Of a stretch of DNA of 58,461 nt, positions 1 through 58,461 are shown one piece after another. The position numbers and the translations under genes are program-made. The first letter of the stretch is position 1. The number at the start of each line of letters is the position of its first letter. Source of the stretch: Candidatus Dormiibacterota bacterium (GTDB lineage Bacteria; Chloroflexota; Dormibacteria; Aeolococcales; Aeolococcaceae); NCBI GenBank assembly GCA_036495095.1, contig DASXNK010000037.1:1-58461 (forward strand). The letters run 5' to 3'. Under the pieces are notes generated by a model that was not told the origin of the DNA, did not search any database, and worked only from the letters and a program-made list of their open reading frames with translations.

Positions 1-95
1 TGCTCGCCCAGGGCGACCCGATCACCGTCACCGTGCCGCAGCACCTCGCCGTCGACCCCGGCGCGCTCGCACAGGTGATCGGCAGCGCGGCCTGA
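1..95 (+). CDS. C-terminal end of an unidentified protein (partial)
   Basis: The window opens inside a gene. Reading in frame from base 3 gives about 30 residues ending GALAQVIGSAA, with the TGA stop at 93-95. The codons are strongly G/C at third positions like the rest of the window, and a hairpin follows directly after the stop, so I take it as a real gene end. The fragment is too short to assign to a family; nothing can be said about its function. Confidence 0.6.
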   Translation, partial: LAQGDPITVTVPQHLAVDPGALAQVIGSAA

Positions 96-97
96 GC

Positions 98-114
98 GAC
101 CCTCACGGAGGGTC
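98..114 (+). terminator. Hairpin after the first gene
   Basis: GACCCTC (98-104), a 3-base loop and GAGGGTC (108-114) form a perfect 7-bp stem that begins 3 bases after the upstream stop codon. There is no T-tract. It probably ends the transcript of the partial gene. Confidence 0.55.
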
Positions 115-196
115 ATCGGGGGGCGTGCGGAGACCGCGGCCAGGCCTCGGTCGCGAGAGATTCGACCAGTTCTGGCCGGAACGTACGAGCCTGAGG

Positions 197-244
197 GTGT
201 CAACGAAGGTGTCAGACCCTGGTATCAGTCACCAAACCGTGTCA
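197..244 (+). repeat. Three direct GTGTCA copies in a non-coding gap
   Basis: GTGTCA occurs at 197-202, 209-214 and 239-244 in the gap between the first gene end and the minus-strand tRNA-Ser. The first two copies are 12 bp apart, roughly one helical turn. The segment is less G+C-rich than its surroundings. It could be a protein-binding array or a relic of an insertion beside the tRNA; I cannot tell which. Confidence 0.3.
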
Positions 245-271
245 CATTGACCGCACGTTCCGTATTCAACT

Positions 272-361
272 TGGCGGAGGGAGAGGGATTCGAACCCCCG
301 AGGGCTTGACGGCCCTTGCGGTTTTCAAGACCGCTCCGATCAACCACTCCGGCATCCCTCC
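272..361 (-). tRNA. tRNA-Ser (anticodon UGA)
   Basis: Read on the minus strand from 361, acceptor GGAGGGA pairs with TCCCTCC (282-276). The discriminator is G (275) and an encoded CCA follows (274-272). The anticodon loop is CTTGAAA, giving UGA. A long variable arm (AGGGC paired with GCCCT) and the T-loop GGTTCGAAT confirm a class II serine tRNA. It decodes UCA and related codons. Confidence 0.97.
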
Positions 362-448
362 AGCGGGCACATCCTATGGCAAGGTGCGGCCCCGGGGCCG
401 GGGGCGGTGACGGGGCGGCGACGGGTCGTCGGGCGAAGCCTGCGTCGG

Positions 449-454
449 TATACT
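449..454 (+). promoter_or_regulatory. -10 element of the tRNA-Ser(GCU) promoter
   Basis: TATACT lies 12 bp before the first base of the tRNA, which places the transcription start about 5 bases upstream of it. No clear -35 is visible 17 bp upstream. Confidence 0.55.
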
Positions 455-466
455 CGACGCCGCCGC

Positions 467-559
467 GGGGAGGTGGCTGAGTGGCCGAAAGCGCCCGCCT
501 GCTAAGCGGGTGAGGGGTGTTAAGCTCCTCCGAGGGTTCGAATCCCTCCCTTCCCGCCA
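467..559 (+). tRNA. tRNA-Ser (anticodon GCU)
   Basis: Acceptor GGGGAGG (467-473) pairs with CCTTCCC (549-555) with one G-U pair. The discriminator is G556 and CCA is encoded at 557-559. The anticodon loop CTGCTAA gives GCU, which reads AGC/AGU. A long class II variable arm with a GAGG/CCTC stem and the T-loop GGTTCGAAT are present. It is a second serine tRNA, divergent from the first. Confidence 0.97.
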
Positions 560-743
560 GCCCCCAGCCCCGCCCGGCGCGGCGAGCCCCGGAGAGGGGG
601 CGTCCCCTGGGCCTGCGGCTGCGGGCGATCCGGCCGTGCCGCTCGACATGGGGACGTGGGAAGCTGTATCCGACCGGTCAGCCGAGTGCGGCTCGGGCGG
701 CGTCGCCGCCAGCGAAAGGGAAGGGCGTACGGAGACCACAGGG

Positions 744-1460
744 ATGCGCGTCTTGGTCGTCGAGGACGACCGGCGTCTCGCCCGGGCGCTGCTGCGCGGG
801 CTGCGGGAGGCCGGGCTGCGCGCCGACGCCGTGAGCAGCGGTGACGAGGCCCTCGCCGCGGTCGGCTCGGCGGCCTCCTATGACGTGATCGTGCTCGACG
901 TGATGCTGCCCGGCGGCACCGACGGCTTCTCGGCGTGCGCCGAGCTGCGCCGGCGCGGCGTGGCCACGCCGGTGCTGATGCTCACCGGGCGCGACTCCGT
1001 CGATGACCGGGTGCGCGGTCTCGAGGCGGGCGCCGACGACTACCTGGTCAAGCCCTTCGCCTTCCGCGAGCTGGTCGCGCGGATCCGGGCGGTCACGCGC
1101 CGCCACCAGCCGCCGCCGCCGGCGGTGGTCGAGGTCGGCGAGCTGCGGCTCGACGCCGACGCCTGGACGGTGACCGTCGGCGGCCAGCCGGTGGCGATGA
1201 CCCCGAAGGAGTTCGCCATCCTCGAGCTGCTGATGCAGAACGCCGGCCGCCTGCTGAGCCGGAGCCAGATCGAGGAGCACGTCTGGGACACCGACCTCCA
1301 CACCGAGTCGAACCTGCTCGAGGTCTACATCGCCCGGCTGCGGCGCAAACTGGCCGCCGGTGGCGCAACCGACCTCATCACCACCATTCGAGGGGCGGGC
1401 TACCGCCTCGAGGCCACCGGCTCATGCGTGCCCTCCTCCGGCGCACCCGCGTCCGCCTGA
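744..1460 (+). CDS. OmpR/PhoB-family response regulator
   Basis: A 238-residue DNA-binding response regulator. The receiver domain (about 1-115) has the acidic pair at E7/D8/D9, the phospho-acceptor D52 in VLDVMLP, T81 and K103 in the LVKPF motif. The winged-helix output domain (about 130-228) carries the MTPKEFAILELL segment and ends with the TTIRGAGYRLE hairpin typical of the OmpR subfamily. I chose the ATG at 744 because MRVLVVEDD is the usual receiver start; the open frame extends upstream only through tRNA and spacer DNA. It overlaps the downstream kinase gene by 37 bases, so the two are surely translated together as one two-component system. The signal it answers to cannot be inferred. 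Confidence 0.93.
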   Translation: MRVLVVEDDRRLARALLRGLREAGLRADAVSSGDEALAAVGSAASYDVIVLDVMLPGGTDGFSACAELRRRGVATPVLMLTGRDSVDDRVRGLEAGADDYLVKPFAFRELVARIRAVTRRHQPPPPAVVEVGELRLDADAWTVTVGGQPVAMTPKEFAILELLMQNAGRLLSRSQIEEHVWDTDLHTESNLLEVYIARLRRKLAAGGATDLITTIRGAGYRLEATGSCVPSSGAPASA

Positions 1461-2845
1461 CCGCGACCTACTCGGCGCTCTTCATCGTCCTCGCCACGGT
1501 GGTGTCGAGCGCGTTCTACGTCGCCTACGTGCGCTCGCAGTACGCCTCCACCGACAGCGAGCTCAGCGAGCGGGTGCAGGCGCTGATCAACGGTCTCGAG
1601 AGCGACGTGACCCCGGTCCGCATCGACAAGAAGGACGCCGTGCCCGACATCGAGCAGGGCGAGGTGAGCGCGATGCTGCTGGGGCCCACCGGCGCCATCC
1701 TCGACAGCATCGGCCGGCCGGTCACCCCGCGCCTCGCCGGGGCCGTGTTCCGCCGTCACCCCACCCTCGCGAACCCGATCCTCGAGACCATGCCCGACAC
1801 CGGGGGAGAGGTGCGGGTGCTCGCCAAGGTGGTCGACCTCGGCAACGGCGGGCGCGCCCTGATGGTGGGCAGCCATCCGATGAGCGAGGTCCAGGTCGCG
1901 CTCAACGAGGCCAAGATCCTGCTCGTGGTGGTGGTGGTGTCGATGGTCGTGATCGCCTCCGTACTCGGCTACTGGACCGCCGGGCGGGCCCTCAAGCCGG
2001 TGCGGGTGATCGCCGGCGCGGCCCGGGACATCAGCGAGCACGACCTCCACCGGCGCATCGCCCTCGACCTCCCGCCGGACGAGCTCGGCGAGCTCGCCGG
2101 CACCTTCAACGCGATGCTCGCCCGCCTCGAGTCCGGCTTCGGAACCCTCCAGCGCTTCACCGCCGACGCCGCCCACGAGCTGCGCGCGCCGCTGGCGATG
2201 ATCCGGGCCGAGCTGGAGGTGTCGCTCTCCCGGGCGCGGTCGGTGGACGAGTATCAGGCCACCGAGCGGCTGGTGCTCAGCGAGGTGGAGCGGATGAGCC
2301 GGCTCGCCGACCAGCTGCTGCTGCTGGCGCGGGCCGACGCCGGCTCGCTGGCGGCGCGCTTCGAGAGTGTCGACGTCACCGATCTGCTCGAGGAGACCGT
2401 CGACCGCTGGCGCGTCCTCGCCGGGTCGCGGGGGGTGAGCCTGGCGCTCGAGCCGCCGCCTGCGGGCTCGCTCTGGGCCGACCGCGAGCTGCTCCGCCGG
2501 CTCATCGACAACCTCCTCGACAACGCGGTGCGCCACAGCCCGGCCGGTGAGGAGGTGATCCTCACCGCCGCATGCGACGAGGGCCGCTGGCGCCTCGAGG
2601 TGGCCGACGCCGGTCCGGGGGTGGACGCGTCGATCCGCGACCGCCTCTTCCAGCGCTTCGCTCGCGCCGATCCCGCCCGCGGCCGCGACACCGGGGGCGC
2701 CGGGCTCGGGCTCGCGCTGTGCGCGGTGATCGCCGACCTCCACGGCGGCAGCCTCGCCCTCGCCCCGCCCAACGGGCCGCCATCCGGGGCCCACTTCGTG
2801 GTCGAGCTCGCCGCCGACCCGCGCGAGCCCGCGGCCCCGGCCTAG
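1424..2845 (+). CDS. Two-component sensor histidine kinase
   Basis: A 473-residue membrane sensor kinase. It has a TM segment at about 16-36, an extracytoplasmic loop of roughly 125 residues and a second TM at about 164-184. A HAMP linker follows, then a HisKA domain with H251 in the H-box AAHELRAPL. The ATPase domain has an N-box (LIDNLLDNAVRHSP), a G1 box (DAGPGV) and a G2 box (GGAGLGLAL). It is the partner of the response regulator whose gene it overlaps. The small periplasmic domain has no motif I recognise. The stop at 2843-2845 is followed after one base by the stop of the convergent gene, so there is no room for a separate terminator. Confidence 0.94.
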   Translation: MRALLRRTRVRLTATYSALFIVLATVVSSAFYVAYVRSQYASTDSELSERVQALINGLESDVTPVRIDKKDAVPDIEQGEVSAMLLGPTGAILDSIGRPVTPRLAGAVFRRHPTLANPILETMPDTGGEVRVLAKVVDLGNGGRALMVGSHPMSEVQVALNEAKILLVVVVVSMVVIASVLGYWTAGRALKPVRVIAGAARDISEHDLHRRIALDLPPDELGELAGTFNAMLARLESGFGTLQRFTADAAHELRAPLAMIRAELEVSLSRARSVDEYQATERLVLSEVERMSRLADQLLLLARADAGSLAARFESVDVTDLLEETVDRWRVLAGSRGVSLALEPPPAGSLWADRELLRRLIDNLLDNAVRHSPAGEEVILTAACDEGRWRLEVADAGPGVDASIRDRLFQRFARADPARGRDTGGAGLGLALCAVIADLHGGSLALAPPNGPPSGAHFVVELAADPREPAAPA

Positions 2846-2846
2846 G

Positions 2847-3551
2847 CTAGCCGTCGCCCGAGGCGGTGAAGATCTCGACTCGCGCGGTGGGCTCGGGTGC
2901 GGCTGCGAGCACCACCTGAAGGGAGGTCAGCGGCCGCGGGTGCAGGCGGGTCCAGGCGCTGTCGACGCGGCCGCCGCGCACCACCACCACCCCGGTGTCG
3001 AGCCGCCCGGACACCATCACCACCGCGTCGGTCCGCTCGTCGACCAGCGAGCCGATCAGCTCCCCGACATGGAGGAAGCGGGTGAAGCCGATGTGGCGCG
3101 CCGGCCCGGTGAACAGGCGGGGGAGCATGCCCGCGGTGATCGAGCGCACCCGCACCACGTCGAGGAGCACGTCGTCCTCCAGCGCTCGGCGGCGCACCAG
3201 CTCGCCAGCCCGCGGCCCGGTGACCACGGTCTCGCCGCGGAAGCAGCTGAGGCCGCGCTCACCCCGGGCGAAGAGCAGGATGCCCTCGAAGTCGCGCGCC
3301 TGGGCCCGCACGTAGCCGGTCAGGCGGTCGACGCGGAGGCTGGCGATGAGGGCGTCGAAGTCGATGAACGCGCTCTTCAGACGGCGGTGCACCACCACCT
3401 CCTCGGGGAGCGGAGCCAGCTCCGGCACCACCGGCCGCGGCGGCACCGGGCGCCCCACCAGCTCGGCGGGAGGCCGGGTGGGGGGAGGAGCCGGCGGGGC
3501 CGGCCGGGACGAGGCGGCGAGGTAGGCGCGCAGGGCGGCACCGGTGCTCAT
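2847..3551 (-). CDS. Hypothetical protein, PATAN/DUF4388-like N-terminal half
   Basis: A 234-residue protein starting at the ATG at 3551 (MSTGAALRAYLAASS), after which comes a Pro/Ala-rich linker to about residue 50. The next part, with FIDFDALIASLRVDRLTGYV and FEGILLFARGE, resembles PATAN/DUF4388 domains that accompany bacterial signalling proteins; this is pattern resemblance only. The C-terminal half (VVMVSGRLDTGVVVVRGGR) has a similar strand-rich rhythm and may be a second copy. There is no signal peptide or TM segment, so it is likely cytoplasmic. An in-frame extension to 3680 is open but runs through promoter-like DNA, so I rejected it. It is convergent with the kinase gene. Confidence 0.7.
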   Translation of the reverse strand: MSTGAALRAYLAASSRPAPPAPPPTRPPAELVGRPVPPRPVVPELAPLPEEVVVHRRLKSAFIDFDALIASLRVDRLTGYVRAQARDFEGILLFARGERGLSCFRGETVVTGPRAGELVRRRALEDDVLLDVVRVRSITAGMLPRLFTGPARHIGFTRFLHVGELIGSLVDERTDAVVMVSGRLDTGVVVVRGGRVDSAWTRLHPRPLTSLQVVLAAAPEPTARVEIFTASGDG

Positions 3552-3633
3552 GCGACCGGACTCGGGCACCGGTGACTGCCGTCGATCCACGCTCTCGAGT
3601 ACCCCCCAGCCTGCGCTCCCCGCGTGGGTTGAC

Positions 3634-3662
3634 AGTATATGTCGCATCCGAGGGACGAGCAA
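3634..3662 (-). promoter_or_regulatory. Candidate promoter for the gene starting at 3551
   Basis: On the minus strand a TTGCTC -35 (3662-3657), a 17-bp spacer and a TATACT -10 (3639-3634) can be read, predicting a start near 3627 and a leader of about 75 bases. The -10 is embedded in the inverted repeat GACA-N5-TGTC, which could serve as an operator. Confidence 0.5.
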
Positions 3663-3806
3663 ACGACGCATTCGAAGCACCTCCTCGAGGACCCACGCAC
3701 GTTGTTGCCGCTTCTGGCCGGATCATCCGGCGCTGCCGGGCGAAAGCGGCAGCACCCCTTGCCGCACAAGGAGAAATCGACCGTCCACGCGAAGCCGGGG
3801 TCGGAT

Positions 3807-4535
3807 ATGCTCGCCCTGATGCACCCCTGGACGCCGCCTCGCCGTGCCGCTTCTGGCGCTGCTGGCGCGTTCGTGGCGGCGGCGCTGCTGGGGGCGTGGC
3901 TCGGCCACACCCTGGAGTACCTGCGGGTGGTCGACGGCGCCCCCCCGGTGCGCTCCGCGCTCGCCGGCGCCCACGCCTACATGGTGCCGGTGGGGGCGCT
4001 CCTCGCCCTCGCCGCCGCCGCCGCCGGGGCCGGCTGCTGGCGGGCGTGGCTGGCCCTCGGCCGCCGCCTCGACAGCGCCCGCGCCGGGCTGGCGCACGCC
4101 TGGCGGGGCGGGGGCACCATCCCCGCCGGGTGCGCCGCCGGCACCGCGGCCGTGGTGTCGCCACCGGCCCGGCTGGTGGCCCTCTGGCTGCCCCTCGGCG
4201 CCGCACAGCTGGGTGTCTACCTCGCACAGGAGAACATCGAGTCGGTCCTCGCCGGCGGTCGCGCAGCCGGTCTCGGCCCGGTGCTCGGCGTCCACTGGGC
4301 GGCCGCGGCGCTCCAGCTCGGGGTCGCCCTGGTGCTGGCGGCGGCGCTGCTGCTCGCCGGCCGGGCCCTCGCCGGCCGGGCCGGCGCGCTCGAGCGCTGT
4401 GAGCGGCTGCTCCGCACCCTCTGGGCACGGCGGCGGGACGACGGCGTCCCCCGCGGTGCCCGTCCCTGCCTCGACGCCCCGGTCGAGCGCTTCGGCCGCC
4501 GGCTCTGGAGCCGGCCTCCCCCCGCCCTCCCCTGA
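3807..4535 (+). CDS. Hypothetical membrane protein, about four TM segments
   Basis: About 242 residues from ATG 3807 (or 238 from ATG 3819). Hydrophobic segments near residues 17-35, 55-75, 115-135 and 155-180 suggest four TM helices, followed by a basic, Arg-rich cytoplasmic tail. The segment HTLEYLRVVDG after the first helix is the most distinctive part. I do not recognise the family. The frame is open further upstream to 3639, but that stretch is less G+C-rich and looks non-coding. TATGCT at 3806-3811 could be a -10 hexamer, in which case a leaderless start at 3819 is possible. Confidence 0.65.
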   Translation: MLALMHPWTPPRRAASGAAGAFVAAALLGAWLGHTLEYLRVVDGAPPVRSALAGAHAYMVPVGALLALAAAAAGAGCWRAWLALGRRLDSARAGLAHAWRGGGTIPAGCAAGTAAVVSPPARLVALWLPLGAAQLGVYLAQENIESVLAGGRAAGLGPVLGVHWAAAALQLGVALVLAAALLLAGRALAGRAGALERCERLLRTLWARRRDDGVPRGARPCLDAPVERFGRRLWSRPPPALP

Positions 4536-4611
4536 CCCCGGGACCTGCCGGCGGCAGCCGGCGTCTCGGCGCGTCCCCACGGCGCGCCCACCCGAGTCCG
4601 AGGAGACCTTC

Positions 4612-5211
4612 GTGGCATCCCCCCACCCCAGGTGGCAGCGTTCACGCCTGGCCACCCACCGCATCAGCCCGACCGCCGTCACCCCCGGAGCGTCGCTGCT
4701 CCGCGACGACCGACGCCTCGGTGCCGTCCGCGCCCGCCTCGACGACCTCCAGGCCCGCGGCCGCCTCGAGTGCGTCGCCGTCGAGCCCCACCTCGTCGCC
4801 GACGGCCTCCACCTCGCCGCGCTGAACTTCCGCCGCGCGGTGCGCCACCTCGACGACCCCGACGTGGCCATCGTCTTCCTCTACCAGTCGGTGGTGAACA
4901 CCGCCGACACCGTGCTCCACTGCCTCGGCTACCACGCCCGGGACTTCGAGGGGCACAAGCTGGCGATCGCGCTGACCGCCGAGCTGGTCGAGGCGCTGAC
5001 CGGGCGCTCGCGGTCGCGGCTGATGGCGACCACCAGCGAGCGGTTGCGGAAGCGCCGCCACGAGGCGCTCTACACCCGCCCGGGGGTGATGACCGCGGAC
5101 GACGTCCGGACCGCCCTCGAGGACTGCCGCGGCTTCCTCCCCCGCCTCTGGGCGATGGCCGGCGGTCTGGTGGGGATGCCCGCCGCCGGCGAGGCGGCCG
5201 CGGTGGCCTGA
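4612..5211 (+). CDS. HEPN-domain-like protein
   Basis: A 199-residue, mostly helical protein. GTG 4612 is preceded by GAGGAG at a 6-base spacing, which settles the start although the frame is open far upstream. The segment LHLAALNFRRAV...YQSVVNTADTVLHCLGYHARDFEGH, followed by ERLRKRRHEALY and DVRTALEDCRGFL, has the helix pattern of small HEPN proteins, including an R-x4-H motif in its last third. HEPN proteins are often RNases or toxin/antitoxin parts, sometimes paired with a nucleotidyltransferase. No such partner is adjacent here, so its role is open. Confidence 0.6.
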   Translation: MASPHPRWQRSRLATHRISPTAVTPGASLLRDDRRLGAVRARLDDLQARGRLECVAVEPHLVADGLHLAALNFRRAVRHLDDPDVAIVFLYQSVVNTADTVLHCLGYHARDFEGHKLAIALTAELVEALTGRSRSRLMATTSERLRKRRHEALYTRPGVMTADDVRTALEDCRGFLPRLWAMAGGLVGMPAAGEAAAVA

Positions 5212-5215
5212 GGGG

Positions 5216-5995
5216 TCAGCGCCCGAAGCGCCGCCTCCGCGCCTGGTAGCTGCGCAGCGCGCGCAGGAAGTCGATCTCGCGGAAGTCCGGCCAGAGGACG
5301 TCGGTGAAGTAGTACTCCGAGTAGACGCTCTGCCAGAGCAGGAACCCGCTGAGCCGCAGCTCCCCGCTGGTGCGGAGGATGAGGTCGGGGTCGGGGAGGT
5401 CGCCGCCGTAGAGGAAGGGCGTCAGCGCGTCGGGCTGCAGCGACGCCAGCGCCTCCTCGACGGGGAGGCCGCTCACCGCCTCGGCGGCGGCCCAGCGGCG
5501 GAGCGCGTCGACGATCTCCTCGCGGCCGCCGTAGCCGAGGGCGAACTGCACGGTGAGCCGGCTGTTCGCCGCCGTCTCCGCCTCGATCCGGGTCAGGGTG
5601 TGCTGCAGCTCCAGGGGCAGCAGGTCGCGCCGGCCGATGCCGCGCAGCCGCCAGCCGCGGCGCATCGCGCCCGGGACCACGGCGTCGAGCTCGTCGGCGA
5701 TCACCCCGCTCATCGCCTCGATCTGGGCCTCGGGCCGCCCCAGGTTGTCGATCGACATCGCCCACAGGGTCACCGCCTGGACGCCGGCGCGCTCCGACCA
5801 GACCAGGACGTCGCGCACCCGCCGGGCGCCGGCCGCGTAGCCGTCGCGCATCGAGGCGAGCCGGTGCTCCTCGACGAAGCGGCGGTTGCCGTCGAGGATG
5901 ACGGCGAGGTGCTGGGGCATCGGCCCGCTGCGCACCCGCGCCCAGAGCCGGATGCGGTAGAGATCGTAGGCGAGTTCGGGGAGCCGGCGGGGCAT
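5216..5995 (-). CDS. uppS: Isoprenyl transferase (undecaprenyl diphosphate synthase family)
   Basis: A 259-residue cis-prenyltransferase, which adds isopentenyl diphosphate units to an allylic primer to make the polyprenyl carrier for cell-wall synthesis. The catalytic Asp lies in AVILDGNRRF, near residue 35. The family's C-terminal block is present as DLILRTSGELRLSGFLLWQSVYSEYYF, where the usual RTSGE.RLSNF has Gly for Asn. The motif ALGYGGREEIVDAL is also conserved. I chose ATG 5995 (MPRRLPELAYDLY), because upstream in-frame codons run into the divergent glucosidase promoter. Length fits the family. Whether its product is C50, C55 or a shorter chain cannot be read from the sequence. Confidence 0.9.
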   Translation of the reverse strand: MPRRLPELAYDLYRIRLWARVRSGPMPQHLAVILDGNRRFVEEHRLASMRDGYAAGARRVRDVLVWSERAGVQAVTLWAMSIDNLGRPEAQIEAMSGVIADELDAVVPGAMRRGWRLRGIGRRDLLPLELQHTLTRIEAETAANSRLTVQFALGYGGREEIVDALRRWAAAEAVSGLPVEEALASLQPDALTPFLYGGDLPDPDLILRTSGELRLSGFLLWQSVYSEYYFTDVLWPDFREIDFLRALRSYQARRRRFGR

Positions 5996-6062
5996 CCGGG
6001 CATTGTGGGCGCCGGGCTCGAGGCGGGGCGGTCGACGCCACCGATCTGGAACCATCCGCGCC

Positions 6063-8684
6063 ATGCCCGACCCCGATCCGGAGCGGCGCCGCCTGCTCGA
6101 GGCCGACCGCGTGCCCTGGCGCCGCTGGGGCCCCTACCTGGCCGAGCGCGCCTGGGGCACCGTCCGCGAGGACTACAGCGCCGGCGGCGACGCCTGGAGC
6201 TCGCTGCCCCATGACCACGCCCGCTCCCGGGCCTACCGCTGGAGCGAGGACGGGTTGGCCGGCATCTGCGACGACGGCCAGGTGCTCTGCATGGCCCTGG
6301 CGCTGTGGAACGGTCGCGACCCCATCCTCAAGGAGCGGATCTTCGGGGTGAGCGGCTCCGAGGGGAACCACGGCGAGGACGCCAAGGAGTACTGGTGGTT
6401 CACCGACGCCACCCCCACCGCGTCCTACCTGCGCTGGCGCCACGTGTATCCCCAGGCTGCCTTCCCCTACGACCGGCTGGTCGAGGAGAGCCGCCGCCGG
6501 GGACGGCTCGACCCCGAGTTCGAGCTGGTCGACACCGGCGTGCTCGACGGTGACCGCTACTGGGACGTGACCGTCGAGTACGCGAAGGCCGGGCCCGACG
6601 ACATCTGCGCGCTGATCACCGTGGTCAACGCCGGCCCCGAGCCCGCCGACCTCGACGTCCTGCCCATGCTCTGGTTCCGCAACACCTGGGCCTGGGGGCA
6701 CGACCCGCGGGTGCCGCGGCTCTCGGCGGTGGAGGGGCGCATCCTGGCCGAGCACCACCACCTCGGCCGCTGGACGCTCGCAGGCGACCCCGGCGCCGGC
6801 CTGCTCTTCTGCGACAACGAGAGCAACGCCCGCCGGCTGTGGGGCGAGGATGGGGCGTCGCCGTTTCCCAAGGACGGCATCAACGACCACGTGGTCTCCG
6901 GCGCGGCGACGGTCAACCCTGCGCAGACCGGCACCCGGGCGGCGCTCCGGTACCGGCTGTCGGTGGGGCCCGGCGAGACCCGGCGGCTGCGCCTGCGCCT
7001 CGCCGCCGGGGACGCCGCCCCCGACCTCGGCGACGGCCACGCCGCCACCGTGGCGGCCTGCCGCCACGAGGCCGACCTGTTCCACGCCGCGCTGGTGCCC
7101 GCGGGCGCGTCCGGCGACGAGGCTGCGGTGCTTCGCCAGGCGCTGGCGGGGATGATCTGGTCGTACCAGTTCTACAACTACAGCGTGGAGCGCTGGCTCG
7201 ACGGCGACCCCGTGTTCCCGCCGCCCCCGGCGGAGCGGGCCCGCCGCAACGGCGGCTGGCGCCACCTCGGCAGCCACGAGGTGATCTCCATGCCCGACAC
7301 CTGGGAATACCCATGGTTCGCCGCCTGGGACCTCGCTTTCCACTGCGTCACGCTCGCCCACGTCGACGCGGCGCGTGCCAAGGAGCAGCTGATCCTGCTC
7401 TGCCGCGAGTGGTACATGCACCCCAACGGCCAGCTGCCCGCGTACGAGTGGAGCTTCGGCGACGTCAATCCGCCGGTCCACGCCTGGGCGGCGCTGCGGG
7501 TCTTCGCGATCGACGGCGGCACCGACCACGAGTTCCTCGAGCGCATCTTCCACAAGCTGCTCATCAACTTCACCTGGTGGGTGAACCGCAAGGACACCGA
7601 GGGCAGCAACGTGTTCGAGGGCGGCTTCCTCGGGCTCGACAACATCGGCCCCTTCGACCGCTCGATGCTGCCGCCCGGCGCTGGCCATCTCGAGCAGTCG
7701 GACGCGACCGCCTGGATGGCGATGTACTGCCTCAACATGCTCGAGGTGGCGCTCACCCTGGCCCGGCACGACCGCACCTACGAGGACGTCGCCACCAAGT
7801 TCTTCGAGCACTTCACGCTCATCGCCCTGGCGATGGAGGAGCAGGGCCTCTGGGACGAGGCCGACGGCTTCTACTACGACGTCCTCCACACCGCCGACGG
7901 CGGCCGGATGCCGCTGCGCGCCCACTCCATCGTCGGGCTGATCCCGCTCCTCGCCGTCACCGTGCTCGACGCCGGGTTCGGCGCCGCGCTGCCCGACTTC
8001 AGCTCGCGGATGGGGTGGTTCCTGCGCAACCGGCCCCGCGCCGCGGCGGTGGTGTCGCACATCGCCGTCCCCGGGATCGGCGAGCGGCATCTGCTCTCCA
8101 TCGTCAGCCCGGAGCGGCTGCGGCGGATCCTCGCCTGCATGCTCGACGAGACCGAGTTCCTCTCCCCGCACGGGATACGCGCGCTCAGCCTGCGCCACCG
8201 CGACCGGCCGCTGGTCACCACCGTCGACGGCGCCAGCTTCACCCTCGACTACGAGCCCGGCGAGTCGACCTCGGGCCTCTTCGGCGGCAACTCCAACTGG
8301 CGCGGGCCGGTGTGGATGCCGATCAACCACCTGATCGTCGGCGCCCTGCAGCGCTTCCACGCCTATCTCGGTGACGGCTTCCGGGTCGAGCACCCGCGGG
8401 GCTCGGGGCACAGCCTCAGCCTCGTCGAGGTCGCCGACGAGCTCTCCGGCCGGCTGATCGGCCTCTTCACCCGCGGCGGCGACGGCCGCCGGCCCTGCTT
8501 CGGCGACACCGCGCGTTTCCAGGAGCACCCCGCCTGGCGCGACGCCCTCCTCTTCCACGAGTACTTTCACGGCGACACCGGCGCCGGGCTGGGGGCGTCG
8601 CACCAGACCGGATGGACGGGGCTGGTCGCCGACCTCATCCGCACCCGCGGGGCGCGCTGGTCGCCCCCCGGATCGGGCGGGTGA
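6063..8684 (+). CDS. GH63-like glucosidase (MGH1-like glycoside hydrolase)
   Basis: An 873-residue, probably cytoplasmic enzyme without a signal peptide, related to the mannosyl-oligosaccharide glucosidase-like GH63 group. The N-terminal third holds a beta-rich domain with YWWFTDATPT and YLRWRHVYPQ. The C-terminal (alpha/alpha)6 part carries FAAWDLAFH, LPAYEWSFGDVNPPVHAWAA, GLDNIGPFDRS and the conserved WRGPVWMPINHLI. Homologues act on glucosyl conjugates or short oligosaccharides, but the substrate here is not evident. ATG 6063 is taken as the start, divergent from uppS with 67 bp between them. Its last bases overlap the next gene as GTGA, so the two are translationally coupled. Confidence 0.85.
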   Translation: MPDPDPERRRLLEADRVPWRRWGPYLAERAWGTVREDYSAGGDAWSSLPHDHARSRAYRWSEDGLAGICDDGQVLCMALALWNGRDPILKERIFGVSGSEGNHGEDAKEYWWFTDATPTASYLRWRHVYPQAAFPYDRLVEESRRRGRLDPEFELVDTGVLDGDRYWDVTVEYAKAGPDDICALITVVNAGPEPADLDVLPMLWFRNTWAWGHDPRVPRLSAVEGRILAEHHHLGRWTLAGDPGAGLLFCDNESNARRLWGEDGASPFPKDGINDHVVSGAATVNPAQTGTRAALRYRLSVGPGETRRLRLRLAAGDAAPDLGDGHAATVAACRHEADLFHAALVPAGASGDEAAVLRQALAGMIWSYQFYNYSVERWLDGDPVFPPPPAERARRNGGWRHLGSHEVISMPDTWEYPWFAAWDLAFHCVTLAHVDAARAKEQLILLCREWYMHPNGQLPAYEWSFGDVNPPVHAWAALRVFAIDGGTDHEFLERIFHKLLINFTWWVNRKDTEGSNVFEGGFLGLDNIGPFDRSMLPPGAGHLEQSDATAWMAMYCLNMLEVALTLARHDRTYEDVATKFFEHFTLIALAMEEQGLWDEADGFYYDVLHTADGGRMPLRAHSIVGLIPLLAVTVLDAGFGAALPDFSSRMGWFLRNRPRAAAVVSHIAVPGIGERHLLSIVSPERLRRILACMLDETEFLSPHGIRALSLRHRDRPLVTTVDGASFTLDYEPGESTSGLFGGNSNWRGPVWMPINHLIVGALQRFHAYLGDGFRVEHPRGSGHSLSLVEVADELSGRLIGLFTRGGDGRRPCFGDTARFQEHPAWRDALLFHEYFHGDTGAGLGASHQTGWTGLVADLIRTRGARWSPPGSGG

Positions 8685-9304
8685 GCGGGCTCGACGCCCT
8701 GGTCGACGACATCGCCGCCGCCCGGGTCGGCGCCACCTTCAACCAGTACGCCGAGACCGGAGGCGACGACCTCGGGCCGGAGGCGCCGCTGATCCGCCGC
8801 GAGAACCTGCGCCGCCAGCTCCGCGACCGCCGCGAGGCGCCGGTGGTCGCGGTCGCCGAGGCGGCGGGCTGGCGGGGGGCACGCTACTCCGGGCTGGTGC
8901 TGCTCTGCGAGCGGCAGCTGGTCGAGGGCGGCCCCTACCGGCGCAGCTCACGACACCCGCGGGGCTGGAGCGAGCCGTCGGCGACGATCGTCCAGTCGGC
9001 GCTGGCGGCGGGAGGCTGGACCGGGTCGGTGCTGCTCTGGAACCTGGTGCCGACCCATCCGGCGGGGGCGGTGCCGCACAGCAACCGCCGTCCCACCCGC
9101 GCCGAGCTGGAGGCGGGCGCCGCGTTCCTGCGCCGCCTGCTCGACCGCGTGCGTCCCGCCCATGTCGTCGCCATCGGGCGGCTCGCCGCCGCCGCGCTCG
9201 GCGACGACGTGCCCTGCGTGCGCCATCCCGCCAACGGCGGTGCCACCGCCTGCCGCGCCGGTCTCGGCGCGCTGCTCGGAGACTGGCTCGGCCGGCAGCC
9301 CTGA
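8681..9304 (+). CDS. Uracil-DNA glycosylase superfamily protein
   Basis: A 207-residue protein with the uracil-DNA glycosylase fold. LVLLCERQLVEGG lies in the nucleotide-pocket region. The block LLWNLVPTHPAG...NRRPT matches the superfamily pattern NxxPxHP...NRxPT, and AHVVAIGRLAAAAL followed by VRHPANGG fits the C-terminal HP-x-NGG loop. Such enzymes remove uracil or related damage from DNA. The usual N-terminal catalytic motif is not clear, so it may be a divergent or specialised member. GTG 8681 overlaps the upstream TGA as GTGA; an alternative start at 8612 would lie inside the glucosidase gene. Confidence 0.75.
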   Translation: MSGLDALVDDIAAARVGATFNQYAETGGDDLGPEAPLIRRENLRRQLRDRREAPVVAVAEAAGWRGARYSGLVLLCERQLVEGGPYRRSSRHPRGWSEPSATIVQSALAAGGWTGSVLLWNLVPTHPAGAVPHSNRRPTRAELEAGAAFLRRLLDRVRPAHVVAIGRLAAAALGDDVPCVRHPANGGATACRAGLGALLGDWLGRQP

Positions 9305-9406
9305 GCCGGCGCCGGGCTCAGCGGCCGATCTGTCCCAGGGCGTAGATGCCGAGGAGGATGCCGCCCAGTTGGCGCGTCGACGACCAGAGCCAGAAGGGCG
9401 GAGCGG

Positions 9407-10603
9407 TTAGGCGCTCATCTCCAGCGGCGGGTGGAGGATGGCGTACTCGCCGAGCACCCGGATCCCCCGCTCCAGCGCGGCCACCGGGGCGGTGAAGCAG
9501 ATGCGCAGCCACCCGCTCATGCCGAAGGCGGTGCCGGGGGCGACCAGCACCCGCCGCTGGGCGAGGGCGCCGGCGACCGCGAGGCCGTCGCCGCCGGGGG
9601 CGCGGACCCACACGTAGATGCCGCCCTGGGGCTCCGCCACCTCCAGCCCAGCGTCCCGGGCGAGGCCGACGGCGAGGTCGCGGCGCGCCAGGTGGGGGGC
9701 GATGTCGACGTCCAGCGAGGGCAGGTGCATGAGCATCCGCTGCATCGTCGCCGGCGCATTGACGAAGCCGAGGGCGCGCTGGCAGAGCTCCAGCCCGCGC
9801 ATCACCTCGGGGGTGGCCAGGTCGGGGTGGAGCGCGAGGTAGCCGATCCGCTCGCCGGCGAGCCCCAGGTCCTTCGAGAAGGAGCGTGCCAGCACCGTGG
9901 CGGGGTGCACGGCGAAGGGGTGGACGTGCACCGCGGGCGGGTAGACGAGGCGGTGGTAGACCTCGTCGACGATCAGCACCACCCGCCGTCCGTGCCGCCG
10001 CCGGTGGCGCTCGAGCAGCGCCGCGAGGCCGCCGAGCTCGGCGGTGGTGGCGACGTGGCCGGAGGGGTTGCCGGGGGTGTTGAGGATCAGCGCGGCGGTG
10101 CGGGGGGTGAGCGCGCGCTCGATGGCGCCGAGGTCGAGACCGAAGTCCGCGGTGGAGGCGGCGGTCACCCAGGTGGCGCCGGCGGTGGCGCAGTAGGCGC
10201 GGTACTCGCCGAAGAAGGGCAGCACACCGACGACCTCGTCGCCGGGGTCGACGAAGGCGCGCAGCGCCAGGCAGACCGCGGCACCGGCACCCCCGGTGAG
10301 GACGATGCACTCGGGGCCGACATCCACCCCGGCGTCGGCGGCGACCCGGGCGCGCACCTCGGGGAAGCCGAGGTTGGGCATGTAGCCGAAGCGCTCGGCG
10401 CCGCGCTCGGCGGCGGCGGCGGCGATGGCGGAGCGCACCGCCTCGACGGGCTCGCCCAGCGGCTGGCCGAGGGCGAGGTCGGCGACCGAGTCGGGCCCGT
10501 GGAGGGCGCGCAGCCGCTCGCCCTCGCTGAACATGCGGCGCACCCAGCCGCCCGCCTCCAGCTGCGCCGCCGCCCAGCGCGACAGCATCCCGTCATTGTC
10601 CAT
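9407..10603 (-). CDS. Class I/II PLP-dependent aminotransferase
   Basis: A 398-residue fold-type I aminotransferase. The motifs FGYMPNLGFPEVRARVA, NTPGNPSG (substrate/PLP-binding Asn), VDEVYHRLVY (PLP-ring Asp and Tyr) and SFSKDLGLAGERIGY, with the Schiff-base lysine, appear in the expected order. It is the last gene of the minus-strand cluster and starts one base after the stop of the homogentisate dioxygenase gene. The position suggests that it converts tyrosine to 4-hydroxyphenylpyruvate, the substrate of the dioxygenase encoded upstream. The assignment as a tyrosine aminotransferase rests on context; the family alone does not fix specificity. Confidence 0.87.
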   Translation of the reverse strand: MDNDGMLSRWAAAQLEAGGWVRRMFSEGERLRALHGPDSVADLALGQPLGEPVEAVRSAIAAAAAERGAERFGYMPNLGFPEVRARVAADAGVDVGPECIVLTGGAGAAVCLALRAFVDPGDEVVGVLPFFGEYRAYCATAGATWVTAASTADFGLDLGAIERALTPRTAALILNTPGNPSGHVATTAELGGLAALLERHRRRHGRRVVLIVDEVYHRLVYPPAVHVHPFAVHPATVLARSFSKDLGLAGERIGYLALHPDLATPEVMRGLELCQRALGFVNAPATMQRMLMHLPSLDVDIAPHLARRDLAVGLARDAGLEVAEPQGGIYVWVRAPGGDGLAVAGALAQRRVLVAPGTAFGMSGWLRICFTAPVAALERGIRVLGEYAILHPPLEMSA

Positions 10604-10604
10604 C

Positions 10605-11777
10605 TCAGCTCTCCTCCGGCCGGTCCGGAGCGTGCCAGGAGAAGGGGTAGGAGCTGTCCAGAACCTGCCGCGCCGTGGTGGTGCGGTGGAGCGGGCGGAA
10701 GGTGTCGATCATCACCGCGAGCTCGTCGGTCTCCCGGGGCGCGTCGCGGGTCGCCTCCAGCGCGCCCGGCTGGGGGCCGTGGGGGACGCCGCCGACGTGG
10801 AGGGTGATCGAGCCCTCCCGGATGCCGCGGCGGGCGCTGTAGTTGCCGCCCGCGTAGTACATCACCTCGTCCGAATCCAGATTGGAGTGGTGGTAGGGGA
10901 GGGCCTCCGCCTCGGGGTCCCAGTCGATCTTGCGGGGGACGAAGTTGCAGATCACCAGGTTGGGGGCCTGGAACACCTGGTGGGTCGGCGGGGGCACGTG
11001 GAAGCGGCCGGCGCGGGGCTCGAAGTCGTGCACCGAGAGGGCGCAGGGGTACACGGTGCCGTCCCAGCCGACGACGTCGAACGGATGGTGGTCGAGGCAG
11101 TAGCGGGTGACCCGGCCGGCGCGCTTCATCCACACCTCCGCGGGTCCCTCGACGCTCTCCAGGTCGACCGGGCCGCGCACGTCGCGCTCCGAGTAGGGGG
11201 CGGACTCGACCAGCTGTCCGTTGCGCGCCCGGTAGCGGTCGGGCGAGTCGACGATCCCGGCGCACTCGACGACCAGCACGCGGGACGCGGCGGGGTCGTC
11301 GAGGTCGAGGCGGTGGATGGTGCCGCGGGGGATCACCGCGTAGTCGCCCTGGCGCAGCGGCAGCCGGCCGAACTGGGAGCGCAGCGTCCCCGAGCCCCGG
11401 TGGAGGAAGAGCACCTCGTCGGCCGAGGCGTTGACGTACAGGGTCTCCTGGGCGTGGGCGGGAACGGCGACGCCGATGCGGACGTCGTCGTTGACCAGCA
11501 GCCAGCGCCGGCCGCTGACCGCGTCGCCGTGCTGGTCCAGCCGCCACGCCTCGATGTGGGAGTGGCCGTGCACCTGCTCGAGCTCGCGGGCGGCGGTGTC
11601 GTCGGGTCCGGGGGCGATGTCGTGCACCGCCTCGGGCATGCCGCGGTGGTAGAGCAGCGACGACGGGCCGCTGAACCCCTCGCGCCCGAAGAGCTCCTCG
11701 AAGACCGGACGCCCCTCGCGCACCACCCGCATGTGCCGCTTGCGCGGCACCTCGCCGAGACGCATGTACGAGCGCAT
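10605..11777 (-). CDS. hmgA: Homogentisate 1,2-dioxygenase
   Basis: A 390-residue cupin-fold Fe(II) dioxygenase that opens the ring of homogentisate to maleylacetoacetate. The C-terminal iron-site block is complete: PPPTHQVFQAPNLVICNFVPR, then YHHSNLDSDEVMYY with His and Glu ligands, and HVGGVPHGPQPG with the second His. The N-terminal half (DEVLFLHRGSGTL, GDYAVIPRGTIHRL) is the first cupin barrel. GAGG lies 8 bases before ATG 11777; a second ATG at 11765 is possible. It follows the hydroxyphenylpyruvate dioxygenase gene with a 10-base gap and precedes the aminotransferase by 1 base, so it sits in the middle of a tyrosine-degradation operon. Confidence 0.95.
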   Translation of the reverse strand: MRSYMRLGEVPRKRHMRVVREGRPVFEELFGREGFSGPSSLLYHRGMPEAVHDIAPGPDDTAARELEQVHGHSHIEAWRLDQHGDAVSGRRWLLVNDDVRIGVAVPAHAQETLYVNASADEVLFLHRGSGTLRSQFGRLPLRQGDYAVIPRGTIHRLDLDDPAASRVLVVECAGIVDSPDRYRARNGQLVESAPYSERDVRGPVDLESVEGPAEVWMKRAGRVTRYCLDHHPFDVVGWDGTVYPCALSVHDFEPRAGRFHVPPPTHQVFQAPNLVICNFVPRKIDWDPEAEALPYHHSNLDSDEVMYYAGGNYSARRGIREGSITLHVGGVPHGPQPGALEATRDAPRETDELAVMIDTFRPLHRTTTARQVLDSSYPFSWHAPDRPEES

Positions 11778-11787
11778 CAGTGGCGCC

Positions 11788-12906
11788 TCACAGGTTTCCC
11801 CGGGCCGCCTGCTCGCGCTCGATCGCCTCGAACAGCGCCTTGAAGTTGCCCTTGCCGAAGCCGCGGGCGCCGCGGCGCTGGATGACCTCGTAGAAGAGGG
11901 TGGGGCGGTCTCCGACCGGACGGGTGAAGATCTGCAGCAGGTATCCGTCCTCCTCGAAGTCGACGAGGATGCCCAGCTCGCGCAGGTGGTCGAGGTCCTC
12001 GGACACGCCGTGGTCAGCGAGCCGTGGCGCCAGCGACTCGTAGTATGCGGCCGGGGCCGTCAGGAACTCCACGCCGGCGCCGCGCATCCGCCGCACCGTG
12101 TCGACCACGTCGTCGGTGTGGAGGGCGATGTGCTGCACCCCCGGCCCGCGGTAGTAGTCGAGGTACTCCTGGATCTGCGACACCCGCAGCCCGGTGGCCG
12201 GCTCGTTGATCGGGAACGTGATCATCGTCGCCGGGTCGCGGGTGACCTTCGATCGCAGCGCGCTGTACCGGGTGGCGATGTCGTTCTCGTCGAACTCCTG
12301 GAAGACCTCGAAGTCGAAGACGGTGTGGTACCAGTCCACCCAGGGGTCCATCCGCCCCACCTCGACGTTGCCCACGGCGTGGTCGATGGAACGGAGACCG
12401 ACCCCACCGCCGGTGCGACGGTCCGCGCGGTATCCGGGAAGGTGGGGACCGGCGTAGCCGTGGCGCTCGACGAAGCGGTGCACGGTGTCGCCGAAGGTGG
12501 CCACGGAGGCGCTCCGCACCGTCCCGGAGGTGTCCTCGACGCGGTGCGGCTCCTCGACCGGACGGGCGCCGCGTGCGACCGCCGCCTCGAACGCCGCGGT
12601 GGCGTCCTCGACGCGCAGCGCGATGCTCCGCACCCCGTCGCCGTGGAGCCGGACGTGCTCGGCGACGGCGCCCTCGGGGCCGAGGGCCGCGGTCAGCACC
12701 AGCCGGATGTGGCCCTGCTGCAGCACGTAGGAGGCGCGGTCGCGCACCCCCGTTTCGGGACCCGCGTAGGCGACCACGTCGAACCCGAAGGCGGTGCGGT
12801 AGTAGTGCGCGGCCTGGCGGGCGTTGCCCACCCAGAGCTCGACGTGGTCGGTGCCGAGCAGCACCGGGGCGTCCGTGGCCGCCGTCGGGAGCGCCGTCTC
12901 GGTCAC
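11788..12906 (-). CDS. hppD: 4-hydroxyphenylpyruvate dioxygenase
   Basis: A 372-residue two-domain vicinal-oxygen-chelate Fe(II) dioxygenase converting 4-hydroxyphenylpyruvate to homogentisate. The N-terminal domain opens with LLGTDHVELWVGNA. In the catalytic C-terminal domain the His ligands lie in SIDHAVGNV and VQHIALHTDD and the Glu ligand in LFYEVIQR. The conserved tail GFGKGNFKALFEAIEREQ closes the active site. GTG 12906 overlaps the TGA of the upstream diiron-protein gene as GTGA. It acts between the aminotransferase and the homogentisate dioxygenase of the same operon. Homologues with hydroxymandelate synthase activity exist, but the adjacent hmgA makes the dioxygenase role far more likely. 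Confidence 0.95.
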   Translation of the reverse strand: MTETALPTAATDAPVLLGTDHVELWVGNARQAAHYYRTAFGFDVVAYAGPETGVRDRASYVLQQGHIRLVLTAALGPEGAVAEHVRLHGDGVRSIALRVEDATAAFEAAVARGARPVEEPHRVEDTSGTVRSASVATFGDTVHRFVERHGYAGPHLPGYRADRRTGGGVGLRSIDHAVGNVEVGRMDPWVDWYHTVFDFEVFQEFDENDIATRYSALRSKVTRDPATMITFPINEPATGLRVSQIQEYLDYYRGPGVQHIALHTDDVVDTVRRMRGAGVEFLTAPAAYYESLAPRLADHGVSEDLDHLRELGILVDFEEDGYLLQIFTRPVGDRPTLFYEVIQRRGARGFGKGNFKALFEAIEREQAARGNL

Positions 12907-13763
12907 GCCGAGTTCCTCCGCTCCTCGAGCCCGTCCCAGAAGACCCGGACGCCGTCGAGCATCTCGCGGGCGCCCTGGAGGAACTTCTCCTCGTCGAAGT
13001 CGGGGCGCCGGTAGGCCTCCACGAGCTCGTCCATGGTGTGGGCGGCGTGCTGATCCTCGACCCGGTCGTGCCAGGTGAAGAAGGAGAGCCGCAGCTCGGG
13101 GCACTCGCGGTCGCGGAACCGGTCGAGGCCGGTGATGAGCTGCTTCCAGAACCCGGCGGCGGCCCAGTGCTCGACCGCGAAGGACGCGCCCTCGGCGATG
13201 TCGGGGTCCTCGCTGCCGTAGATCCGGGCCAGCTCGTCGCAGAAGTGCAGGGTGGTGGGCCAGCCGTGGCGGCGCTTGCCGATGTCGCCGAAGCCGAGCC
13301 CGAGCGGCTCCGCCACCTTGGTCAGCCACTCGAAGTGGGCGGCGGTGAAGTGATAGGTGCCGCCGTCGACGGTGCCCTCGGTGGAGACCAGGGCGGGGTC
13401 GCCGAGGCGCTCCATCTCGTCCGCGCCGGCGGGGACCACGCTGGGGCGCGGGGCGGTGCGGCCGGAGCGGAAGACGACGCCGAGCTCATTGACCAGGATC
13501 TCCTTCGACTCGCGCGCCTGGGCCAGGCTGGGCGCGTTGATCGTCTTGAGGAGCTGGGCGACGATGAAGAGGTTGCTGAAGACCGAGAACTGCTGGACGA
13601 GGTCGCGGACCTGGTCGCGGCTGACCGCACCCTCGGAGAACCAGGCGCAGTAGTGGTTGTCGGTGACCACCGGGTGATCCATGACCGTCGCCCGCACCCG
13701 CGCGAAGAAGCGGTCCCACCCGGGCCCGTGGCCGCCCGCCGGCTCGTGGACGAGCATCGCCAT
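12903..13763 (-). CDS. Heme-oxygenase-like diiron protein (PqqC/CADD-type fold)
   Basis: A 286-residue helical protein of the heme-oxygenase-like diiron (HDO) group, which includes CADD and related oxidases. All six expected iron ligands can be placed: E93 (VNELG), H143 (AAHFEWL), E198 (FAVEHW), and H232, E236, H239 in the motif H-x3-E-x2-H. It is longer than CADD (about 230 residues) because roughly 40 residues are inserted between the first two ligands. It is the first gene of the tyrosine operon, with GGAGGTG 9 bases before ATG 13763. An oxidative role on tyrosine or a pathway intermediate is the natural guess; CADD makes p-aminobenzoate from a tyrosine. The reaction cannot be named from sequence. 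Confidence 0.78.
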   Translation of the reverse strand: MAMLVHEPAGGHGPGWDRFFARVRATVMDHPVVTDNHYCAWFSEGAVSRDQVRDLVQQFSVFSNLFIVAQLLKTINAPSLAQARESKEILVNELGVVFRSGRTAPRPSVVPAGADEMERLGDPALVSTEGTVDGGTYHFTAAHFEWLTKVAEPLGLGFGDIGKRRHGWPTTLHFCDELARIYGSEDPDIAEGASFAVEHWAAAGFWKQLITGLDRFRDRECPELRLSFFTWHDRVEDQHAAHTMDELVEAYRRPDFDEEKFLQGAREMLDGVRVFWDGLEERRNSA

Positions 13764-13791
13764 GTCGCTGCCACCTCCAGAAGATACGAGG

Positions 13792-13842
13792 GGATCTGGA
13801 TGATCCGGTCAAAGTATGCCGCCGGTCGCCGATATCTGTCGA
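13792..13842 (-). promoter_or_regulatory. Promoter and possible operator of the tyrosine operon
   Basis: On the minus strand TCGACA (13842-13837, -35), an 18-bp spacer and CATACT (13818-13813, -10) precede the diiron-protein gene. Between the -10 and the start codon lies the inverted repeat GGATC-N5-GATCC (13792-13806), well placed for a repressor. The whole gap from 13764 to 14030 is clearly less G+C-rich than coding DNA and holds nothing else except the motif at 13886-13901. Confidence 0.5.
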
Positions 13843-13885
13843 TGATCGTGGCATTACTGGAGACGAAACAGCACATATTCCCACG

Positions 13886-13901
13886 CTTACTTACAGTACG
13901 T
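13886..13901 (+). promoter_or_regulatory. TACTTACAGT motif, copy 1
   Basis: CTTACTTACAGTACGT stands out as A/T-rich in this genome. A close match, TACTTACTGTCGAG, is found in the opposite orientation upstream of the minus-strand gene at 14584-15321. Each copy reads toward a secreted-protein gene of the convergent pair 14031/15321, so the motif may be a shared promoter or operator element. Confidence 0.35.
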
Positions 13902-14030
13902 CTGGGCCATGATGCCCCGCGCCGTGGTGGGCTGGACGGTTCTCAGCGTGGCCTCAGCGATCCGGGGCGGGGTGCGGTGGACACTGGCGCCGCACCCCTT
14001 CCCGTCCACCCCGCCCGGAGTTCCCGCCCC

Positions 14031-14519
14031 ATGATCCGCCCCCGCTTCACCCTCGCCCGCATCGCCCTCGCCGGCGCCGGGTTGATGACCGCCGCCGGCA
14101 TCGGCGCCGCGGCCATTCCCCCGATGCTGGCCTCCGCTCCGGCGGCGGCGACGAGCGCCTCGCCGGCGCCGGCGACAACCCCGACGCCCGGCCCGAAGGG
14201 CCTGAACGCGAAGCGCCAGCACTCCGGCCTCGCCCTCCGCCACGTGATCGTGAAGGAGGTCGCCAGGCAGGCCGGGCTGACCGTGCAGCAGGTCCGCGAC
14301 CAGGTCAGGGCGGGGAAAACCCTCGACGCCATCGCCGGCTCCACGGCGCAGGCGGTCCGCGACGCCGCGCTCGACACCATCACCAAGCGCCTCGACGCCG
14401 CTCGGGCCAAGGGAACGATCACCGCCGCCCAGGAGGCCACGCGCCTGGCGAGGGCGAAGGTCCGCATCGCCAGGGTGATGGCGGCCACCCCGCACCCCAA
14501 AGCCGCCGCCGCGGCATAG
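14031..14519 (+). CDS. Small secreted protein of unknown function
   Basis: A 162-residue protein with an N-terminal signal or anchor segment (RIALAGAGLMTAAGIGAAAIPPML, about 9-33) and an Ala/Pro/Thr-rich linker to about residue 57. The helical C-terminal domain contains VKEVARQAGLTVQQVRDQVRAGKTLDAIA followed by a charged helix. The phrase GLTVQQVRDQVRAGKTLDAIA resembles a helix-turn motif seen in many exported hypothetical proteins of Gram-positive bacteria. No catalytic motif is visible. It is convergent with the wall-anchored-looking gene at 14584-15321 and shares a terminator hairpin with it. Start chosen at ATG 14031, as the frame upstream lacks a signal peptide. Confidence 0.75.
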   Translation: MIRPRFTLARIALAGAGLMTAAGIGAAAIPPMLASAPAAATSASPAPATTPTPGPKGLNAKRQHSGLALRHVIVKEVARQAGLTVQQVRDQVRAGKTLDAIAGSTAQAVRDAALDTITKRLDAARAKGTITAAQEATRLARAKVRIARVMAATPHPKAAAAA

Positions 14520-14548
14520 CCCTCACCGCTCGCCCCTCCCCCCCTTCC

Positions 14549-14577
14549 GAGGCCGCCGGCACCGTGCCGGCGGCCTC
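14549..14577. terminator. Strong bidirectional hairpin terminator
   Basis: GAGGCCGCCGGCAC (14549-14562) and its perfect complement (14564-14577) give a 14-bp palindromic stem centred on one base. It lies exactly between the stops of two convergent genes. There is no T-tract, as is common in very G+C-rich bacteria. Confidence 0.8.
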
Positions 14578-14583
14578 GTCGCG

Positions 14584-15321
14584 TCAGCGGCGCCGGGCGA
14601 GCAGGAGCGCGACGAGGCCGGCGAGGCAGAGCAGCAGCCCGGCGCCGAAGGTGCCGTCGACCCCGGTGGTCGGGGTCAGGACCGGCGCCGGCGCGCGCAT
14701 CGCGGTGGGGGGAACGGGGGCGGTCCCGGCGGCGGCGTGGGCGGAGCCGGCGGCCGTGGAGGACGAGCTGCTGCTGGTGGTGGTGGTGGTGGTGCTCCCG
14801 CCGGACGGTGCCGGCGTGCTCGCGCCCGCCGGGGCTCGCCCCGCCCCGGCGTCGGCGACCGGCGACGGTTCCGGGGCGGGGGTGGGCTTCGGCGTCGCCG
14901 CGGCCTCACCGGCGTGGCCGGCGATGCCGCCCGTGTCACCGGTGTCACCGGTGTCACCGGTGCCGCCCTCGGCGGTCGCCGGGCGGTGGTCGCCGCCCTC
15001 GTGCTCGTGGCCGCCGTGGTGGCGGCCGTCCCTGTCCTGGCGGGCGTGCTCGCGAGTGGGCTGGTCGTGGGTCGCGTCGTCGTCGCAGCGGTCGCGCTCC
15101 TGCTCCGGCGCCTCCGACCCCGACCGGGTGGTGGTGCAGCGATGCTCGCGGGTCTCCGCCTCGGCGGTGGAGGGCCGCGCCAGCGCCGCCGGCCGCGGCC
15201 CCGGGGCGGTGGCCGCGCCGGCGGTCCCGCTGTATCCCATGATCACCGCGCCGGCGGCGACGACGGTCACTGCGGCGGCGCGAAAGCCGATCCGTCGACG
15301 AGGAGAACCCATGTCGCACAC
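14584..15321 (-). CDS. Surface protein with LPXTG-like (TPTTG) sorting signal
   Basis: A 245-residue low-complexity protein (236-242 residues if ATG 15312 is used). It has a signal peptide (RIGFRAAAVTVVAAGAVIMGYSG), then a His/Asp/Glu-rich region with HHGGHEHEGGDH, GDT repeats, a Pro/Ala-rich part and a Thr7-Ser6 run. The end is TPTTG, a hydrophobic stretch (GAGLLLCLAGLVALLLA) and RRR. That is the layout of a sortase sorting signal, with Thr in place of the first Leu of LPXTG. The His-rich part could bind metal. A sortase-like gene lies about 6.4 kb away at 21692-22327. No known family is recognised. Confidence 0.7.
   Translation of the reverse strand: MCDMGSPRRRIGFRAAAVTVVAAGAVIMGYSGTAGAATAPGPRPAALARPSTAEAETREHRCTTTRSGSEAPEQERDRCDDDATHDQPTREHARQDRDGRHHGGHEHEGGDHRPATAEGGTGDTGDTGDTGGIAGHAGEAAATPKPTPAPEPSPVADAGAGRAPAGASTPAPSGGSTTTTTTSSSSSSTAAGSAHAAAGTAPVPPTAMRAPAPVLTPTTGVDGTFGAGLLLCLAGLVALLLARRR
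14933..14959. repeat. Three tandem 9-bp GTGTCACCG units within a gene
   Basis: Units at 14933-14941, 14942-14950 and 14951-14959 encode the Gly-Asp-Thr repeat of the surface protein on the minus strand. They are perfect copies and so likely to vary in number between strains by slippage. Confidence 0.8.
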
Positions 15322-15353
15322 ACAACGGTGTCACTCATGAAAAGGTCACGCTC

Positions 15354-15382
15354 GACAGTAAGTAGATCGGCCATAGATGGCC
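15354..15382 (-). promoter_or_regulatory. TACTTACTGT motif (copy 2) and GGCCAT palindrome
   Basis: Upstream of the surface-protein gene the minus strand reads TACTTACTGTCGAG (15363-15350 region), matching the element at 13886-13901. Next to it is the perfect inverted repeat GGCCAT-AG-ATGGCC (15369-15382). The rest of the 15322-15500 gap shows no gene. Confidence 0.35.
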
Positions 15383-15500
15383 AGAACATCCGTACTGTGT
15401 TGCTGACAGATCGGGTAAAAACAACGAACCGCGCGCACCTGCCATCTGTCCGGTCGGTCCGGGCGGCCGCACCGGGAGGTGCGACCGCCCGGCGCCCGGG

Positions 15501-18158
15501 CTACCAGAGCAGGCGGAGCACCAGCCCGAGCAGCCCACCGGAGCTGGTCCTGGGCGCCGCCGGAGCGGGGCCGCCGAGGCTGATGGGGATCCCGAGGATG
15601 GTCAGGCTCGGAGCCGGCGCCCCGGGGACAGGTGCGGCCGCGCCCAGGCCCGGCACCGGCAGCGCGGGGAGGGGGAGGGGCAGCGGCACCGGGAGGGGCA
15701 GCGGTGCGGGCGCCGCCGAGGGCACCCTGGCCGGTGCCGGCGCGGCGCTGCCGCAGGGCAGGGCGGCGGCGTCGTTCTGGCCGCCGCCGGCGTCCACGGT
15801 GAGGTTGAGGGTCGCCAGCTCCAGCGAGGTCACGCCATAGGGATAGGCGAGGCGCGCCCCCGCGGGCGGGTTGCCGGCGTTCGCCAGCGGCACGTCCACC
15901 TCGACGAGGCCCGGCTTGCCGGGCACGATCCGGCCGGCGTCGACGTGGGTCGCCGCGGCCTTGCCGCCGCCGACGCTCCCGTCCTCGAAGGTGGCGGCGC
16001 CGGTGCGGTCGATCTTCGTGTGGGCGTACCAGGTGGTGCCCGCGTAGGTCCAGTAGAGGGTGTAGTCGGCGGCCTGCGAGATCGACGGCACCTGGCCGGT
16101 GAGGTCGGCGACGGTGAGCACCGCGCGCAGGGTGGTGCCGTCGGGGCTGAGGTCGAGCTCGCCGCGGGTCAGGTCCATCTGCGGGATCGGCGCCGCGGTG
16201 AGCGGATCGGTGGCGTTCCCCGGCGCGGTCACGAACGCGGGTCCGCAGGGGGTGGCGAGCACCGGGTCGGGCACCGCGGGCGGCCCGGTGGTGACCGCCG
16301 GGGCGGTGGTCCCGGTGATGTCCCGCATCAGGTTGCCGAGGTTCGGGGTGCCGAAGCCGCTCACGTAGTCCCAGCCGGCGCCGGCGACGTTGAGGCCGTT
16401 GGTGCCCAGGGTGATGTCGTGGAAGTCCTGGGCGTAGTGCGAGCTGGTGCCCTTCGCGTAGAGGAGCGGGTTGGCGAAGCCGAGGCCGTGCGCCTGGTCG
16501 GGGGCGGCCGCCTGGATGCGGGTCCACATCCCCAGCCACAGCGGGGCGGAGAGGCTGGTGCCGCCGGAGGTGCCGGGGATCATGTCGGTGACGACGGTGT
16601 AGCCGTTGCTGATCACGTCACCGGAGAGGGCGCTGACATCGGGGAGCCCGCGACACATGGTGCCGGGGGTGAAGATCTGCAGCAGGCCGCTGCCGATCAG
16701 GCAGGGGTGGTTCACGGCGCTCACCCCCTTCTGGTAGTCGGGCCGGGGAATGAAGAGGGCGGAGCCGCCGCCGCCGAAGGGCCAGGCGTACTCGAGCGCG
16801 CGCTCCTTCGGGCTGGTGCCCTGCTTGGCGTAGAGGACGGTGCCGCCGACCGCGACCACGTACCGGCTCGCCGCCGGGTAGTTGGCCAGCGGGACGACCT
16901 GGTTCAGGACACCGTTGCCGGCGCCGACGATCGGGAGCACCGCGATCGGGCAGGAGGAGCCGGTGTCGCCGGTGGAGACGAAGAGGGTGCGGCCCTCGAG
17001 GGTGCCCTGGAGCAGGGTCTGCTCGGCGACCGGCTCGAGGTTGTTGCCCAGCGCCTGGCCGGCGTTCGGCAGCGGGTTGGCGATCGGGTTCCCGAGCAGG
17101 AAGTTGAGCGGGTTGGTCTCGCACTCGCCGAACGAGGCGCTCGCCTGGCGGGGACCGTTGGGGTCGCTGACCCAGGTCGAGAACATCGTCGCGACGTCGG
17201 CGTCGCTGAGCGAGGCGCCGAAGTAGAGCTGCTCCTGGCGGACCAGCGGAGCCATGCCCGTGCTCGCCTGGGTGTCGAGGTTCCACTCGCCCTCACCGGA
17301 ATTGTCGTTCCACGGGCCCGGCCCGGTGTGCTTCACCACCACCGGCACGTGGGGCAGGTGGTTCAGGTCCTCGAAGCGGCGCAGGTTGGCCACCACCGGG
17401 TCGGTCGCCCCGGCGCCGAAGATCGCCATGGTCTGGCCCTGGCCCTGGTTCTCGGCGGGCTGCTGGTAGAGCGACCACAGGTCCTGGGGCGTGTAGCTGT
17501 CGGTGTAGAGGCCGGCGGGGGCGGGGGTGGCGCCGAGCCGGGTCCGCGCGCTCGCGGCCGACGTGGTGCTGTGCGGCGTGGAGAAGTGCTGGAGGGTGTT
17601 GAGCCCGACGATCGAGATCACCCCGAGGCCGCCGGGCACGCTCGGCGCCCGGTCGTTGGCGAGGAAGCTGGTGCCCCCGGCGCTGTAGGAGCGCACCGTG
17701 GTGCCGAGCAGCCGGTCCAGCTGGCCGACGGCGCCGACCGCCTCGATGAAGGTGCCGCCGGAGCCGACGTGCTGGACCTCGAGCCCGGCACCGTGGAGCC
17801 AGGCCACCGCGGCCGAGACCCGCTCCGGCGATACGCCGAACCTCGAGGCGACCTGCTCGGGGGTGAGGAACCGGTGGTAGAGGGGGCTGGCCGGGTCGTA
17901 GAGGGCGGTGAGGAGCGCCTGCTCGCCGGCCGGGTCGGAGGGGGCGAGGCCGACGCCGATGTGGAGCGGCGTCGACGCCGGGGGCAGGGCCTGGGCGACC
18001 AGGCTGTCGAGGCCCGGAAGCAGGTTCTGGGCCAGCTGGACCACCGCGGGAAGGGGCGGCCCGTCGAGGACGGCGGCGTGGAGGTTCGCTGCGCCCGCCA
18101 CCAGGATCCCGGTGGCGACGACGGCGGTGAGCGCTCGACGAAGCGGTCCTCTTGCCAT
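15501..18158 (-). CDS. S53 (sedolisin/kumamolisin) family peptidase, secreted
   Basis: An 885-residue exported acid-type serine-carboxyl peptidase. A signal peptide (about 1-29) is followed by the pro-kumamolisin activation domain (about 60-210), with SPLYHRFLTPEQVASRFG typical of that domain. In the catalytic domain, the Glu and Asp of the triad lie in GEGEWNLDTQA and the nucleophile in GTSGGTSLSAPLW. The oxyanion Asp is probably in the FVSTGDTGSS region. After about residue 640 comes a beta-rich domain of about 120 residues, then a Pro-rich tail ending in a short hydrophobic segment (GGLLGLVLRLLW), which may tether it to the envelope. It is divergent from the AsnC regulator. Confidence 0.92.
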   Translation of the reverse strand: MARGPLRRALTAVVATGILVAGAANLHAAVLDGPPLPAVVQLAQNLLPGLDSLVAQALPPASTPLHIGVGLAPSDPAGEQALLTALYDPASPLYHRFLTPEQVASRFGVSPERVSAAVAWLHGAGLEVQHVGSGGTFIEAVGAVGQLDRLLGTTVRSYSAGGTSFLANDRAPSVPGGLGVISIVGLNTLQHFSTPHSTTSAASARTRLGATPAPAGLYTDSYTPQDLWSLYQQPAENQGQGQTMAIFGAGATDPVVANLRRFEDLNHLPHVPVVVKHTGPGPWNDNSGEGEWNLDTQASTGMAPLVRQEQLYFGASLSDADVATMFSTWVSDPNGPRQASASFGECETNPLNFLLGNPIANPLPNAGQALGNNLEPVAEQTLLQGTLEGRTLFVSTGDTGSSCPIAVLPIVGAGNGVLNQVVPLANYPAASRYVVAVGGTVLYAKQGTSPKERALEYAWPFGGGGSALFIPRPDYQKGVSAVNHPCLIGSGLLQIFTPGTMCRGLPDVSALSGDVISNGYTVVTDMIPGTSGGTSLSAPLWLGMWTRIQAAAPDQAHGLGFANPLLYAKGTSSHYAQDFHDITLGTNGLNVAGAGWDYVSGFGTPNLGNLMRDITGTTAPAVTTGPPAVPDPVLATPCGPAFVTAPGNATDPLTAAPIPQMDLTRGELDLSPDGTTLRAVLTVADLTGQVPSISQAADYTLYWTYAGTTWYAHTKIDRTGAATFEDGSVGGGKAAATHVDAGRIVPGKPGLVEVDVPLANAGNPPAGARLAYPYGVTSLELATLNLTVDAGGGQNDAAALPCGSAAPAPARVPSAAPAPLPLPVPLPLPLPALPVPGLGAAAPVPGAPAPSLTILGIPISLGGPAPAAPRTSSGGLLGLVLRLLW

Positions 18159-18238
18159 GGGCAGACTCCCCCGAGGTCGTCGAGCCCCGATCTGCGCCGG
18201 ATGCAGACCTGAACGGCTGGCGTCCCCCTCATCCCTCC

Positions 18239-18252
18239 GACGCTCCAGCGTC
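18239..18252. promoter_or_regulatory. Palindrome in the S53/AsnC divergent promoter region
   Basis: GACGCT-CC-AGCGTC is a perfect inverted repeat with a 2-bp centre, 42 bp before the AsnC-family start. Lrp/AsnC proteins commonly autoregulate from such sites, so it is a candidate operator controlling both the regulator and the divergent peptidase. Confidence 0.4.
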
Positions 18253-18293
18253 CGCTTTCTTGCGATCGGCTCTGTCGTCTAAGGTCCGGCTCC

Positions 18294-18764
18294 GTGCCCA
18301 GAGCGCAGCAGCCCGCCGGCCTGGACCGGATCGACCGCCGCATCCTCGAGGTGCTTCGCGACGACGGCCGGATCAGCATCGCCGCCCTCGCCGAGCAGGT
18401 CGGGGTGTCGCGGGCGAACGCCTACACCCGGCTGCTGCGGCTCCGCGAGGAGGGGGTGATCGAGGGCTTCACGGCCCGGGTGAACAGCCGCCGGATGGGG
18501 CTGGGGATCGCCGCGCTCGTGCTCCTGTCCGTGCGCCAGCCGGACTGGCGGGCGCTGCGCACCGAGCTCGTCGAGATGCCCGAGGTGGAGTACTGCGCGC
18601 TCACCACCGGCACCCACGACGCCCTCATCCTGGTCCGCGCCACCGACGTCGAGACCCTCCGCGACGTCGTCCTCGAGCGCCTCCAGAGCCTGCCCATGGT
18701 CCAGGGCACCCAGACCATCTTCGTGCTCGACGAGGTGGTGCGGAAACCGTTCGTCCTCCCCTGA
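18294..18764 (+). CDS. Lrp/AsnC-family transcriptional regulator
   Basis: A 156-residue regulator with an N-terminal helix-turn-helix (DRIDRRILEVLRDDGRISIAALAEQVGVSRANAYTRLLRL, about 11-50) and a C-terminal RAM ligand-binding/oligomerisation domain (about 75-145), in which YCALTTGTHDALILVRA is the central strand region. Such proteins respond to amino acids and act on adjacent genes. GTG 18294 is used as the start. It is divergent from the S53 peptidase, whose breakdown products could be its effectors; that link is inference. A hairpin follows the stop. Confidence 0.92.
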   Translation: MPRAQQPAGLDRIDRRILEVLRDDGRISIAALAEQVGVSRANAYTRLLRLREEGVIEGFTARVNSRRMGLGIAALVLLSVRQPDWRALRTELVEMPEVEYCALTTGTHDALILVRATDVETLRDVVLERLQSLPMVQGTQTIFVLDEVVRKPFVLP

Positions 18765-18772
18765 CCCGGGCC

Positions 18773-18789
18773 TCGGAGCATCGCTCCGA
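18773..18789 (+). terminator. Hairpin after the AsnC-family gene
   Basis: TCGGAGC (18773-18779), a 3-base loop and GCTCCGA (18783-18789) make a 7-bp stem 9 bases after the stop codon. There is no T-tract. Confidence 0.5.
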
Positions 18790-18890
18790 TCGAACCGGAC
18801 GATGCAGGGCCGCCAGTGCGTTAATCGGCGTCGAGATCAGACCGGGCGGCGCCGGCCGGGCGGGAGGCGCTCCTCCGAGGGGGGCTTGAG

Positions 18891-20393
18891 ATGGCCGATC
18901 CACTGGTGGCCGGGCTGCTCGGGAAGACCCTGCACCTGCTCGGGCTGCCGGTGCCCCACACCCCCGCGCTCGGCGCCGTGCGCGCGCCGGCCCAGCCCGC
19001 GGCCGCGCCCGCGCCGGTGGCGCCGCTGGACGCCCGCCGCCGGGTCGCCCGGCTCTTCGCCCGGGCCGGATTCGGCGCCACCGTCGCCGAGATCGACCAG
19101 TGGGCGGCGGCAGGCTACACCGCCACCGTCGATCACCTGCTCGGCTTCGCCAGCTCGGCGGGCCGCGCCGACGACCTCGAGGTGATGGCGCTGCAGGAGG
19201 TCGCCCAGAGTGGCGACGCCAACAACCCGACCCCCCAGCCGTATCAGCGCTGGTGGCTGCAGCGGATGGCCACCACCCCCAACCCGCTGGAGGAGAAGCT
19301 GACCCTCCACTGGCACGGCCACTTCGCCACCGGATTCGTCAAGGTGCGCCGGCTGGAGCTGATGATCGGCCAGAACCGGCTGCTCCGCAGCCAGGCCGCC
19401 GGCGACTTCCGGGCGCTCTGCAAGGCGATCACCGCCGATCCGGCGATGCTGATCTGGCTCGACGGTGACACCAACCGCAAGGGCAGGCCGAACGAGAACT
19501 ACGGCCGCGAGTTCATGGAGCTGTTCAGCCTCGGCCACGACGCCGGCTACACCCAGGGCGACGTCCGCGAGGCGGCGCGCGCCTTCACCGGCTACACCGT
19601 CGACAAGCAGGGCGCCGTCGCCTTCAACCCCGCCCTCCACGACGCCGGGCCCAAGACCCTCCTCGGCCAGACCGGACCATGGGGCGCGGGCGACGTCGTC
19701 GACATCGTCCTCGACCGGCATCCCCAGGGACCGGTGGCCGCCAACCACGTGGCCCGGCGCCTCGCCGGCTTCCTCCACCGTCCCGACCCGGAGCCGCAGG
19801 TGGTGCAGGCGATGGCCGAGGCCTTCGTCGCATCGAACTACCAGGTCAGGCCGATGGTCCGCGCGCTGCTGCTCCGCCCGGAGTTCTCGGACGGCGCCGC
19901 GCGCACTATCAAGTCGCCCGCCGAGCTCGTCGCCGGCACCATCCGCGGGCTCAACCTCGCCCGCGGTGACGGTGCCCTGGGCTACGTCGAGTCGCTGCTC
20001 GGCCAGCCCGGCAACAGCACCGCACCCAACGACCTGCTCGCGGAGGAGTGCACCAGGATGGGGCAGGTCCTCTTCGATCCGCCCAACGTCGCCGGCTGGC
20101 ACGGCGGCACCGCCTGGGCGAACACCGCCACCCTGCTCGCCCGCTACAACTTCGCCGCCCGCGCCGCGCAGCTGGTCACCGACGACCAGCTCGGCGCCCT
20201 GCTCGACGGCACCCCGGCCCCGGCGCCGCAGCCGTGGATGCTGCGGCTCGGCCTGCTCGACCTGCTGCCCGCGACCTCCGCGGCGATCAGCGGCTACGTG
20301 GCCGCGGCACGCGCCGCCCACGCCGACGACAAGACCGTGGCGCGGGGCGTGCTCACCCTGCTTCTCGCCTCGCCCGACTACAACCTGCGGTGA
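18891..20393 (+). CDS. DUF1800 family protein
   Basis: A 500-residue protein of the DUF1800 family, which is widespread in environmental bacteria and of unknown function. Family hallmarks are LFARAGFGATVAEID near residue 55, EEKLTLHWHGHFATGF, NENYGREFMELFSLG, and YTQGDVREAARAFTGYTV. The segment LFDPPNVAGWHGG near the end is also typical. A Pro/Ala-rich linker covers about 25-45. I see no certain signal peptide, although the N-terminus is mildly hydrophobic. It is directly followed by a DUF1501 gene, the usual genetic partner of DUF1800; the pair is thought to work together on an exported or envelope process. Confidence 0.93.
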   Translation: MADPLVAGLLGKTLHLLGLPVPHTPALGAVRAPAQPAAAPAPVAPLDARRRVARLFARAGFGATVAEIDQWAAAGYTATVDHLLGFASSAGRADDLEVMALQEVAQSGDANNPTPQPYQRWWLQRMATTPNPLEEKLTLHWHGHFATGFVKVRRLELMIGQNRLLRSQAAGDFRALCKAITADPAMLIWLDGDTNRKGRPNENYGREFMELFSLGHDAGYTQGDVREAARAFTGYTVDKQGAVAFNPALHDAGPKTLLGQTGPWGAGDVVDIVLDRHPQGPVAANHVARRLAGFLHRPDPEPQVVQAMAEAFVASNYQVRPMVRALLLRPEFSDGAARTIKSPAELVAGTIRGLNLARGDGALGYVESLLGQPGNSTAPNDLLAEECTRMGQVLFDPPNVAGWHGGTAWANTATLLARYNFAARAAQLVTDDQLGALLDGTPAPAPQPWMLRLGLLDLLPATSAAISGYVAAARAAHADDKTVARGVLTLLLASPDYNLR

Positions 20394-20398
20394 CGACC

Positions 20399-21688
20399 AT
20401 GCGGATCACCCGACGCCACCTCCTCCGGCTGGGCGGCACCCTGGGAGCCGCCACCGTGATCGCCCCGATGTGGCTCGACGCCGGCGCGCTGCACGCCGCG
20501 GCCGCCGGGGCCACCCCGAGCAGCGGCCGCAAGCTGATCGTCATGCTCCTCGCCGGCGGCAACGACGGGCTCAACACCGTCGTCCCCTACGGCAGCGGCG
20601 ACTACTACGCCAGGCGTCCGCTCATCAACATCCCGCAGGCGAAGGTGCTGCCCCTGCCCGGCAGCCCCGGGGTCGGCCTCCATCCGAACCTGGTGAAGCT
20701 GCAGTCGCTCTACCAGCAGGGGCGGGTCGCGATCGTCCAGGGGGTCGGCTACGACAAGCCCGATCTCTCGCACTTCGGCTCGATGGACATCTGGCAGTCG
20801 GGCAACCCCGCGGTGCGGCAGGGGTCGGGCTGGCTGGGCCGGTACCTCGATCGCACCCCCGGGCGGGGCGGCGCGCTGCGCGCCGTGAGCATCGGCAACA
20901 GCCTTCCGAAGGCGCTCACCGGCGAGCAGACCAGCGGCGTCGCCATCTCCTCGCTCGGGGGCTTCCACTTCGACGACGGCGCCGACGCGCCCGGCAGCGA
21001 GGCGGCGCGCCTCCACCAGGGCTACCTCGACTGCTGCAGCGGCACCAGCGGCGACCCCGCCACCGACGCGCTGCTCAGCGGCGGCCGGACCACCGTCGGC
21101 GCGGTGCGCGCCATCGCCGCGCTCGCCCGGGGGGCGACCCCGGGGACGGGGACGCTCGCCGACCAGGTGGCCACGGCGATGACCCTGCTCACCTCCAACC
21201 TCGGCGTCGAGATCGCCATGGTGACCCTGGGGAGCTTCGACGACCACGCCGCGGAGAATCCCAACCACGACCGCCTGCTCGGACTCGTCGACGCCGCCAT
21301 CGGGCGCTTCCACGACCTGGCGCTGGCGACCGGCCACCCCGAGCAGTACCTGCTCATGACCTTCTCGGAGTTCGGGCGCCGGGTGAACGAGGACGGCAGC
21401 GGCGGCACCGACCACGGCACCGCGGCCCCGATGCTGCTCGTCGGCGACGGCGTGGCCGGTGGCCTCCACGGCGTCCAGCCCTCGCTCTCCAGCCTCGACA
21501 AGGACGGCAACATGGTGCGCGCCGTCGAGCTGCGCGAGGTGTACGCCACCGTGCTCGAGGGCTGGCTGGCGGGACCGCCGGCGGGCTCGTTGCTCGGCTA
21601 CGGAGCCGGCGACGGCATCACCCCGGTGCGCTTCCTGCGCTCGGCCCCGTCAGTGGCGGGGACGGCCCATCCGGCGCTCGCCTCCTGA
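20399..21688 (+). CDS. DUF1501 family protein with Tat signal
   Basis: A 429-residue exported protein of the DUF1501 family, which is related in fold to alkaline phosphatase/sulfatase proteins. The N-terminus TRRHLLRLGG is a twin-arginine (Tat) signal, so it is exported folded. Family motifs include LIVMLLAGGNDGLNTVVPYG, HPNLVKLQSLYQQGRVAIVQGVGY, HFGSMDIWQSG, MTFSEFGRRVNEDGSGGTDHGTAAPML and GVQPSLSSLD. ATG 20399 is used; GTG 20390, which overlaps the DUF1800 stop as GTGA, would add three residues. It forms an operon with DUF1800. Tat export suggests a bound cofactor or metal, but the function is unknown. Confidence 0.93.
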   Translation: MRITRRHLLRLGGTLGAATVIAPMWLDAGALHAAAAGATPSSGRKLIVMLLAGGNDGLNTVVPYGSGDYYARRPLINIPQAKVLPLPGSPGVGLHPNLVKLQSLYQQGRVAIVQGVGYDKPDLSHFGSMDIWQSGNPAVRQGSGWLGRYLDRTPGRGGALRAVSIGNSLPKALTGEQTSGVAISSLGGFHFDDGADAPGSEAARLHQGYLDCCSGTSGDPATDALLSGGRTTVGAVRAIAALARGATPGTGTLADQVATAMTLLTSNLGVEIAMVTLGSFDDHAAENPNHDRLLGLVDAAIGRFHDLALATGHPEQYLLMTFSEFGRRVNEDGSGGTDHGTAAPMLLVGDGVAGGLHGVQPSLSSLDKDGNMVRAVELREVYATVLEGWLAGPPAGSLLGYGAGDGITPVRFLRSAPSVAGTAHPALAS

Positions 21689-21691
21689 GGG

Positions 21692-22327
21692 CTACGCCGG
21701 CACCGCGTCGAGGATGCGGTCGTGGGAGCCGTCGGGGTAGGCGGTCTCGCAGGTCTGGAACTGGGCGACCACGTTGCCGTTCGCCAGCGGCGGCACGCCG
21801 TCGTCGCGCAGCCAGTTGTCGCGCACCTCGACGATGCGCAGCCGGTGGGCGGCGCCGGTGCTGTCGTACCAGGTGATGATCGAGCCGACGCCCAGGTCGA
21901 GCAGCGGGGTGAAGACGCCGGCGTTGTGGCCGACGAAGTAGGTGCGGCCGCCGACGCAGGTGTCGACCGCCGCGCTGACGTGGGTGAGCTCGGTGGCGCC
22001 GCTGCAGTCGGAGTAGGTGGTGACCGTGGTGTCCAGGCTGCCGTCGCCGCTGCGCAGGGTGTTCGCCGGCCCGGAGGGCAGGGTGATGACCACCGGGAGG
22101 CTGCCGATGGCCGGGGTGGCGGCCGGGGCGGGCAGCGCGACCGACCGGGCGGCGGAGTTGGGGCTGGCCGCGGCGACCCGCGTGCCGGCGCCGGTGACCC
22201 AGAGCGACCCGGCGGTGACGGAGGCGATCAGCGCGGCGCCGAGGAGGAGGTTCGAGCCGGGCCGGAGGCGGCGCGGCCGGGGGGTCTCCAGGGTCTCGCT
22301 CGCCGGCGCGGTCGTCTCCGGGGCCAT
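21692..22327 (-). CDS. Sortase-like transpeptidase (class E/F type)
   Basis: A 211-residue single-pass protein with a TM segment at about 25-46 and an extracellular domain. The sortase catalytic residues can be placed in order: H134 in YFVGHNAGVF, C193 in FQTCETAY and R204 in SHDRIL. FTPLLDLGVGSIITWYDSTGAAHRLRIVEVR matches the strands between His and Cys in sortases. Two further cysteines (108, 124) might form a disulfide. The TLxTC motif is reduced to FQTC, so it is a divergent member. Its mRNA leader carries a c-di-GMP-I riboswitch and an SD-containing hairpin. The candidate substrate is the TPTTG-ended protein at 14584-15321. Confidence 0.65.
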   Translation of the reverse strand: MAPETTAPASETLETPRPRRLRPGSNLLLGAALIASVTAGSLWVTGAGTRVAAASPNSAARSVALPAPAATPAIGSLPVVITLPSGPANTLRSGDGSLDTTVTTYSDCSGATELTHVSAAVDTCVGGRTYFVGHNAGVFTPLLDLGVGSIITWYDSTGAAHRLRIVEVRDNWLRDDGVPPLANGNVVAQFQTCETAYPDGSHDRILDAVPA

Positions 22328-22354
22328 GACAGCATCCCTCCGAGCTGTCGGCCC
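22320..22354 (-). promoter_or_regulatory. Hairpin enclosing the ribosome-binding site and start codon
   Basis: In the sortase mRNA GGGGCC-GACAGC pairs with GCTGTC and, after an AU bulge, GGCCCC of the first codons. The 10-base loop contains GGAGGG, the Shine-Dalgarno sequence, and AUG falls at the base of the inner stem. This should restrict ribosome access. Just upstream, CTGCCA (22376-22371, part of the aptamer) could pair with TGGCAG (22360-22355), an alternative stem that would break the aptamer. Confidence 0.6.
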
Positions 22355-22362
22355 CTGCCAGT

Positions 22363-22447
22363 GACTTCATTGGCAGCCCGGCCATCTCCTGTCGAGACCC
22401 GAGGCTTTGCGTCCCCTCCTCGCGGAGGGTTTGCCCTTTCCGAAGCC
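22363..22447 (-). ncRNA. Cyclic di-GMP-I (GEMM-I) riboswitch
   Basis: On the minus strand the leader of the sortase gene shows the conserved GEMM-I blocks in order. The closing stem GGCTTC (22447-22442) pairs with GAAGTC (22368-22363). GGCAAACC is at 22435-22428, followed by a P2-type hairpin CCTCC-GCGA-GGAGG with a GNRA tetraloop. GGGACGCAAAGCC ends at 22403. The short stem TCTC/GAGA follows, and TGGCCGGGCTGCCA (22384-22371) is the tetraloop-receptor side. Spacing and invariant bases match the class. It should sense c-di-GMP and control translation or transcription of the downstream gene at 22327. Confidence 0.9.
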
Positions 22448-22582
22448 GACACCGGCACCGTAGGCCCGCAACGCGGACGGATCTCGCCGCGCCGCCGCCC
22501 TGTCACCAGGGAATCACCCCTGTGTCCGCCCCTGAACAATTCTTGACGGCGGGGGACCCTCCGGCCCGCTCCCGGGGTCCGG

Positions 22583-23467
22583 TCAGTAGTCCTGCAGGTA
22601 GGCGGCGTTGCCCTCGAGGGACAGGGGGTCGAAGCCGAACTGGGTGGCCACGGCGTCGACCCGGGTCACGTTCTCCTTCTCCAGGAGGCGGAGCTGGCCG
22701 GGCGTGACCGGGGGGTTCGGGAGCACCTTCTCGAACAGAGCGGCGAGGGGGCGCATCGCGCCGACGGGCACGTGGACGTTGCGCCGGCGCCTGCCGGTCT
22801 CGGCCTTGATGATGTCGATGATCTGCTCGTAGGTGAGGTGCTCGGGGCCGCCCACCTCGTGGACCTCGCCCGAGGGCCCGCGCTCGATGCACAGGCTGAT
22901 GATGCGGGCGAGGTCGGAGACGGCGATCGGCTGGAACAGCGCCCGGCCGTCGCCCACCACCGGCACCACCGGGTTCAGCCGGATCAGCTTGGCGAGCACG
23001 GTGAAGAAGCCGTCGCCGGGACCGAAGACCAGGCTGGGCCGGAGCACGGTGAAGGGCACGGCGCCGCCGCGCACCGCCTGCTCGCCCTCCCACTTGGAGG
23101 CGAGGTAGGCATAGCGCGGGTCGGGGTCGACGCCGATGGCGCTGATGTGGACGATGTGGCCGACCCCCGCCTCGGTGGCGGCGCGGACCACGTTGGTGGT
23201 GCCCTCCGCGTTCACCCGGGCGAAGGTCTGGCTCCGCTTCTCGCGGATGATCGCGACCAGGTGGACGACGGCGTCGCAGCCGCGCAGCGCCTCGACCAGG
23301 CCCTCACCGCCGACCACGTCGGCGCGCACCCACTCGGCCCCCGCCGGCCGCGGCCCGCGGCGGGTGCCCCGCGCCAGCAGCCGCAGGTCGTGACCCGCCG
23401 CGGCGAGGGCGCGCGAGGTGTGGATGCCGACGAAACCGGTCCCACCGGTGATGGCGATGCGAGCCAC
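22583..23467 (-). CDS. NAD(P)-binding atypical SDR (NDUFA9-like / NAD-dependent epimerase)
   Basis: A 294-residue Rossmann-fold protein. It starts ARIAITGGTGFVGIHTSRAL, giving the GxxGxxG nucleotide-binding loop at once, and continues with CDAVVHLVAI, AYLASKWEGEQAV (YxxxK) and VLRPSLVFGPGD. The overall pattern matches the atypical SDR group that includes NDUFA9-like proteins, often annotated as complex I-associated or as NmrA/epimerase-like. The substrate is unknown. GTG 23467 with AGGAGG at a 6-base spacing fixes the start, although the frame is open to 23686. It is divergent from the mutasome operon, and the LexA box lies between them, so SOS control of this gene is also possible. Confidence 0.85.
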   Translation of the reverse strand: MARIAITGGTGFVGIHTSRALAAAGHDLRLLARGTRRGPRPAGAEWVRADVVGGEGLVEALRGCDAVVHLVAIIREKRSQTFARVNAEGTTNVVRAATEAGVGHIVHISAIGVDPDPRYAYLASKWEGEQAVRGGAVPFTVLRPSLVFGPGDGFFTVLAKLIRLNPVVPVVGDGRALFQPIAVSDLARIISLCIERGPSGEVHEVGGPEHLTYEQIIDIIKAETGRRRRNVHVPVGAMRPLAALFEKVLPNPPVTPGQLRLLEKENVTRVDAVATQFGFDPLSLEGNAAYLQDY

Positions 23468-23542
23468 GGCCGTCCTCCTGTTGGCGTCGGCAGAGAGTAT
23501 GGGATGGGGCGTGCCCGTCGGAGCAGCCGCCACCCGGGGCGC

Positions 23543-23572
23543 TTGCGACCACGAACGGATGTTCGCTATGCT
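23543..23572 (+). promoter_or_regulatory. SOS promoter of the mutasome with LexA box
   Basis: CGAAC-GGAT-GTTCG (23552-23565) is a perfect match to the Gram-positive LexA operator CGAACRNRYGTTCG. It lies in the spacer between a weak -35 (TTGCGA, 23543-23548) and a -10 (TATGCT, 23567-23572), ideal for repression. It should make imuA'-imuB-DUF6504 inducible by DNA damage. Confidence 0.88.
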
Positions 23573-23658
23573 GTCAACCCAGCCTCTCGCCCTCTCCCTT
23601 CGCTCCCCTGTCCGAGGCCGGGACCGACGTGGTGAGTGGGTGTGCGGGATGAGAGGAG

Positions 23659-24486
23659 ATGTCGCGTCAGCGCCCTCCGGCAGCACTCGACGAGGTGGTC
23701 GGCCGCCTCCAGCGCCGTCACGGTCACGCGGCGGTGCGGTGGGGAGGCGACCCCGTCACCGCCGCGGCGTGGTCGACGGGCATCCCCGTCCTCGACGGGG
23801 TGCTTCCCCAGGGCCTCCCCTGCGGCCGGATCTCCGTGCTCACCGGCGAGCGGGGGCGGGCGACGGGACGGCTCACCCTCCTCCAGGCCTTCGCCGCCCG
23901 GGCCAGCCGGAGCATGGCGGTGGCCTACGTCGACCTCGCCGGTACCCTCGACCCCGGCTTCCTCGCCGACCTCGGCGCCGACCTCGACGCCTGCTACGTG
24001 GTCCGTCCCCCCGGGGGGGCGCTGGGGCCGGGGCTGGCGATGGCCCGGACCCTGGTCGCCGCCGGGGTGCCCTGGCTGGCGGTCGCCCTGGGGAGCGCCG
24101 CCGGGCGTGAGCGGGGATGGGAGCACGCCCTCTCCGCGCTGGTGGGCGCGGTCCAGGGGCGGGGGGCGGTGGCCTGCGTCTCCGCGCCCTCGCCACCGGC
24201 GGCGCCGCTGGCCCATGCCTCGTCGCTCACCGTCGCCTGTGCGCCGCTGAACTGGCAGCTGGCGCACGGCGACGTCACCGGGCTGCGGGTGCGGCTGACG
24301 GTGGTGAAGTCGAAGCTGGGCGGGGTGGGGGAGGAGGCGGCGCTGCTGCTCCGCTATCCCCGCCCCCACGCCGCCGCCGAGGTGGTGGGGCTGCCCGCGG
24401 TGGTCGAGGAGCTGCCCGTGCAGCCGGCCGCCGCCGCCGCCGCCGCCGCCACTCCGCTCCCCGCCTCGCCCGCGCTCGCGGGCTGA
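23659..24486 (+). CDS. imuA': ImuA'-type RecA-like mutasome protein
   Basis: A 275-residue RecA-fold protein without RecA's usual ATP site. Where RecA has a Walker A GxxxxGK[ST], this protein reads GERGRATGRLT (about 61-71), lacking the lysine. STGIPVLDGVLPQGLPCGRISVL is the typical approach to that loop in the ImuA family, and AYVDLAGTLDPGFLADLGAD and VRLTVVKSKLGG fit the RecA-like core. The C-terminus is an Ala-rich tail including eight consecutive alanines. ImuA' binds ImuB and supports translesion synthesis with DnaE2. It is the first gene behind the LexA box. Its ATG directly follows GAGAGGAG, an unusually tight spacing. Confidence 0.85.
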   Translation: MSRQRPPAALDEVVGRLQRRHGHAAVRWGGDPVTAAAWSTGIPVLDGVLPQGLPCGRISVLTGERGRATGRLTLLQAFAARASRSMAVAYVDLAGTLDPGFLADLGADLDACYVVRPPGGALGPGLAMARTLVAAGVPWLAVALGSAAGRERGWEHALSALVGAVQGRGAVACVSAPSPPAAPLAHASSLTVACAPLNWQLAHGDVTGLRVRLTVVKSKLGGVGEEAALLLRYPRPHAAAEVVGLPAVVEELPVQPAAAAAAAATPLPASPALAG

Positions 24487-24491
24487 TCCCG

Positions 24492-25724
24492 GTGCCCCGC
24501 ATCCTCTGCGCCCACTTCGACCACCTCGGGCTGCTGGCCGCGTGGCAGCGCCACCCCGAGCTGCGCACCGAGGCGGTGATCGTCGGCGGCGCGCCGGTGC
24601 TGCGGCTGCCGGTGCTCGCCGCCTCGCCGGCCGCCCGGGCGGCGGGGGTGCGTCCCGGCCAGCCTCTCCGCCAGGCGCAGCAGCTCTGCCCCCAGGCGGT
24701 GTTCGTCGACCTCGACGTCGTGGCCGCGGCGCGGCTGCGCGAGGCCGCGCTCGGCGAGCTCTGCGCGGTGGTGCCCTCGGTGGAGATGGGCGACGAGCAG
24801 GCCTACGCCGACCTCGGCGGCCACCACGCCCAGCACCCCGGCGAGGCCGCCTGGGCCGCGGCGGCGGCGCGGGCGCTCACCCGGGGGCTGGGGACCGCTC
24901 CCGCGGTGGGGGTCGCGGGCTCGCGCTTCACCGCCTGGATGGCGGCGCGGGTGAGCACCCCACGGCACGTCCGCCGGGTCCGCCCCGGCGAGGAGGCGGC
25001 CTTCCTGGCGCCGCTGCCGATCGGCCTGCTGCCCGTCGACGCCGCCATCCTGGCCCGGCTCGGCACCCTCGGGCTCGACTGCCTGGGCGCCGTCGCCGCG
25101 CTCTCGCCCGCCGACCTCGGCCGCCAGTTCGGTGGCGACGCCGGCCAGGCCATCCACCGCTATGCGCGGGGCGAGGACGAGGCGCCGGTCACCCCCGCCA
25201 CCGCTCCGCGGACGCTGGTGGAGCGGCTGGTCATCGAGGGCGGTGCCGCCGACCGCGAGCTGCTGAGCCGCTGCGCCGAGCGCACCTGCCGCATCCTCGG
25301 CGCCCGGCTGCGCGAGCGCGGCCTGTCGGCGGGGCGGGTCGGCCTCGTCCTCGAGGGCGAGGCGGGGCCGGTGGCGGCGGGCACCCGCGTCCCCCCCGCC
25401 CCGGCCGGCTCCGCCACCGAGCTGTGGGCCACGGTGCTCGGGCTGCTCGGCGCCCTCGAGCCCACCGGACCGGTGGCCGGTCTCCGCATCGAGGTGGACG
25501 AGCTCTCCACCGCCTCGGGGCGCCAGGTCGAGCTCTGGCGCCGCGGCGACGCCGAGCGCGACGCCGTCGCCAGCGCCGTGGCCCGTCTCCAGGACCGCTT
25601 CGGCACCGCCACGGTGGTGCGGCCGCGGCTCACCCTCGACCCCGGCGACGTGCCCGAGCGCCGCTTCACCTGGGAGCCGGCGGCCCCGGTCCCGGTCGTG
25701 GTGGCCGGGCGGTCAGGGAGATGA
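24492..25724 (+). CDS. imuB: ImuB, Y-family DNA polymerase-like mutasome adaptor
   Basis: A 410-residue Y-family polymerase homologue, which in known mutasomes is catalytically inactive and links DnaE2 to the sliding clamp. The N-terminus RILCAHFDHLGLLAAW aligns with the palm start (HVDMDxFFA) but keeps only the first Asp. The later motif GDEQAYADL appears to put Glu-Gln where active enzymes have Asp-Glu. The thumb and little-finger regions follow (LGLDCLGAVAALSPADLGRQFG). GTG 24492 lies 3 bases past the imuA' stop. It overlaps the next small gene as ATGA. No clear beta-clamp motif was picked out by eye near the C-terminus. Confidence 0.9.
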   Translation: MPRILCAHFDHLGLLAAWQRHPELRTEAVIVGGAPVLRLPVLAASPAARAAGVRPGQPLRQAQQLCPQAVFVDLDVVAAARLREAALGELCAVVPSVEMGDEQAYADLGGHHAQHPGEAAWAAAAARALTRGLGTAPAVGVAGSRFTAWMAARVSTPRHVRRVRPGEEAAFLAPLPIGLLPVDAAILARLGTLGLDCLGAVAALSPADLGRQFGGDAGQAIHRYARGEDEAPVTPATAPRTLVERLVIEGGAADRELLSRCAERTCRILGARLRERGLSAGRVGLVLEGEAGPVAAGTRVPPAPAGSATELWATVLGLLGALEPTGPVAGLRIEVDELSTASGRQVELWRRGDAERDAVASAVARLQDRFGTATVVRPRLTLDPGDVPERRFTWEPAAPVPVVVAGRSGR

Positions 25725-25975
25725 CCGAGCTGCTCGACGCGGGGGAGGGGGAGCAGGTGCGCGTCGCCGCCGACGGCAGCCCCACCGCGGTGCGCACCGG
25801 CGGGGGGTGGCGGGCGGTCACCGGAACCGTCAACCGCTGGGTCGTGGAGACCGACTGGTGGCGGGTGCCGGTGCGCCGCGAGTACCGCCGCTGCCTGGTG
25901 GCCGGGGGCGACTGCCTGGAGCTGTGCCGTGAGCTCGACACCCTCCGCTGGACGGTGGTGCGTCGCTATGACTGA
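25721..25975 (+). CDS. DUF6504-like small protein of the mutasome operon
   Basis: An 84-residue protein whose ATG overlaps the imuB stop as ATGA, so it is translationally coupled to it. WRAVTGTVNRWVVETDWWRVPVRREYRR, followed by a C-terminal strand (LDTLRWTVVRRYD), resembles the DUF6504 proteins found next to imuB/dnaE2 genes in Actinobacteria, where a Trp-rich strand pattern is typical. No enzymatic motif is present. By position it should be a co-regulated accessory factor of the mutasome; its role is not known. Confidence 0.75.
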   Translation: MTELLDAGEGEQVRVAADGSPTAVRTGGGWRAVTGTVNRWVVETDWWRVPVRREYRRCLVAGGDCLELCRELDTLRWTVVRRYD

Positions 25976-26223
25976 GCCTGACACCGTGCCCCGGGCCGCC
26001 GGAGTGCCCCGCCGGGGAGGGGCCGGCGAGGTTCGGCGGCCGGGACACGGCCGGTCGCGTGCTGGCGGGAGTGCTCGTGGAGCGGCGGTCCAGCCCCTCG
26101 GGCCGACGGCGGACGGGATGGGGGGTGCAGGGGAAGGGGGTGTGGATGGGGGTGTCCGGCCGGGGCCTCACTCCGCCTCCTCCTCGCTGCGCTCTGTTCG
26201 ACAGCAAAACGACTGGTACGGAG

Positions 26224-26229
26224 TATACA
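26224..26229 (+). promoter_or_regulatory. Candidate -10 of dnaE2 (possibly leaderless)
   Basis: TATACA at 26224-26229 ends 7 bases before GTG 26237, so transcripts could begin at or next to the start codon. The 25976-26236 gap is otherwise without a convincing gene, and I found no full LexA box in it, so dnaE2 has its own promoter or is read from the upstream operon. Confidence 0.4.
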
Positions 26230-26242
26230 CGGAAAAGTGGTG

Positions 26243-29200
26243 ATGTCAACCGGCTTCGCCGAGCTCGCCGCCCGCTCCCACTACTCCTTCCTCGACGGCT
26301 CCTCGTCGCCCCGCGAGCTGGTCGCCGCCGCTGCCGCCGCCGGGCTCGGGGCGCTCGGGATCTGCGACCGCAACGGCCTCTACGGCGCGGTCGCCCTCGT
26401 CCACGCCGCCCGCGCGGCCGGCATCCACCCCGTGATCGGGGTCGAGCTCGACCTCGCCGGCGGCAGCCGGCTGCGCCTCATCGCCCGCAGCTCGCGGGGC
26501 TACCGCCAGCTCTGCCGGGCGGTGAGCGCCGCCCAGCTCGCCGGCGAGAAGGGCCAGCCCCGGCTGCGCATCGCCGGTCTCGCGAACCCCGAGCCCGGGC
26601 CCGCCCCCGCTCCCCGGCAGCCGCCGCCCCCGGAGCGCCCGGCGGCGCTGCGCACCACCGCCGGGCCCTTCCCCGAGGGCTGGCCGTCGCTGCCCTCCAC
26701 CCGCCGTCCCGCCACCGGTCCGCCCGCGGTGCTCGACCCCGCGGAGCTCGACGGCTGCACCGTGCTCGCCGGGGGCCCGGAGTCGGAGATCACCGCCGCC
26801 CTGCTCCGCGGCGACCGCCGCGGAGCAGGGCACGCCGCCGACCGGCTGCGCGAGGCCTTCGGTCGCGACCGCGTGGTGCTGCTGCTCACCCACCACCTCC
26901 ATCCCGCCGACGGCTGGCTGGTGGCGGAGACGGCGGCGCTGGCACGGCGCTGCGGGCTGGCGGCGGTGGTCTCGAACACCCCCGTCCACGCCGCCGCGGC
27001 GGACAAGCCGCTGCTCGACCTGCTCACCGCCATCCGCCATCGCACCACCCTCGACCGCGCCGCCGCCCACGGCCTGCTGCTGCCCAACGCCGAGCATCGG
27101 GTCAAGTCCGAGGTGGAGATGCGCGCCCTGCTCGGCGAGCATCCCGAGGCCTTCGACCATGCCGCCCATGTCGCCGCGCAGTGCAGCGTCGCGCTCGACT
27201 TCAGCGACGTGCGCTTCCCCGGCTTCGCGGTGCCCGAGGGCGAGACCCCACTCTCGGCGCTGCGCCGGCTCTGCGAGGAGGCGCTCCCCGGCCGCTACCG
27301 CCCCGTGACCGAGCCGGTGCGGGCGCGGCTGCGGCGTGAGCTCGGGGTGATCGAGACCACCGGGCTCGCCGAGTTCTTCCTCATCACCTGGGACATCATG
27401 CGGTTCGCCCGCGAGCGCGGCATCCCCGGACAGGGGCGGGGGAGCGCCGCCGACAGCATCGTCGCCTACCTGCTGGGCATCACCCGGGTCGACCCGGTGG
27501 AGCACGACCTGCTCTTCGAGCGCTTCCTCCACGAGGACCACCAGGGCACGCCCGACATCGACATCGACTTCTCCACCGAGCACCGCGAGGAGGTGATCCA
27601 GTACGTCTACGACCGCTACGGCGCCGAGCGCACCGGCATGGTCGCCAACATCGTCACCTTCCGGCCGCGGATGGCGGTGCGCCAGGTGGGGGCGGCGCTC
27701 GACGTCCCCGAGCCGGTGATCGACCGCCTCGCCAAGTCGGTGGGCGCCTGGCACATGGGCAGCGTCGGCGACGTCGTCGCCGCCGCCGGCCTCGACCCCG
27801 GGGAGATCACCGAATCGCTGCCCTGGACGCACTTCCTCGACCTGCTGCAGCGCATCGAGGGGTGCCCCCGGCACCTCGGCATCCACGTCGGCGGCATGCT
27901 CGTCACCGGGGCGCCGCTGATCGACGTCGCCCCGGTGGAGCGGGCCACCATGCCCGGGCGGGTGGTGGTGCAGTTCAACAAGGACGACGTCGAGGACCTC
28001 GGCCTCATCAAGATGGACCTGCTCGGGCTGCGTACCCTGAGCGCCATCAAGGAGTGTCTCGACCATGTCGAGGCCGTCACCGGCGAGCGCCCCGACCTCG
28101 ACGCGCTGCCCCTCGACGACCCGCGCGTCTACGACGTGATCTGCGCCGCCGACACCATCGGCCTCTTCCAGATCGAGTCGCGCGCCCAGCAGCAGTCGCT
28201 CCACCAGTCCCAGCCGCGGGTGTTCAACGACCTCATCGTGCAGGTGGCGATCATCCGGCCCGGCCCCATCCAGGGCAACGCCGTCAACCCCTACCTGCGC
28301 CGCCGCCAGGGACTGGAGCCGGTCACCTACCTGGATCCGTCGTTGGAGCCGATCCTGGCCGAAACCCACGGGGTGGTGCTCTACCAGGAGCAGATCCTGC
28401 GGATCGTCATGGAGGTGGCCGGCTACAGCGCCGGCGAGGCCGACCGCTTCCGCCGGGCGATGAACCGCCACCGCTCGCGGGTGGAGATGGCCGAGCTCCA
28501 CGACGAGTTCATCACCCGCTGCGTGGCCCGGGGTATCCCTGCCGAGGTCACCGGGGAGATCTTCAAGGCGGTGGCGGGATTCGCCGTCTACGGCTTCTGC
28601 AAGAGCCACGCCGCCGCCTTCGCGCGCACCGCCTACGAGACCGGCTGGCTGCGCCTCCACCATCCCGCCGCCTGGCTCTGCTCGCTGCTCAACGCCCAGC
28701 CGATGGGCTTCTACCACCCCTCGGTGCTGGTCGAGGACGGCAAGCGGCATGGCACCTGCACCCTGCCCGTCGACGTGGGCCGCAGCCGGGCGCGCTGCAC
28801 CCTGGAGTGGGTCGGGGAGGGCGCCCCGCCGGCCGGCGCGGTGGCCGCCGGGCTGGCGCCGGGATGGCGCGTGGAGGAGGGTGCGGTGCGCCGCGACCCG
28901 GCGTCGCGACCGCCCACCGCCGGTGAGCGCGCCGCCGTGGCCAGCCGCCGCCGGCCCCGCAGCGGTGGCGGCGGGCTGTCGGACTGGGCGGTGCGGCTCG
29001 GCTTCGCCTACGTCCGCGCCCTCGGTCCCGAGGCGCGGGCCCGCTGCGAGGAGGCCGCGGTGGCCGGCGCCGGCTCGGTGGCGGAGTTCTGGCGGCGCAC
29101 CGGCCTGCCCCGCCCGGCGATGGAGAACCTGGTCATGGTCGGCGCCTTCGACGGGGTCATGCCCGGCCGGCCGCGGCGTGCCCTGCTCTGGGAGCTGCGC

Positions 29201-29911
29201 GCCGCCGAGGACGGGGTCTCGCGGCGGCCGCGGTCGGCGGCCGCCCCAGGCCCCGGTCCCATCGCCATCACCGGTCCTCCACGGGGTCGCGGCGCGATCG
29301 CCGGGCAGCGACCCGGCGACGCCGTGCGCACCGCGCCGCCCGAGCCGCCGCCGCCGCCGCTGCTGATCGCTCCCGCCACCGCACCGCCGCTGCCGCCGAT
29401 GGACGAGCGCGAGAGCACCGCCGCGCAGTACCGCATCAGCGAGCTGAGCACCGGCCCGCACCTGGTGGCCCACCTGCGCGAGCCGCTGCGCGCCCTCGGC
29501 TGCACCCCGCTCGGCGAGGTCGCCGGGCTCGCCGACGGCACCCGGCTGCGGGTCGGCGGCCTGGTGATCGCCCGCCAGGCGCCGATGACCGCGAAGGGGT
29601 TCCGCTTCTTCACCCTGGCCGACGAGGGCGGCCACCTCGACCTCATCCTCCGGCCGCCGGTGGTGCGGCGCACCCGCAGCGTCGCCAACTTCCATCCCCT
29701 GCTGCTGGTCGACGGGCGGCTGCAGTCGCAGTCGGGCCGGCTCAACCTGATCGTCGAGCAGGTCCGCGCCCTCGACTCCGAGGGACGGCTCATCGATGGC
29801 CGCGTCGCCGCCCTCGGCGGTGGCGCCCACCCCGCCGCACCGCGGTCCCAGCACGGCCACACCCGTCCCGTCGCCGGCTGGGAGGCTCCCCCCGCCCACG
29901 ACTTCCACTAG
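26243..29911 (+). CDS. dnaE2: Error-prone DNA polymerase III alpha subunit DnaE2 (ImuC)
   Basis: A 1222-residue replicative-fold polymerase that performs mutagenic bypass with ImuA' and ImuB. The PHP domain starts at once (ELAARSHYSFLDGSSSPRELV, ICDRNGLYGAV). The catalytic acidic motif is PDIDIDFS (about residue 440), preceded by GQGRGSAADSIVAYLLGITRVDP. Conserved FQIESRAQQQ, AIIRPGPIQGNAVNPY and YGFCKSHAAAFA follow. A C-terminal OB domain (LRVGGLVIARQAPMTAKGFRFFTLADEGG) is present. It is longer than the usual 1050-1100 residues because of Pro/Arg-rich inserts at about 110-150 and 985-1060. GTG codons at 26237 and 26240 are alternative starts. Confidence 0.96.
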   Translation: MSTGFAELAARSHYSFLDGSSSPRELVAAAAAAGLGALGICDRNGLYGAVALVHAARAAGIHPVIGVELDLAGGSRLRLIARSSRGYRQLCRAVSAAQLAGEKGQPRLRIAGLANPEPGPAPAPRQPPPPERPAALRTTAGPFPEGWPSLPSTRRPATGPPAVLDPAELDGCTVLAGGPESEITAALLRGDRRGAGHAADRLREAFGRDRVVLLLTHHLHPADGWLVAETAALARRCGLAAVVSNTPVHAAAADKPLLDLLTAIRHRTTLDRAAAHGLLLPNAEHRVKSEVEMRALLGEHPEAFDHAAHVAAQCSVALDFSDVRFPGFAVPEGETPLSALRRLCEEALPGRYRPVTEPVRARLRRELGVIETTGLAEFFLITWDIMRFARERGIPGQGRGSAADSIVAYLLGITRVDPVEHDLLFERFLHEDHQGTPDIDIDFSTEHREEVIQYVYDRYGAERTGMVANIVTFRPRMAVRQVGAALDVPEPVIDRLAKSVGAWHMGSVGDVVAAAGLDPGEITESLPWTHFLDLLQRIEGCPRHLGIHVGGMLVTGAPLIDVAPVERATMPGRVVVQFNKDDVEDLGLIKMDLLGLRTLSAIKECLDHVEAVTGERPDLDALPLDDPRVYDVICAADTIGLFQIESRAQQQSLHQSQPRVFNDLIVQVAIIRPGPIQGNAVNPYLRRRQGLEPVTYLDPSLEPILAETHGVVLYQEQILRIVMEVAGYSAGEADRFRRAMNRHRSRVEMAELHDEFITRCVARGIPAEVTGEIFKAVAGFAVYGFCKSHAAAFARTAYETGWLRLHHPAAWLCSLLNAQPMGFYHPSVLVEDGKRHGTCTLPVDVGRSRARCTLEWVGEGAPPAGAVAAGLAPGWRVEEGAVRRDPASRPPTAGERAAVASRRRPRSGGGGLSDWAVRLGFAYVRALGPEARARCEEAAVAGAGSVAEFWRRTGLPRPAMENLVMVGAFDGVMPGRPRRALLWELRAAEDGVSRRPRSAAAPGPGPIAITGPPRGRGAIAGQRPGDAVRTAPPEPPPPPLLIAPATAPPLPPMDERESTAAQYRISELSTGPHLVAHLREPLRALGCTPLGEVAGLADGTRLRVGGLVIARQAPMTAKGFRFFTLADEGGHLDLILRPPVVRRTRSVANFHPLLLVDGRLQSQSGRLNLIVEQVRALDSEGRLIDGRVAALGGGAHPAAPRSQHGHTRPVAGWEAPPAHDFH

Positions 29912-29962
29912 CCGGAGGTTCGGGTCGGTCGTCAGGGAAGCGCTGGGCGCCGACCCTGAGCT

Positions 29963-31042
29963 CTACCGCGCTGGGCGGCCGGCGTGGGGGAGGTAGGAGC
30001 GGTCGCCGATCCATGGGGCGGGGGGCACGGCGAGCAGCCGCGCCAGCCGGATCAGCGGCGAGGCGTACACGCTGCGGTGGCGGATGAACTCCTCCCACGG
30101 AGCGTCGCCGTCGCGCACCCGGTAGCCCACCGCGCGCAGCCGGCGGCGGGCCTCGTCGTAGTCCTCGCGCTCCAGCCAGGGGAGGCCATCGCCGTGGTCG
30201 TTGCGGCGGTAGGCCATGTCCTCGACGAGGTGGCCGCCGACCTTCACCATCAGGTGCGCCGGACCGATCGGGCAGTCCTCGAGGGTGGTGAGCACCAGCA
30301 CCGCCGCGTCCATCACCGCGCCGAATGAGTTGATCCAGGCCTCGTTGTCGTGGCTGGAGCGGAAGTAGAGGAGCACCGGGTAGGCGAGGTGGCTCTCGAG
30401 CACGTCGGCGCTCCACACCCGCCACTCGACGAGGGTCCTCTCCAGCTCCTGGGGCATGCGGTACTGGGCACACGCCTCGAGGATCTGCGCCCCCGATGGC
30501 GGGGCGCCGGCGAGGGCATCGAGGCTGACCACCGCGGTCTCGCGTCGCTGGAAGGAGGTGAACAGCGAGAAGAGGAAGCTGATCACCACCGCGATCAGGC
30601 CCAGGCCGAAGGCGGCCTCGAGGGCCACCAGGGTGCGGACCACCCCGCCGGTGGGCTCGATGTCGGTGACGCCCAGGGAGAGCAGCGACGCGGTGGAGAA
30701 GTAGAGGCTGATGCCGAGGTCCTGGGGCGGCGGCCTGAACTGGTGGGCGAGGCCGTTGAACACGAGCGCGAAGCCCACCACGAGGACGCACATCCGCACC
30801 CCCAGGAGCACCAGCACGGCGAGCGGCGCGTACACCGCCAGGACCGCCTCGCGGCGGTTCGACTGGGAGAACCGGGTGCCCAGCCACCGCCACACCGTCC
30901 ACATCCCGCGCAGCAGGGCGAGGCTCGGACTGAGGCGCCCCACCGACGGCCGGGGGAGGACGACGGCGTCGAAGAGGTCGTAGAGGGTGAGGACGGTGAT
31001 CAGCGCGCCACCCACCACCTGGATGATGTCGGTCCAGCTCAC
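29963..31042 (-). CDS. Ion-channel-like membrane protein with altered pore motif
   Basis: A 359-residue membrane protein with a TM at about 5-27, a second pair at about 68-98, a pore-like loop at 113-130 and a TM at about 135-157, then a long soluble C-terminal domain. The loop YFSTASLLSLGVTDIEPT has the form of a two-TM potassium-channel pore, but the filter TVGYGD is replaced by SLGVTD. The cytoplasmic part (RRLRAVGYRVRDGDAPWEEF) has no domain I know. GTG 31042 (MSWTDIIQVV) is taken as the start because the longer open frame is Arg/Pro-rich. It is divergent from the transporter operon. Whether it conducts K+ is doubtful; another ion or a non-channel role is possible. Confidence 0.72.
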   Translation of the reverse strand: MSWTDIIQVVGGALITVLTLYDLFDAVVLPRPSVGRLSPSLALLRGMWTVWRWLGTRFSQSNRREAVLAVYAPLAVLVLLGVRMCVLVVGFALVFNGLAHQFRPPPQDLGISLYFSTASLLSLGVTDIEPTGGVVRTLVALEAAFGLGLIAVVISFLFSLFTSFQRRETAVVSLDALAGAPPSGAQILEACAQYRMPQELERTLVEWRVWSADVLESHLAYPVLLYFRSSHDNEAWINSFGAVMDAAVLVLTTLEDCPIGPAHLMVKVGGHLVEDMAYRRNDHGDGLPWLEREDYDEARRRLRAVGYRVRDGDAPWEEFIRHRSVYASPLIRLARLLAVPPAPWIGDRSYLPHAGRPAR

Positions 31043-31110
31043 GGTCGGATGCTCGCACGACGCACCGCTCCTGCACCGGCCGGGACGGCGGGGCGGCATG
31101 CTTCCGGCCC

Positions 31111-31947
31111 GTGAGTGCTGGCGTGGTTCTGCAGCTGGTCCTCGACTCGCTGGCGGCGGCGGCGGTGTACGCCACCCTCGGGCTCGCCGTGTACGCCGCT
31201 CACGCGGGGTCGGGGGTGCTCCACCTCGCGGCCGGCGACGTCGCCATGGTGGGGGCGGTGGCCGGCGCCGCGCTCGCCGGCCGGGGGGCGCCGGTGGCGG
31301 TGGCGGTGCTCCTCGCGCTCGTCCTCGGCGCCCTCGCCAGCGCGGCCCTGGAACGCGGGGTGGTGGCGCGCATCCCGGGCCGGCCGCTGCTCGCCGCCGC
31401 CGGGCTGGTGGCGGCCGGGGCGCTGCTGCGCCAGGGGATGGCCGCGCTCTTCCCCCGCGCCGCCTACCCCTTCCCGGCGCCGTCGCAGGTGTGGCGGCTG
31501 GGGGACGGGGTGCTGCGCGCCTCCGACCTGACCGCCATCGCGGTGGTCGCAATCGTCGCCGCCGGGGCCGCCGCGGTGATCCGGCGCACCCGGTTCGGGG
31601 CCGCGCTGCGGGTGACCGCCGCCGCGCCGGCGGCCGCCGAGGACCTCGGCGTCGACACCTCCCGGCTGCGCCTCGCCGCCTTCGCCGCCGCCGGCGCGCT
31701 CGCCGCCCTGGGGGCGGTGGTGGCGTCGGCGCGGGTCGCCCCCGCCCCCGCGGCAGGGGTGCCGCTGGCGCTGCGGGCGGTGGCGGCGGCCGCCGCCGGG
31801 GGCCTGTCGTCGCCGCTCTCGGTGGGCGCCGGGGCGCTGCTCATCGGCGGCGTCGAGGTGGTCGCCGGCTACGCCCTCGGCGGCGCCGGCGAGCCGGTCA
31901 CCGACGCGGTCGCGGTGCTGGTGGTGGCGCTGCGGTGGCGCCGGTGA
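31111..31947 (+). CDS. LivH-type ABC transporter permease
   Basis: A 278-residue inner-membrane permease of the branched-chain amino acid family, with about eight hydrophobic helices. The N-terminal phrase LQLVLDSLAAAAVYATLGLAVYAAHAGSGVLHLAAGDVAMVGAV is the typical LivH start. RFGAALRVTAAAPAAAEDLGVDTSRLRLAAFAAAGALAALG is the conserved EAA-like loop that contacts the ATPase. GLSSPLSVGAGALLIGGVEV completes the family pattern. GTG 31111 has no clear Shine-Dalgarno sequence. Its stop overlaps the next gene as GTGA. Substrates of this family range from Leu/Ile/Val to urea and amides, so specificity is open. Confidence 0.87.
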   Translation: MSAGVVLQLVLDSLAAAAVYATLGLAVYAAHAGSGVLHLAAGDVAMVGAVAGAALAGRGAPVAVAVLLALVLGALASAALERGVVARIPGRPLLAAAGLVAAGALLRQGMAALFPRAAYPFPAPSQVWRLGDGVLRASDLTAIAVVAIVAAGAAAVIRRTRFGAALRVTAAAPAAAEDLGVDTSRLRLAAFAAAGALAALGAVVASARVAPAPAAGVPLALRAVAAAAAGGLSSPLSVGAGALLIGGVEVVAGYALGGAGEPVTDAVAVLVVALRWRR

Positions 31948-33581
31948 GGGGACGCCGAGCCGCCGCGCTCACCGTCGCCGCCGCCGCCGCCGCGGCGCCG
32001 CTGCCGGCGCTGGTCTCGGTGCCGGTGCTCGCCGACGTCACCGCCGCCGTCGCCATGGCCGGCGCCGCGGCCGGCGCCGCGATCGCGCTGGCGGCGGGGC
32101 GCCCCCCGCTGCTCCTCGCCGCGGCGGCCGCGGGTGCGGGGTACGTCTCCGGGCTGATCGCCATCCACGGCGGGGCGGTGCCGCTCGCCGTGCTCGCCGC
32201 CACCGCCGCGGGCGCGCTCGCCGCCGCCCTGCTCGGGCTCGCCGGCACCCGGCTCGACGCCGCCGGCTTCCTCGTCCTCGGGCTGCTCGCCGCCGCCGGC
32301 GGGGCGGCGGCGGTGGGGGCGGCGCCGGGGCTGAGCGCGGGCGCCCTCGGCCCGCTGCCGCCGCTGTCGCTCCCCCTCCCCGGCGACCGGCTCGCCGTGC
32401 TCGGGCCGGCCGGTGGCTACCACCTCGTCCTCGGGGTCGCGGCGCTCAGCGTGGTCGCGGCCGCGGTGCTGCTCGGCCGCGGACCGGGACCGCGCTGGCG
32501 GGCGGTGGGCAGCGACCCCGAGCGCGCTGCCGCGGCGTCGCTGCGCCCGGCGGTGGCGCAGGCGTCGGCGCTCGCCGTCGCCGGCGGGCTCGCCGCCCTG
32601 GGCGGCGCCCTCGCCGCCCACGCCACCGGGGCGGCCGGGCCCGCCGGCCTCGGCGTCGACGCCGCCGCGCTGCCGCTCCTCGCCGCCCTGCTGGCGGGGC
32701 GCTGGGGGCCGGCGGCGGCGGCACTCGCCGCGGTCGGCGCCGGCGTGCTCGGCGGAGCCCTGCTCCCCGCCGCCGGCTGGTCGGGTCCGCCGGAGGGGAG
32801 GGCGCTGGGTACCGGCCTGCTCGCCCTCGCCCTGCTGGTCACCCTGCCGCGCCGAAGCCGCCGCGCCCGGCAGGCCCTGCCACCACCCCCGGCCGCCGCC
32901 GCGCTCGCCGCCGCCGCGCCCTGGCCGGTCACGGCGCCGGCCGGGGGGCCGCGCGCGCTGGTGGTGCGCGGGCTGCGGGTCACCGCTGCCGGGGGCGGGC
33001 CGGTGCTGCTGCCGTCCCTCGACCTCGAGGTCGCCGCCGGCGAGGTGCTGGGGCTGGTCGGGGCCAACGGCGCCGGCAAGAGCAGCACCCTCCGCGCCAT
33101 CGAGGCCGCGGCCCGGCGGGGCGCGCCCGAGGTGCGGGTGGAGCCCGCCGCCGGGTCGGGACCGGGTCGGGTGGTGCGGCTTCCCCAGGAGGGCGGCGGC
33201 TGGCCGGCCTGCACCGTGACCGAGACCCTGACGCTCGCCGCCGCCGCCGGCGGCGGTGGCGGCGACCCCGGCGCCTGGCGCCGCCGCCTCGGGCTCGACG
33301 GCTGGGGCGACCGCCCCTGCGCGGAGCTGCCCGCGAGCGCGCGGCGGCTCGTCGAGCTCGCCCGGGTGCTGCTCCTCCGCCCCGCGGTGCTGCTCTGCGA
33401 CGAGCCCCTCGCCGGCCTCGGCGCTGACCGCGAGGTGGTGATCGCCTGCCTGCGGGCCGCCGCCGCCGCCGGGGTGGCGGTCGTCCTCGCCGACCACGAC
33501 CAGGCCGCCGTCGCCGCCCTCGCCGGCCGCCGGGTCCGCCTCTCCGGCGGTGTCGCCGCGACCATCCCGGTGACCCCGTGA
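31944..33581 (+). CDS. LivM permease fused to LivG ATPase
   Basis: A 545-residue fusion. The first about 310 residues form a LivM-like permease with eight or nine hydrophobic helices and a Pro/Arg-rich linker. The rest is an ABC ATPase with Walker A GANGAGKSS, Walker B VLLCDEPLAGL and H-loop LADHDQ. The signature (LSGGQ) is degenerate, reading LPASARRL. Such a LivM-LivG fusion is known in some actinobacterial systems. GTG 31944 overlaps the LivH stop, and the 3' end overlaps LivF, both as GTGA. The ATPase half is functional-looking in Walker A/B, unlike its LivF partner. Confidence 0.85.
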   Translation: MRGRRAAALTVAAAAAAAPLPALVSVPVLADVTAAVAMAGAAAGAAIALAAGRPPLLLAAAAAGAGYVSGLIAIHGGAVPLAVLAATAAGALAAALLGLAGTRLDAAGFLVLGLLAAAGGAAAVGAAPGLSAGALGPLPPLSLPLPGDRLAVLGPAGGYHLVLGVAALSVVAAAVLLGRGPGPRWRAVGSDPERAAAASLRPAVAQASALAVAGGLAALGGALAAHATGAAGPAGLGVDAAALPLLAALLAGRWGPAAAALAAVGAGVLGGALLPAAGWSGPPEGRALGTGLLALALLVTLPRRSRRARQALPPPPAAAALAAAAPWPVTAPAGGPRALVVRGLRVTAAGGGPVLLPSLDLEVAAGEVLGLVGANGAGKSSTLRAIEAAARRGAPEVRVEPAAGSGPGRVVRLPQEGGGWPACTVTETLTLAAAAGGGGGDPGAWRRRLGLDGWGDRPCAELPASARRLVELARVLLLRPAVLLCDEPLAGLGADREVVIACLRAAAAAGVAVVLADHDQAAVAALAGRRVRLSGGVAATIPVTP

Positions 33582-34246
33582 ACGCGCCCGGCGGACTCGA
33601 GGTGGTGGGCCTGCGCGCCGTCCGCGACGGGGTGCTGCTGCTCGAGGTGCCCGGCCTGCGGATCGGCGCCGGCGACTGCGCGGTGCTGGTCGCCCCCGGC
33701 GGCGCCGGCAAGACCGTGCTCGCCGCGGCGCTCGCCGGTCAGCTGCCCTCGGCGGGCGAGGTGCGCGCCGGCGGCCGAGTCTGCGCCGGCAGCCCCTCGC
33801 GGCGCCGCCGCGCCGGGCTCGCCGCGGTGGTGCAGGGACGTCCGCGGCTGGCCGGCTGCAGCGTCGCCGAGGCGCTGGGTCTCGCCGCCACCGGAGCCCG
33901 CACCGCCGCCGCCGCCCTCGACGCGCAGCCCGCCCTCGCCGCCCGCGCCGCGCTGCCGGTGGCTCGACTCTCCGGGGGCGAGCACCAGCTGCTCCGCGTC
34001 GCCTGCGCCTGGCTGGCCGTCCCCGCCGTGCTCGTGCTCGACGCTCCCACCGACGGTCTCGCCGCCGAGCTCGCCGAGGCGGTGCGCGCCCTCGCCCGCG
34101 CCGAGGCGGCCCGCGGCGCCGCGGTGCTCTGGCTCGACCAGCCCGGCGCCGAGCTCCCCGCGCCGCCCTCCCTGGAGATCGCCGCAGGACGGGTCAGGGA
34201 GCGGCCGGCCCCGGGAACGGCGTCGTCCCTCCCGGCAGACCGCTGA
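33578..34246 (+). CDS. LivF-type ABC ATPase with degenerate catalytic residues
   Basis: A 222-residue ABC ATPase completing the transporter. Walker A is APGGAGKT (39-46) and the signature LSGGE (131-135) is intact. Walker B reads LVLDAPTDG, with Ala156 where the catalytic Glu should be, and the H-loop position (WLDQP, about D187) has Asp for His. It therefore probably binds but does not hydrolyse ATP, while donating a good signature to the partner's site. GTG 33578 overlaps the upstream stop as GTGA. Its last 53 bases overlap the convergent lipoprotein gene. Confidence 0.83.
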   Translation: MNAPGGLEVVGLRAVRDGVLLLEVPGLRIGAGDCAVLVAPGGAGKTVLAAALAGQLPSAGEVRAGGRVCAGSPSRRRRAGLAAVVQGRPRLAGCSVAEALGLAATGARTAAAALDAQPALAARAALPVARLSGGEHQLLRVACAWLAVPAVLVLDAPTDGLAAELAEAVRALARAEAARGAAVLWLDQPGAELPAPPSLEIAAGRVRERPAPGTASSLPADR

Positions 34247-34796
34247 GGTCGCCGCCGAGGTCGTTGTCGAGCACGGTGTAGGTGGTGGCCGCCGGCGTCC
34301 AGGTGAGCTCGGCGTGGTGGTCGCGCTCGGTGAAGTACACCTCGATCCGCGCCGACTCCAGCCCGGAGTAGCCGAGCCCACGGAGCTGGTCGAGGAGGCC
34401 GGCGCAGTACGCCTGCTGCCCGGCGTGGCCGCCGGCGAGCAGCGCCCGGATCGCGGACGGGATCTCGGTCGCGATGACCATCGTCGCCTGGCGCGCCTCC
34501 GCCCGGGCCGCGGCGACGGCGGCGGGACCGGGATGGTCGACCAGTCCCGCGGCCGCCGGCTCGGTGGAGACGGCCACCTCCCAGTACTCGCCGCGGGCGA
34601 TCAGCTGGCGCTCGAGGCGGAAGCCGTCGGCGGCGGCGACCGGGTTGTTGCCGTAGCGGTGGTTGTAGCCGAAGGGCGGCAGGGTGGCCGCCGCCGAGGG
34701 GCTGGGCGCCGGCGTGACCCGCACGATGCTCGCCTCCTGGCAGCCCGCGAGCAGGCCGGCGGCCGCGGCGCCCAGCAGCGCCCGCCGCCCTCTAAT
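34194..34796 (-). CDS. Lipoprotein of unknown function, probable ATT start
   Basis: About 200 residues if read from ATT 34796. The in-frame translation then begins (M)RGRRALLGAAAAGLLAGC, a complete lipoprotein signal with lipobox LAGC; the first conventional start, GTG 34724, comes after the lipid-modified Cys and would give a protein with no signal. No ATG, GTG or TTG exists further upstream in this frame. The ATT overlaps the TAG stop of the upstream binding-protein gene (ATTAG), which suggests translational coupling. The mature part (IEVYFTERDHHAELTWTP near the end) matches no family I know. It belongs with the adjacent substrate-binding protein as part of the Liv-type uptake system. Confidence 0.65.
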   Translation of the reverse strand: MRGRRALLGAAAAGLLAGCQEASIVRVTPAPSPSAAATLPPFGYNHRYGNNPVAAADGFRLERQLIARGEYWEVAVSTEPAAAGLVDHPGPAAVAAARAEARQATMVIATEIPSAIRALLAGGHAGQQAYCAGLLDQLRGLGYSGLESARIEVYFTERDHHAELTWTPAATTYTVLDNDLGGDLSGLPGGTTPFPGPAAP

Positions 34797-36033
34797 GGAA
34801 GTCGGCGAGGAGCTCGTCCGGCGCCGGCAGCGTCGCCGAGAGCGGCTCGTCCCTGACCGGCGCGAAGGTCATGTCGTGGATGGCGGCGATGTAGAGGTCG
34901 TCGTCGGCGACGCCCTCGTGGTTGTCGGGGTTGAAGCCGCGGTGGTCGCCGTTGCCGCTGGTCACAGCGGCGGCGGTCATGGCGGCGAGCAGCCCCGGTC
35001 CGGGCCGCGCCGACCCGCTCCTCTCGATCGCCGCGGCGAGCACCCGCACCGCGTCGTACGCGAAGAGCGCGCCGTCGGCGGGCTGGCGCAGCTCCCGGCC
35101 CCGGCCGTCCCGGACGCCGGCGTCGATGGGCCCGCCCTCGGCGGCGGCGAGGCGGTGCTCGAACTGCCCGAAGGAGACGCTGTCGCTCTCGCTGGTCATC
35201 CGCGAGGCGACGAAGGCGAGGCCCTCGGTGGCGGACCCGGCGACCCTGCGCACCGACGGGTTCTCGCCGGCGGGCCCGCTGAAGACGGGGAGCGAGGCGC
35301 CGGCGGCGTGGAGCGCCTGCAGGGCCCGTGCGGTCACCGCCGGGGAGGCCCAGATCGCCACCGCGGCGGGATGGCCGTCGAGCAGGCCGCGGATCTCGGC
35401 GTCCACGGTGGGCAGCGCCGCCGCCACCTCGCGGCTGGCGGTCACCCGCACCTGGGCGGTGGCCAGCGCCTCCTCGAGGCGGCGGGCGCCGTCGCGGCCA
35501 TCCTCGCCGTCGTCGTGGACGATGGCCACGCTCGCCGCCCTCCGGGCGACGTACCCGCCGAGCACGGTGGCCGCGGCGTCGTTGGCGATGCCCAGGCGGA
35601 AGAGGCTGGGACGGCCCTTCATCAGCTCGGAGGCGCCCTCGGCGATGACGATCTCCGGCACTCCGGCGGCCCGGCCGGCGGCGGCGCTGAGGGGCGCGCC
35701 GGCGCCGTCCTCGACCACCCCGACCGCGCCCGCGGCGATCGCGGAGCGGGTGTTCGCGGCCGCCCGCTGGGGGTCGGAGGCGCCGTCGTAGATGCGCAGC
35801 CGCAGCGGGTGCGCGCCTCCCCCGACGTGAACGCCGCCGCCGCGGTTCAGCTCCTTCATCGCCAGGTCGGCGCCCTGGCGCATGTACTCGGCGGTGGCGG
35901 CGTCGGAGGACGACGGCAGGTTCAGCGCCACCAGCAGCGAGGCCGGCGGTACGGCCCCACCGCCGCCGCATCCGGCGAGCCCTCCGAGGCCGAGGAGCAG
36001 GGCCGAGACCGCGGCCGGGAAACGGAGGTTCAT
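34792..36033 (-). CDS. Liv-type ABC transporter substrate-binding lipoprotein
   Basis: A 413-residue type I periplasmic-binding protein. The lipoprotein signal ends in LGGLAGC, with Cys at about residue 22. The ligand-binding fold shows ALNLPSSSDAATAEYMRQGADLAMKELN, YDGASDPQRAAANTRSAIAAGAVGVV and VAIVHDDGEDGRDGARRLEEAL, all characteristic of LivJ-like proteins. ATG 36033 is chosen because the signal peptide starts there; the frame is open to 36090. It lies opposite the livH-livMG-livF genes, very likely feeding them. A second, more distant paralogue is encoded at 41939-43207. Confidence 0.85.
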   Translation of the reverse strand: MNLRFPAAVSALLLGLGGLAGCGGGGAVPPASLLVALNLPSSSDAATAEYMRQGADLAMKELNRGGGVHVGGGAHPLRLRIYDGASDPQRAAANTRSAIAAGAVGVVEDGAGAPLSAAAGRAAGVPEIVIAEGASELMKGRPSLFRLGIANDAAATVLGGYVARRAASVAIVHDDGEDGRDGARRLEEALATAQVRVTASREVAAALPTVDAEIRGLLDGHPAAVAIWASPAVTARALQALHAAGASLPVFSGPAGENPSVRRVAGSATEGLAFVASRMTSESDSVSFGQFEHRLAAAEGGPIDAGVRDGRGRELRQPADGALFAYDAVRVLAAAIERSGSARPGPGLLAAMTAAAVTSGNGDHRGFNPDNHEGVADDDLYIAAIHDMTFAPVRDEPLSATLPAPDELLADFH

Positions 36034-36067
36034 CGGGGGGTGGCCTTCCTGAGGATGCGGCAGCTCA

Positions 36068-36108
36068 CTGACAGAACTGGACAACGCCAATCATACGAGC
36101 GGCATACT
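36068..36108 (+). promoter_or_regulatory. Candidate promoters upstream of adk
   Basis: Two overlapping pairs can be read: CTGACA (36068-36073) with CATACG (36092-36097), spacer 18, and TGGACA (36078-36083) with CATACT (36103-36108), spacer 19. Either would give a leader of 40-55 bases before TTG 36155. Confidence 0.4.
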
Positions 36109-36154
36109 GGGCGCTCGGGGCGGCACCGCCGGCCACCATGGGGGAGTTCTTCGG

Positions 36155-36775
36155 TTGATCGCCGTGCTCTTCGGACCGCCCGGCAGCGGCAAGGGAACCC
36201 AGGCGGCCTTCATCACCCGCGACTTCGACATGGCCCACGTGTCCACCGGCGACATGCTGCGTGCCGAGGCGGCCACCGGGAGCCCGCTGGGCCGCGAGGT
36301 CGCTCCGCTGATGGCGGCGGGCAAGCTGGTCCCCGACGATCTGATCGTCCGGGTGATCGCCGAGCGGCTGGGGCACGACGACGTCCGCAAGGGTGTGATC
36401 CTCGACGGCTTCCCCCGGACGGTCGCCCAGGCCCGGGCGCTCGACACCATGCTCAAGAGCAAGGGAAGGGACGTGGGGCTGATCCTGTCCCTCGACGTCC
36501 CCGTCGACGACCTGGTCGAGCGCCTGCTCGGCCGCGCCCGGGAGCAGGGCCGCGTCGACGACACCGCCGAGGTGATCCGCGAGCGCATGCACGAGTACCA
36601 GCGGAAGACCGCGCCGGTGCTGGACCACTACCGGAGGAGCGGTGCCCGGGTGGCCACCGTCGACGGCGTCGGCAGCATCGACGAGGTGCGAGGGCGGGTG
36701 AGCGAGGAGGTCGCCGGCGCGCTCGGCCGGGCCGGCGACCGCGAGGCGATGCGGAGGGTGGCCGATGGCGCATGA
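36155..36775 (+). CDS. adk: Adenylate kinase (short type)
   Basis: A 206-residue enzyme interconverting 2 ADP with ATP and AMP. The P-loop [10 protein letters not shown] is at about 7-16, the AMP-binding STGDMLRAE and GFPRT motifs follow, and the LID region is the short form without a Zn-binding Cys cluster ([36 protein letters not shown]). The start is TTG 36155, with GGGGAG 8 bases upstream; no better start is available before the P-loop. It is outside the ribosomal-protein operon where adk is often found, so it may be an extra copy. Its end overlaps the next gene by 11 bases. Confidence 0.93.
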
Positions 36776-37850
36776 GGTGCGTGGCGTGGTCGCCCGGTCG
36801 AAGGGCGCGCCGGTGACGGTGGAGACCATCCTGGTGCCCGACCCGGGCCCCGGGGAGGTGCTGGTGCGGCCGCAGGCCTGCGGCGTCTGCCACACCGACC
36901 TGCACTACCGCGAGGGCGCCATCGAGGACGCCTTCCCCTTCCTCCTCGGCCACGAGGCCGCGGGGACGGTGGAGGCGGTGGGCGAGGGGGTCACCGGGGT
37001 GGCTCCCGGCGACTACGTGATCGTCGCCTGGCGCTCGCCCTGCGGCAGCTGCCGGTCCTGCCGGCGCGGCCGTCCCTGGTACTGCTTCTCCAGCCGCAAC
37101 GCCGCCCAGCCGGTGACCCTCACCGACGGCACCCCGCTGAAGGCGGCGATCGGCATCGGCGCCTTCGCCGAGCTCTGCCTGGTCGACGCCGGGCAGGCGG
37201 TGAAGGTCGACCCGAGGGCGCGTCCCGAGGCCGCCGGCCTGGTGGGCTGCGGGATCATGGCCGGCTTCGGCGCCGCGGTGAACACCGGCGGGGTGACCCG
37301 GGGCGACACCGTGGCCGTCTTCGGCTGCGGGGGCGTGGGTGACGCCGCGATCGCCGCCTCACGGCTCGCCGGGGCGCGGCGGATCGTCGCCGTCGACGTC
37401 GACGACCGCAAGCTCGGGTGGGCCCGCGACTTCGGCGCCACCGACACCGTCAACGCCCGCACCCAGGACCCGGTGGAGGCGATCCGCGCCCTCACCGAGG
37501 GTCACGGCGTCGACGTCGCCATCGACGCGGTGGGCTCGCCCCAGACCTTCACGCAGGCCTTCTACAGCCGCGACCACGCCGGCACCGTGGTGATGGTGGG
37601 CGTGCCCGACCCGGCGATGCGCCTCGAGCTGCCGCTGATCGAGGTGTTCGGCCGCGGCGGTGCGGTGAAGTCGTCCTGGTACGGCGACTGCCTGCCCAGC
37701 CGCGACTTCCCCATCCTCACCGACCTCTACCTGCGCGGGCAGCTCGACCTCGACCGCTTCGTGACCGAGACGATCCCGCTCGAGGGGGTGGAGGACGCCT
37801 TCGCCAAGATGGGACGGGGCGAGGTGCTCCGCTCCGTGGTGGTGCTGTAG
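36765..37850 (+). CDS. S-(hydroxymethyl)mycothiol dehydrogenase-like Zn alcohol dehydrogenase
   Basis: A 361-residue medium-chain Zn dehydrogenase, closely patterned on MscR, the NAD/mycothiol-dependent formaldehyde dehydrogenase. Shared features are [14 protein letters not shown] (catalytic Zn Cys), [14 protein letters not shown] (His-Glu), a structural Zn set in [15 protein letters not shown], the [16 protein letters not shown]-binding loop, and [15 protein letters not shown]. It oxidises the thiol adduct of formaldehyde or a nitrosothiol. If the organism lacks mycothiol, another thiol would serve. ATG 36765 lies 11 bases inside adk, so the genes are coupled. MscR assignment is by remembered family resemblance. 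Confidence 0.85.
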
Positions 37851-37868
37851 GGGGGCTGGGGAGCCCTC

Positions 37869-38333
37869 TCAGCCGCCGGTGGTCCCGGCCAGCCCGGCGG
37901 GGGTGCGCTCCCAGCGCAGCCGCCGCCGGGCGCGCTCCCAGGTGGGGTGGTGCTCGACCCCCGGGAGCAGGTGGAACACGTTCTCGCGGCCGCCGACCAC
38001 CAGGCAGTGCTTGCCCAGCGCATAGGCCATGCCGAACTCGACGTGGCGGCCGCCGCGGGTGCCCGCGGTCGACCCCGGCGGCTCGGTGAACAGGATCAAC
38101 ACGTCGGCGGCGCGCAGGTCGGCCCAGTCGTCGACGGCGAAGCGGGCCGCCTCCGGGGGGGTCTCGCGGCGCTCCTCGAGGGCGGTCGCGGCGGCGAGGG
38201 TGGCGGCGTCCCACTGCTGGTCGCCGAGCAGCCAGCGGCTGGTGACGGTGTGCCCGTCGGCGGTGAGCTCGCCGGCGCGGGCCAGCAGCTCCTCACGCCG
38301 GCCGTAGCGAGCGGCCAGATAGACGCGGCTCAT
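37869..38333 (-). CDS. Nucleoside 2-deoxyribosyltransferase-like protein
   Basis: A 154-residue protein starting at MSRVYLAARYGRREEL. The N-terminal phrase, DWADLRAADVLILFTEPPG in the middle and GGRHVEFGMAYALGKHCLVVG near the end form the nucleotide-binding fold of nucleoside 2-deoxyribosyltransferases and the related TIR-like/YtoQ groups. The Glu of GGRHVEFG is at the place of the family's catalytic Glu. It could act in nucleotide salvage or as a nucleosidase. ATG 38333 is used; ATG 38351 would add six residues. A near-consensus LexA box lies 44 bases upstream. Confidence 0.72.
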   Translation of the reverse strand: MSRVYLAARYGRREELLARAGELTADGHTVTSRWLLGDQQWDAATLAAATALEERRETPPEAARFAVDDWADLRAADVLILFTEPPGSTAGTRGGRHVEFGMAYALGKHCLVVGGRENVFHLLPGVEHHPTWERARRRLRWERTPAGLAGTTGG

Positions 38334-38376
38334 CGCGACCTCCGTTGTCACCGTGCGGCTGCCGCCCGGCAGCGCA

Positions 38377-38390
38377 CGAACAAGTGTACG
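38377..38390. promoter_or_regulatory. LexA-box-like palindrome (one mismatch)
   Basis: CGAAC-AAGT-GTACG differs at one position from the CGAACRNRYGTTCG operator seen in full at 23552-23565. It lies between the divergent genes at 37869-38333 and 38510-39298 and would suit damage-inducible control of the deoxyribosyltransferase-like gene. Confidence 0.4.
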
Positions 38391-38470
38391 AGAGTCCCGA
38401 TGGCTCCCGCGGCCGCGATCGCGGTGGATTCAGCCGGCGCCGAACCGTGGCGGGCCCCCCGGCGACCGCC

Positions 38471-38476
38471 TACAAT
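38471..38476 (+). promoter_or_regulatory. -10 element upstream of the CHRD lipoprotein gene
   Basis: TACAAT matches TATAAT at five of six positions and would start the transcript near 38483, leaving a 27-base leader that contains the GAGGAGG Shine-Dalgarno sequence. No obvious -35 is present. Confidence 0.5.
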
Positions 38477-38509
38477 CCGCGGCTTCACCGCACGAGGAGG
38501 GAACGCAGG

Positions 38510-39298
38510 GTGCTCTGGGGGAGACCGTTCGCCGTCGCCGCCGCGCTTCTTCTCGCCGCCGCCGCCGGCTGCGGCAGCCCTCCCTCCGGGGGCGCGGCCA
38601 CCCAGCGGGCCTCGGCGCAGCTGATCAACGTTCCCGACGGCACCGCGGACGTGGAGTACGACCCGGGGGCGCGAACCCTCACCCTCGCCGTCCACGTCAC
38701 CGGCGTGATGGCCGGCGAGGAGCTCGCGGCGCGGATCCGCCGGGGCGGCTGCGGCGGGCCCGCCGGCGACGTCCTCGACACCCTCGGCCCCACCGCCGCC
38801 GACGCCCACGGGGTGGTCGACGCGATCGCTCGGGTGCCGGGGGTCGAGGCGGTGCCCACCACCGCGGCGCTGGAGTTCATCCCCCTGGAGGCGGCCACCG
38901 GGGCGGCCTCGGCCCCGCTCTTCTGCGGCGACCTGTCCGGGCAGACCGGGATGGTCCGCCTCGTCCCCGGCGCCACCCCCCAGGCCGGCCCCGCCGGCAC
39001 CGCCGCGCTCGCCGTCGACATCGCGGCGCACACCCTCAACGTCCGGCTGGTGGTCCAGGGCCTGGTGCCCGGCTCCTGGCACCCCGCCAACATCCACGAC
39101 GGCAGCTGCGCGGCGCAGGGGCCGATGGTCCTCACCCTGCCCAGCGTCCAGGCCGACGCCAGGGGCCGCGCCGTGCTCCACGCCACCCTGAGCGGCGTGG
39201 ACCGGCTCGGCCGCTGGTACGTGAACATCCACCGCGGCCCGGACATGACCGGGGACGGCGCCGCCCCGCTCAGCTGTGGCGACGTCACCCGCGGCTGA
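38510..39298 (+). CDS. CHRD-domain lipoprotein
   Basis: A 262-residue exported lipoprotein. GTG 38510 with GAGGAGG upstream gives a signal peptide ending in AAAAGC (lipobox Cys at about residue 21). Two related beta-rich units follow; the second contains LVPGSWHPANIHDGSCAAQGP and GRWYVNIHRGPD, which match CHRD (chordin-like) domains in which conserved His and Asn residues cluster. CHRD proteins of bacteria are of unknown function. The four Cys at the unit ends (GGC, LFC, GSC, LSC) suggest two disulfides. It is surface-exposed by inference. Confidence 0.8.
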   Translation: MLWGRPFAVAAALLLAAAAGCGSPPSGGAATQRASAQLINVPDGTADVEYDPGARTLTLAVHVTGVMAGEELAARIRRGGCGGPAGDVLDTLGPTAADAHGVVDAIARVPGVEAVPTTAALEFIPLEAATGAASAPLFCGDLSGQTGMVRLVPGATPQAGPAGTAALAVDIAAHTLNVRLVVQGLVPGSWHPANIHDGSCAAQGPMVLTLPSVQADARGRAVLHATLSGVDRLGRWYVNIHRGPDMTGDGAAPLSCGDVTRG

Positions 39299-39363
39299 CC
39301 CAGGCCGCGGTGCCGCCAGGATGGGCGCCGGCGGTGACTGCGGCGATCCTCAGCCGCGGCCGG

Positions 39364-39687
39364 CTACGGGTGCAGGTGCAGGAGCGACAGGACCACGAGG
39401 AGGGCGGCGGCGAACATGATCAGGGCGAGGCAGAGCCTCAGGGCGGGGGCGCGGTCGTCACCCTCGGCGAGGGCGAGGCGGGTCGAGGAGACGGGCTCGC
39501 CGGCGCGGGGGCCGAAGGGGACGAGGAGGCTGGCCGGTCCCAGCGCCACCGCCGGGACGGTGGCGACCATCCGGCGCGCGGGTCGCGGAGGGCGGGCGAG
39601 GGCGAGCACCCGGTGGCAGTCGGCGCAGACCAGGTTGCCGGCGCGATTCCACGGACAGCCGCAGCCACGGCAGGTTCGAAACCTCAC
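39364..39687 (-). CDS. Small zinc-ribbon membrane protein
   Basis: A 107-residue protein with an N-terminal zinc ribbon, CRGCGCP...CADC (C-x2-C and C-x2-C, about residues 6-24), and two hydrophobic stretches: ATVPAVALGPASLLVPF (about 43-60) and ALRLCLALIMFAAALLVVLSLL near the C-terminus, which is the clear TM helix. GTG 39687 is used as the start; the frame is open far upstream, but only this part has coding character. It is convergent with the CHRD gene. No specific function can be assigned. Confidence 0.6.
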   Translation of the reverse strand: MRFRTCRGCGCPWNRAGNLVCADCHRVLALARPPRPARRMVATVPAVALGPASLLVPFGPRAGEPVSSTRLALAEGDDRAPALRLCLALIMFAAALLVVLSLLHLHP

Positions 39688-39795
39688 CCGGCCAGCGTAC
39701 GCCCCGCCCGGTTGCGGGTCGGCGGACGGGGTCCTCACAGTGCGGTGACGGCCGCCCGCGCGGCCGGGGCCCCGGGCCCGTACCATCCCCCGGAC

Positions 39796-40629
39796 ATGAC
39801 AGCGCCCGCCGCGATCACCCAGCTCGTCCCCGACCGGCTGGCGGCCGTGGCCGACCGCCGCCGCATCGGCGTCATCCCCGTCCGCGGGGTGATCGGCGGG
39901 GCGGTCCGCACCCAGGAGATGCAGCGCCTGCTGCACAAGGCGGCCGACAGCGAGCGCATCCGCAGCGTGCTCCTCGACATCGACTCGCCGGGGGGCGGGG
40001 CGATCGCCTCCGAGCAACTCTACGTCTCGGTGCGCCGCCTCGCCGAGCGCAAGCCGGTGGTGGCGTGGTTCCGCGGCACCGGCGCCTCCGGTGCCTACTT
40101 CCTCGCCTGCGGCGCCACCCGCATCCTCTCCTTCCCGGGCGCTGTGGTCGGCTCCATCGGGGTGATCAACGCCCGCCCCATCCTCGTCGACACCCTCAAG
40201 CGCATCGGCGCCCAGATGCTGATCACCAAGACCGGGCCGTTCAAGGACCTGGGGGCGCCCTGGCGCCAGCCCACCGACGAGGACCGGGCCAAGGAGCAGG
40301 AGCTGGTCGACGCCATCTTCCGCCGCTTCACCGCGGCGGTGAGCACCGCCCGCCAGCTCGACGGCGAGCGGCTGGCGCGGGTCACCACCGGCGAGGTGTG
40401 GCTCGGCGAGCAGGCCCTCGACCTCGGCCTCGTCGACGCCACCGCCGACGAGGAGGAGGCGCTGGACGAGGCGCAGCGGCTCGGCGGTCTGCCCCACCGG
40501 AGGACGCAGCGCCTGGAGCGGCGCCGCCCGGTGCTCCAGAGGCTGGGCGTGCCCGGCGCGGGGATGGGGCCGCCGAGCCTGCGGTGGATCACCGAGCTCG
40601 AGGGCTGGCTCGCCTCTCCACGGCTGTAG
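39796..40629 (+). CDS. sppA: SppA-type signal peptide peptidase (S49 family)
   Basis: A 277-residue member of the S49 protease family. Ser98 in GTGASGAYFLACGA and Lys150 in TGPFKDLGAPWR form the Ser-Lys dyad; their spacing of 52 residues equals that of Bacillus SppA. LLDIDSPGGGAIASEQL and VGSIGVI are further family blocks. Unlike most SppA proteins it has no N-terminal TM anchor, so it may be cytoplasmic or held at the membrane by a partner. ATG 39796 is used. No Shine-Dalgarno sequence precedes it; TACCAT 10 bases upstream could be a -10 of a leaderless transcript. Confidence 0.88.
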   Translation: MTAPAAITQLVPDRLAAVADRRRIGVIPVRGVIGGAVRTQEMQRLLHKAADSERIRSVLLDIDSPGGGAIASEQLYVSVRRLAERKPVVAWFRGTGASGAYFLACGATRILSFPGAVVGSIGVINARPILVDTLKRIGAQMLITKTGPFKDLGAPWRQPTDEDRAKEQELVDAIFRRFTAAVSTARQLDGERLARVTTGEVWLGEQALDLGLVDATADEEEALDEAQRLGGLPHRRTQRLERRRPVLQRLGVPGAGMGPPSLRWITELEGWLASPRL

Positions 40630-40641
40630 GAGGCGTCGTCC

Positions 40642-41364
40642 CTACCGGCGGCGGAGCACCAGCACCGTGGCCGCCGACACCAGCACCACCGCGACCACCA
40701 CGGCGGCGACGATCAGCCCAGCTCCACCGCTGCTGGTCGCGGCCGGGGCGCCGGCCGGCGCCACCAGGGCCACGTCGCCGAGGGTGGTGAGGTTGGCGGC
40801 GTAGCTGTCCGGTGAGCTGCTGCCGAGCGGGGTGGTGTCGGCGCGGTTCCAGGCGGTGCCGTCCCAGACCTCGAGGGTGGGGTTGGCCACGCCCGAGGGG
40901 CCCCGGAGCACCACCGTGACCTGCTGGCCGGCCTTGAGCGGCAGCGGGGCGCCCCCGGGGACGCCGGTGACCGCGAAGCGGTAGACGTTGCCGGCGATGA
41001 CGCCTCCGGTGGGGGCGACCGCCGGGGGGTCGACCGGGGCGATGGTGACCCGCACCCCGGTGGCGCCGGGAGGCACGGCGAACGCCCCCTGGGCGGCGAG
41101 CAGCTGCGCCTGCGCGGGCTGTTCCTCGGTGGTGTCGGCCATCGCCGGGCTCTGCCCCGCCTCGAGCTTGAGGGTGGCGTCGATGGTCCCCGGCGCCTTG
41201 GTGTTGGTGAGTCCCGCCGGCGGGTGGAGGTAGCGGTAGGGCTCGGCGACGATCGGACCGCCGTCGTAGAGGGGCGGCGCCGAGCGCGGGCCCACGCTCC
41301 ACGCCAGGGCGAGCAGGGTCGCGCCGGCGGCCAGGGTCGCGGCCGCCCGCCGTCGCCCGGTCAT
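40642..41364 (-). CDS. Exported single-pass membrane protein of unknown function
   Basis: A 240-residue protein with an N-terminal signal anchor (ATLAAGATLLALAWSV, about 8-24), an extracellular beta-rich domain (YRYLHPPAGLTNTK, GVRVTIAPVDPPAV, VYRFAVTGVPGG) and a C-terminal TM helix (LIVAAVVVAVVLVSAATVLVL) ending in RRR. There is no LPXTG-like motif before that helix. The ATG overlaps the stop of the CPBP gene as ATGA, so it is the third gene of a minus-strand operon with a Liv-type binding protein and a CPBP protease. I recognise no family. Confidence 0.7.
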   Translation of the reverse strand: MTGRRRAAATLAAGATLLALAWSVGPRSAPPLYDGGPIVAEPYRYLHPPAGLTNTKAPGTIDATLKLEAGQSPAMADTTEEQPAQAQLLAAQGAFAVPPGATGVRVTIAPVDPPAVAPTGGVIAGNVYRFAVTGVPGGAPLPLKAGQQVTVVLRGPSGVANPTLEVWDGTAWNRADTTPLGSSSPDSYAANLTTLGDVALVAPAGAPAATSSGGAGLIVAAVVVAVVLVSAATVLVLRRR

Positions 41365-41942
41365 CGCAGCCACCAGGCGACCATGTCGGCGAGGGCGTGG
41401 GCGGTGGCGGGGGCGGCGATCCCCCCGGTGGCCAGCCGCAGGCCGCCGAGCCAGACCCCGACGGCGAGGTCGAGGGGCACCGCCTGCCAGCCGTACAGGG
41501 GGACGTGGAGGAGCGCGAAGGCGACGGCGGCGACGGCGACGGCGGCGAGCTCGCCCGCCCAGGGCGCGACCGCGTCGATGAGCACGCCGCGGAGCAGCGC
41601 CTCCTCGGCGACGGAGATGAGCACGGTGACCGCAGCCCAGGTGGGGAGCATGCCGATCGGCGCCGGTCCCAGCACCAGGGTGCGGCCGGCGACGTGGAGC
41701 AGCACCGGGGCCGCGCAGAGCACCGCCGCCCCGGCCACGCCGGCGGCGAGGGCACGGGGACGGGGCCACGCCGGCCGCCATCCCGCCGCCGCGGCGGTGG
41801 CCAGCAGCAGCACCGCGAAGAGCGCCCCGGCCTGGGTGGTTCCCAGCCCCGCGGCGACGCGGAGGGTCATGGCCGCGGCCAGGCCGCCGAGCAGCAGGAG
41901 GCTGCGGGCGGGCCCCTCGGGGAGCGAGCGGGCGCTGATCAC
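41361..41942 (-). CDS. CPBP-family intramembrane metalloprotease
   Basis: A 193-residue polytopic protein of the CPBP (CAAX protease/bacteriocin-processing) family. The motifs are in the membrane: SVAEEALLRGVLIDA has EExxxR, FALLHVPLYGW has the first FxxxH-like block, and ATAHALADMVAWW has the last His. About six hydrophobic segments are visible. GTG 41942 overlaps the stop of the binding-protein gene (GTGA), and its own stop overlaps the next ATG. Such proteases can process lipoproteins or peptides; here its substrate may be one of its operon partners. Confidence 0.87.
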   Translation of the reverse strand: MISARSLPEGPARSLLLLGGLAAAMTLRVAAGLGTTQAGALFAVLLLATAAAAGWRPAWPRPRALAAGVAGAAVLCAAPVLLHVAGRTLVLGPAPIGMLPTWAAVTVLISVAEEALLRGVLIDAVAPWAGELAAVAVAAVAFALLHVPLYGWQAVPLDLAVGVWLGGLRLATGGIAAPATAHALADMVAWWLR

Positions 41943-43207
41943 TGCGCCGGCGGCACCAGCTCGGCCCGGCCGGTGGCGTACACCGCCGGCCAGACCACGA
42001 CGCTGTGGCGCACCGCCTGCCACTGCCAGATCACCGCGGCGGCGCGGAGGTTCTGGCCGAGCCGGTCGGAATCGGTGGAGAAGCGCAGCCCCGCCCCGTT
42101 GGGCAGCGAGCCCTCGGGCAGGTCGGAGGCGCGCGCCGCGGCGGCGATGTGGGCGGCGTCGAGCCCGCCGCTCCGCGCCGCCCGCGGGAGGACGTCGTGG
42201 AAGAGCGCCCAGGCGGCGGTGAACCCGCTCAGCCCCTCCTCGGTGGGCGCCCCGCCGAGCCGCTTCGTCCACGCCGCGGCCAGGCGGGCGTACAGCGCCC
42301 GCCCCTCCGGCCGGAGCGTCGCCGGGTCGAAGCCGCCGCCGGGGCGGTCGGAGGCGAACACGCCGACCGCGGCGGGGCCGAGCAGCTCGCCGAAGTCGGG
42401 AAGGCACTGGGCCATGGTCGAGCCGATGAAGGCGGCGACCCGGACATCCGCGGCCAGCATCGCCTTGCGGAAGGCGACCCCGTCGGGGATGTGGGAGGCG
42501 AGGATGAGGATGTCGGGGTGGGCGGCCCTGAGCGCGGCGATCACCGGCTCGAAGTGCGGCGCCCCGGGGAAGTAGGTGCCGGTGCTGACCACCTGCATCC
42601 CCGCCGCCCGCACCGTGGCGGCGGCGGCGTCGGCGACCGAGTGGGCGTAGTCGTCGTCGGCGACCACCAGCGAGACCCGGAGCGACCCGGCGGGCCGGCC
42701 GATCATCGGCGCCAGCTGGGTGGCCGCGAAGCGCCCGGAGTTGTCGCCGAGGTTGGAGCCGGTGGCGCCGACCCGGAAGACCCGGTCGAGCCCGCGACCG
42801 GTGAGCCGGTCGGCCACCGCGCCCGCCTCCCAGTACACCATCCCCGCGCTCGAGGTGGCGTAGCTCACCGGCATCGAGAGGTCGGAGCTGTAGGCGCCCA
42901 GCACCACCGGCACGCCGTCGCGGCGCAGCTCCTCGGCCCGCTCCGGGCCGACGTCGCGGCCGGGCAGGTCGCGGAGGTCGAGCTGGATCTGCCGCCCGGC
43001 GACGCCGCCGTCGGCGTTGACCAGGTCTCGGGCGATCTCGACGCCGGTGAGCTCCTCGCGCGCGTATCCACCCGACTGCGGACCGGTCATCGGGAAGACG
43101 GCGCCGATGCGCAGCGGGTCGGCGCCGCTCCCGCAGGCGCCGAGCAGCAGCGGCAGCAGCACCACGGCCACGGTGGCGGCGGCGGCGGATCGCAGACGTG
43201 CGCGCAT
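41939..43207 (-). CDS. Second Liv-type substrate-binding lipoprotein
   Basis: A 422-residue periplasmic-binding protein. The signal peptide ends in LLLGAC (lipobox), followed by the Liv-type start DPLRIGAVFPMTGPQSGGYAREELTGVEIARDLVN. VPVVLGAYSSDLSMPVSYATSSAGMVYWEAGAVAD and SLVVADDDYAHSVADAAAATV belong to the two-lobe fold. It is encoded about 6 kb from the first binding protein and has no permease or ATPase gene beside it, so it may share the livH-livMG-livF transporter or act as a sensor with its operon partners. The start is ATG 43207. Confidence 0.87.
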   Translation of the reverse strand: MRARLRSAAAATVAVVLLPLLLGACGSGADPLRIGAVFPMTGPQSGGYAREELTGVEIARDLVNADGGVAGRQIQLDLRDLPGRDVGPERAEELRRDGVPVVLGAYSSDLSMPVSYATSSAGMVYWEAGAVADRLTGRGLDRVFRVGATGSNLGDNSGRFAATQLAPMIGRPAGSLRVSLVVADDDYAHSVADAAAATVRAAGMQVVSTGTYFPGAPHFEPVIAALRAAHPDILILASHIPDGVAFRKAMLAADVRVAAFIGSTMAQCLPDFGELLGPAAVGVFASDRPGGGFDPATLRPEGRALYARLAAAWTKRLGGAPTEEGLSGFTAAWALFHDVLPRAARSGGLDAAHIAAAARASDLPEGSLPNGAGLRFSTDSDRLGQNLRAAAVIWQWQAVRHSVVVWPAVYATGRAELVPPAQ

Positions 43208-43256
43208 CGGCGGAGACCTCCTGGAGTGGGGGAGAGGCGGCGGGGATGATGGCAGG

Positions 43257-44762
43257 TCAGCGCCCGGGGGGAGCGGCGACCGGCAGCGGGCCGTCGATGC
43301 CCGCGAGGGCGGTGACCAGGCCGTCCACCGCCCGGGTGGCGGTCTCGAGCGCCTGGTCGTCGAAGCCGCTGGTCGCCCGGCGCTCGCACACCACCACGGC
43401 CAGCACCTCGCCGTCGCGCACCACCGGGAGCAGCAGGGTGGAGCTCATCTCGATGTTGGTGCGCCGCTGGGGCCGGTGGGAGGCGGACTCGGTCCAGAGC
43501 GCGGGGCGCTGCCCGGCCACCACCCGGGCGAGCAGGGCGCCGGGCACGGCCCCGCCGCCGGCATGGGGGCCGGCGGGGAGGAGGTAGGCGCGGTCGGCGC
43601 TCACCGCCGCGGCGAGCTCGGCGAGGGCGGCCTGGACGCCGCGGTTCACGGCGACGTCGGTCCACGCCGACGGGCGGCGCTGCACCACCCGGAGGTTCAG
43701 GGCCGCGTTCGCCGCCATCGCCACCAGCGCCGCCACGGCCCCGGCGGCGTCCGCCGGCCGGCCGGTCTCGACCAGGATCGCGTAGCTCGAGTACATCAGC
43801 GCCCCGGACAGCGCCGCGCCGCGCAGGTAGGAGGCGAGGCCCTCGCCGCCGGCGCGGCGGCGCCGGTCGGAGTAGGTCCAGAGGCGGTTGAAGGTGGTGT
43901 TCCAGGCCAGCGCCACCGCGTAGGCGGGCACCACCGCGAGCAGCGGATGCACACCCACCGGGCCGCTGAGGAGGGCGAGCAGCGGCAGGAAGACGAGCAG
44001 CCCGCTGATCCCCACCAGGCCGAACTTCCAGCGCCGTGCCGACCCCTTGACGTCGAGGAAGAGCGAGCGGAGGTGGCGGAGGTAGAGGAGGCCCTGGCGG
44101 GCGCTGGCCTTGCTGGTGCCCCGCTCCCGGGGCATGAACCGCAGGGGCACGTCCACCACCCGCACCTCGCGGGGCAGCAGCACCAGCAGCTCGAGCAGGA
44201 TCTTGAAGCCCACCGGCCGGAACTCGATGCCGTCGGCGAGGGCGCGGCGGCAGAGGAAGAACCCGGAGAGCGGGTCGGTGCTGCGCCGCGCCTCGGTGAA
44301 GAGGCTGCGCGCCACCGCGGTGGCCCCGCGGCTGACCAGCCGCCGGGTGGCGCCGTCGAGGCCTCCCCGCGACCCGCCCTCGACGTAGCGGCTGGCGACC
44401 ACCAGGTCGGCCCCGGCGGTGGCCGCCTCGAGCATCGCGGGGATGACCTCCGGGGGATGCTGGAGATCCGCGTCCATGACGCAGACGAAGCTGCCGGTGG
44501 CGAGGCGGAGGCCGGCGACGACCGCGGTGCTCAGGCCGCCGGAGCGCTCGGCGCCCTGGCGCAGCAGGCAGCGGACCGACCCGCCGGAGCCGCCGGCGAG
44601 GGCCTCGAGCTGCGCCGGGGTGCCGTCGTCGCTGTCGTCGACGAAGCACAGCTCGGCGGCGATGCCCTCGAGCGCGGAGCGCAACCGCTCGACCAGGACG
44701 GGGAGGTTGGCCGCCTCGTTGCGGGTGGGGATGACCACGCTGAGCAGCGGCGTCGTGGGCAT
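43257..44762 (-). CDS. GT2 glycosyltransferase - GtrA - GAF fusion protein
   Basis: A 501-residue three-part protein. Residues 1-240 are a GT2 polyprenyl-phosphate sugar transferase like dolichol/undecaprenyl-phosphate mannosyl transferases, with SVVIPTRNEAANL, VDDSDDGT and the metal-binding MDADLQHPP (D97, D99). Residues 245-360 form a four-helix GtrA membrane domain (KFGLVGISGLLVF, NTTFNRLWTY). Residues 370-490 look like a GAF sensor domain (SSTLLLPVVRDGEVLAVVVCE). The GT2-GtrA pair is known for envelope glycan and lipid modification; the GAF addition is unusual. ATG 44762 (MPTTPLLSVV) is the start; the frame is open to 44834. Confidence 0.85.
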   Translation of the reverse strand: MPTTPLLSVVIPTRNEAANLPVLVERLRSALEGIAAELCFVDDSDDGTPAQLEALAGGSGGSVRCLLRQGAERSGGLSTAVVAGLRLATGSFVCVMDADLQHPPEVIPAMLEAATAGADLVVASRYVEGGSRGGLDGATRRLVSRGATAVARSLFTEARRSTDPLSGFFLCRRALADGIEFRPVGFKILLELLVLLPREVRVVDVPLRFMPRERGTSKASARQGLLYLRHLRSLFLDVKGSARRWKFGLVGISGLLVFLPLLALLSGPVGVHPLLAVVPAYAVALAWNTTFNRLWTYSDRRRRAGGEGLASYLRGAALSGALMYSSYAILVETGRPADAAGAVAALVAMAANAALNLRVVQRRPSAWTDVAVNRGVQAALAELAAAVSADRAYLLPAGPHAGGGAVPGALLARVVAGQRPALWTESASHRPQRRTNIEMSSTLLLPVVRDGEVLAVVVCERRATSGFDDQALETATRAVDGLVTALAGIDGPLPVAAPPGR

Positions 44763-44851
44763 GGCCGGCAGCATACGGCGCCCGGCGGCCGCGATCCCGG
44801 CAGGCCCGGCACTCGACACCGTTCCGTGACGCATCGGGTTGGAGGGTCACC

Positions 44852-44857
44852 TATACT
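44852..44857 (+). promoter_or_regulatory. -10 element of the Mce operon
   Basis: TATACT lies 24 bases before GTG 44881. A GTGACG sequence (44826-44831) is the nearest -35-like match, with an overlong 20-bp spacer. The divergent GT2 gene starts at 44762. Confidence 0.5.
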
Positions 44858-44880
44858 CAGCCTGCACCCCGGGGGATGGC

Positions 44881-45735
44881 GTGGCCGTGGTGCGCCAGCG
44901 AGAGCAGCACCGCCCGCCTTCGGGCCGGCTGGAAGTCGATGCAAAAGACGGTTCCGTGGTAGCCCGTGCACGCCAGGGCCTCACCACGCTCGGCGAGCAG
45001 TCGATCCTCCTCGCGCAGGCGGTCCGGGGGATCTTCAGCCGGCCCTTCTACGTCGCCGAGTTCCTCGAGCAGTGCCGGTTCATCATGACCGTCTGCTTCG
45101 TGCCGCTCCTGCTCACGGGCTTCGGCTGGGGCGCCATCGTCGCCCTCGAGGCGGGCACCTTCTTCAAGATCGCGAGCGCCGACTACCGGGTGGGCGGCTT
45201 CATGGTTCTCGCCAACGTCCGCGAGTTCGCCCCGGTCGCCACCGGGCTGATGGTGGCCGCGGTGGCGGGCACCGCGATCACCGCCGACCTCGGCGCCCGG
45301 AAGGTGCGCGACGAGCTCGAGGCGCTCTCGGTGATGGGGATCAGCAACATCGCCTTCATCGTGGTGCCGCGCTTCGCCGCGATGACGCTGATGACCGCCC
45401 TCTACAACATCCCGATGATCGCCTTCACCTGCCTCAGCGGGTACCTCGCCTCGGTGCACCTGGTCGGCGTCAACCCCGGCGCCTTCCTCAGCACCTTCTT
45501 CACCGAGGGCACCCTCCAGGACCTCTACGGCGGCGAGATCAAATGCATGATCTTCGGAGTCCTGGTCTCGATCATCTGCTGTTACAAGGGCATCACCGCC
45601 CGGGGCGGCGCCGAGGGGGTGGCGCGAGCGGTCCACCAGGCGGTGGTCGCGTCCTTCATCAGCATCCAGGTCTTCGAGTACCTGTACACGCCGACGGTGC
45701 TCGCCCTCTTCCATTCGAGCAACGTGCTGCGGTGA
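44881..45735 (+). CDS. YrbE/MlaE-family permease, first Mce permease
   Basis: A 284-residue inner-membrane permease of the Mce/MlaE family, which together with a second YrbE and an ATPase drives lipid transport through the Mce assembly. About five or six helices are visible. The family sequence TAITADLGARKVRDELEALSVMGI is the coupling region and lies in the middle as expected. GTG 44881, with GGGGGAT upstream, is the chosen start; GTG 44956 is possible and would shorten the protein to 259. The stop is followed after 10 bases by the second permease gene with its GAGG motif. Confidence 0.9.
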   Translation: MAVVRQREQHRPPSGRLEVDAKDGSVVARARQGLTTLGEQSILLAQAVRGIFSRPFYVAEFLEQCRFIMTVCFVPLLLTGFGWGAIVALEAGTFFKIASADYRVGGFMVLANVREFAPVATGLMVAAVAGTAITADLGARKVRDELEALSVMGISNIAFIVVPRFAAMTLMTALYNIPMIAFTCLSGYLASVHLVGVNPGAFLSTFFTEGTLQDLYGGEIKCMIFGVLVSIICCYKGITARGGAEGVARAVHQAVVASFISIQVFEYLYTPTVLALFHSSNVLR

Positions 45736-45745
45736 TGAGGAGCTG

Positions 45746-46540
45746 ATGGCCGTCGCCGCCCTGTCCCGCGTCCGCGGCTGGACCCGCACCCTCGGCGAGG
45801 TCGTCCAGTTCGCATTCGTGACCTTCATCCAGATCCCGCAGGCGCTGCGGTACATGCGCGAGGTGTGGTGGTACGCGGCGTTCATCGCCATCGGCTCCAC
45901 CCCGGTCGCGCTGGTGCTCACCACCGCCACCGGCGCCGAGTGCAGCGTCGAGGCCTACTACTCGCTCTCCCAGATCGGCGCCCTGACCCTCACCGGGGTC
46001 TTCAACGCCATCTGCGACACCCGCGAGATCACTCCGCTCTTCTTCGGCTTCGCCATCGGCGCCAAGGTGGGCTGCGGCCTTGTCGCGGAGCTCGGCACCA
46101 TGCGGGTCAACGAGGAGATCGACGCCCTCGAGATCATGAGCATTCCCACCCGGGTCTACCTGGTGAGCGTGCGCATGCTCGCCTGCTTCATCGTCCTCCC
46201 GTTCATGTACCTGCTGTCGCTGGCGGTGTCGTACCTGGGGTCGTACCTGGTCCAGCACTTCCAGATCCGCCAGGTGTCCGACGGGGTGTACTTCGACTAC
46301 TTCTGGCGCTTCCTCAACACCCAGGACCTGGTCTTCTCGATGACCAAGGCGGTGGTCTTCGCCATCCTCATCGTCAGCGTCGCCGTCTACTACGGGTATA
46401 ACGTGACCGGGGGTGCGGTGGGCATCGGCCGGGCGGTGGCCAAGACGATGGCGACCGCCCTGGTGATGGTGGTGGTGGTGAACGCCGTGCTCACCCAGGT
46501 CTTCTGGGGGAACAACCCCAACCTTCCGATCCAGATCTGA
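45746..46540 (+). CDS. YrbE/MlaE-family permease, second Mce permease
   Basis: A 264-residue partner of the first permease. The coupling region is present as KVGCGLVAELGTMRVNEEIDALEIMSIPTRVYLVSVRM, where E-L-G-x-M-R-V-x-E-E-I-D-A-L-E is the MlaE hallmark. Five or six hydrophobic helices surround it. ATG 45746 follows GATGAGGAG. Together with the other permease it should form the heterodimeric membrane channel under the Mce ring. Confidence 0.92.
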   Translation: MAVAALSRVRGWTRTLGEVVQFAFVTFIQIPQALRYMREVWWYAAFIAIGSTPVALVLTTATGAECSVEAYYSLSQIGALTLTGVFNAICDTREITPLFFGFAIGAKVGCGLVAELGTMRVNEEIDALEIMSIPTRVYLVSVRMLACFIVLPFMYLLSLAVSYLGSYLVQHFQIRQVSDGVYFDYFWRFLNTQDLVFSMTKAVVFAILIVSVAVYYGYNVTGGAVGIGRAVAKTMATALVMVVVVNAVLTQVFWGNNPNLPIQI

Positions 46541-46557
46541 CGAGGCGACTGCAAGCG

Positions 46558-47409
46558 ATGACCTCCTTCCAGGTTCCCCCGGCCGGGGTGGCGACGCCGG
46601 CGGGTGGCCGGCTGAACCAGCCGGGCACCAACCAGTCGGTGTCCACCTGGAACATGGACCCGGTCATCGAGCTCAAGGACCTGCGCAAGGCCTTCGGCTC
46701 CTTCAAGGTCCTCGACGGGGTCACCTGCCGCATCCCCCGGGGCGGGGTGACCGCGCTGATGGGCCCGTCGGGGACGGGGAAGAGCGTCAGCCTGCGCCAC
46801 ATCGTCGGCCTGCTGATGCCCGACGCCGGCGACATCGTGGTCGACGGCAGGTCGGTCCCCCACCTGAGGGAGAAGGAGATCCTGGAGCTGCGTCGTTCCA
46901 TCGGTATGCTCTTCCAGGACGGCGCCCTCTTCTCGTCGATGAACCTCTACGACAACGTCGCCTTCCCCCTCCGCCAGCACACCAAGATGGGGGAGGCCCA
47001 GATTCGCGAGACCGTCATCGCGCGTCTCAGCGAGGTGGGCCTGGCGGGCGCCGAGAAGCGGATGCCCAACGAGCTCAGCGGCGGCATGCGCAAGCGCGCG
47101 GGCTTCGCCCGGGCGCTGGTCATGGAGCCCAAGATCCTGCTCGTCGACGAGCCCGACTCCGGCCTCGACCCGGTGCGCACCACGCTGCTCTGCGACCTCA
47201 TCAAGGAGATCGCCACCAAGTACCAGGCGACCGTGGTGGTGGTCACCCACAACGTCTTCGCGGTGCAGCGCATGGCCGACTACGTCGGCATCCTCTACAA
47301 GGGGAAGATGCGCCATTTCGGCACCCGGGAGGAGATCGAGCAGTCTCCCGACGAGTTCGTCCGGCAGTTCTTCACCGCCGACTCCGAAGGCCCCCTGGGG
47401 ATGGACTGA
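46558..47409 (+). CDS. Mce-associated ABC ATPase (MlaF/MceG type)
   Basis: A 283-residue ATPase powering the Mce transporter. Walker A is GPSGTGKS, the Q-loop MLFQDGALFSSMNLYDNVAFPLR is typical of MlaF/Mkl proteins, the signature is LSGGM, Walker B is ILLVDEPDSGL and the H-loop is VVTHN. The first about 32 residues are a Pro/Ala-rich extension; ATG 46654 (MDPVIEL) is an alternative start. In mycobacteria the equivalent MceG gene is unlinked, while here it sits between yrbEB and mceA. The C-terminal tail after the core (EEIEQSPDEFVRQFFTADSEG) is as in MlaF. Confidence 0.93.
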   Translation: MTSFQVPPAGVATPAGGRLNQPGTNQSVSTWNMDPVIELKDLRKAFGSFKVLDGVTCRIPRGGVTALMGPSGTGKSVSLRHIVGLLMPDAGDIVVDGRSVPHLREKEILELRRSIGMLFQDGALFSSMNLYDNVAFPLRQHTKMGEAQIRETVIARLSEVGLAGAEKRMPNELSGGMRKRAGFARALVMEPKILLVDEPDSGLDPVRTTLLCDLIKEIATKYQATVVVVTHNVFAVQRMADYVGILYKGKMRHFGTREEIEQSPDEFVRQFFTADSEGPLGMD

Positions 47410-47423
47410 GGCAGCTCGAGAAG

Positions 47424-48563
47424 ATGTCCCGCCGTCCCCTCGCCGCCGGTCTCGCCGTCGCCGCGCTCATCGCGGTTGTGCTGGTCGTCGCCCTCGCCGC
47501 CCCCGGGCTGGCGGGGCGGCCGGCGCACCGGGTCTCCATCACCTACCCCCAGTCGGCGTCGGGGCTGGTGGCGGGGAGCGACGTGCTCGAGGCGGGCGCC
47601 CGGGTGGGCAGTGTGAGCAGCATCGAGCCCACCGCCGAGGGCCACGCCCGCATCGTGGTCGAGGTCGCCGACGCCAGCTGGCCGCTCCACCGCGGAGTGA
47701 CCGCCGGGATCCGGCCGCGGTCGCTGCTCGGCGAGAAGTACATCGACCTCCAGGACGGCCCCGCCAGCGCCCCCGCCTACGACGCCTCCCAGCCGCTGCA
47801 GGCGAGCGCCAGCGCGGTGCCGGTGGAGCTCGACACCTTCCTCAACAGCCTCGACACCACCACCCGTGCCGCCGCGCGCAGCCTGATCAACGACCTCGGC
47901 GCGGGGCTCGCCGGCACCGGCGCCGACCTCAACCAGGCGATCGCCGCCGCCCACGCCAACCTCGACAACCTCGCGACCACGGGGAAGACGCTCAACCAGC
48001 GCGACGCCGACCTCGACCGCATCCTCGTCGGCCTCGACGGGGTGCTGGGCAAGCTCACCCAGAACGACCAGATCACCCAGCTGCAGCAGCTGATCACCAA
48101 CGGGCAGAGGACCCTGAACGCGGTGGAGGCGGAGCGGCAGGCGTTCAGCCGCCAGTTCGTCGACAGCCAGGCGGTGCTCACCGACCTCAACGCCGCCATC
48201 GACCCCGCGGTGGCGAGCATCCGCGACCTCATCCAGCGGGCGCCGAGCCTGGTGAACGGGCTGCAGAGCGAGGCCGGGCTGCTCGCCCAGATCGGCACCA
48301 GCTTCTCCGACGGCACCCTGCAGGCCTTCGAGCAGTCGCTGCTGCGGGGCCCGACCTCGACCGGCGGCGCGCTGGAGTCGGTGCCCCCGGGCACCACCCC
48401 GCTCGGCACCGGGCTGCCGATCTTCCGCATCTGCCTGATCACCCCCACCCCGGGCTCGTGCACCGGCAACGGCTACACCCCGGCGGCGACCAGGCCGGCG
48501 GCATGGATGGACGGTGGCGGCGCCGGCGAGCTGGTCACCCTCGCGGGGTTCATCGGCGCATGA
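47424..48563 (+). CDS. MCE family protein, position A
   Basis: A 379-residue protein with one N-terminal TM helix (about 5-28), an MCE beta-domain (about 38-115; LLGEKYIDLQDG is the conserved end) and a long helical region (about 130-310) that forms the hydrophobic tunnel in such proteins. Two Cys near the C-terminus (RIC...GSC) could form a disulfide. It is the first of six Mce genes; its stop overlaps the next start as ATGA. ATG 47424 has GAAG-type spacing to the ATPase gene stop 14 bases before. Confidence 0.9.
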   Translation: MSRRPLAAGLAVAALIAVVLVVALAAPGLAGRPAHRVSITYPQSASGLVAGSDVLEAGARVGSVSSIEPTAEGHARIVVEVADASWPLHRGVTAGIRPRSLLGEKYIDLQDGPASAPAYDASQPLQASASAVPVELDTFLNSLDTTTRAAARSLINDLGAGLAGTGADLNQAIAAAHANLDNLATTGKTLNQRDADLDRILVGLDGVLGKLTQNDQITQLQQLITNGQRTLNAVEAERQAFSRQFVDSQAVLTDLNAAIDPAVASIRDLIQRAPSLVNGLQSEAGLLAQIGTSFSDGTLQAFEQSLLRGPTSTGGALESVPPGTTPLGTGLPIFRICLITPTPGSCTGNGYTPAATRPAAWMDGGGAGELVTLAGFIGA

Positions 48564-49687
48564 GAAGCCGCTGGAACCTGCCGATCACCGCTCTGTACCT
48601 GGGCTTCTGCAGCCTGGTGCTGTTCTCCATCGTGGCCAGCATCGGCATCAGCTGGCCGTGGCAGCACCCCTACCGGGTCACCGCGGTATTCTCGAGCGGC
48701 GACGGCATCCTCCCCAAGAACGAGGTCTACGTCGACGGCGTCCGGGTGGGGCGGGTCGACGACGTCCAGGCGGTGGGCGGCCAGGCGCGGGTGAGCATGA
48801 CCATCGACGACAGCAATGCCCTTCCCCTCCACCGCGACAGCGGTGCCGAGGTGCGCAAGAAGAACCTGCTCAACGAGACCTACGTCGAGCTCTCCCGCGG
48901 CAGCGCCGCCAGCGGGGAGATGGCCTCGGGCGGGCAGATCGCGGTCGAGCACACCCTGACCCCGGTGGCCATCGACCAGGTGCTCGCCATCCTCGACCCC
49001 CAGACCCGCGACCGCCTCCAGCTGCTGCTGGGCAGCGCCGGCCAGGCGCTCGCCGGGCGCGGAACCGACCTCAACGCCGAGGCGAGCAGCACCAACCGGC
49101 TGCTGGGCTCGCTGAACGGTCCCGCCGCCGTGCTCACCACCCGGCGCCAGCAGCTGCAGGACGTGGTGGTCGAGCTGCAGAAGCTCTACACCACCCTCGC
49201 CGGCCAGCGCGACCAGGTCCGCGACGAGTTCGGCACCTTCAACCAGGTGATGGCTCAGCTCGCCGCCCAGGAGCAGCAGATCGGCGGCACCGTGCAGCAG
49301 GCCGACCTGCTCCTCCAGAACCTCGACGTGCTGGTGAGCGGGCAGGCGCCGAACCTGCAGAGCACGCTGCGGACGCTGCCCGGGGCGCTGGCGAACACCG
49401 CCGGCTTCCTCGACCAGACCAACCGGGTGCTGAGCGGGATCTACCCGTTCCGCGACCAGATCCACGACGTCTTCCCGAACCTCGCCACCTCGTTCGCGGA
49501 CACCGATCCCAACGCCCCCGACCCGCTGTCGCCCGACGGCAAGCAGCACCTCTGGTCGATCTACGCCGTGAGCTGCTTCACCACCTGCAGCTCCACCGGC
49601 ACCAGCACCGCCACCCCCGCTGCGAGCGCGCCGCCGCCCGCCGCCCCCAACGACATCTGGGCGGCGGTGATGGGAGACACCCCGTGA
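48560..49687 (+). CDS. MCE family protein, position B
   Basis: A 375-residue Mce protein with a TM helix at about 8-30, an MCE domain (VDGVRVGRVDDVQAVGG, LLNETYVELSRG) and a helical repeat-like region of about 200 residues. The C-terminal tail has two close Cys (SCFTTC). ATG 48560 overlaps the MceA stop as ATGA; the frame is open upstream only as a shadow. In the ring assembly it would stand beside the other five Mce subunits. Confidence 0.9.
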   Translation: MRSRWNLPITALYLGFCSLVLFSIVASIGISWPWQHPYRVTAVFSSGDGILPKNEVYVDGVRVGRVDDVQAVGGQARVSMTIDDSNALPLHRDSGAEVRKKNLLNETYVELSRGSAASGEMASGGQIAVEHTLTPVAIDQVLAILDPQTRDRLQLLLGSAGQALAGRGTDLNAEASSTNRLLGSLNGPAAVLTTRRQQLQDVVVELQKLYTTLAGQRDQVRDEFGTFNQVMAQLAAQEQQIGGTVQQADLLLQNLDVLVSGQAPNLQSTLRTLPGALANTAGFLDQTNRVLSGIYPFRDQIHDVFPNLATSFADTDPNAPDPLSPDGKQHLWSIYAVSCFTTCSSTGTSTATPAASAPPPAAPNDIWAAVMGDTP

Positions 49688-50940
49688 GCCGCCGCCGGTC
49701 GATCGTGAACGCCGTCATGGTGCTGCTCTTCGCCGCGGTGTGCATCGGCGCCATGGAGTTCCTGGCGCTGAACATCGGCCAGCCGAACCCGCTCAGCGCC
49801 GGCTACCGGGTGCGCGCCGTCTTCGCCGACGCCGACGGGGTGCCCACGGCCGCCGACGTGCGCGTCGCCGGGGTGCAGGTCGGCAGGGTCACCGCCGTCG
49901 AGCGCGACGCCGCCCATCCCAACGCCACCGTGGTGACCATGGTGATCAGCGACTCGCGGGCGGTGCCGGTGTACTCGAACGGCACCGCCAAGGTGCGGCC
50001 GAAGACGCTGCTCGGCGAGAAGTACGTCGACCTCGTGCCCGGCGACCGCCGCGGCGAGGAGCTGGCCAGCAACAGCACCCTGCCGGAGAGCAGCACCACC
50101 ACCACGGTGGAGGCCGACCAGATCTTCAACGCCTTCGACGCCCGGACCCGCGAGGAGCAGCGGCTGGTGCTGCAGGCGCTCGACGCCGCCACCCAGCACC
50201 GCGCCGGCGACCTGCAGGCGATCATCCCTCAGCTCCAGCAGGGGGTGGCCAACCTCGTCCCGGTGGCGCAGGTCTACGAGAAGGACAACCCCGAGATGGG
50301 CCGCATCCTCACCAACCTGGCGACGCTGATGGGCACCCTCGGCGACGAGCACCAGCAGCTCGCCGGGCTGCTCGCCAACGGCAACGTCGCCCTCGGGGCG
50401 ATCGCCCAGCGCGACCAGTCGCTGATCACCACCCTGCGCGAGGCCTCGAACGTCGCCGCCGAGCTGAACGCGGCGGCGGCGCCCACCGTCGACGCCCAGC
50501 GCCAGGCGCTGGCGAAGCTCGCCCCCGCGCTCGGCGCCGAGCGTGGCTTCCTGGGGCAGGTGGTCGACCCCAACGCGGGCTGCCCGGGCAAGCCCAACTG
50601 CGGCATCGACGAGGTGTTCACCGGAACCCTGCTCGGCCAGCTGAACTACCCCAACGACCAGCTCACCATCACCACCCCGACCGGGCTGAAGGTGACCCAG
50701 CAGTGGGCCTCGCTCTTCACCCCGCCGGCCGGCCAGCACTCCGCCCTGAACATCGACCTCTCCTTCCACTGCGACACCCTGCAGACCACCCTGAGCCCGG
50801 TGCTCGGCCTGCTCGGGCTGCAGGGCGCCATCGGCACGATCTGCCCGCAGCTCACCGGCCAGGGGGCCGCGACCCACAGCGCGGGCAGCTCCGACCCGCT
50901 GTCGGTGCTGGCCGCCTTCGCCGCGGGGCAGTCGCAGTGA
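49684..50940 (+). CDS. MCE family protein, position C
   Basis: A 418-residue Mce protein. It has a TM helix at about 6-25, the MCE domain (VRVAGVQVGRVTAVERD, TLLGEKYVDLVPG) and a helical region. The C-terminal part contains four Cys (GCPGKPNC, FHC, TIC), enough for two disulfides. GTG 49684 overlaps the previous stop as GTGA. Confidence 0.9.
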   Translation: MSRRRSIVNAVMVLLFAAVCIGAMEFLALNIGQPNPLSAGYRVRAVFADADGVPTAADVRVAGVQVGRVTAVERDAAHPNATVVTMVISDSRAVPVYSNGTAKVRPKTLLGEKYVDLVPGDRRGEELASNSTLPESSTTTTVEADQIFNAFDARTREEQRLVLQALDAATQHRAGDLQAIIPQLQQGVANLVPVAQVYEKDNPEMGRILTNLATLMGTLGDEHQQLAGLLANGNVALGAIAQRDQSLITTLREASNVAAELNAAAAPTVDAQRQALAKLAPALGAERGFLGQVVDPNAGCPGKPNCGIDEVFTGTLLGQLNYPNDQLTITTPTGLKVTQQWASLFTPPAGQHSALNIDLSFHCDTLQTTLSPVLGLLGLQGAIGTICPQLTGQGAATHSAGSSDPLSVLAAFAAGQSQ

Positions 50941-52103
50941 ACCGGCCGCTGACCCTGCTCATCCTCGCCGGGGCGGCCGCCGCCGGCCTCGCCTTCCTCG
51001 GCGGCGGCTCCGACGTCCACCACGTCACCGCGCGCTTCAGCGACGCCGACGGGCTGGTGACCGGCAACGACGTCCGCGTCGCCGGGGTCACCGCGGGCAC
51101 CGTCCAGAGCATCACCGTGGGCGCCGACCCCCGCACCGGCCCCTACGCCGAGGCGGTGCTCAGCATCGACTCGAGCCACTGGCCCCTGCACCAGGGGACG
51201 CACGTCGCGGTGCGCCCCAGGGGCGTCCTGAGCAACGTCTTCGTCGACCTCGGCCCGGGGGCGGCGGGCGCGCCCGCTCTCGGCGACGGCCACGTCTTCG
51301 GCGTCGCCGAGACCAGCAGCCCGGTCAACCTCGACCAGCTCGCCGACGTGTTCAACGCCGACGTGCGCACCGCCATCCGCACCCAGCTGCAGGAGGGGGT
51401 CATCGCCCTCGGCGGCCACGGCGCCACCGACCTGAACACCGCCATCGCTCAGCTCGACCCGCTCACCAACGCGCTGATCCCCCTGACCAACGTCCTCGCA
51501 CAGCGCAGCCCGGAGCTCGACCGGCTCAACGCCGAGTTCGACACCATCACCGCGAAGCTCGCCTCCGAGGACCAGCACCTGCGCGGCCTGATCGCCGGCG
51601 GCAACACACTGCTGGGGGCGCTGGCGGCGAAGCAGCACCAGCTCCAGGGCACCCTCGACCACGCCGCGGGGACGCTGTCCAGCCTCGACGCCGGCCTCCA
51701 GGGTGAGCAGAGCAACCTGGCCGCGATCTTCCAGAAGGGCCCGGGCGCGCTCGACCGCCTGCAGCAGGCGGGGTCGGTGCTGGCGCCGCTGATCCAGGCC
51801 GTCGACCCCCACATCCCGCACCTCGACATGCTCCTCGACGAGTTCGTCAGCGGCACCGGGTACTCGATCAACGGCATCGACACGCTGCGCGTCGACGCCG
51901 TGCTCAACCAGCCCGGACACAACGCTCAGCCGTGCGGCGGCCAGCACACCGCCATCTCGGGCGAGCAGAAGGGGTGTCCCTTCACCCCCAACTACAGGCT
52001 GGGGTCGAGCGACGCCGGCTCCGGCGGCGCCACCCAGGCGGGCGCACCGGCACCGGCCGCGGGTGACGGCGGCAGCTTCGACCTCGCGGGGATGTTCGGA
52101 TGA
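50937..52103 (+). CDS. MCE family protein, position D
   Basis: A 388-residue Mce protein with an N-terminal hydrophobic helix (LTLLILAGAAAAGLAFLGGG), the MCE domain (VRVAGVTAGTVQSITVG, VLSNVFVDLGPG) and a helical region. The C-terminus includes two Cys (QPCGGQ, KGCPF) and a Gly/Ala/Pro-rich tail. GTG 50937 overlaps the upstream stop as GTGA, and its own stop overlaps the next ATG as ATGA. Confidence 0.9.
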   Translation: MNRPLTLLILAGAAAAGLAFLGGGSDVHHVTARFSDADGLVTGNDVRVAGVTAGTVQSITVGADPRTGPYAEAVLSIDSSHWPLHQGTHVAVRPRGVLSNVFVDLGPGAAGAPALGDGHVFGVAETSSPVNLDQLADVFNADVRTAIRTQLQEGVIALGGHGATDLNTAIAQLDPLTNALIPLTNVLAQRSPELDRLNAEFDTITAKLASEDQHLRGLIAGGNTLLGALAAKQHQLQGTLDHAAGTLSSLDAGLQGEQSNLAAIFQKGPGALDRLQQAGSVLAPLIQAVDPHIPHLDMLLDEFVSGTGYSINGIDTLRVDAVLNQPGHNAQPCGGQHTAISGEQKGCPFTPNYRLGSSDAGSGGATQAGAPAPAAGDGGSFDLAGMFG

Positions 52104-53365
52104 TCGGCAGCGCCCGCGGGCCCCGGATCAGCCCCGTCCTCGCCGGCGTCCTCGCCGCCGTGGTGATCGGCGCCGTGGTGCTGGTGATGGGCTGGATCAA
52201 CGTGAACTTCGCCGCCCCCTGGGCGAGCACCCACACCGTGACCGCGCAGGTCATCGACGTCGACGGGATCGCGGTGAGCAGCGACGTGCGCATCGCCGGC
52301 CGGCTGGTCGGCCAGGTCACCCAGGTGATCGCGCGGGGCGACCACGCCGACCTCACCTTCCACGTCGACGGCGCGGAGTGGCCGCTGCCCGCCGACACCA
52401 CCGCGAACATCCGGCTCGCCACCCTGCTCGGCCAGAAGTACGTCGAGCTCGTCCCCGGCCAGGACCGCAGCCACCAGCTCGCCGACAACGGCGTCATCCC
52501 CCTGGTGGCGACCCGGCCGGTGGTCGACTTCGACCAGCTGCTCAACACCTTCGACCCACCCACCCGGCAGGCGCTCACCAACCTGATCAGGACCGTGGGC
52601 GCGGGGGTGCAGGGGCAGGAGGGGAACCTGCAGCAGCTCGTCCCCGGCCTCCGCGACCTCTCGGTGCACAGCCAGTCGCCGACCGCGACGCTGGCCCAGC
52701 ACGACGCCGACCTCAACACCATCCTCGCCAGCCTCGGCACCGTCGCCGACCAGCTGAACCGCAGCCGCAACGACCTCGCCGGGGTCATCGACAACATGAA
52801 CTCGGTGACCGGCGCGCTCGCCGCCAACCCCGATGCGGTGCGCGGCTTCATCAGCAACACCGGCGCGCTGAACCAGACCGCCCACCGGGTGCTCGGCAGC
52901 GGCGGTGCCCCCCAGCTCGCCGCCGGGCTGCAGCAGCTCGCCCCCGTCGCCGGCCAGTTCGACCGCCTGCTCGCGTCGCTGCTGCCCCAGACCCAGGCGT
53001 TCCAGGTCAGCGGGGTGACTCCCGCGATCACGCTCATCCACGAGATCGGCGACGCCATCTCCCAGAGCGACCGCGACGGCTACTTCCTGCGCCAGAACCT
53101 GCTCGGCATCGACTGCAGCGGCCTGCTGCCCACCGGCAGCTGCACCCTGCCCACATCGCTGCCCGCGCAGAGGACCAGTCCGGCGCTGCCCCAGCTGCCC
53201 CAGCTGCCCCAGCTCCCGCTGCTTCCGCTGCTGCCCGGCATCCTCGGCCCGCACCCCGGTCCCACGCTGCTGCCGCCGCTGCTCGGCGGCCTGCTCGGCG
53301 ACTGGTGGCCCACCGGTGGCTCGGGCGCCTCGCTGGCGACCTTCGACCTCTGGGGGGCGCCCTGA
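52100..53365 (+). CDS. MCE family protein, position E
   Basis: A 421-residue Mce protein. The TM helix is at about 12-36, the MCE domain follows (VRIAGRLVGQVTQVIA, LLGQKYVELVPG), then a helical region with QSPTATLAQHDADLNTILASL. Two Cys (IDC, GSC) lie near residue 340. The tail is Leu/Pro-rich with LPQ repeats encoded by three tandem CTGCCCCAG units (53186-53212). No lipobox is visible, unlike mycobacterial MceE. ATG 52100 overlaps the previous stop. Confidence 0.9.
   Translation: MIGSARGPRISPVLAGVLAAVVIGAVVLVMGWINVNFAAPWASTHTVTAQVIDVDGIAVSSDVRIAGRLVGQVTQVIARGDHADLTFHVDGAEWPLPADTTANIRLATLLGQKYVELVPGQDRSHQLADNGVIPLVATRPVVDFDQLLNTFDPPTRQALTNLIRTVGAGVQGQEGNLQQLVPGLRDLSVHSQSPTATLAQHDADLNTILASLGTVADQLNRSRNDLAGVIDNMNSVTGALAANPDAVRGFISNTGALNQTAHRVLGSGGAPQLAAGLQQLAPVAGQFDRLLASLLPQTQAFQVSGVTPAITLIHEIGDAISQSDRDGYFLRQNLLGIDCSGLLPTGSCTLPTSLPAQRTSPALPQLPQLPQLPLLPLLPGILGPHPGPTLLPPLLGGLLGDWWPTGGSGASLATFDLWGAP
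53186..53212 (+). repeat. Three tandem CTGCCCCAG units in the fifth mce gene
   Basis: Perfect 9-bp units at 53186-53194, 53195-53203 and 53204-53212 encode the Leu-Pro-Gln repeat of the Mce protein tail. The count may vary between strains. Confidence 0.8.
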
Positions 53366-54555
53366 TGAGGACGCAGCCCCGGGTGAACCCTGTGACCACC
53401 GGCATCGTGACCATCGCGGTGATCGTCCTGGTGCTCGTCGGCGTGGTCGTCGGGGGCCTGCCCGGCTCGCCGATCCCGGTGCCCTGGAGCCATCACGTCG
53501 AGCTGCGCGCCCAGCTCGCCGACGCCGACTCGCTGGCCCCCCACGCCTCGGTGGAGATCGCCGGGGTGAAGGTGGGCGAGGTGGTCGGCATCGAGAGCCG
53601 CAACGGCGCGGCGCTGGCGGTGATGAACGTCGACTCGCAGTTCGCCGACGTCCACCGTGACGCCACCGTGATGCTGCGTCCCCATGGGTTCTTCGGTCCC
53701 AAGTTCCTCGAGATCGCACCGGGCAGTGCGTCGGCGCCGTCGATCGGCGGCGGCGACGTCATCCCCGAGAAGCAGACGGTGCTCCCCGTCGACCTCGACC
53801 AGATCCTCCACGCGCTCGGGGCGCCGGAGCGAGCGAGCCTGCAGACCGCGCTGGTCCAGCTCGGCCAGGCCGCCGCCGGCCGCGGCGACGACGTCAACCA
53901 CCTGGTCGCCAACGCCCGGACGCTCACCGCCGGGCTGCTCGACCCGGTGCAGGCGCTCGACGCCGTGGGCTCGAACCTCAGCGACATGCTGGTCAAGAAC
54001 GATTCCTTCAACGCCGACTTCGCTCAGGTGCCGCTCGACCAGCTGGTGGCGAGCACCGACCGCACCCTGGCCGCGTTCGCCGCCAACTCCGACCACCTGC
54101 AGTCGCTGCTCTCCCATGCCGACAGCACCCTGACCACCCTCGACACCGCGCTGAGCGGGCAGGGCGGCAACATCCACGGCATCCTCGACCAGGCGCCCGG
54201 GGTGATCGACCGGCTGAACCAGTTCAACGACCTGCTGGCGGCGTTCGGCGCCAACCTGCGCGGACTGCAGCCCGGCCAGCCGGTGGACGCGACCCCCGGG
54301 ATCATCAGCGCCATCGAGAACATCCGGTCGGCGTTCGGGAGCAGCGACCCCTGCTCCAAGAACCCCACCCAGCCGTGCTCGCCCGGCGACAGCCGCCAGC
54401 ACTACGTGCGGGTGGAGACCTTCGGGCTGCTGCCGAACGTCCCGATCCCCTGCAGCGTGCTGCCCGCGGGTCCGCTGAGCAAGCTGCCCTGCACCGCCGC
54501 CGCCACCTCCACCCCGCTGAGCGAGGACACGCTCTCGCTGCTCCTGGGGGCGTAG
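53365..54555 (+). CDS. MCE family protein, position F
   Basis: A 396-residue Mce protein, last of the six. It has a TM helix at about 11-33, the MCE domain (VEIAGVKVGEVVGIES, GFFGPKFLEIAPG) and a helical region containing HADSTLTTLDTALSGQGG. The C-terminal part has four Cys (PCSKNPTQPC, IPC, LPC). ATG 53365 shares one base with the preceding stop (TGATG). A hairpin at 54609-54624 probably ends the operon. Confidence 0.9.
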   Translation: MRTQPRVNPVTTGIVTIAVIVLVLVGVVVGGLPGSPIPVPWSHHVELRAQLADADSLAPHASVEIAGVKVGEVVGIESRNGAALAVMNVDSQFADVHRDATVMLRPHGFFGPKFLEIAPGSASAPSIGGGDVIPEKQTVLPVDLDQILHALGAPERASLQTALVQLGQAAAGRGDDVNHLVANARTLTAGLLDPVQALDAVGSNLSDMLVKNDSFNADFAQVPLDQLVASTDRTLAAFAANSDHLQSLLSHADSTLTTLDTALSGQGGNIHGILDQAPGVIDRLNQFNDLLAAFGANLRGLQPGQPVDATPGIISAIENIRSAFGSSDPCSKNPTQPCSPGDSRQHYVRVETFGLLPNVPIPCSVLPAGPLSKLPCTAAATSTPLSEDTLSLLLGA

Positions 54556-54608
54556 GCGGGAAGCTGGCGGCTCGCCGGGTTCATCCCGTGCCGGCCCTGG
54601 GTTGGCCA

Positions 54609-54624
54609 CACCGGGCGTCCGGTG
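54609..54624 (+). terminator. Hairpin after the Mce operon
   Basis: CACCGG, loop GCGT and CCGGTG form a 6-bp stem 54 bases after the mceF stop. There is no T-tract. The rest of the 54556-54737 gap holds the duplicated leader segment noted at 54629-54662. Confidence 0.4.
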
Positions 54625-54628
54625 GGTA

Positions 54629-54662
54629 CCACCGTGCAAGGAATGCAGGCACGCGTTCGTCG
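54629..54662 (+). repeat. Leader segment repeated before the second pseudokinase gene
   Basis: The 34 bases from CCACCGTGCAAGGAA to TTCGTCG match 56365-56398 at 25 positions without gaps, both lying upstream of the paralogous kinase-fold genes. The shared leader shows that the upstream region was duplicated with the gene, and it may carry a common control element. Confidence 0.6.
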
Positions 54663-54737
54663 GTCAGGGTGGAGGGCACACGCGAGAAGGCGGGATCGGT
54701 GCTCCGTGAGGCGACGGCAGACGGGGTGTGAGCCGAC

Positions 54738-56312
54738 GTGTCTGAGGGTCCCGCGCCGCGGCCGGTGGAGCCGACGACGGCGTGGCGCCGCCGGAGGCCG
54801 CTGCATGGGATATCGGTCGACAGCGGTGATCACACCGACGAGGCGGCCGACGTCACCGGGTTGCGCAGGCTCGCGACTCTCCCCGAGTGGTTGGTGGCAG
54901 CGGGAGAGCCCGATCGGCTGCGTACCTTCCTCAGCCGGGCGGTGCCGGAGTTCACACGGGGCGACCTCGTACTCCACGAGTGCCGTCCGAAGCACTTCCG
55001 GCTGCGGGACACCACGTGGACGTTCCTGTGCCGGGTCAGCGTCGGCGGCCCCGACGGCGAGCGGCGCGACGTGTGGCTCGAGGGGTCGGTCGGCGCTCCC
55101 GGGACGCGGCAGCCCGTTCTCGACGGGCGGGTCGCGGCCTTCGGGTCGGACGCGTGGCGCTGCCTGCTGCCCGCGCTGGGCGTCGAGCTGCGCACCGCTC
55201 CCGCTGACACCGCGGTACCCCTGGTGTCGCAGCTCGAGGATGCCGAGCTGGCACGCGTCCTGTTGGAGAGGGCCATCCAGGACGGCACCCCGGCCTGCGC
55301 CGACCTGCGCATCGCGGCCTGTCGGCCTCGGGTCATGCGCTACGACAGGGGGAGCCGCTGCACTGTTCGCTACCAGCTCACCCACCCCGGAGCGGCGGTG
55401 CGACGAGGCTGGCCGGAGGTGGTCGTGGCCAAGACGTATCGTGACGACACCGGCCAGAACGCCTACCAGGGTATGCGCGCGCTGTGGAGCTCGGAGCTGT
55501 CGCGCTCCTCTGCTGTGGCAATCGCAGAGCCGCTCGCCTACGTGCCCGGGCTGCGCCTGCTCGTCCAGGGCCCCGTCGCCGAAGACCGCACCCTCGAGCG
55601 GCTCATCTGCTCGTCGCTCCCCGCGGGACCGTCGGTCGCACTCGAGGAGCTCCACGACTATCTCGCCAAGGCCGCACAGGGGCTGGCCGCGCTCCACGGC
55701 TGTGGCGTCGCCCTTGGCGAGACCGTGACCCTGGAGGGCGAGGTGGCCCAGATCGAGGCCGTGCTCGAACACCTCGCGGGGGTCGTGCCTGAGCTCTCCG
55801 GGGCGGCCGCGCCACTGCTGGCGCGAGTGGTCGCTCTCGCCGCCGAGCACCGTGCCGATCCGGTCCGGCCATCGCACGGCTCCTTCCGCCCAGCGCAGGT
55901 GCTGCTCCATCGAGGCCGGGTCGGCTTCATCGACTTCGATGCTTTCTGCCAGGCGGAACCCGCCCACGACGTCGCACGCTTCCGGGCCGGCATCAGGGAC
56001 TGCGTGATGCGCGCTCACCTGGCGGCGGGTGGCGGATTCACCGACGCCGCCGTGACCGCCATCGAGGACGTGTGCGATGAGTTCCTGCGGCACTACGCGG
56101 CGGTGGCGCCGGTGTCGAGGAGGCGTGTCATGCTGTGGGAGACCCTCGACCTGATCACCTACGTCGTCCACGCCTGGACCCGGACGAGCCCCGCCCGCCT
56201 GGTCGCCAGGATGCTGACACTCGAGCAGCAGGTGCGTCGCTCGGGTCTCATGGACGCCGGCCGGCAATCAGCCGATCCGCACCGGATCGCCGACAGGCCC
56301 AGGGCGGCGTAG
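54738..56312 (+). CDS. Aminoglycoside-phosphotransferase-fold pseudokinase, copy 1
   Basis: A 524-residue soluble protein. The last 300 residues have the aminoglycoside phosphotransferase fold: N-lobe Lys (VVVAKTYRDD, about K232), hinge region, a catalytic-loop position HGSFRPAQVLL (380-390) and the metal-binding FIDFD (D399, D401). The catalytic Asp of HGDxxxxN is Ser382 and the Asn is Gln387. Gln is seen in some related kinases, but loss of the Asp should abolish phosphotransfer. The first 220 residues (LVLHECRPKHFR, TWTFLCRV) are an unidentified domain. GTG 54738 is the start. It follows the Mce operon and shares about half its residues with the copy at 56541. Confidence 0.8.
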   Translation: MSEGPAPRPVEPTTAWRRRRPLHGISVDSGDHTDEAADVTGLRRLATLPEWLVAAGEPDRLRTFLSRAVPEFTRGDLVLHECRPKHFRLRDTTWTFLCRVSVGGPDGERRDVWLEGSVGAPGTRQPVLDGRVAAFGSDAWRCLLPALGVELRTAPADTAVPLVSQLEDAELARVLLERAIQDGTPACADLRIAACRPRVMRYDRGSRCTVRYQLTHPGAAVRRGWPEVVVAKTYRDDTGQNAYQGMRALWSSELSRSSAVAIAEPLAYVPGLRLLVQGPVAEDRTLERLICSSLPAGPSVALEELHDYLAKAAQGLAALHGCGVALGETVTLEGEVAQIEAVLEHLAGVVPELSGAAAPLLARVVALAAEHRADPVRPSHGSFRPAQVLLHRGRVGFIDFDAFCQAEPAHDVARFRAGIRDCVMRAHLAAGGGFTDAAVTAIEDVCDEFLRHYAAVAPVSRRRVMLWETLDLITYVVHAWTRTSPARLVARMLTLEQQVRRSGLMDAGRQSADPHRIADRPRAA

Positions 56313-56331
56313 CCGATCGCGTTTCACAAGG

Positions 56332-56350
56332 CGGTGGAGGGTCTCCACCG
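56332..56350 (+). terminator. Hairpin terminator after the first pseudokinase gene
   Basis: CGGTGGAG (56332-56339), a 3-base loop and CTCCACCG (56343-56350) form an 8-bp perfect stem, followed by TTTCC. It separates the two paralogues, so the second needs its own promoter. Confidence 0.65.
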
Positions 56351-56364
56351 TTTCCTGCTCCGCG

Positions 56365-56398
56365 CCACCACGCAAGGAAACCCGGTGCACCTTCGTCG
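56365..56398 (+). repeat. Second copy of the duplicated leader segment
   Basis: This segment matches 54629-54662 at 25 of 34 positions. It lies 143 bases before the second pseudokinase start compared with 76 bases in copy 1, so extra sequence lies between leader and gene here. Confidence 0.6.
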
Positions 56399-56540
56399 TT
56401 CGAATTGAGTGGGAACACGGGGCGAGCAACGCCCGCGCTCGTCGCCCGTGCGTGTCGGTACCAGGGCACCTCGCGAGGTTTCGCTCTGATGCGTTGCTGC
56501 CATCCAGATCCAGTTCCGCACACTCTGCCGGTGGGCCGAG

Positions 56541-58127
56541 GTGGCTGAGACACGCGCCCGCCGGTCCACCGACCTGGCAGCGAGGCGGCGCAGCGCCAAA
56601 CCGTCGTCCTCGACGCCCGTCGAGAGCACCGAGCACAGCCGGGAGACCCCCGACGTCCCCGGGTTGGGTCGTCTTGCGACCCTTCCCGAATGGCTGTCCG
56701 CGGCACAGCCCGACCGGCTGCGCGCGGGCCTCGCCAGGGCGCTGCACGAGGTGGCCCGCGGCGATCTCGTCCTCCACGAGTGCGATCCCAGGCACTTCCG
56801 CCCGGACAGCGGCACATGGACGTTCGAGTGCCGGGTCACCTGCGGCAGACCTGATGGAGAGCCCTGGGAGGTGTGGGTCGAGGGCTCGCTGCGTGCCGCA
56901 GGGACGGCGGAGGTCGCTCAGCTCGGGCCGGCAACGGCCTTCGGCTCGGAGGGGTGGCGCTGCCTGCTGCCGGAGCTCGGCGTGGAGTTGCGCACCGCCC
57001 CACCCGACATCGCGTTGCCACTGATGCCAGACCTCACGGATGCCGGACGGGCTCGGGTGCTGCTGGAGGACGCCATCCGGGCCGGCCCCTCGGCCTGCGC
57101 CGACCTGCGCATCGCGGCGTGCCGGCCCAGGGTCATGCGCTATGCCAGGGGCAGCCGGTGCACCATTCGCTACGAGCTCGATGACGCTGGCGCGGCCAGG
57201 GGACGAGACTGGCCCGGCGTGGTCGTCGCCAAGACGTACCGTGACAACCGGGGCGAGAACACATTTCGTAGCATGCGGGCGCTGTGGAGTTCGGAGCTCT
57301 CACGTTCCTCCGCTGTCGCGATCGCCGAGCCGCTCGCCTATCTGCCCGAACTGCGGCTGCTCGTCCAGGGCCCCGTCGCCGAGGACCGGACGCTCAAGGA
57401 GCTCATCTGCTCGTCGGTCCGGCAGAGAACGCCGGTGGCGCGCGACGAGGTCGACGAGTACCTGGGCAAGGTCGCAGTGGGGCTCTCCGCCCTCCACGGC
57501 TGCGGCGTCGCCCACGGCGAGACCATCACCCTGGAGGGCGAGGTGGCCGAGATCCGCGTCACCATCGAACGCCTGGCCCGCCGCTTCCCCGGGCTTGCCG
57601 GGGTGGGCGCGCCGCTGCTGGCCCGAGTGGCCGACCTCGCCGAGAAGCACCCTGCCGGTCCCGCCCGGCCGTCGCACGGCACCTTCCGCCCCGCGCAGGT
57701 GCTGCTGCATCGGGGAAGCGTCGGCTTCATCGACTTCGACGACTTCTGCCTGGCGGAACCAGCCCTGGACGTCGCGCGCTTCCGAGCCGGTGTCAGGGAC
57801 TGCTGGATGCGCACCCACGTGGCAGGTGACGGCGTCATCCCGAGCCCGGAGGCGACGGCTGCCACCATCGCCGATCTGGAGTCGGTCTGCGAGCGGTTCC
57901 TGCAACACTACGAGGCCGCGGGACGTGTGTCGAGAGAACGCGTGATGCTGTGGGAGACGCTCGACCTGCTCACAGACGTTCTCCACGCATGGACGAGAAT
58001 GAGCCCGGCCCGCCTGCTGGCGGGGATGCTCACACTCGACGATCACCTGCGCAGGCGCGGGCTCATCGCCGACCTCGAGAGGTCGACCGATGCGAGGAGT
58101 GTGACCCCCCGGTTCCGCGCCGCCTAG
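56541..58127 (+). CDS. Aminoglycoside-phosphotransferase-fold pseudokinase, copy 2
   Basis: A 528-residue paralogue of the preceding protein. Conserved blocks common to both include LATLPEWL, GDLVLHEC, WRCLLP.LGVELRTAP, ACADLRIAACRPRVMRY, MRALWSSELSRSSAVAIAEPLAY, and LLVQGPVAEDRTL. The catalytic loop reads HGTFRPAQVLL, with Thr381 for the catalytic Asp, while FIDFD (D398, D400) is kept. Both copies lost the same residue in different ways (Ser and Thr), which suggests selection for a non-catalytic or altered role. GTG 56541 is used. The next gene, 29 bases downstream, is a ChoD-like oxidoreductase. Confidence 0.8.
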   Translation: MAETRARRSTDLAARRRSAKPSSSTPVESTEHSRETPDVPGLGRLATLPEWLSAAQPDRLRAGLARALHEVARGDLVLHECDPRHFRPDSGTWTFECRVTCGRPDGEPWEVWVEGSLRAAGTAEVAQLGPATAFGSEGWRCLLPELGVELRTAPPDIALPLMPDLTDAGRARVLLEDAIRAGPSACADLRIAACRPRVMRYARGSRCTIRYELDDAGAARGRDWPGVVVAKTYRDNRGENTFRSMRALWSSELSRSSAVAIAEPLAYLPELRLLVQGPVAEDRTLKELICSSVRQRTPVARDEVDEYLGKVAVGLSALHGCGVAHGETITLEGEVAEIRVTIERLARRFPGLAGVGAPLLARVADLAEKHPAGPARPSHGTFRPAQVLLHRGSVGFIDFDDFCLAEPALDVARFRAGVRDCWMRTHVAGDGVIPSPEATAATIADLESVCERFLQHYEAAGRVSRERVMLWETLDLLTDVLHAWTRMSPARLLAGMLTLDDHLRRRGLIADLERSTDARSVTPRFRAA

Positions 58128-58156
58128 CCTGACGATGTAGTTCACGAGGTCGCGCG

Positions 58157-58461
58157 GTGAGCCACGACCACGACGTTCTCGTCGTCGGAAGCGGGTTCGG
58201 GGGAAGCGTCAGCGCGCTGCGCCTGAGCGAGAAGGGCTACCGGGTCGGCGTCCTCGAGGCCGGCCGGCGCTTCGGACCGGACGACCTGCCCCGGACCAGC
58301 TGGCGGCTGCGGCGGTACCTCTGGATGCCGCGCCTCGGGCTGCGTGGCATCCAGAGGATCACCCTGCTCGACGACGCCATGATCCTGTCCGGCTGCGGCG
58401 TCGGCGGTGGGTCGCTGGTCTACGCCAACACCCTCTACGAGCCGCTCGCCCCCTTCTACCG
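58157..58461 (+). CDS. GMC oxidoreductase, ChoD-like (partial, runs off the window)
   Basis: The first 101 codons of a flavin oxidoreductase. [33 protein letters not shown] holds the dinucleotide-binding GxGxxG and the adenine-ribose Glu. [21 protein letters not shown] and [22 protein letters not shown] match the early part of mycobacterial ChoD. Family members oxidise 3-beta-hydroxysteroids or other alcohols. GTG 58157 with GAGG 7 bases upstream is the start. Placed after a Mce importer, it hints at sterol or other lipid-alcohol use; that is inference. Confidence 0.85.

Follow-up and report, generated by a model that had tools for sequence, protein, structure and literature searches.

A c-di-GMP-I riboswitch before a sortase-like gene of a Dormibacteria genome, and its likely action as a translational OFF switch

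Pili, flagella, matrix proteins, and sortase substrates are known to be switched by c-di-GMP. In a 58,461-nucleotide stretch of DNA from Candidatus Dormiibacterota (contig DASXNK010000037.1; hereafter, the window), a sequence-only reading had placed a c-di-GMP-I (GEMM-I) aptamer on the minus strand directly before a gene for a sortase-like protein. This arrangement raises a question: does the second messenger act on the enzyme of surface anchoring itself, and if so, in which direction?

Identity of the aptamer and its expected ligand

The whole window was searched with cmscan. The c-di-GMP-I-GGC model of Rfam (RF03167) was matched over its full length (model positions 1–80) with a score of 70 bits (E = 1.5e-14; gathering score, 59 bits), and the c-di-GMP-I model (RF01051) matched the same site with 67.7 bits, against a cut-off of 35 bits. 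The alignment to the model contains the GCGA (GNRA) loop and the junction motifs, and 40 nt separate the end of the aptamer from the ATG of a gene encoding 211 amino acids. These matches, both above the gathering threshold, are the check that the sequence-only reading had proposed, and they confirm its claim of an aptamer in this position. The span that it had assigned to the element, 22320–22447, does enclose the aptamer, the linker, the Shine-Dalgarno sequence, and the start codon, but it cuts the outer 5′ strand (22445–22450) and leaves the predicted −10 box outside (Table 1). Because the folding energy of the aptamer alone is ordinary for its composition (z = −1.1), the evidence for it comes from the covariance models and from comparison, not from energy.

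Table 1. Features of the leader and of the downstream gene, in window coordinates
Feature	Position	Strand	Evidence
211-aa membrane-anchored or secreted sortase-like protein; candidate catalytic residues H134, C193, R204	21692–22327	−	AlphaFold, Foldseek, profile, Pfam
Sequestering hairpin SEQ: GGGGCCGACAGC paired with GCUGUC-AU-GGCCCC around Shine-Dalgarno sequence and start codon	22320–22355	−	Folding energy vs. shuffles
Shine-Dalgarno sequence GGAGGG, 8 nt before ATG	22336–22341	−	Read in sequence
GGGGCCGAC: P0 3′ strand, which also contributes to the SEQ 5′ strand	22347–22355	−	
GAAGUC: P1 3′ strand	22363–22368	−	Covariation in homologous leaders
c-di-GMP-I aptamer: P2, P3, junction pocket G20/A47/C92, GCGA tetraloop	22368–22444	−	RF03167, RF01051, pocket nucleotides
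GUCGGCUUC: predicted transcript 5′ end; 5′ strand common to P1 (GGCUUC) and P0	22442–22450	−	
Predicted −10 box TACGGT	22457–22462	−	TANNNT upstream of GUCGG in homologous leaders

Clan competition in Rfam ranks RF03167 first, which could be taken to mean that the RNA is a GGC-variant riboswitch that recognizes a different ligand or has an altered specificity. Our reading of the model consensus, GACGCGAAGCC, is that the name “GGC” stands for G20/G47/C92, i.e., that a G replaces the canonical A47. The window RNA reads GACGCAAAGCC, with A at this position, as do the homologues wherever they could be read in register; further, the lead of RF03167 is small and is not due to the A47 position. The top-ranked variant was therefore rejected, and we regard such an assignment as very improbable. 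The pocket nucleotides G20, A47, and C92 (aptamer positions 10, 37, and L-5) form the canonical set in the window and in nearly all of the homologues. In published work, the key pocket of c-di-GMP-I riboswitches comprises G20, A47, A48, and C92 (PMC3764141), and A47 is required for ligand binding (PMC9049102). Given the canonical pocket and these published requirements, we expect, on the basis of the nucleotides present, that the aptamer is an ordinary c-di-GMP sensor. The genome contains 23 GGDEF domains.

Two other aptamers of the c-di-GMP-I type depart from the canonical pocket at G20. The one at L023 (1501–1575; genome G016) carries an A in this position, a change that also occurs in GEMM-Ib (cGAMP-type) riboswitches, and its ligand may be altered. 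The one at L030 (1501–1575; genome G001) carries a C.

Competing helices and the direction of the switch

Three helices compete in the leader. P1 (GGCUUC:GAAGUC) closes the aptamer; four of its pairs are changed on both sides among homologous leaders, and none of 500 shuffles reached its covariation score. P0, formed by GUCGGCUUC and GGGGCCGAC, is the alternative to P1 for their shared 5′ strand, and its 3′ strand is shared in turn with the hairpin SEQ, which encloses the start site. The folding energy of SEQ (−24.8 kcal/mol; z = −3.95) was matched by none of 200 shuffles. The covariation of P0 is weak: a single pair shows substitutions in both strands, and 128 of 500 shuffles reached its score; however, P0 is nearly invariant in the leaders, and covariation thus says little about it. 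Slid controls, the sole control to favor P0, were at most 55% paired, compared to 94% for P0. P0 exceeds in length its counterparts from shuffled leaders (median helix score, 20.5 vs. 12.6 ± 0.7).

Of 19 homologous leaders, 15 carry a TANNNT box at a distance of 6 or 7 nt upstream from GUCGG (background, 0.0009 per position). From this spacing, we conclude that the transcript probably starts at GUCGG (GUCGGC in the window). Reading of the sequence between the aptamer and the gene disclosed no T run, as would be expected of an intrinsic terminator; translational control was therefore assumed. The cost of opening the start site, calculated from the predicted transcript start, was 15.9 kcal/mol in the window leader when P1 and SEQ were formed and 7.8 kcal/mol when P0 was formed; the respective medians over 17 leaders were 11.2 and 7.8 kcal/mol. 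The median difference between the two states was 4.1 kcal/mol, vs. 1.4 ± 1.0 kcal/mol in shuffles. As the leaders are related to one another, comparisons with shuffles overstate their independence. Three of the 17 leaders lacked the lower opening cost with P0. P0 and P1 plus SEQ were nearly balanced in energy, but this balance was no better tuned than in shuffles and is given no weight here. Plain folding did not settle the matter: the start hairpin dominated in most leaders, whether or not P1 was constrained.

P1 competes with P0 for one strand, and P0 with SEQ for another. A P1 stabilized by ligand should therefore release the P0 strand to SEQ, and it is from this arrangement that we infer an OFF switch. 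In the absence of ligand, the 5′ strand would pair with the P0 3′ strand, holding it off the start codon and allowing translation. Binding of c-di-GMP would lock P1, such that P0 could not form; the freed strand would then pair around the start site, burying the Shine-Dalgarno sequence and the AUG, and translation would stop. With moderate confidence, we propose that the small secreted sortase-like enzyme is controlled at the level of translation by a canonical c-di-GMP-I riboswitch, which most likely turns its synthesis off upon binding.

An initial reading of P0 as part of an ON switch was dropped when P1 and P0 turned out to share their 5′ strand. Nevertheless, c-di-GMP often switches surface genes on, not off, which counts against the OFF reading; an ON switch would fit the usual role of the second messenger in sessile surface functions. 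The overlap of P0 and P1 on the 5′ strand is only partial, and a combined fold can be drawn in which a shortened P0 (GUCGG:CCGAC) and the P1 of the c-di-GMP-bound RNA stack on each other. The GGCCGAC strand would thereby be kept from the start codon, and translation would occur at high c-di-GMP levels. With P1 formed, however, the shortened P0 is ~5–15 kcal/mol less stable than SEQ in most leaders, although a difference of this kind would generally be expected of overlapping helices. We thus consider an ON switch unlikely and retain the OFF switch as our preferred reading.

The sortase-like product

Is the product of the downstream gene a sortase? In the protein, a linker joins the N-terminal hydrophobic segment to the C-terminal domain. 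In its AlphaFold model, the core has pLDDT values greater than 90, and the top PDB matches found with Foldseek were exclusively sortases (E = 5e-6; probability, 1.00), which supports a predicted sortase β-barrel fold. When the PDB was searched with a profile of 26 family sequences, class A sortases were likewise matched (E = 5e-4). In the window protein, H134, C193, and R204 align with the catalytic residues of class A sortases, and the first two are invariant across the 26 sequences. The label “sortase-like” is thus upheld by the predicted fold and the aligned residues, and the protein may act as a transpeptidase. It differs from class A sortases (e.g., 7f87 and 3rcc) in having 11–17% identity to them, in reading FQTC where they have TLxTC, and in having no known substrate. 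NCBIfam offers no family name for it.

The protein could instead have a sortase fold without transpeptidase activity, in which case the switch would control something besides covalent anchoring. The match to the Pfam Sortase family (PF04203) is weak, at 16.6 bits against a curated cut-off of 26.6 bits (E = 0.007). The arginine is not invariant in the family; it is replaced by leucine in a riboswitch-linked homologue (L048). No LPXTG-type anchor (PF00746) in the genome scored above the cut-off, and the family has an additional conserved cysteine pair (C108 and C124). The invariant histidine and cysteine, aligned together with the arginine to the class A catalytic residues, argue against this reading, and we judge it a minority possibility, albeit an appreciable one. 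According to the sequence-only reading, a direct link to a sortase would mean that surface anchoring itself is switched. The riboswitch does stand before a sortase-like gene; because of the sub-threshold Pfam score, the loss of the arginine in the homologue, and the lack of an LPXTG-type anchor above cut-off, the switching of surface anchoring itself is no more than plausible.

Other genes in the window were also noted. On the plus strand, a DUF1800/DUF1501 gene pair occupies 18891–21688, close to a pro-kumamolisin peptidase gene (15501–18158, minus strand). At 23659–29911 (plus strand), genes for a RecA-like (ImuA-type) protein and a DnaE-type polymerase flank an apparent ImuB-like frame; the region looks like an ImuA-ImuB-DnaE2 mutagenesis cassette, although the intervening frame that was searched against Pfam had no match.

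Recurrence in Chloroflexota and relation to known systems

The genome has seven riboswitches of the c-di-GMP-I type. Four of them are followed by sortase-like genes that are paralogues of one another; one is the window gene, and the products of its three riboswitch-linked paralogues are 47–53% identical to the window protein. The remaining three riboswitches precede a TadE-like gene, a gene for a sigma-70 region 4 protein, and a putative short ORF. None of the nine listed riboswitch coordinates coincides with the nine places of canonical sortases. Among relatives (Chloroflexi MAGs, where named), the link was found in two of the same genus (G001 and G002, the latter carrying an orthologue of the window gene, L034) and in one of another genus (G010); no such motif was found ahead of the homologues from the rest of the family and class. 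The riboswitch-linked proteins cluster on the tree: their label requires two changes, and none of 500 shuffles had as few. A copy in G254, a genome of another family, was left out of the count, as it lies on a near-identical small contig that is probably misbinned.

Several further loci were observed. The same riboswitch type stands ahead of genes for CAP/SCP-like secreted proteins at L015, L016, and L027 (judged by eye) and for TadE-like pilus proteins at L003 (by Pfam) and L031. Another sortase-like paralogue, L066 (G000:C17:3851-4528), is interrupted by an in-frame TGA, and no riboswitch motif was found in its upstream region.

A similar pairing occurs elsewhere in the phylum. In Chloroflexota family f8, c-di-GMP-I aptamers, often in tandem, lie directly before sortase_YLP (NCBIfam NF053836) genes in at least 11 of the 12 genomes that have the gene (G064, G076, G131, G203, G262, G285, G292, G365, G369, G406, G414, and G419; loci L144–L155). 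These also encode small, secreted sortase-fold proteins, but of a different sortase family (profile similarity to the window's family, E = 9.5e-6 over 74 columns), and their leaders, often with two aptamers, are unlike that of the window. The link between a c-di-GMP-I riboswitch and a sortase-like gene is thus supported by its recurrence in the genome, in its relatives, and, with sortase_YLP genes, in family f8.

The aptamer of the window shares its full structure, G20/A47/C92 pocket, GNRA tetraloop, and position before a secreted-protein gene with known c-di-GMP-I riboswitches (RF01051/RF03167). It differs from them in its sortase-like target and in the three-helix platform of P1, P0, and start hairpin, which is common across the lineage. 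In Clostridioides difficile, c-di-GMP riboswitches likewise govern covalent surface display, acting on the sortase substrates CD630_28310 and CD630_32460 and on the protease ZmpI (PMC6200980, PMC6366702); there, substrates and protease are switched, whereas at the window locus it is the sortase-like enzyme itself. Open-access papers that link c-di-GMP riboswitches with sortases in Bacillus reportedly deal with collagen-binding adhesins. In the open-access literature, to which our search was confined, we found no description of a c-di-GMP riboswitch that has a sortase gene as its target. The riboswitch itself belongs to a known class; the novelty appears to lie in sortase genes as its repeated target.

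The pairing in relatives and elsewhere in Chloroflexota suggests that c-di-GMP controls the machinery that attaches proteins to the cell surface. We tentatively propose, as a view slightly short of evenly balanced, that sortase-fold enzymes of at least two families in Chloroflexota are recurrently placed under the dedicated control of c-di-GMP-I riboswitches, such that the second messenger sets the amount of the anchoring enzyme and not that of its substrates; in the lineage of the window, this control would be a translational OFF switch exerted through the P1/P0/start-hairpin relay. Because it recurs with two sortase families, the link can be tested, and other members of the regulon, such as TadE-like and CAP-like secreted proteins, offer a lead to sortase substrates. 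If a sortase-fold enzyme is indeed under the control of c-di-GMP, a whole class of surface display would be placed under one signal.

Follow-up and report, generated by a model that had tools for sequence, protein, structure and literature searches.

Two adjacent paralogous genes, K1 and K2, coding for proteins that resemble kinases but lack a catalytic Asp residue, lie between an operon for an Mce lipid importer and the beginning of a ChoD-like oxidase gene. Their position raises the question of whether they belong with these neighbours and, if not, what kinase-like proteins of this type might do. Pseudokinases have been much studied in eukaryotes but little in bacteria, where those of the small-molecule-kinase group have received the least attention. 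The stretch of DNA analysed here (hereafter called the window) is one entire contig of 58461 bases (G000:C37, where G000 denotes the genome of the window), and the genes concerned are the following:

44839-54555, forward strand: Mce operon with two MlaE permeases, one ATPase and six MlaD-type ORFs (context)
54738-56312, forward strand: K1, predicted kinase-fold pseudokinase of 524 residues (ORF, Pfam APH, model)
56541-58127, forward strand: K2, paralogue of K1, 528 residues (ORF, Pfam APH; orthologue at another locus in the congeneric genome G002)
58157-58461, forward strand: GMC/ChoD-like oxidase gene, truncated by the contig end (context)

ORF and profile analyses placed K1 and K2 between a complete Mce importer and a ChoD-like oxidase gene, as had been described in a sequence-only reading of this DNA; the full-length orthologue of the oxidase in G001, another congener, carries the GMC_oxred_N and GMC_oxred_C domains. 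Both ORFs are intact, each with more than 520 codons, and their products are 63% identical. The start codons agree (GTG TCT GAG in K1, GTG GCT GAG in K2 and ATG GCT GAG in the K2 orthologue of G002) and the upstream leaders of these three genes resemble one another, suggesting that each gene was duplicated together with its own upstream region. K2 and its G002 orthologue share approximately 82% identity over readable codons, with a dN/dS ratio of 0.35-0.44, compared with 0.31-0.35 for two mce genes in the same pair of genomes. We ruled out that the G002 copy is frameshifted, as its interruptions correspond to scaffold gaps filled with N. The ORFs, matching starts and dN/dS values thus bear out that K1 and K2 are real, paralogous and intact genes.

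Both proteins match the Pfam APH signature (PF01636) with scores of 36.9 and 34.1 bits for K1 and K2 (E = 4e-9 and 3e-8, respectively), above the curated cut-off of 23.2. Searches of solved structures with single sequences yielded chance matches only, whereas profile searches retrieved kinases of the APH group. An AlphaFold2 model built with 23 family members (pLDDT 85, pTM 0.84) predicts a bilobal kinase fold, in agreement with the aminoglycoside-phosphotransferase fold proposed initially. The modelled kinase part of K1 (approximately residues 161-507) is most similar to maltokinase (Mak/Pep2; 5jy7_M, Z 24.9, 3.4 A over 313 residues), with which K1 and K2 share about 15% identity. Other matches include an actinobacterial glucosamine kinase (Z 24.2), a 25-hydroxy steroid kinase (Z 22.5), the class V lanthipeptide kinase LxmK (Z 21.1) and choline kinases. 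Weak similarity to LxmK exists around the catalytic loop, and the score obtained with its NCBIfam equivalog profile, 30.1 bits, is far below the cut-off of 315 bits. The motifs of the active site are located as follows:

55875-55898, forward strand: catalytic loop of K1, HGSFRPAQ, with Ser382 at the position of the catalytic Asp (His codon at 55875; alignment)
57675-57698, forward strand: catalytic loop of K2, HGTFRPAQ, with Thr at the position of the catalytic Asp (His codon at 57675; alignment)
55932-55940, forward strand: metal-binding motif DFD of K1, residues 399-401, kept (alignment)

The HGD catalytic motif of active choline/aminoglycoside-type kinases, present in maltokinase and glucosamine kinase, is absent from K1 and K2. 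As the sequence-only reading had it, the ATP-binding Lys (Lys232 of strand beta-3, in VVAKTY) and D399-F-D401 are kept while Ser (HGS, K1) or Thr (HGT, K2) replaces the catalytic Asp; the His and Gln residues of the loop are retained as well. The catalytic Asp does not appear to have moved within the loop, since the alignment of the eight-member clade described below revealed no relocated or replacement acidic residue in the catalytic loop of any member. Pseudokinases are recognized in sequences by the loss of at least one of the Lys, catalytic Asp and metal-binding Asp residues in a retained fold, and by this definition K1 and K2 are pseudokinases.

The N-terminal domain, reported as unassigned, indeed has no Pfam assignment, but the profile comparison and the model make it assignable to a degenerate copy of the kinase N-lobe. 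The layout of K1 is then:

54861-55235, forward strand: N1, residues 42-166, probable degenerate second copy of the kinase N-lobe (hhalign of N1 with N2, model)
55236-55607, forward strand: N2, kinase N-lobe proper, with the codon of beta-3 Lys232 at 55431-55433 (alignment, model)
55608-56258, forward strand: kinase C-lobe, residues 291-507 (Pfam APH, model)

The hhalign comparison of N1 with N2 gave a probability of 98.3% (E 2.3e-14) over 105 collinear columns, whereas N1 or N2 aligned with segments of the C-lobe at 0.4% at most. In the model, N1 consists of a helix, three long strands and two short strands, in the order of the true N-lobe minus its C-helix. The best interpretation of N1 is therefore a duplicated and degenerated kinase N-lobe. 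Used alone, it had no Foldseek match among solved structures at E 0.001. A second structure search with N1 placed the N-lobe of the 25-hydroxy steroid kinase first (Z 7.5, 104 residues, 4.6 A), a match that is weak by itself, ahead of NTF2-like folds and CDC7 N-lobes (Z 5-6); maltokinase was absent among the matches listed. The case for the duplication comes from the hhalign comparison. The layout of N1 is also in line with the maltokinase cap as published (PMC4306142), which has the same order of a helix, three long strands and two short strands; the cap is 88 residues long versus about 125 for N1, and no direct structural match between them was obtained.

The location of the pair between mceF and the oxidase gene might suggest that K1 and K2 are partners of these systems, i.e., sterol- or lipid-binding proteins or regulators of uptake, akin to an inactivated steroid kinase. 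The presence of the 25-hydroxy steroid kinase among the fold matches of the whole model and as the best row for N1 alone, and the position of the G002 copy near ferredoxin and P450 genes, would be in line with this idea. However, synteny largely refutes it. The following segment is missing at the orthologous site in both congeners:

54556-58130, no strand: segment that G001 and G002 lack at the orthologous site (synteny)

In G001, whose mce operon is orthologous to that of the window (88-97% protein identity), the oxidase gene follows 32 bp after the operon, and the gap is 14 bp in G002, without the kinase genes in either case. Homology to G001 ends at position 54551 and restarts at 58131. Both congeners are less than 70% complete, and the genomes compared are mostly draft assemblies. 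The K2 orthologue of G002 is found at a separate locus, followed by genes for a ferredoxin, a ferredoxin reductase and a P450; the sequence just upstream of this orthologue corresponds to the K1-K2 spacer, such that a K1 gene may lie ahead of it, past the end of the contig. No MlaE was found in G101, G488 and G509, the remaining genomes that harbour members of the clade. The GC3 values of K1 and K2 are low (0.87 and 0.86, respectively) compared with those of the 22 other genes of the window (0.964, SD 0.013). The two empty sites and the low GC3 indicate that the presence of K1-K2 next to the mce operon results from an insertion, seen in G000 only. In addition, K1 and K2 have separate leaders, and the fold match to the steroid kinase is generic, with sugar kinases scoring higher; that enzyme is moreover an active kinase (PMC8449060), unlike what is predicted for K1 and K2. 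The suspected functional link to Mce/ChoD is thus contradicted by the empty sites, the different location of the G002 copy and the three genomes without MlaE, a lack of association with mce genes in relatives being the outcome that the sequence-only reading itself had named as refuting. K1 and K2 are not part of the Mce system, their neighbourhood being incidental and created by insertion in this lineage, and a role as Mce or oxidase partners is very unlikely. The analysis thereby takes away a tempting, unsupported connection with sterol uptake while identifying the N-terminal domain.

We aligned the members of the family (52 rows) and built a tree (51 rows). The HGD motif, or an equivalent with Asp, is present in 34 of the 51 tree rows. 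K1 and K2 belong to a clade of eight proteins (support 100/100) that also includes the G002 copy, the products of three G101 genes, one of G488 and one of G509. The catalytic Asp is missing in all eight (8/8), and it is exactly one catalytic residue that the clade lacks. Over the whole family, the Asp status requires three changes, at least two of which are forced by well-supported branches. Outside this clade, L135 and L137 represent another Asp-less lineage (HGGFKPSQ and HGGFKASQ), in genomes of the same phylum devoid of MlaE.

All members of the clade have K232, H380, Q387, D399, D401 and D411, as do most HGD-containing relatives, and the residues shared by the clade and its active relatives are those for the fold, ATP and metal. 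At a further 21 positions, many of which lie near the hinge or within the N-terminal domain, the clade has an invariant residue that is rare outside. Such clade-wide invariance indicates that the proteins are under constraint. Together with the purifying selection on K2, close to the level of the mce genes, it suggests that K1 and K2 are maintained.

The clade is rare and patchy, as we found it in 2 of 110 genomes of the class of the window genome and in 3 of 158 in the class of G101. With the odd base composition of K1 and K2, this distribution could mean that they are decaying genes of a transferred segment, heading for loss. The two long intact frames, a dN/dS of about 0.4, near that of mce genes, the invariant residues and a confident model all argue against decay, which is highly improbable. 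As for the origin of the pair, we detected no relative of K1/K2 in viral contigs or phage records, no PADLOC match that would indicate a defence system, and only distant matches, at ~25% identity, in plasmids.

Some kinase-fold proteins devoid of the usual catalytic residues are enzymes nonetheless, such as SelO, which transfers AMP. The retention of all ATP- and Mg-binding residues in K1 and K2, and the replacement of Asp by small residues in several lineages that keep the DxD motif, would similarly be compatible with an unusual catalysis, be it the transfer of AMP or that of phosphate by means of another base. However, the residue at the Asp site varies between Ser, Thr and Ala even inside the clade, and Gly381 is replaced by Arg in some members, unlike what would be expected of a conserved new active site. 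We thus regard unusual catalysis as unlikely.

The genomic company of the family provides other indications. In G101, at least five paralogues are arranged in tandem, and the HGD motif is intact in the first of them; their contig could be mis-binned. The G488 copy sits in a contig of 557 kb, in which genes for a GT28 glycosyltransferase, several kinases, an ABC exporter-kinase fusion, the clade member and an Asp-keeping kinase follow one another. The frame of that clade member overlaps the end of the gene for the fusion, and in G509 the clade member lies ~50 bases before an Asp-keeping kinase, although gene boundaries in the related loci are approximate, as a simple gene caller mis-called some frames. 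Pairs of HGS and HGD paralogues are also found in L032 and L033. G000 itself has six family members, K1, K2 and four others on contig C105 (13.7-19.7 kb), where this four-kinase stretch, without any member of the K1/K2 clade, lies beside a GT28 enzyme and adjoins an ABC exporter. More generally, related clusters include glycosyltransferases and an epimerase. The family thus provides natural sets of active and dead paralogues within one operon, with a loss repeated at least twice.

A precedent exists among the spore kinases YtaA, CotS and YutH, which belong to the choline/aminoglycoside-kinase group and include pseudokinases (PMC2860764). Like the K1/K2 family, bacterial spore kinases have lost the Asp repeatedly and independently and are encoded in clusters with glycosyltransferase and nucleotide-sugar genes (PMC2860764). 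In contrast with K1 and K2, they are spore coat proteins of sporulating Gram-positive bacteria, and according to their description the spore pseudokinases lose several motifs, while the K1/K2 clade loses the Asp alone (PMC2860764).

Our preferred reading, which we put forward tentatively, is that K1 and K2, relocated beside the mce operon, bind ATP but do not phosphorylate, and that they partner sugar-type kinase paralogues in the assembly or export of glycoconjugates. Judging from sequences and model, they represent a rare clade of the choline/aminoglycoside-kinase group, with a probably duplicated N-lobe, that has lost the Asp but kept the Lys, His, Gln and DFD residues. They would bind ATP-Mg without performing the normal phosphorylation of a hydroxyl group, and their partnership with active paralogous kinases may be allosteric or involve ligand binding. 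Glycoconjugate synthesis or export would be the role of that partnership. The pair was acquired or moved, its insertion between mceF and the oxidase gene having taken place in this lineage. This reading is suggested by the presence of the clade, outside the genus, in multi-kinase operons, the best-resolved of which includes a glycosyltransferase and an ABC exporter, and by the precedent of the spore-coat kinases (PMC2860764). Several observations count against it. K1 and K2 are not on the same contig as the C105 kinases, and the clade loci of G000 and G002 are both near oxidation genes, possibly related to steroids or lipids, which could be meaningful. Furthermore, most genomes with an active paralogue are devoid of this clade, indicating that the active kinases do not generally depend on it.

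Alternatively, K1 and K2 might hold a sugar or a sugar nucleotide by themselves, without partner kinases, for instance as carriers or feedback sensors. That the nearest solved folds are those of maltokinase and glucosamine kinase, and that related clusters encode glycosyltransferases and an epimerase, is consistent with this proposal, but the conserved Lys and DFD residues suggest that nucleotide binding matters, making it distinctly unlikely. A broader version of the partner-kinase reading, possible if doubtful, is that the arrays of kinases and pseudokinases with doubled N-lobes form, with the glycosyltransferase and the ABC exporter, an undescribed machine for glycoconjugate assembly. The dead ATP-binding kinases would be its switchable partners or catalyse a new ATP-dependent reaction, and K1 and K2 would be detached, relocated members. 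Our literature search found no paper on this type of operon.

Other arrangements were observed along the way. The ABC exporter and APH-type kinase found directly 5' of a pseudokinase-clade member are in one frame of 1229 residues (L130:11749-15438). Double kinases belonging to this family, in which a single frame contains two kinase loops (such as HGDFYDDQ and HRDFYHDQ), occur at L120, L121 and L122 (and L119). In another family of the class, several genomes (loci L035, L037 and L039) share a gene order in which a related kinase with HGD (HGDYKYNQ) and a doubled N-lobe lies near putative transketolase-like and helicase-like genes.

Operons of mce genes with paired MlaE permeases occur at three separate places in G000, on contigs C37, C24 and C196 (L078, L079), and the operon of the window is the one orthologous to those of relatives. 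Head to head with it, a gene on the reverse strand (43257-44834) codes for a GT2 glycosyltransferase-GtrA-GAF fusion. This fusion, at 57-91% identity, has the same head-to-head placement in several other genera of the family (L072, L073, L075 and L076), and it accompanies mce far more consistently than the kinases do.
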